A DNA stretch of 15,817 nucleotides, taken from positions 1-15,817 of the forward strand of contig CAKZXL010000501.1 of the NCBI GenBank assembly GCA_937883885.1, given 5' to 3'. Shown here piece by piece: positions 1 to 15,817 of this stretch. This DNA is from an uncultured Aquincola sp. (GTDB lineage Bacteria; Pseudomonadota; Gammaproteobacteria; Burkholderiales; Burkholderiaceae). The notes under the pieces were generated by a model. That model ran no database searches, was not told the DNA's origin, and worked only from the letters and a program-made list of their open reading frames with translations. A program made the position numbers and the translations under genes. Within the stretch, counting starts at the first letter, position 1. Each line of letters starts with the position of its first letter.

Positions 1-917
1 CACTGGCCGCCGTGGCGCCGGTGCTCACGCCTTACCTCACCGACCTGCTGCTGAAGGTGATGATCCTGTCGATCTTCGCGCTCAGCCTGCAGCTCGTCGT
101 CGGCATCACCGGCCTGGTCAGCCTGGGCCATGCGGCCTTCTATGGCATCGGTGCCTATGTCACGGTGCTGGCCTCGGGCGATGGCGGCGGCTCCATCGCC
201 ACGCTGCTGCCGCTGGCCATGGGCGGCGCGGCGGCCTATGCGCTGTTCGTCGGGCTGCTGGGGCTGCGCACCCGCGGCATCTACTTCATCATGGTCACGC
301 TGGCCTTTGCGCAGATGGCCTACTTCGTGTTCCACGACACCGGCATCGGCGGCGGCAGCGACGGCATCTACCTGTACGTGCGGCCGGCGCTGGGCGCCAT
401 CGACCTGGAGGACCGGCGCACGCTGTACTTCGTGGTGCTGGCGGCGCTGGCCGGCACCTACGGGCTGCTGGCGCTGATCCGCCGCTCGCGCTTCGGCGCG
501 GCGCTGGCCGGCATCCGCGTCAATGAGCAGCGCATGCGGGCCGCTGGCTTCAACACTTACCTGTACAAGTTGGCGGCCTTCGTCATCGGCGGTGCGCTGG
601 CCGGGCTGGCGGGCTTTCTGGTGGCTTCGCGCGATGGCGTGGTCAACCCCGAGATGCTGGGCTGGCACACCTCGGGCGACGTGCTGCTGATGATCATCCT
701 GGGCGGGCTGGGCAGCCTGCGGGGCGCGGTGATCGGCGCGGTGGCCTTCACGCTGCTGCGCGAAGTGCTGTCCACCCATGGCCTGGTGGGCCCGCTGGCC
801 GACCACTGGCAGCTCACGCTGGGGCTGGCCATCATCGCTTTCGTGGCGCTGCTGCCCAAGGGCCTGATCGGCCTGATGGACCGGCTGTCGCCGCAATCGA
901 CCCCGAGAGGTGCTTGA
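1..917 (+). CDS. livM: Branched-chain amino acid-type ABC permease LivM (5' end cut by window)
   Basis: Inner-membrane permease of a HAAT-family (branched-chain amino acid or amide-type) importer. It pairs with LivH and carries substrate from a periplasmic binding protein. The frame is open to the left edge; the first in-window start is a GTG at 12, but LivM proteins normally have one more N-terminal hydrophobic segment, so the true start is probably upstream. Counting from the GTG, the family hallmarks are the GLVSLGHAAFYGIGAYV segment (residues 34-50), the GGSDG motif (114-118) and the cytoplasmic coupling region around ALAGIRVNEQRMRAAGF, followed by an AGLAG helix. Several hydrophobic helices alternate with short loops throughout. 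The TGA stop overlaps the next ATG (TGATG), so it is translationally coupled to livG. Substrate cannot be read from sequence: HAAT systems also carry urea, amides and aromatic acids. Confidence 0.93.
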   Translation, partial: LAAVAPVLTPYLTDLLLKVMILSIFALSLQLVVGITGLVSLGHAAFYGIGAYVTVLASGDGGGSIATLLPLAMGGAAAYALFVGLLGLRTRGIYFIMVTLAFAQMAYFVFHDTGIGGGSDGIYLYVRPALGAIDLEDRRTLYFVVLAALAGTYGLLALIRRSRFGAALAGIRVNEQRMRAAGFNTYLYKLAAFVIGGALAGLAGFLVASRDGVVNPEMLGWHTSGDVLLMIILGGLGSLRGAVIGAVAFTLLREVLSTHGLVGPLADHWQLTLGLAIIAFVALLPKGLIGLMDRLSPQSTPRGA

Positions 918-1660
918 TGCAAGCCATGCTGCAGGTGGAAGGGCTGAGCCGCCGCTTCGGCGGGCTGCTGGCCGTGAGCGACGTGGCCCTGGACCTGCAC
1001 GTGGGTCAGGTGCATGCGGTCATCGGCACCAACGGCGCCGGCAAGTCCACGCTCATCAACATGCTGTCGGGCGAGCTGGGTGCCAGCACCGGCCGCATCC
1101 GCTTCGATGGGCAGGACGTCACCGGCTGGTCGCAGCACCGGCGGGCGCGGGCGGGGGTGGGCCGCAGCTACCAGCGCACCACCATCTTTCCGGAGTTCAC
1201 GGTGCGCGAAAACTGCCGCCTGGCCGCGCAGGCCGCCTTTGCGCGGCCTTGGGCGCTGTGGCAGGCGGCGACAGCCTGCGCGCGCAGCACTGCCGCGGCC
1301 CAGGCCGCGCTGGAAGCGGCCGGCCTGGCGCATGAGGCCGATCGCATCGCCGGCACGATGAGCCACGGCGCCAAGCGCCAGCTGGAAGTGGCCATGTGCC
1401 TGGCCACCGCGCCGCGTGTGCTGCTGCTGGACGAGCCGCTGGCCGGCATGGGCGCCGAAGAAACCGACCGCATGCTGGCGCTGCTGCAACGCCTGAAGGC
1501 CACGCATGCGGTGCTGCTGGTGGAGCACGACATGGACGCGGTGTTCCGCATCGCCGACCGCATCACGGTGATGGTCAACGGCTGCGTGATCGCCAGCGGC
1601 GACCCCGAGCACATCCGCCGCGACCCCGAGGTGCAGACGGCCTACCTGGGGGAGCATTGA
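917..1660 (+). CDS. livG: Liv-type ABC transporter ATP-binding protein LivG
   Basis: Cytoplasmic ATPase subunit that powers the LivM-containing importer, as a heterodimer with LivF. The protein is 247 residues from the ATG at 917, which overlaps the livM stop by one base; a TTG three bases earlier and an ATG at 926 are alternatives. Motifs in order: Walker A GTNGAGKST (37-45), Q-loop glutamine in GRSYQRT (about 87), signature MSHGAKR (148-154), Walker B LLLDE (169-173) and switch histidine in LVEHD (204). The signature is slightly divergent but keeps the Ser and the Gly, so the subunit should be active. The C-terminus (EHIRRDPEVQTAYLGEH) is the typical LivG tail. It is the second gene of a livM-livG-livF operon, and livF starts two bases after its stop. 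Confidence 0.95.
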   Translation: MQAMLQVEGLSRRFGGLLAVSDVALDLHVGQVHAVIGTNGAGKSTLINMLSGELGASTGRIRFDGQDVTGWSQHRRARAGVGRSYQRTTIFPEFTVRENCRLAAQAAFARPWALWQAATACARSTAAAQAALEAAGLAHEADRIAGTMSHGAKRQLEVAMCLATAPRVLLLDEPLAGMGAEETDRMLALLQRLKATHAVLLVEHDMDAVFRIADRITVMVNGCVIASGDPEHIRRDPEVQTAYLGEH

Positions 1661-1661
1661 C

Positions 1662-2363
1662 GTGCTGAAGATCGAAAGCCTGAACACCTACTACGGCGAC
1701 AGCCACATCCTGCGCGGCGTGGACGTGCAGGTGCCCGCCGCCACCGCCGTGGGCCTGCTGGGCCGCAACGGCATGGGCAAGACCACGCTCATCCGCTCGC
1801 TGATGGGCTATGTGAAGCCGGCCTCCGGCCGCGTGCTGGTGGACGGCAAGGACGTGACCGGCTGGGCGCCCGAGAAGATGGCGCGGCTGGGCATCGGCTA
1901 CGTGCCTGAAGGGCGGGGCATCTTTCCCAACCTCTCGGTGCGAGAGAACCTGGTGATGGCCGAGCGCCCCGGCCTGGACGGCCGCAGGGCCTGGACCTTC
2001 GAGCGGGTGATGCACACCTTCCCGCGGCTGGCCGAGCGGCTGGGCCACGGCGGCCAGCAGCTGTCGGGCGGCGAGCAGCAGATGCTGTCCATCGGCCGCG
2101 CGCTGATGACCAACCCGCGGCTGATGATCCTGGACGAAGCCACCGAAGGCCTGGCGCCGCTGATCGTGGCCGAGATCTGGCGCGTGATCGGCGAGATCCG
2201 CGCCACCGGCATCGCCACGCTGATCGTCGACCGCGACTACCGCAAGGTGCTGGGCCACACCGAGCAGGCGGTGGTGATGCAAAAGGGCCGCATCGAGCTG
2301 GCCGGCGGCTCGGCCGCGCTGGCGGCCGACACCAGCCGGCTGGGCGAATTTTTGGGCGTGTGA
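1662..2363 (+). CDS. livF: Liv-type ABC transporter ATP-binding protein LivF
   Basis: Second ATPase of the plus-strand HAAT importer, 233 residues, starting at a GTG one base after the livG stop codon. Motifs: Walker A GRNGMGKTT (34-42), the LivF-specific VPEGRGIFPNLSVREN block (81-96), signature LSGGE (134-138) and Walker B LMILDE (154-159) followed by ATEGLAP. The switch-histidine position reads IVDRD; LivF proteins normally lack the His here (E. coli LivF has VEQN), so this is not a defect. It keeps both Walker A and the signature, in sharp contrast to the LivF-like protein encoded immediately downstream on the other strand. It is the last gene of the operon, and only 10 bp separate its stop from that of the convergent operon, leaving no room for a conventional terminator. 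Confidence 0.95.
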   Translation: MLKIESLNTYYGDSHILRGVDVQVPAATAVGLLGRNGMGKTTLIRSLMGYVKPASGRVLVDGKDVTGWAPEKMARLGIGYVPEGRGIFPNLSVRENLVMAERPGLDGRRAWTFERVMHTFPRLAERLGHGGQQLSGGEQQMLSIGRALMTNPRLMILDEATEGLAPLIVAEIWRVIGEIRATGIATLIVDRDYRKVLGHTEQAVVMQKGRIELAGGSAALAADTSRLGEFLGV

Positions 2364-2373
2364 GCGCGGCGCT

Positions 2374-2982
2374 TCAGCCGTCCAGCACCACCACCTGATC
2401 GGCCACCGGCTGCCACCAGAGCGCCTGCGCATCGGCCACCAGCACCGCCAGGCCGTGCTGGCGCAGCTCGCCCAGCCGCTGCACCAGGCGCTGCGCCAGC
2501 GCGGGCGCCAGCGCCTGCGTGGGCTCGTCCAGCAACAGCCAGCGGGGTGAGGCCACCAGGCCTTGCGCCAGCGCCAGCAGCCGGCGCTGCCCGCCGGACA
2601 GCGTGCCCGCCCGCTGCTGCCGGCAGGCCTGCAGTTCAGGCCACCACTGGGCGCTGCGCTGCAGCGCCTGCGACAGTGCAGCGGCCGGCAGGTGGCAGCC
2701 GGCGGCACGCAGGTTGTCCTGCACGCTCAAGCCCGGCAGCACCGGCGGCTGCGCCGGCACCAGCACCAGGCCACGGCGGCGGCGCTGGTCGGGCGGCAGG
2801 CCATCCACCCGTTGCTCGTGCAGCCACAGGCTGCCCTGCTGCAGCGGCTGCAGGCCGGCCAGCGCGGCCAGCAGTTCACCGGTGTCTGGCGTGCGGGTGG
2901 CGGTCAGCAGCACCAGCTGGCCGGGTGGCAGCCGCAGGTTCAACGGCGCGCTGCCGCCGGCGCGCAGGTCGCGGGCCTCCAT
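2374..2982 (-). CDS. LivF-like ABC ATPase with a degenerate Walker A, short C-terminus
   Basis: LivF-type nucleotide-binding subunit of the second Liv operon, 202 residues against about 235 usual. The chosen ATG at 2982 overlaps the upstream gene's TGA by one base; a GTG at 2985 is possible. The signature LSGGQRR (128-134) and Walker B WLLLDEPTQALAP (148-160, Glu153) are intact. The P-loop is gone: where a Walker A such as GRNGAGKST should stand (residues 28-36) it reads ATRTPDTGE, with Thr34 in place of the invariant Lys and all three glycines lost. The switch region reads VLVADAQ, without His, but LivF proteins commonly lack that His. The protein ends right after VVVLDG, missing the usual 25-30 residue tail. 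It probably cannot hydrolyse ATP at its own P-loop but can complete the partner's site with its LSGGQ. A decaying gene is an alternative, though the intact frame and signature argue against it. Confidence 0.88.
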   Translation of the reverse strand: MEARDLRAGGSAPLNLRLPPGQLVLLTATRTPDTGELLAALAGLQPLQQGSLWLHEQRVDGLPPDQRRRRGLVLVPAQPPVLPGLSVQDNLRAAGCHLPAAALSQALQRSAQWWPELQACRQQRAGTLSGGQRRLLALAQGLVASPRWLLLDEPTQALAPALAQRLVQRLGELRQHGLAVLVADAQALWWQPVADQVVVLDG

Positions 2983-3701
2983 CACAGGGTGGCTCCTGCA
3001 CCGGCGCAGGCGGCGCGCACGCGGGCATCGGCCAGCACCTGGGCCGTGGGTCCGTGCGCCAGCAGACGGCCTTGCTGCAGCACCAGCACTTCTTCGCAGC
3101 AGCGCGCCACCAGGCGCAGGTCGTGTTCGACCAGCAGGGTCTGCGTGCCGGTATCGGCATGCACACGTTCCAGCCAGGCCGCCAACGCCGCGCGCTGGTG
3201 GGGCGGCAGGCCGGCGGCCGGTTCGTCCAGCAGCAGCAGCCGGGCACCGCCGGCCAGCGCCCGCGCCCAGGCCACGCGCCGGCGTTCGAAGCGGTCCAGC
3301 CTGCCGCAGGGGGCTTCACGCAGCGGCCACAGATCGGCCCCTTGCAGCGCCTGCTGCAGCGCGGCGGCCTTGTCGGCGCGCGACCCCGGCCGTGCATCCA
3401 GCGCCACGGCCACGTTGTCGGCCACGCTGCGCTCGGGCACCAGCGCGTCGTGCTGGAAGGCGCGGCGCAGCCCCGCCAGCGCGCGCTGGCGAGGGCTCAA
3501 GGGGTGCAGCGGCAGCTGGTCCAGCAGCAGGCGGGTGGCGGGCTGCACCGGCACCAGGCCGCTCAGTGCGTCCAGCAGGCTGCTTTTGCCCGCGCCGTTG
3601 GGCCCGATGAGGCCGACCACCGGCGCGCGCAACTCGGCGGTGACTTCGTCCAGCGCCACCAGGCCGCCAAAGCGCACGCCCAGCCGGTGCAGCGAGATCA
3701 T
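2982..3701 (-). CDS. LivG-like ABC ATPase with a degenerate signature motif
   Basis: LivG-type nucleotide-binding subunit, 239 residues, with the ATG at 3701 overlapping the permease stop (ATGA). It carries a full set of catalytic residues: Walker A GPNGAGKSS (33-41), Q-loop Gln in RRAFQHD (83), Walker B LLLLDEPAAGL (156-166, Glu160) and switch His193 in LVEHD. What is missing is the signature: LivG proteins read roughly LxYGQQRRLEIARAL, whereas residues 135-150 here read LDRFERRRVAWARALA, so the Ser/Gly core that contacts the gamma-phosphate is replaced by Asp-Arg-Phe. In a heterodimer with the LivF-like partner (no P-loop, perfect LSGGQ), its P-loop would face an intact signature while its own lost signature would face the lost P-loop. 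The frame runs on upstream over the permease in a different reading frame; that extension is not coding. Confidence 0.9.
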   Translation of the reverse strand: MISLHRLGVRFGGLVALDEVTAELRAPVVGLIGPNGAGKSSLLDALSGLVPVQPATRLLLDQLPLHPLSPRQRALAGLRRAFQHDALVPERSVADNVAVALDARPGSRADKAAALQQALQGADLWPLREAPCGRLDRFERRRVAWARALAGGARLLLLDEPAAGLPPHQRAALAAWLERVHADTGTQTLLVEHDLRLVARCCEEVLVLQQGRLLAHGPTAQVLADARVRAACAGAGATL

Positions 3702-5659
3702 GGCCGGCCCCGCACCGGCGGGCGCGGGGCGCGCCTGGGCCAACGAAACCGCCAGGCCATGCGTGCCAGCGTTTGCAGTTGCACCACCAGGCCCTGCGGC
3801 GCGGTGGCCAGCGCATGCATCAGGGCCAGGCCGAACAGCAGCAGGGCCAGCTGCGCATCCAGCCCCAGACTGGCCAGTGCGCCGGGCACCACCCGGTGCA
3901 GCACCCCGGCCAGCAGCGGCCCCGCCGCAGCCTGTGGCCCGGCGATCACCGTGGTGGCCAGCAGCACGATGGATTCGCCGGGCGCGAAGGAGCGGGGGTC
4001 CAGCGTGCCCAGCTGCAGCGCCAGCAGGCTGCCGGCCAGCCCGGCGGTGGCCGCGCACCAGGCCAGCGCCTGCAGCCGCCTCAGGTTCACCGGCACTGCA
4101 CAGGCCAGCGCGGCGGCGGGGCTTTCGCGCATCAGGGCCCAGGCCCGACCGGGTGCGCCACGCACCATCGCCCCTTGCAGCGCCAGGCAGGCCCACAGCA
4201 GCAAGGCGGCGCCTCGCAGCAGCGCGGCATCGCCCGCCCACCCCGCGGGCCGCGCCATCGGCACCATGCCGGGGCCGTAGCCGGCCAGGCCGTCGGAGCC
4301 GCCGTTGGGAAACTGCAGCGCGTGGATCACCACGCCGAAGGCGCCCGCCAGCATCAGGCTGGCCAGCGCAAAGCCCAGGCCGCGCAGCCGCAGCAGCGGC
4401 AGGCCCACCAGCGCGCCGGCCAGCGCGGTGCCCAGCGTGGCAACCCCCAGGCACATGCCCACCGGCCAGCCGGTGCCGTGCCACAGGCGCAGGCACAGCC
4501 AGCCGCCCACGCCCATCCACGCCACCTGGGCCAGCTGCACCAGGCCCAGCTGTGCCTGCAGCAAGGCCACGCCGCAGGCTGCCATGGCGTAGATCACGGC
4601 CGCCGTCCATACCTGCAGCCAGTAACCGCCCAGCAGCGCCGGCAGCAGGGCGATGGCCAGCGCCGGCCCCAGCAGGCGGCGCACGGTCGGCCCCGCCGCG
4701 GGCCACGCGACCGACCATCGGCCAGCCGCCGCATCGGCGGCCGGGGCAACGGGCACCTTCGGCAGGGGCCCTGTCAGGGCCCGGCGGCGTGGCCGCCGCC
4801 AGCCGCGCCAGCGCACCGCGGCCAGCGCGCGCGCCACTTCCACCAGCAGCGCCAGTGCAAACGGCACCGCAGCGCGAAACGGGCTGGCCGCGGGCCACTG
4901 GGTGGCCCAGGCTTCGGCCACGCCGATGGCCAGGCCCGCCGCCAGCGTGGCCGGCCAGGCGTGCAGCCGGCCCACCACCGCTGCCGCCAGCGCCGGCACC
5001 ACCAGGAAAGTGAGGGTGCCGGCATCCAGCCGCACCAGGTGGCCCAGCAGCAGGCCGGCGATGCCGCACAGCAGGCCGCTCCAGGCCCAGGCCAGTTGCT
5101 CTGCGCGTTGCACCGGCACCCCCAGCAGCCGCGCATGGGCGCGGTGGTCGGCCAGTGCACGCCAGGCCAGCCCCAGGCGGCTGCAGGCCAGCAGCCAGCC
5201 GGTGCCGCCGGCCGCCAGCACCGCCACGGCCAGCGCCAGCAACCGGCTGCTCGTGAGCCGCAGGCCCGGCCACTGCAGCACCAGCGCATCGGTGGGCAGC
5301 AGCAGCCGGCGCGGCGCGGGTGGCCAGGCCCAGCCCACGGCGCCCAGCAGCGCCAGCGCCAGGCCCAGGGTGCCCAGGGCCTGCAGCACCGGCTCGCGCG
5401 CCGCCAGTCGCGGCGCCACGGCATGGCCGTACAGCAGCGCCACGGCGGTGGCGGCGCCCACCGCCACCGCCGCGGCCGGCAGGCCCACCGGTCCGGGCGC
5501 GGCCAGCTGCCAGGCCAGCAGCGCCGCCAGCGCCCCCAGGGCACCCTGCGCCAGGTTGAGCACGCCGGTGCTGCGGTACAGCAGCAGCAGCGCCACGCCG
5601 GCCAGCGCGTACACCGCGCCCAGGGCCAGGCCCGAGATCCACAGGGCGCCCGCGGGCAT
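3698..5659 (-). CDS. LivH-LivM fusion permease of a HAAT-type ABC importer
   Basis: One 653-residue membrane protein that joins the two permease subunits normally made from separate livH and livM genes. Residues 1-285 are LivH-like: GLALGAVYALAGVALLLLYRSTGVLNLAQGA at the N-terminus and the cytoplasmic coupling segment RALADHRAHARLLGVPVQRAEQLA (167-190), followed by an AGLLLG helix. A basic and Ala/Pro-rich linker spans about 283-325. Residues 326-625 are LivM-like, with GLVQLAQVAWMGVGGWL (372-388), the LivM hallmark NGGSDGL (452-458) and a second coupling segment around ALMRESPAAALACAVPVNLRR (508-528). The C-terminal tail is Arg/Pro-rich and probably cytoplasmic. It starts 12 bp after the binding-protein stop and ends overlapping the LivG-like start by four bases, so all four genes form one operon. 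The fusion would force a LivH/LivM heterodimer. Confidence 0.9.
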   Translation of the reverse strand: MPAGALWISGLALGAVYALAGVALLLLYRSTGVLNLAQGALGALAALLAWQLAAPGPVGLPAAAVAVGAATAVALLYGHAVAPRLAAREPVLQALGTLGLALALLGAVGWAWPPAPRRLLLPTDALVLQWPGLRLTSSRLLALAVAVLAAGGTGWLLACSRLGLAWRALADHRAHARLLGVPVQRAEQLAWAWSGLLCGIAGLLLGHLVRLDAGTLTFLVVPALAAAVVGRLHAWPATLAAGLAIGVAEAWATQWPAASPFRAAVPFALALLVEVARALAAVRWRGWRRPRRRALTGPLPKVPVAPAADAAAGRWSVAWPAAGPTVRRLLGPALAIALLPALLGGYWLQVWTAAVIYAMAACGVALLQAQLGLVQLAQVAWMGVGGWLCLRLWHGTGWPVGMCLGVATLGTALAGALVGLPLLRLRGLGFALASLMLAGAFGVVIHALQFPNGGSDGLAGYGPGMVPMARPAGWAGDAALLRGAALLLWACLALQGAMVRGAPGRAWALMRESPAAALACAVPVNLRRLQALAWCAATAGLAGSLLALQLGTLDPRSFAPGESIVLLATTVIAGPQAAAGPLLAGVLHRVVPGALASLGLDAQLALLLFGLALMHALATAPQGLVVQLQTLARMAWRFRWPRRAPRPPVRGRP

Positions 5660-5671
5660 GGCCGGCCCCGC

Positions 5672-6955
5672 TCAGCGCCGGGCGATGCCCTGGCGCCGCT
5701 CCGAGGCCTGGATGGGCGCCAGGTAGTCCGACTCGGTGTCGAAGCAGCCGGCCACCGTCTCGTAGCCGCTGCCGGTGTAGCGCAGCATGATGCCGGCGTG
5801 GTTGGGCATGTGGCGGTCGCCATCGCCGAAGTACCAGGGCCGGCACAGCAGGTCGCTGCGGTGGTCGCGCACCGCGCGCAGCGCCCGCGTCACGGCCCGG
5901 CGGCTGTCCAGGTCGCGTGGGTTCATCTGCAGCAGCGCGGCGGTGAAGATGTCGGCCGCCACGAAGCCCGCCTGCGAGAAGGTGTCGCGCCGCTGGGTGG
6001 CCAGCGCGTCGCTGCTGCCCCAGCCTTGCATCACCGCGCGCCAGCGGCGGGCGTCGGGGCCGTCGCCGTCCAGCCGGGTGAGTTCGGCATGCACGTACAG
6101 CCGGTTCGCCCAGTAGCGGCCCAGCGCCGCGGGCACCTGGTCGTCGTACAGCGGCGTGGGCGCGATCCAGCGGTAGCGCTCGCCCAGGTCCTGCTCCTGC
6201 GCGGCCTGCAGCAGCGGCAGCGCCAGGCCGGCGGGCAGGTTCACCAGCAGCGTGTCGGCGCCGGTGGCGCGCGCCTGCAGCAGCACCGACGTGAAGTCGG
6301 CGCTGGCCGCGTCGAACAGCACCGCCTGGCTGCGCAGGCCGCGGCCGGCCAGCCAGCGCTGCACCGCGTCGCAGGTCCAGTGGCCGCCGCCCGGGGTGTT
6401 GACGCTGATGCACGCCACCGAACGTGTACCCAGGCTGCGCACCGCCCACTGCACCGCGCCCAGGTTGCTGGGCAGCGGCCCGCCGTTGGTGGAGACGATG
6501 TTGCGCGACTCGAAACACTCCTGCACCGCGCAGGCCGCGGCGATGACCACCACGCCCTGCTGCTCGTACAGGCGGGCGTTGACGCGCATTTCCACCAGGC
6601 TGCCGTTGCCCACCAGCGCCAGCACCTGGCGGTCCGTCACCAGGCGGGCGGCGGCCTGGGCGGCACGCTCGGCATTCCACTGGTCGTCTTCGATCAGGTA
6701 CTGCACCGGCCGGCCATGGATGCCGCCATGCTGGTTGACGCAGCGGAAGTACGCGCGCGCCGCACCGGCCGACGAGCTGAAGTCGTCTGGCCCGGTCTTG
6801 CCCACGATGGCCCCCACCCGCAGCGGCGCACCCTGCGCGGGCGGGCCGCCGCTGGCGCGGCACGGTGGCGGCGCCGCCATCGCGGCCACCGGCCCCGCGG
6901 CCAGGGCAAACAGCAGCACGAACGTGCGGTGGCGGGCGCGGGCGGTAAAGGCCAT
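5672..6955 (-). CDS. Periplasmic ligand-binding protein, HAAT/Peripla_BP_6 type
   Basis: Exported substrate-binding component, 427 residues, first gene of the second Liv operon. The N-terminus has a Sec signal (basic MAFTARARHR, hydrophobic TFVLLFALAAGPVAA, likely cleavage after AMA near residue 27). The mature part opens with the family pattern: LRVGAIVGKTGPDD (45-58), YFRCVNQHGGIHGRPVQYLIEDD (69-91), an AAARLVTDRQVLALVG segment (101-116), then alternating alpha/beta lobes. No lipobox is seen, so a soluble periplasmic protein is expected. Eight cysteines remain in the predicted mature chain (32, 72, 142, 147, 182, 195, 371, 404), many for this family and compatible with disulphides. The ATG at 6955 has a GGGGGA Shine-Dalgarno five bases upstream. 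The ligand cannot be predicted. It lies back to back with the giant sensor kinase across a 133-bp control region. Confidence 0.9.
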   Translation of the reverse strand: MAFTARARHRTFVLLFALAAGPVAAMAAPPPCRASGGPPAQGAPLRVGAIVGKTGPDDFSSSAGAARAYFRCVNQHGGIHGRPVQYLIEDDQWNAERAAQAAARLVTDRQVLALVGNGSLVEMRVNARLYEQQGVVVIAAACAVQECFESRNIVSTNGGPLPSNLGAVQWAVRSLGTRSVACISVNTPGGGHWTCDAVQRWLAGRGLRSQAVLFDAASADFTSVLLQARATGADTLLVNLPAGLALPLLQAAQEQDLGERYRWIAPTPLYDDQVPAALGRYWANRLYVHAELTRLDGDGPDARRWRAVMQGWGSSDALATQRRDTFSQAGFVAADIFTAALLQMNPRDLDSRRAVTRALRAVRDHRSDLLCRPWYFGDGDRHMPNHAGIMLRYTGSGYETVAGCFDTESDYLAPIQASERRQGIARR

Positions 6956-6960
6956 GGTGA

Positions 6961-6966
6961 TCCCCC
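6961..6966 (-). promoter_or_regulatory. Ribosome binding site of the binding-protein gene
   Basis: GGGGGA on the minus strand, five bases before the ATG at 6955. It fixes the start of the substrate-binding protein, whose signal peptide begins immediately. Confidence 0.7.
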
Positions 6967-6971
6967 AGACA

Positions 6972-6992
6972 CAATTGACATCAATTGGTCAA
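6972..6992. repeat. CAATTG pair and TTGAC-N8-GTCAA inverted repeat, candidate operator
   Basis: CAATTG (itself palindromic) occurs at 6972-6977 and 6982-6987, exactly one helical turn apart. Overlapping it, TTGAC (6975-6979) and GTCAA (6988-6992) form an inverted repeat with an 8-base spacer. The repeat ends 17 bp before the start codon of the binding protein, a place where a bound regulator would block transcription of that operon. No regulator gene is recognisable nearby, so the operator role is inference. Confidence 0.4.
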
Positions 6993-7016
6993 GCCCTGTC
7001 AGCTCGATCAATGTCG

Positions 7017-7045
7017 CCATTTGCAAATTCATCTTCCTCCATTTG
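7017..7045. repeat. ATTTGCAAAT palindrome within a CCATTTG direct repeat
   Basis: ATTTGCAAAT at 7019-7028 is a perfect 10-bp palindrome. CCATTTG occurs at 7017-7023 and again at 7039-7045, a 22-bp (about two-turn) period. It lies 43-71 bp upstream of the kinase start, where activator or repressor sites for that gene could sit. In such GC-rich DNA these AT-rich matches stand out, but function is not shown. Confidence 0.35.
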
Positions 7046-7088
7046 AGGGGGAGTTGCCAGTATTCTTGAGGCGCCCCGCCCCGCGCCG

Positions 7089-10000
7089 ATGAGCACCGAC
7101 TACACCGCTGCCGAAACGCTCCACGACAGCCTGTCGACCCAGGTGTTTCGGGGCAGCGCGCCCGCCGTGGCCAGCCAGCTGGTGCTGCTCAAGGTGCCGC
7201 ACCCCGACTCCGCCACGCCCGAGGCGGCCACCCGCCTGCGCGACGAACATGCGCTGATGCTGGGCCTGCAGGGCCCGCACGTGCCGCAGCCGCTGGCGGT
7301 GCTGGACGACGGCGGCCAGGCGGTGCAGGTGCTGCAGGACGTGGACGGCCGCCCGCTGTCCGAGCTGATCTGCAGCCCGCAACCCTGTCCGCTGGCGCAG
7401 TTCTTCACCGTCGCCGAAAGCCTGGCCGAGGCGCTGGACGACCTGCACCGCCAGAAGGTGATCCACGGCGGCCTGCACCCGGGCCACGTGCTGGTGGGCG
7501 ACCACGGCCAGGTCTGGCTGCTCGACTTCTCGCGCGCGGTGCGCCTGCAGCGCGACTACCCCGACGACTTGGCCACCGAGCTGCCCGCCTGGCTGCTGCC
7601 TTATGCCTCGCCCGAGCAGACGGGCCGCATGAACCGCACCGTGGACAGCCGCAGCGACCTCTACGGCGCGGGCGTGATGCTCTACCAGCTGCTCACCGGC
7701 CGGTTGCCCTTCCAGGCGGCCGATGCGCTGGAGTGGGTGCACTGCCACCTGGCGCGCGAGCCCCGCTCGCCCGACGCGGTGGTGCCCGGCGTGCCGCATG
7801 CGCTGGCGCAGCTGGTGATGAAGCTGCTGGCCAAGCTGCCCGAGCGCCGCTACCAGACCGCCAACGGCCTGCGCGCCGACCTGGCCCTGTGCCGGCAGGC
7901 CTGGGAGCAGGGCCGCATCGACGACACGCTGGTGCTGGGCCGGGCCGATGTGTCCGACCGCTTCGAGCTGCCCGAAGTGCTGGTGGGCCGCGACGACGAG
8001 CGCACGGCGCTGCTGTCAGCCTTCCACCGCGTGGCCGCGGGCGGCCCGCGCCAGGTGGTGCTGGTCACCGGCGAGGCGGGCGTGGGCAAGAGCTCGCTGG
8101 TGTCCGAGCTGCGCTCGGCCGTGGCGTTGGAGGGCGGCAGCTTCTGCGTGGCCAAGGCCGACCCCTACGTGCGCGGCATTCCGCATGCGGTGTTCGGCAT
8201 GGCGCTGGGGCCGCTGGTGCAGCGCATGCTCACCGGCAGTGCCGCCGAACTCACGCAGTGGCGCCAGCGGCTGGAACGGGCCCTGGGCGCCGATGCGGCG
8301 GCGGTGGCCGAGGTCGTGCCGGCCCTGCGCTGGGTGATGGGCGCGGTGCCCGAACCCCCCGGCCTGCCGGCCGAGCAGGCCGCCCGCCGCCTGCAGGACG
8401 CGTTGCAGCGCCTGGTGGGCGTGCTGGCCACGGCCGAGCATCCGCTGGTGCTGTTCTTCGACGACCTGCACTGGCTGGACGTCGGCAGCCTGGGCCTGCT
8501 GGCCGCCTTGTGCGACGCGCCCCAGTCGCGCCATGTGCTGGTGGTGGGCGCCAGCCGGCCCATCGGGCCGCAGGGCATTGCGTCGGCGGTGGTGGTGGAG
8601 GCTGCCTTTGCCCGCCGCGGCGTGCCGGTGACGGTGCTGCCGCTGCGCTCGCTCGAGCGGGGCGACGTGGTGCGCATCGTGGCCGGTGCGCTGCACCGGC
8701 ACGACGGGCTGGTGCAGTCGCTGGGCGCACTGGTGCATGCGCGCACCGATGGCAATCCGCAGTTCGTCGGCCAGTTCCTGACGGCGCTGCACCAGGACGG
8801 CCTGCTGCAGTTCGACGCCCAGGCCGGGCACTGGCATGGCGAGCTGGCGCGCATCACCCAGCGCGGATTCACCGACAACGTGGTGGACCTGATGCTGGCG
8901 CGCCTGCGCCGCCTGCCCGAGGCCAGCCGCCAGGCGCTGGCTTTGGCGGCCTTGCTGGGCAGCCCCTTCCGCCTCAACGTGCTGGCCCGTGTGGCCGGCC
9001 TGACCGAAGGCCAGGCCGAGGCCGCGCTGTGGCCCGCGCTGCAGGCCGGCCTGGTGGCCCGCGGCACGCCGCAGTGGCGCTTCCTGCACGACCGCGCGCA
9101 GGAAGCCGCGCAGGAGCTGACGCCTGCCGACGCACGGCCGGCGCTGCATGTGCGCATCGCGCGCTCACTGCGCGCCGACGCCGCGGCCGAAGGCCTGGTG
9201 GAAGGCGACGACCGGCTCTATGCCATCGTCACGCAGTTCAACCATGGGCTGGCGGCCCTCACCGACGAGGCCGAGCGGCTGTCGGTGGCGGCGCTCAACC
9301 TGCAGGCCGGCGCCCGCGCCTATGGCGCCACCGCCTACGTGGCCGCCATCGCCTACCTGCGCGCCGGTCTGGCGCTGCTGCCGGCCGACCCCTGGCCCAG
9401 CCAGCCCGCGCTGGCCAGCGCGCTGCTGCGCCTGCTGGCGCGCTGCGAGGCACAGCGCCAGTGCTTCGACGAGGCCGAACGCCTGGCCCGCCGGGTGCTG
9501 GCGCAGCGGCGCCCGCCGGCCGAGCGGCTGGACGCGCACCAGGTGCTGATCGAGGTGTGCGTGGCCCGCGGCCACTACCAGCAGGCCGAGCAGGTGGCCA
9601 TCGCCAGCCTGGCCGAGCTGGGCCTGCCCTTGCCCGCCCAGCCGCAGGCGGCCCAGGTGCGGCAGGCCTGGCAGGCCTTGCAGGCGCGGCTGGGCGACCG
9701 GCCCGTGGTCAGCCTGGCCGAGCTGCCGCAGATGATGCAGCCCGAGGCGCTGCTGCTGCTGCGCGGCATCGACGGTGCGCTGCGGCTGCTGGTGTTCCTC
9801 GACAAGCAGCTGCTGGCGCTGCTGCTCATCCGCCTGGTGCACCTGCTGCTGGACCATGGCCAGGCCCGCGCCAGTGCGCCGGGGCTGGCCTACTTCGGCT
9901 GGGTGCTGGCCGGCCACCTCGGCGAGCCCGCGGCGGGCGAGGCCTTCGGCTACCTTGCGCAGACCATGGCCGAGGCCGCCCACGGCGGCAACGATCTGGG

Positions 10001-12710
10001 GCGCATCGCCTTCTGGCGCGGGCTCATCGCCATGTGGTGCCGGCCCTGGCAGGAGGTGGTGCGCCGCCTGCAGCAGGCGCTGGACAGCGCCCGCGCCGAG
10101 GGCGACCTGGGCACCGCCTGCTTTGCCTGCGGGCACCTGGTGACCACGCTGCTGTTCGCCGGCCGGCCGGTGGACGAGGTGGTGGCGCGGGCCGAAGAGC
10201 TGCTGCCCCAGGTGCAGCGCGCCCGCTTCCCCGACCTGGCCGAAGACCTGATCTCGCTGCGCGACGCCGCCTGCCGGCTGCGCGGCGACCCGATCCCCGC
10301 CACGCCGCCGGTGCTGGTGCCCGACACCGAGCTGGCGCCGGCCGCCGCCGGCGAACTGCGTGCGGCCTTCGTGGCGCTGCGGCGCCTGATGGTGGACTGC
10401 GTGCTGGGCGACCTGCCTTCGGCCCGTCTGCAGGCCCGGCGGGCCGATGCCTCGCGGGCGGCCGTCAAGGGCACGCTGCTGGAGCACCTGCACGTGGTGT
10501 ACGGCGCGCTGGCCCTGGCCGGCGACCAGGACACCGCCACCCCCGCCGACAGCGCCGCGCTCGACGCGGCAGTGCAGCAGGTCGAGCACTGGGCCCGCCA
10601 CAACCCCGATGCCTTCGGCCCCTGGCGCAGCCTGCTGCAGGCCGAGCGCCAGCGCCTGGGCGGCGACGCGCTGCAGGCGCTGGCCGGCTTCGAGGCGGCG
10701 GCCCGGCAGGCCGCGGCGCTGGGCCTGCCGCATGTGCAGGCCTTGTCGATGGAGCGCGCCGCGCGCGTCGCCGGCCAGCTGCAGCTGCCCACGGCGGCCG
10801 AAGCCTGCCGGCAGGCTGCCATCGCCGCCTATGAACGCTGGGGTGCCTGGGCCAAGCTGCGGCGGCTGGATGCCGCGGTGATCGACCGCATCAGCCGCGG
10901 GCAGGCCCAGGCCGCCGCGTTGCCGCACCGCCTGCCGCTGCCCGCCGAACCCGAGGCGCGGCCGATGCCGCTGGACACGCTGGCATTGGTCAAGGCCACG
11001 CAGGCACTGTCCAGCCGCATCACGCGCGACGAACTGCTGGGCACGCTGATGCGCCTGGTGATCGAGCAGGCCGGTGCGCAGTCGGGTGCGCTGCTGCTGG
11101 TGGACGCGCGCGAGCGCCAGTCGCCCCTGCTGCTGGCGGCCACCGCGCAGGTTCGGCTGCACGACATCGACGTGCAGCTGCGGCCCGACGACAGCGCCCG
11201 CCAGCGGCTGCCGCACCGCATGCTGGCCTTCGTGCAGCGCAGCCGCGAAACCGTGCTGCTGGGCGACACCCACCCGCCGCACACCTTCGAGCGTGATGCC
11301 TACCTGCTGGCGCACCAGCCGGCCTCGGCCCTGTGCCTGCCCATCCAGCACCGCGCCACGCTCACCGGCGTGCTGTACCTGGAGCACCGCAGCGTGCCGC
11401 GCCTGTTCACGCGTGAGCGGCTGGGCGTGCTCAACCAGCTGGCGGTGCAGGCCGCCATCTCGCTGGAAAACGCCTGGGTGGTCGAGCAGCTGCGCGGCCT
11501 CAATGCCGAGCTGGAGCAGCGCGTGGCCCAGCGCACCGCCGCGCTGCAGACCGCGATGGAAGCGGCCGATGCCGCCAACCGCGCCAAGACGGCCTTTCTG
11601 GCCAACATGAGCCATGAGATCCGCACGCCGATGAACGCGGTGCTGGGCATGGCCTACCTGGCGCTGCACAGCGGGCTGAACGAGCGGCAGCGCAACTACG
11701 TGCAGAAGATCCAGACCTCGGCCACGCTGCTGCTGTCGCTGGTCGACGACATCCTCGATTTCTCAAAGGTGGAGGCCGGTCGCGTGGAGATCGAACAAAC
11801 CGTGTTTGCACTGGCCGACGTGCTGGGCCAGGCCCAGGACATCGTCGGCGTGCGTGCGGCGCAAAAGGGCCTGGGGCTGAGCTTTCCGATGGCCGGGCCG
11901 GTGCCCACACACCTGGTGGGCGACCCGCTGCGGCTGGGGCAGGTGCTCATCAACCTGTGCAACAACGCCGTCAAGTTCACCGAGCAGGGCGAGGTGAGCT
12001 GCAGCATCCAGGCGCTGCCCACCCCCGAGCCGGCCATGGTGCAGCTGCGCTTCAGCGTGCGCGACACCGGCATCGGCATGACGCCCGAGCAGCGCGCGCT
12101 GCTGTTCAAGCCCTTCAGCCAGGCCGATGGTTCCACCTCGCGCCGCTATGGCGGCACCGGGCTGGGGCTGGCCATCTCGCAGCGGCTGGTGCAGCTGATG
12201 GGCGGGCAGATCGAGGTGGACAGCCAGCCCGGCGTGGGCAGCTGCTTCTGGTTCGAGCTGCGCCTGGGCGTGGCCGAAGCGGTGCCCACCGCCACGGACC
12301 ACGAGCTGCCGCAGGAGCCTGCATCGCTGCTGGGGCTGCGCGTGCTGCTGGTGGAAGACAACGAGATCAACCAGGAGCTGGCGCTGGAGCTGCTGCGCAA
12401 TGCCGGCATCGAGCCCACCGTGGCCGCCAACGGCCAGGAAGCGCTGCGCTGCCTGGAACAACACGCCTTCGACGGCGTGCTGATGGATTGCCAGATGCCG
12501 GTGATGGATGGCTTCGAGGCCACGCGCCTGCTGCGCGCCGATGCCCGCTGGCGCCGGCTGCCGGTGATCGCGATGACCGCCAGCGCCCGCGCCATCGACC
12601 GTGCCGAGGCACTGGCCGCCGGCATGGACGACCACATCGCCAAGCCGATCGACGTGGAGGTGCTCTACAGCACCATCGGCCGCTGGATGAGGCCTGTCAA
12701 ACCGGCTTGA
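7089..12710 (+). CDS. Giant hybrid histidine kinase: Ser/Thr pseudokinase, STAND ATPase, GAF, HisKA, HATPase, receiver
   Basis: 1873-residue soluble multi-domain signalling protein with no membrane helix. Residues 1-270 are Ser/Thr kinase-like: Lys35 (LVLLK), LLDFS (Asp146) and the SPEQTGRMNR block (174-183) typical of this family. The catalytic HRD loop is HGG (126-128) and the Asn after it is His133, so it is probably a pseudokinase. Residues 295-600 are a STAND/AAA ATPase, opening VLVGRDDE, with Walker A GEAGVGKSS (328-336) and Walker B FFDDLHW (456-462). About 730-1290 is a long Ala/Leu-rich helical, TPR-like stretch. A GAF domain spans about 1310-1462, followed by a coiled coil. HisKA carries His1509 (MSHEIRTP). 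The HATPase shows N-box NN 1625-1626, DTGIGM from 1659 and GGTGLGLA from 1688. The receiver has Glu1756/Asp1757, phospho-acceptor Asp1800, Thr1830 and Lys1852. All phosphorelay residues are present. The same order is known in cyanobacterial and myxobacterial multikinases and in fungal Mak2/Chk1-type hybrid kinases. The output partner is unknown. Confidence 0.93.
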   Translation: MSTDYTAAETLHDSLSTQVFRGSAPAVASQLVLLKVPHPDSATPEAATRLRDEHALMLGLQGPHVPQPLAVLDDGGQAVQVLQDVDGRPLSELICSPQPCPLAQFFTVAESLAEALDDLHRQKVIHGGLHPGHVLVGDHGQVWLLDFSRAVRLQRDYPDDLATELPAWLLPYASPEQTGRMNRTVDSRSDLYGAGVMLYQLLTGRLPFQAADALEWVHCHLAREPRSPDAVVPGVPHALAQLVMKLLAKLPERRYQTANGLRADLALCRQAWEQGRIDDTLVLGRADVSDRFELPEVLVGRDDERTALLSAFHRVAAGGPRQVVLVTGEAGVGKSSLVSELRSAVALEGGSFCVAKADPYVRGIPHAVFGMALGPLVQRMLTGSAAELTQWRQRLERALGADAAAVAEVVPALRWVMGAVPEPPGLPAEQAARRLQDALQRLVGVLATAEHPLVLFFDDLHWLDVGSLGLLAALCDAPQSRHVLVVGASRPIGPQGIASAVVVEAAFARRGVPVTVLPLRSLERGDVVRIVAGALHRHDGLVQSLGALVHARTDGNPQFVGQFLTALHQDGLLQFDAQAGHWHGELARITQRGFTDNVVDLMLARLRRLPEASRQALALAALLGSPFRLNVLARVAGLTEGQAEAALWPALQAGLVARGTPQWRFLHDRAQEAAQELTPADARPALHVRIARSLRADAAAEGLVEGDDRLYAIVTQFNHGLAALTDEAERLSVAALNLQAGARAYGATAYVAAIAYLRAGLALLPADPWPSQPALASALLRLLARCEAQRQCFDEAERLARRVLAQRRPPAERLDAHQVLIEVCVARGHYQQAEQVAIASLAELGLPLPAQPQAAQVRQAWQALQARLGDRPVVSLAELPQMMQPEALLLLRGIDGALRLLVFLDKQLLALLLIRLVHLLLDHGQARASAPGLAYFGWVLAGHLGEPAAGEAFGYLAQTMAEAAHGGNDLGRIAFWRGLIAMWCRPWQEVVRRLQQALDSARAEGDLGTACFACGHLVTTLLFAGRPVDEVVARAEELLPQVQRARFPDLAEDLISLRDAACRLRGDPIPATPPVLVPDTELAPAAAGELRAAFVALRRLMVDCVLGDLPSARLQARRADASRAAVKGTLLEHLHVVYGALALAGDQDTATPADSAALDAAVQQVEHWARHNPDAFGPWRSLLQAERQRLGGDALQALAGFEAAARQAAALGLPHVQALSMERAARVAGQLQLPTAAEACRQAAIAAYERWGAWAKLRRLDAAVIDRISRGQAQAAALPHRLPLPAEPEARPMPLDTLALVKATQALSSRITRDELLGTLMRLVIEQAGAQSGALLLVDARERQSPLLLAATAQVRLHDIDVQLRPDDSARQRLPHRMLAFVQRSRETVLLGDTHPPHTFERDAYLLAHQPASALCLPIQHRATLTGVLYLEHRSVPRLFTRERLGVLNQLAVQAAISLENAWVVEQLRGLNAELEQRVAQRTAALQTAMEAADAANRAKTAFLANMSHEIRTPMNAVLGMAYLALHSGLNERQRNYVQKIQTSATLLLSLVDDILDFSKVEAGRVEIEQTVFALADVLGQAQDIVGVRAAQKGLGLSFPMAGPVPTHLVGDPLRLGQVLINLCNNAVKFTEQGEVSCSIQALPTPEPAMVQLRFSVRDTGIGMTPEQRALLFKPFSQADGSTSRRYGGTGLGLAISQRLVQLMGGQIEVDSQPGVGSCFWFELRLGVAEAVPTATDHELPQEPASLLGLRVLLVEDNEINQELALELLRNAGIEPTVAANGQEALRCLEQHAFDGVLMDCQMPVMDGFEATRLLRADARWRRLPVIAMTASARAIDRAEALAAGMDDHIAKPIDVEVLYSTIGRWMRPVKPA

Positions 12711-12741
12711 CCTGCCCCCAGGGAGCACCCGCCCTTGGGAC

Positions 12742-12758
12742 GGCCCGGCGGGCGGGCC
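12742..12758. terminator. Candidate bidirectional hairpin between kinase and proQ
   Basis: GGCCCG (12742-12747) and CGGGCC (12753-12758) form a perfect 6-bp GC stem with a 5-base loop in the 56-bp gap between two convergent genes. A second small stem, GCGCT/AGCGC, lies at 12761-12773 over the proQ stop. There is no T-run on either side, so this is at best an atypical or Rho-assisted terminator. Confidence 0.3.
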
Positions 12759-12766
12759 ACGCGCTT

Positions 12767-13747
12767 TCAGCGCGGGCGCGGGCCGCCCGGCTTGCCGCCG
12801 CCGGGCCGGCCACCCGGGCGGCCACCACGGCCGCCTTCGCCGCCAGGGCGCGGGCCACGGGCACCTTCGCCACCAGGCCGCGGACCGCGGCCGGGTGCGC
12901 CTTCGCGCCGCGGGCCGCCGCGCTCGCCGCCCGCGCCTTCCGGCCGGGGGCCGCGCTCGTTGCGGCCCGAGCCGAAGTCGCCACGGCCACCAAAGCCTTC
13001 GCGGCGGGGCGGCTGGGCCGCGCGTTCGGCGGCTTCCTTGCGGGCCACTTCCAGCAGGCTGTCCAGCGACTCGGGCGCAATGCCCTTGAGCGCGCAGAAG
13101 TTGGCCGGCGTCAGTGTGGTGTGCTCGAAGGCCCACAGCAGGTCGGCGCGTTCGCGGCGGCCTTGCTCTTCCTGCTCGCGCCGGTTCTGCTGGTTGGCGC
13201 GGCGGCGGGCCAGCTCTTCATTGGCGGCGTTGCGGTGTTCTTCGCTCAGCTCGCCGGCGGGCTGGCCGTCGAGGTCGAAGCGTTCCTTCGACTTGCTCAG
13301 CGCGATCAGGTACGAGGTGCTGCCGGTATGCCGGTGCAGGAAGATCGACAGCACCCGCTTGCTGAAGACACCCGGCGCACGCTGCTGGATGTCGGCCTGG
13401 ATGCGCAGCTTCAGCGGCTTGGGGTGGCGGCCGAACAAGGCCGGAAAGCGCTTGGCCAGCTCGGCCGCACATTGTGCGGGCGACAGCTCGGCAGCCTTGC
13501 CGGCCGGCTGGGCCGGTGCGGCTTCAGCGGCTGCCGGCGCAGCATCGGCGGGGGCTTCAGCAGCATCCGCGGATGCTGCTTCGGCGGGTGCCTGGGCGGG
13601 CTCGGTGGCCTCGGCGGCTGGCGCGGTCACCGGCGCGTTGGCCGGTGCCTGCGCCTGCTCCGGCGCGGCAGCTTCCGCCGCGGCGGGGGTCTGTGCGGGG
13701 CTGTCGGCCGGCGGCACGGGGATGTGGTCAGGGGCTTGAGAGGTCAT
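12767..13747 (-). CDS. proQ: ProQ/FinO-domain RNA-binding protein with Ala/Pro head and Gly/Arg (RGG-like) tail
   Basis: 326-residue RNA chaperone candidate. The N-terminal 88 residues are almost entirely Ala, Pro, Glu and Gln, a disordered head. The ProQ/FinO fold covers about 88-180: LSPAQCAAELAKRFPALFG, then PLKLRIQADI (111-120), a KRVLSIFLHRHTGSTSYLIAL core (130-150) and RFDLDGQPAGELSEEH (156-171). A basic helix RRRANQQNRREQEEQGRRER follows, then a second ordered block (203-242, LLWAFEHTTLTP to ARKEAAER). Residues 248-326 are Gly/Arg/Pro-rich with tandem ten-residue repeats. ProQ/FinO proteins bind structured sRNAs and mRNA 3' ends. The ATG at 13747 has no strong Shine-Dalgarno. It follows the threonine ammonia-lyase gene on the same strand after 54 bp and may be cotranscribed. 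The symbol is by domain; orthology to E. coli proQ is not shown. Confidence 0.9.
   Translation of the reverse strand: MTSQAPDHIPVPPADSPAQTPAAAEAAAPEQAQAPANAPVTAPAAEATEPAQAPAEAASADAAEAPADAAPAAAEAAPAQPAGKAAELSPAQCAAELAKRFPALFGRHPKPLKLRIQADIQQRAPGVFSKRVLSIFLHRHTGSTSYLIALSKSKERFDLDGQPAGELSEEHRNAANEELARRRANQQNRREQEEQGRRERADLLWAFEHTTLTPANFCALKGIAPESLDSLLEVARKEAAERAAQPPRREGFGGRGDFGSGRNERGPRPEGAGGERGGPRREGAPGRGPRPGGEGARGPRPGGEGGRGGRPGGRPGGGKPGGPRPR
12803..12892 (-). repeat. Tandem ten-codon Gly/Arg/Pro repeats in the ProQ tail
   Basis: Encodes GRGPRPGGEG (residues 286-295), ARGPRPGGEG (296-305) and GRGGRPGGRP (306-315). This is an internal duplication in the disordered tail, likely variable between strains. 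Confidence 0.7.
13559..13580. repeat. Perfect 22-bp palindrome inside proQ
   Basis: AGCAGCATCCG followed directly by its reverse complement CGGATGCTGCT, with no spacer. It lies in the Ala-rich head-coding part of proQ (around ASADAAEA). It may be a by-product of alanine-rich coding, or a protein-binding or mRNA hairpin site. Confidence 0.6.
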
Positions 13748-13801
13748 CGGCAGTGGCGTCGGTCAGATCGGCGCAAGGGCCGGATTGTGCCTGCCGCGCA
13801 A

Positions 13802-15025
13802 TCACCGCACGCGCTGGATCTCGAAGCCGCGCTCGGTCATCGTGGCCAGGATGGTGTCCACATGGGCATCGCCGCGCGTCTGCACCACCACCTCGATCTG
13901 CGCCCGTTCCACCGGCAACGAGCTGAAGGCGCGGTTGTGCTGCACCTCCTCGATGTTGGCGCCCAGCTCGCTGAGCATCTGGGCCACGGTGGCCAGCGTG
14001 CCCGGCACGTCGCGCACGTTGATGCGCAGCCGCACCAGCCGGCCCGACTTGACCATGCCGCGGTGGATGATTTCGGCCAGCAGCAGCGGCTCGATGTTGC
14101 CGCCCGACAGCACCAGCCCCACCTTGCGGCCGATGAAGTGCTCGCGGTGCGCCAGCAGCGCAGCCAGGCCCACGGCGCCCGCGCCTTCCACCACCGTCTT
14201 CTCGATCTCCAGCAGCATCAGGATGGCCTGCTCGATGGTGTCTTCGCTCACCAGCACCACGTCGTCCACCAGCTGGTGGATCAGGGGCACCGTCAAGGCC
14301 CCTGGCGAGCTGACGCCGATGCCATCGGCGATGGTGGTCTGCGCAAAGCCTCGCTGCTCGCCCTTCTTGGCATTGAACACGGCCGGAAAGCGCTCGGTCT
14401 GCACGCCCACGATGCGCATGTGCGGCCGCACCGCCCGTGCCGCCACCGCAATGCCGCCGATGAGCCCGCCACCACCGATGGACACCACCAGCGTGTCGAT
14501 GTCGGGCTGCTGCTGCAGCATCTCCAGCCCCAGCGTGCCCTGGCCGGCGGCAATGGCCAGGTCGTCATACGGGTGCACCACGGTCAACCCGCGGTCCTTG
14601 GCCAGCTGCAGGCCATGGGCGCGGGCCTGGTCGAAGGTGTCGCCCTCCAGCACCACGTTGGCCCCGAAGCGGCGGGTGTTGTCCACCTTCACCGCCGGCG
14701 CAAAGCGTGGCATCACGATGGTGGCCGGCAGGCCCAGCCGCTGCGCGTGGTAGGCCACGCCTTGGGCATGGTTGCCGGCGCTCACGGCCAGCACGCCGCG
14801 GGCCTTCTCGTCGTCGCTCAGCTGGGCCAGCTTGTTCAGCGCGCCGCGTTCCTTGAAGGAGGCGGTGAACTGCAGGTTCTCGAACTTCAGGTACACGTCG
14901 CAGCCGGTGATGGCCGACAGCGTGCGTGAAGGAACGCAGGGCGTTTCCAGCACATGGCCACGCAGCCGGTCGGCCGCGGCAAGGATGTCCTGGACGGTGA
15001 TCGGGGGCGGGGTGAGGGGCTGCAT
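13802..15025 (-). CDS. ilvA: Threonine ammonia-lyase (dehydratase) with C-terminal ACT domain
   Basis: PLP enzyme that deaminates L-threonine (and serine) to 2-oxobutanoate, the entry step to isoleucine or a threonine catabolic step. The protein is 407 residues from the ATG at 15025. The catalytic core has the PLP lysine in TASFKERGA (Lys58), SAGNHAQGVAYHA (82-94), the phosphate-binding glycine loop SIGGGGLIGG (182-191), EGAGA (280-284) and SGGN (307-310). A single ACT domain follows (about 330-405, RLRINVRDVPGTLATVAQML), matching the medium-length form rather than the long biosynthetic IlvA with two regulatory domains, so biosynthetic or catabolic use is open. Another in-frame ATG lies 27 bases upstream at 15052 (extra MPQACDHCG). 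Neither start has a good Shine-Dalgarno, and both lie in the arms of a 14-bp inverted repeat. Confidence 0.95.
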   Translation of the reverse strand: MQPLTPPPITVQDILAAADRLRGHVLETPCVPSRTLSAITGCDVYLKFENLQFTASFKERGALNKLAQLSDDEKARGVLAVSAGNHAQGVAYHAQRLGLPATIVMPRFAPAVKVDNTRRFGANVVLEGDTFDQARAHGLQLAKDRGLTVVHPYDDLAIAAGQGTLGLEMLQQQPDIDTLVVSIGGGGLIGGIAVAARAVRPHMRIVGVQTERFPAVFNAKKGEQRGFAQTTIADGIGVSSPGALTVPLIHQLVDDVVLVSEDTIEQAILMLLEIEKTVVEGAGAVGLAALLAHREHFIGRKVGLVLSGGNIEPLLLAEIIHRGMVKSGRLVRLRINVRDVPGTLATVAQMLSELGANIEEVQHNRAFSSLPVERAQIEVVVQTRGDAHVDTILATMTERGFEIQRVR

Positions 15026-15057
15026 GCCGCAATGATCGCAGGCTTGCGGCATGCAGC
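15019..15057. repeat. 14-bp perfect inverted repeat over the threonine ammonia-lyase start
   Basis: GCTGCATGCCGCAA (15019-15032) and TTGCGGCATGCAGC (15044-15057) are perfect inverted copies separated by 11 bases. As minus-strand RNA this is a long stable hairpin whose two arms each hold one of the two possible in-frame AUG codons of the ammonia-lyase. As DNA it is an operator-like site placed between this gene and the divergent DUF2231 gene. Confidence 0.65.
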
Positions 15058-15102
15058 TTGCCGACCGCCCGGCACCGGCCGTGCCACTGCAGGGCCGCCG
15101 CC

Positions 15103-15107
15103 AGGAG
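15103..15107 (+). promoter_or_regulatory. Ribosome binding site of the DUF2231 gene
   Basis: AGGAG five bases before the ATG at 15113. It decides this start against longer in-frame extensions that would run back over the ammonia-lyase gene. Confidence 0.8.
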
Positions 15108-15112
15108 ACGTC

Positions 15113-15604
15113 ATGGAAAGCCGAGCCAAGGTGCTGGGGCACCCCGTGCATCAGATGCTGATCGTGTTCCCGCTGGGGCTGCTGGCCACGTCGGTGATGT
15201 TCGACATCGGCTGGCTCATCAGGGACCGCGCCGACCTGGCCATGGTGGCCTGGTGGCTGATCGTGGGGGGCGTGATCGGCGCGTTGGTGGCCACGCCCTT
15301 CGGCACCATCGACTGGCTGGCCATCCCGCGAGGAACGCGCGCGCGGCGCGTGGGCGCGCTGCACGGGCTGGGCAACGGGGGGGTGGTGCTGCTGTTCGCG
15401 GCCAGTGCCTGGCTGCGGGGTGAGTACGGCGTCGAGCCTTCGGCGCTGGCGTTGGGCCTGTCGTTCGCCGGGGTGGCGCTGTCGCTGGTCACCGCCTGGC
15501 TGGGCAGCGAGCTGGTCGACCGGCTGGGGGTGGGCGTGTCGCCCGGGGCGGGGCTGGATGCGCCCAGTTCGCTGCACGGCGAGCTGCCGCCGCGCCGTGC
15601 CTGA
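15113..15604 (+). CDS. DUF2231-type small integral membrane protein
   Basis: 163-residue membrane protein of unknown function. The start is set by an AGGAG Shine-Dalgarno. It opens with the DUF2231 hallmark GHPVHQMLIVFPLGLLATSVMFDIGWLI (9-36), in which paired histidines (His10, His13) precede the first membrane segment. Further hydrophobic segments lie at about 43-62, 82-100 and 110-130, giving four predicted helices, with another conserved-looking His84 at the start of the third. The C-terminal 30 residues are polar, Pro/Gly-rich and probably cytoplasmic. Membrane-embedded histidines in related proteins have led to suggestions of heme or metal binding, but that is not shown here. It is divergent from the ammonia-lyase gene, and its stop codon lies within a hairpin. 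No functional link to the neighbours is evident. Confidence 0.85.
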   Translation: MESRAKVLGHPVHQMLIVFPLGLLATSVMFDIGWLIRDRADLAMVAWWLIVGGVIGALVATPFGTIDWLAIPRGTRARRVGALHGLGNGGVVLLFAASAWLRGEYGVEPSALALGLSFAGVALSLVTAWLGSELVDRLGVGVSPGAGLDAPSSLHGELPPRRA

Positions 15605-15617
15605 TGCCGCATCAGGC
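15599..15617. terminator. Candidate hairpin terminator at the DUF2231 stop
   Basis: GCCTGATG (15599-15606) pairs with CATCAGGC (15610-15617) as an 8-bp perfect stem with a 3-base loop, enclosing the TGA stop. It lies between convergent genes and could act in both directions. No T-run follows, so intrinsic termination is doubtful. Confidence 0.4.
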
Positions 15618-15634
15618 GGCCCGCACTAGGGCGT

Positions 15635-15817
15635 TCAGAACGCGAAGGGCGAGTCCTCGAAGCGCTCGCGCCACTCCTGCCGCAGTAGGCTGAACAGCTG
15701 CTCGGCGTCGATCGGCTTGCTCAGCTTGTGGTCGAAGGCCTGGGCATCGGCCGGGTAGGCCGAGCTGAGGCCGGTGATGCCGATGATCACCCGGCGCATC
15801 GCATGTTCATTGACCCG
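15635..15817 (-). CDS. C-terminal end of a receiver-domain protein (cut by window edge)
   Basis: The minus-strand frame is open to the right edge and ends at TGA 15637-15635, giving 60 visible residues. The sequence reads RRVIIGITGLSSAY, then QAFDHKLSKPIDAEQLFSLLRQEW. This is the end of a CheY-like receiver domain: the beta4 strand with conserved Thr (ITG), and the beta5 Lys-Pro pair (SKPID) followed by the last helix. A short acidic/aromatic tail (ERFEDSPFAF) follows. The phospho-acceptor Asp and everything upstream lie outside the window, so it may be a stand-alone regulator or the end of a hybrid histidine kinase. With no output domain after the receiver, the hybrid-kinase reading is favoured. 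Confidence 0.8.
   Translation of the reverse strand, partial: RVNEHAMRRVIIGITGLSSAYPADAQAFDHKLSKPIDAEQLFSLLRQEWRERFEDSPFAF

What the first reader, a model, noticed from the sequence alone, without database searches (positions are those of the whole stretch)
2374..3701. Complementary decay of two Liv-type ATPases: one live and one dead composite ATP site
The LivF-like protein has lost its P-loop (ATRTPDTGE at 28-36, Thr34 for Lys) but keeps a perfect LSGGQ. The LivG-like partner keeps Walker A, Q-loop, Walker B and switch His but has LDRFE where the signature belongs. ABC dimers pair each P-loop with the other subunit's signature, so both losses fall in the same site and the other site is complete. 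Random decay would not be expected to sort this way; coevolution to an asymmetric ATPase would. Degenerate sites are established for heterodimeric exporters (TAP1/2, TM287/288, BmrCD) and CFTR, but are not usual for branched-chain amino acid importers. A slow or gated transporter, or a transporter turned sensor, would fit.
Basis: partly seen in the sequence, partly recalled or inferred. Interest (0 to 1): 0.8.

Follow-up and report, generated by a model that had tools for sequence, protein, structure and literature searches.

The report
Importer motor with one ATP site
A bacterial nutrient importer appears to have let one of its two ATP-burning sites decay step by step while keeping the other intact, an extreme form of a lopsidedness seen in every ordinary pair of such ATPases sampled here.

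Summary
LivF-like 2374-2985(-) has no P-loop (ATRTPDTGE for GxNGxGK[ST]) but keeps LSGGQ. LivG-like 2982-3701(-) keeps Walker A, Q-loop, Walker B and switch His but has LDRFE for its signature. Both losses fall in one composite site.

Relatives show a stepwise history, not joint coevolution. The second signature Gly of LivG is gone in 18 of 18 relatives read (old loss). The LivF P-loop is gone in 3 of 19 (window, P0001, P0002), one supported subclade; window and P0002's contig also carry a fused LivH-LivM. P0002 further lost the Walker B Glu. Within the clade, 14 catalytic columns per site took 24 changes in the dead site and 0 in the live site. Omega on the window branch is about 0.09 for both ATPases (dS saturated).

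'Not usual for branched-chain importers' needs correcting: all 45 ordinary LivG/LivF pairs sampled are already asymmetric in this same site.

Best reading: a HAAT-type importer driven by one catalytic site, LivF reduced to a signature donor. RbsA/NupO are a published sequence precedent. No heterodimer model or biochemistry was possible.

The parts
2374..2985 (-). LivF-like ABC ATPase, P-loop lost, C-terminus truncated (203 aa)
   Evidence: ORF; ABC_tran match starts at profile position 27; alignment; AF2 model
2875..2901 (-). P-loop remnant ATRTPDTGE (Thr in the Lys column)
   Evidence: sequence; alignment; profile comparison
2587..2601 (-). intact LSGGQ signature of LivF (half of the live site)
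   Evidence: sequence; S, G, G and Q/E columns unchanged in 17 of 17 clade LivFs
2524..2529 (-). LivF Walker B Asp-Glu codons (intact here; Glu is Gln in relative P0002)
2982..3701 (-). LivG-like ABC ATPase with degenerate signature
   Evidence: ORF; Pfam ABC_tran; best NCBIfam match LivG, below cut-off; AF2 model
3582..3605 (-). intact Walker A GPNGAGKS of LivG (half of the live site)
   Evidence: sequence; the six scored columns unchanged (S/T as one) in 15 of 15 clade LivGs
3285..3299 (-). LDRFE in place of the LSGGQ-type signature of LivG
   Evidence: sequence; alignment; second Gly absent in 15 of 15 aligned clade LivGs and in G595, G1143, G1144
3222..3227 (-). LivG Walker B Asp-Glu codons, intact
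3123..3125 (-). LivG switch His193 codon, intact
   Evidence: invariant column
3698..5659 (-). fused LivH-LivM permease (653 aa)
   Evidence: Pfam BPD_transp_2, two stretches; separate overlapping genes in G002; fused relatives P0241, P0242
5672..6955 (-). periplasmic substrate-binding protein of the same operon
   Evidence: Pfam Peripla_BP_6; relatives in the operons of all 10 clade genomes of the family
7089..12710 (+). divergently transcribed giant Ser/Thr kinase-AAA-GAF-histidine kinase-receiver protein; next to the transporter also in G002
   Evidence: Pfam; 73% identity to the G002 neighbour
12..2363 (+). separate ordinary LivM-LivG-LivF set converging on this operon (not part of it)
   Evidence: similar LivGs lie elsewhere in G001 and G002 (L045, L044)

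Best explanation
This is a HAAT-type (LivKHMGF-like) ABC importer whose LivG-LivF heterodimer has a single catalytic ATP site: P-loop, Q-loop, Walker B and switch His of LivG against LSGGQ of LivF. The mirror site decayed in order: (0) a background handicap in ordinary pairs, with LivF lacking the switch His and mostly carrying Glu in the Q-loop, and LivG lacking the first signature Gly; (1) LivG lost the second signature Gly in the clade ancestor; (2) LivF lost the switch Gln and its C-terminal tail; (3) in the lineage of window and P0002, LivF lost the P-loop, and LivH and LivM are one chain there; (4) afterwards the window type lost the Q-loop Glu and P0002 the Walker B Glu. Shown: the motifs, their order on the trees, purifying selection. 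Inferred: LivF is a pseudo-ATPase that donates the signature and couples to the permease; the second site is probably nucleotide-free; each cycle uses one ATP; the machine still imports.
For: Motif alignment of 17 LivF and 15 LivG clade members. Trees: LivG clade 100/97, LivF clade 100/99, P-loop-less trio 100/100. Parsimony 24 versus 0 changes. LSGGQ kept and 16 of 21 signature-helix positions shared between window and P0002, against 8 of 16 in the P-loop segment. Omega on the window branch 0.086 (LivF) and 0.097 (LivG), both rejecting 1. Confident ABC folds. Asymmetry in the same site in 45 of 45 ordinary pairs. No homodimer could form a complete site: LivG has no signature, LivF no P-loop. 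Published sequence precedent in type II importers RbsA and NupO (PMC11466899, passages).
Against: No heterodimer model, nucleotide-binding or transport data. dS is saturated between window and G002, so omegas are rough; a four-class fit in the same call puts omega above 5 on the short stem of window+G002 for LivF and LivG but not for the binding protein, which is either saturation noise or a burst of change. The P-loop-less state rests on one lineage, known from the window, one 96% and one 64% relative. LivF changed faster than LivG on the stems (1.11 and 0.81 against 0.47 and 0.35), which fits loss of constraint as well as a new role. The dehydrogenase neighbours seen in distant relatives were not seen beside the window or G002 operons, so nutrient import is not certain.
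Confidence: 0.66

Rival explanations
1. The transporter has become a substrate sensor or slow gate: one ATP site gives a long-lived state, and the binding protein and permease report to the divergently transcribed giant kinase rather than feed the cell.
For: The kinase is adjacent and divergent in both window and G002. G002 also has an MCP, a CheX domain and a CheY-like gene on the other side. Distant relatives instead sit beside GMC oxidoreductase, aldehyde dehydrogenase, SDR, MoaF or AraC genes.
Against: Adjacency is known in two genomes only. I did not test the kinase for membrane or transporter contacts; its Pfam domains name none. The binding protein is well conserved (80% identity to G002).
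Confidence: 0.13
2. LivF is dispensable and decaying: the permease runs with ATPases borrowed from another HAAT system, for example the convergent LivG-LivF at 914-2363(+).
For: An ordinary LivG/LivF pair lies next door in the window. LivF is the faster-changing ATPase.
Against: LivF on the window branch has omega 0.086 with 1 rejected. The signature is intact in 17 of 17 aligned LivFs. In the G002 stretch read (L051) no plus-strand-type LivM or second LivG/LivF pair was matched; G002's similar LivG lies on another contig (L044).
Confidence: 0.12
3. Recent pseudogenisation or a sequencing artefact: the P-loop and signature changes are decay in a dying operon.
For: Two motif losses and a truncated LivF C-terminus.
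Against: P-loop loss is shared by P0001 (96% identity) and P0002 (64%). Signature loss is shared by every clade LivG read. Frames are open, LivG and LivF overlap by 4 bases. Omega is near 0.09.
Confidence: 0.03
4. The LivF P-loop region was remodelled rather than lost and still binds nucleotide or another ligand, so two ligands are held per dimer as in other degenerate-site transporters.
For: The segment is predicted as a loop followed by the usual helix (helix 35-42; pLDDT 82 over residues 31-40), and 8 of 16 positions are shared by window and P0002.
Against: All six scored Walker A columns are changed in the window copy, and window (ATRTPDTG) and P0002 (GGRRGGTG) differ from each other.
Confidence: 0.06

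Closest known systems
HAAT importers (LivKHMGF, TC 3.A.1.4; name and number recalled)
   Same: Peripla_BP_6 binding protein, two BPD_transp_2 permease units, one LivG-like and one LivF-like ATPase in one operon; the same composite site is the weaker one in 45 of 45 ordinary pairs.
   Different: LivG second signature Gly lost, LivF P-loop lost, LivF tail lost, LivH-LivM fused; no NCBIfam equivalog cut-off is reached.
RbsA and NupO fused ATPases of Bacillus subtilis type II importers
   Same: One degenerate site: at least one deviant signature and a second Walker A without Lys, NupO also without the Walker B acids (PMC11466899, passages seen).
   Different: There the two ATPase domains are one polypeptide; here they are two proteins and the permease halves are fused.
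Degenerate-site ABC transporters reviewed for exporters (incl. ABCG5/G8)
   Same: One consensus and one degenerate site; in ABCG5/G8 a changed signature goes with Walker A Lys to Arg (PMC7756269, passages seen).
   Different: Exporters; the review suggests ATP may stay in the degenerate site as a permanent glue and says that site has not diverged further among orthologues. Here Walker A is erased and the site keeps changing.
E. coli DppBCDF
   Same: A heteromeric importer in which nucleotide analogue was seen on one ATPase only, DppF (PMC12136057, part of abstract and passages seen).
   Different: Peptide importer of another permease type; the passages seen do not report erased motifs like these.

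Membership tests
HAAT (branched-chain amino acid type) importer | Peripla_BP_6 binding protein in the operon | tested here: met
   E 2.3e-52, 179.2 bits over cut-off 31.7
HAAT (branched-chain amino acid type) importer | two BPD_transp_2 permease units | tested here: met
   one 653-aa chain with two matched stretches
HAAT (branched-chain amino acid type) importer | LivG-like and LivF-like ATPases | tested here: met
   best NCBIfam matches are LivG (119.6 bits) for one and UrtE/LivF (103.3/78.0 bits) for the other
HAAT (branched-chain amino acid type) importer | LivG C-terminal BCA_ABC_TP_C segment (PF12399) | tested here: not met
   not reported for the window LivG at E 0.001; listed for P0122 but not for P0123-P0125
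E. coli-type LivF/LivG or urea UrtDE equivalogs | score over the curated NCBIfam cut-off | tested here: not met
   LivG 119.6 of 362; UrtD 111.5 of 304.1; LivF 78 of 441; UrtE 103.3 of 285.8
Asymmetric (degenerate-site) ABC ATPase | one complete composite site | tested here: met
   LivG Walker A, Q, DE, His and LivF LSGGQ intact here and unchanged across the clade rows
Asymmetric (degenerate-site) ABC ATPase | other site lacks residues needed for catalysis | tested here: met
   P-loop, Q-loop, switch and opposing signature all altered
Asymmetric (degenerate-site) ABC ATPase | degenerate site still binds ATP (intact Walker A) | tested here: not met
   by sequence only: Walker A erased in 3 of 19 LivFs including the window; binding itself not measured
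Asymmetric (degenerate-site) ABC ATPase | hydrolysis at one site only, measured | not testable with these tools
   needs biochemistry
Asymmetric (degenerate-site) ABC ATPase | LivG and LivF form a head-to-tail heterodimer | not testable with these tools
   only single chains could be predicted

The most novel reading that the evidence does not exclude
HAAT importers as a family run on one catalytic site, LivG's P-loop with LivF's signature, and tolerate loss of the mirror site. This clade is the end point: LivF has become a nucleotide-free signature donor, so one ATP per cycle suffices for a binding-protein-dependent importer, and ordinary LivF proteins are already on that path (no switch His in 45 of 45 pairs).
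Probability: 0.35. Interest if true: 0.72.

Novelty: new variant of a known kind. Interest (0 to 1): 0.52.

Why it matters
Whether ABC importers need two ATPs per cycle is a long-running question (own knowledge). This clade gives a natural series of intermediates in one importer family: weak mirror site, no signature Gly, no switch residue, no P-loop, no catalytic Glu, with the live site untouched in the rows aligned. It lets 'one ATP is enough' be tested in a natural importer rather than a mutant. It also points to an asymmetry in ordinary branched-chain importers that the listings of my full-text searches did not show described (listed 12 of 12, 15 of 19, 12 of 35, 5 of 5, 8 of 136 and 8 of 298 papers; open-licence PMC papers only).

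Tried and rejected
Rejected: joint coevolution of the two losses (the trees put signature loss first); pseudogene; the idea that losing the LivG signature by itself brings P-loop loss (three other LivG types lack the second Gly and keep LivF P-loops; 14 of 16 paired clade systems keep them).

Led nowhere: genome-contig scan with the permease (29 stretches matched a pattern, none a relative). Solved structures with the fused permease or the plus-strand LivM (no match at E 0.001); the binding protein gave only weak matches. Pairwise dN/dS between window and G002 is unusable as a number for LivF and LivG because dS saturates. I therefore wrote a branch model on ten loci with a topology fixed by hand (G292 left out); some branch lengths run to their bounds, its four-class fit gives odd stem omegas above 5 for LivF and LivG, and it is not a published program. 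The pair sample was first read on one strand only and redone: 4 of 50 loci gave no pair (L104, L040, L048, L049) and L031, the G002 clade member, was set aside, leaving 45. The 30 phylum loci are the best-scoring hits to an E. coli-type LivF model, not a random draw. The broad sets lean towards the query: of the 120 hits listed in each, 114 LivF and 115 LivG were used; those left out are the clade's own members. In some searches only the three best candidates a genome were scored.

Full report
What is there. On the minus strand the window carries one operon: a Peripla_BP_6 binding protein (5672-6955), a single 653-aa LivH-LivM permease (3698-5659), a LivG-like ATPase (2982-3701) and a LivF-like ATPase (2374-2985), the last three overlapping by four bases each. 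LivG: GPNGAGKS, Gln83, Asp159-Glu160 and His193 intact, LDRFE for the signature. LivF: LSGGQ and LLLLDEP intact, ATRTPDTGE where the P-loop should be. Two more losses in LivF belong to the list: the Q-loop residue is Ala and the switch position is Ala. The profile comparison of LivF with LivG confirms which columns correspond. ABC dimers pair each P-loop with the other subunit's signature (established; also stated in PMC7756269, passages seen). So the altered items, LivF P-loop, Q-loop and switch plus LivG signature, lie in one site, and the complete set lies in the other.

Relatives. Searching 399 genomes of the same family with the permease gave 14 with a match at E <= 1e-35. Ten of these hold the same binding protein-LivH-LivM-LivG-LivF operon; four (G302, G236, G189, G329) are more distant Liv sets, with no binding-protein match in the stretch read, and served as outgroups. 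The permease found one more system in 399 genomes of the order and two in 398 of the phylum at E <= 1e-45. Protein searches added P0001-P0006 (LivF) and P0122-P0125 (LivG). I pair P0002 with P0122 and permease P0242, P0004 with P0124, and P0006 with P0125 because they share a longest-contig length (9412, 4564, 9325); that is inference. P0005 and P0123 are near-copies of the G002 proteins. The window's own assembly is not held.

Order of the losses. In the alignment every one of the 15 clade LivGs lacks the second signature Gly: LDRFE (window), LGLFD, LGPFQ, LSPFP, LGPFH, LNLFQ/E/R, IDLFQ and LNTYE. The three later systems read LSTEE, LDGFS and LDGFT (two of them keep the first Gly; not put on the tree). 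That is 18 of 18. The four outgroup LivGs have LPYGx. The LivF P-loop is intact in 16 of 19 LivFs and lost in the window, P0001 (TTRTPDTGE) and P0002 (GGRRGGTG); P0002 also reads LLLLDQP. Counted as paired systems, the Gly is lost in 16 of 16 and the P-loop in 2 of 16; no LivF was found for G595, whose contig ends just after LivG. Trees support a LivG clade (15 rows, 100/97), a LivF clade (17 rows, 100/99) and the P-loop-less trio (100/100). So the signature went first and the P-loop later, once. The window permease and P0242 (73% identity) are both single 653-aa chains, while G002 has separate overlapping livH and livM. P-loop loss and fusion therefore sit in the same part of the tree; their order is unknown, and permeases of the other P-loop-intact close relatives (P0003, P0004, P0006) were not seen. 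Other fused permeases of 39-46% identity exist (P0243-P0256); their ATPases were not seen.

Is it selection? With 14 catalytic columns per site and trees built without those columns (checked), parsimony gives 24 changes in the dead site and 0 in the live site, against 685 changes over 200 other LivF columns and 663 over 220 other LivG columns. Eight of the 24 are the one P-loop erasure and twelve the LivG signature after its Gly was gone, so independent losses are fewer: LivG signature (on the stem, outside the 24), LivF switch, LivF P-loop, LivF Q-loop (window and P0001), P0002 Walker B. A branch model on ten DNA loci gives omega 0.086 (LivF), 0.097 (LivG) and 0.121 (binding protein) on the window branch, with omega=1 rejected (p 2e-6, 6e-4, 7e-6). 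Synonymous change is saturated, so the values are rough, and a four-class fit in the same call puts omega above 5 on the short stem of window and G002 for both ATPases but 0.05 for the binding protein; I read that as noise or a burst of change, and cannot tell which. In G215/G292/G104, whose LivG signature is already LNLFQ, pairwise omega is 0.020-0.027 for LivG and 0.064-0.099 for LivF. Against a purely adaptive reading, LivF changed faster than LivG on the two stems (1.11 and 0.81 against 0.47 and 0.35 changes per column; trio stem 0.73 against 0.36 with motif columns left out), as expected when half of its duties lapse.

The family background. I extracted adjacent LivG-LivF pairs from 30 loci of a phylum-wide LivF search and 20 LivG loci of G001 and G002. 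Four gave no pair and one is the clade member, leaving 45. In all 45 the LivF Q-loop residue is Glu and the LivF switch residue is not His (Gln 41, Lys 2, Arg 2); LivG has Gln and His there; LivF has [LM]SGG[EQ] and the P-loop Lys. The first signature Gly is absent from LivG in 45 of 45, the second present in 40 of 45. The larger, query-biased sets mostly agree (LivF switch Gln in 112 of 114 and His in none; LivG switch His in 114 of 115; LivG first Gly in 1 of 115), but the LivF Q-loop residue is Gln in 30 of 114 and the LivG second Gly is present in 102 of 115. So the oddities of ordinary pairs sit in the very site that decayed here. Three further LivG types in G001/G002 have lost the second Gly (LTAFD, LSVQE, ITQEE), again with intact LivF P-loops. 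What is unusual in the window is the last step, erasure of the LivF P-loop: 0 of 45 ordinary pairs. In the broad set one LivF (P0072) has Thr for Lys and one (P0096) lacks the region.

How it most likely works. Only a LivG-LivF heterodimer can make a complete site: LivG alone has no signature, LivF alone no P-loop. ATP held between LivG's Walker A and LivF's LSGGQ would close the dimer and be hydrolysed there. LivF serves as signature donor and permease contact, and the mirror site probably holds no nucleotide. The fused permease would fix the left-right asymmetry of the membrane part. Motifs, order and selection are shown; nucleotide state, stoichiometry and transport are inferred. Monomer models are confident ABC folds; the LivF model's best matches include LptB and a Thermotoga ABC ATPase (1ji0). 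No heterodimer could be modelled.

What it might carry, and the sensor idea. I scanned one to three neighbouring genes, chosen by eye from their first residues, in 7 of the 9 distant family loci. Six have a GMC oxidoreductase, aldehyde dehydrogenase or short-chain dehydrogenase, and the seventh has MoaF and an AraC-type regulator. That suggests an alcohol, aldehyde or amine-derived substrate (inference). The window and G002 instead have a giant Ser/Thr kinase-AAA-GAF-histidine kinase-receiver protein transcribed divergently (73% identity), and G002 also has an MCP, a CheX domain and a CheY-like gene on the other side. A change of role is possible but untested.

Comparison with what is known. 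By Pfam and NCBIfam this is a HAAT-type importer, though no equivalog cut-off is reached. Degenerate sites are known in exporters (PMC7756269, passages). Among type II importers, RbsA and NupO of B. subtilis were reported with a deviant signature and a second Walker A lacking Lys (PMC11466899, passages). E. coli DppBCDF was seen with nucleotide on one ATPase only (PMC12136057, part of abstract and passages). In the passages I saw, PMC6703430 mentions LivF/G as homologues of LptB. The search listings (several show only part of the hits) named no paper describing a degenerate site in LivFG importers; subscription papers and preprints are not held. The system is a new variant of a known kind.

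Verdict. Observation confirmed; interpretation partly supported. A specialist would find the stepwise series and the asymmetry of ordinary pairs useful, but sequence precedents exist and the central biochemical claim is untested. Interest 0.52.

Noticed in passing
window 7089-12710 (+) and L051 11668-17655 (+): A 1873-aa kinase with Pkinase, AAA_16, GAF, HisKA, HATPase and receiver domains is divergent from the binding-protein gene in both the window and G002 (73% identity).
   Followed up: partly
window 12-2363 (+): A second, ordinary LivM-LivG-LivF set converges on the operon. Its LivG signature stretch MSHGAKRQLEVAMC matches a locus elsewhere in G001 (L045) and, with one difference, in G002 (L044). 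Its LivF switch segment reads DRD rather than EQN.
   Followed up: partly
L051 1519-7303: In G002 the transporter's other neighbours are chemotaxis genes: dCache-HAMP-MCP, CheX domain, CheY-like receiver.
   Followed up: partly
L036, L038, L043, L046, L047: Three other LivG types in the two genomes of the nearest genus have lost the second signature Gly (LSVQE, LTAFD, ITQEE) while their LivF P-loops are intact: recurrent loss on the same side.
   Followed up: partly
L052, L063, L066-L070: Distant relatives of the operon sit beside GMC oxidoreductase, aldehyde dehydrogenase, SDR, MoaF or AraC-type genes, hinting at an alcohol, aldehyde or amine-derived substrate.
   Followed up: partly
P0072 (protein hit): A LivF-like protein outside the clade has Thr for the Walker A Lys (GANGAGTST), another possible P-loop loss.
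   Followed up: no
P0243-P0256 (protein hits): Other fused LivH-LivM permeases (39-46% identity) exist, mostly without an organism name, one labelled Nonomuraea; their ATPases were not seen.
   Followed up: no
stem of window and G002 (codon model): The four-class codon model gives omega above 5 on the stem of window and G002 for LivF and LivG but 0.05 for the binding protein; with saturated branches it is unclear whether this is real.
   Followed up: no
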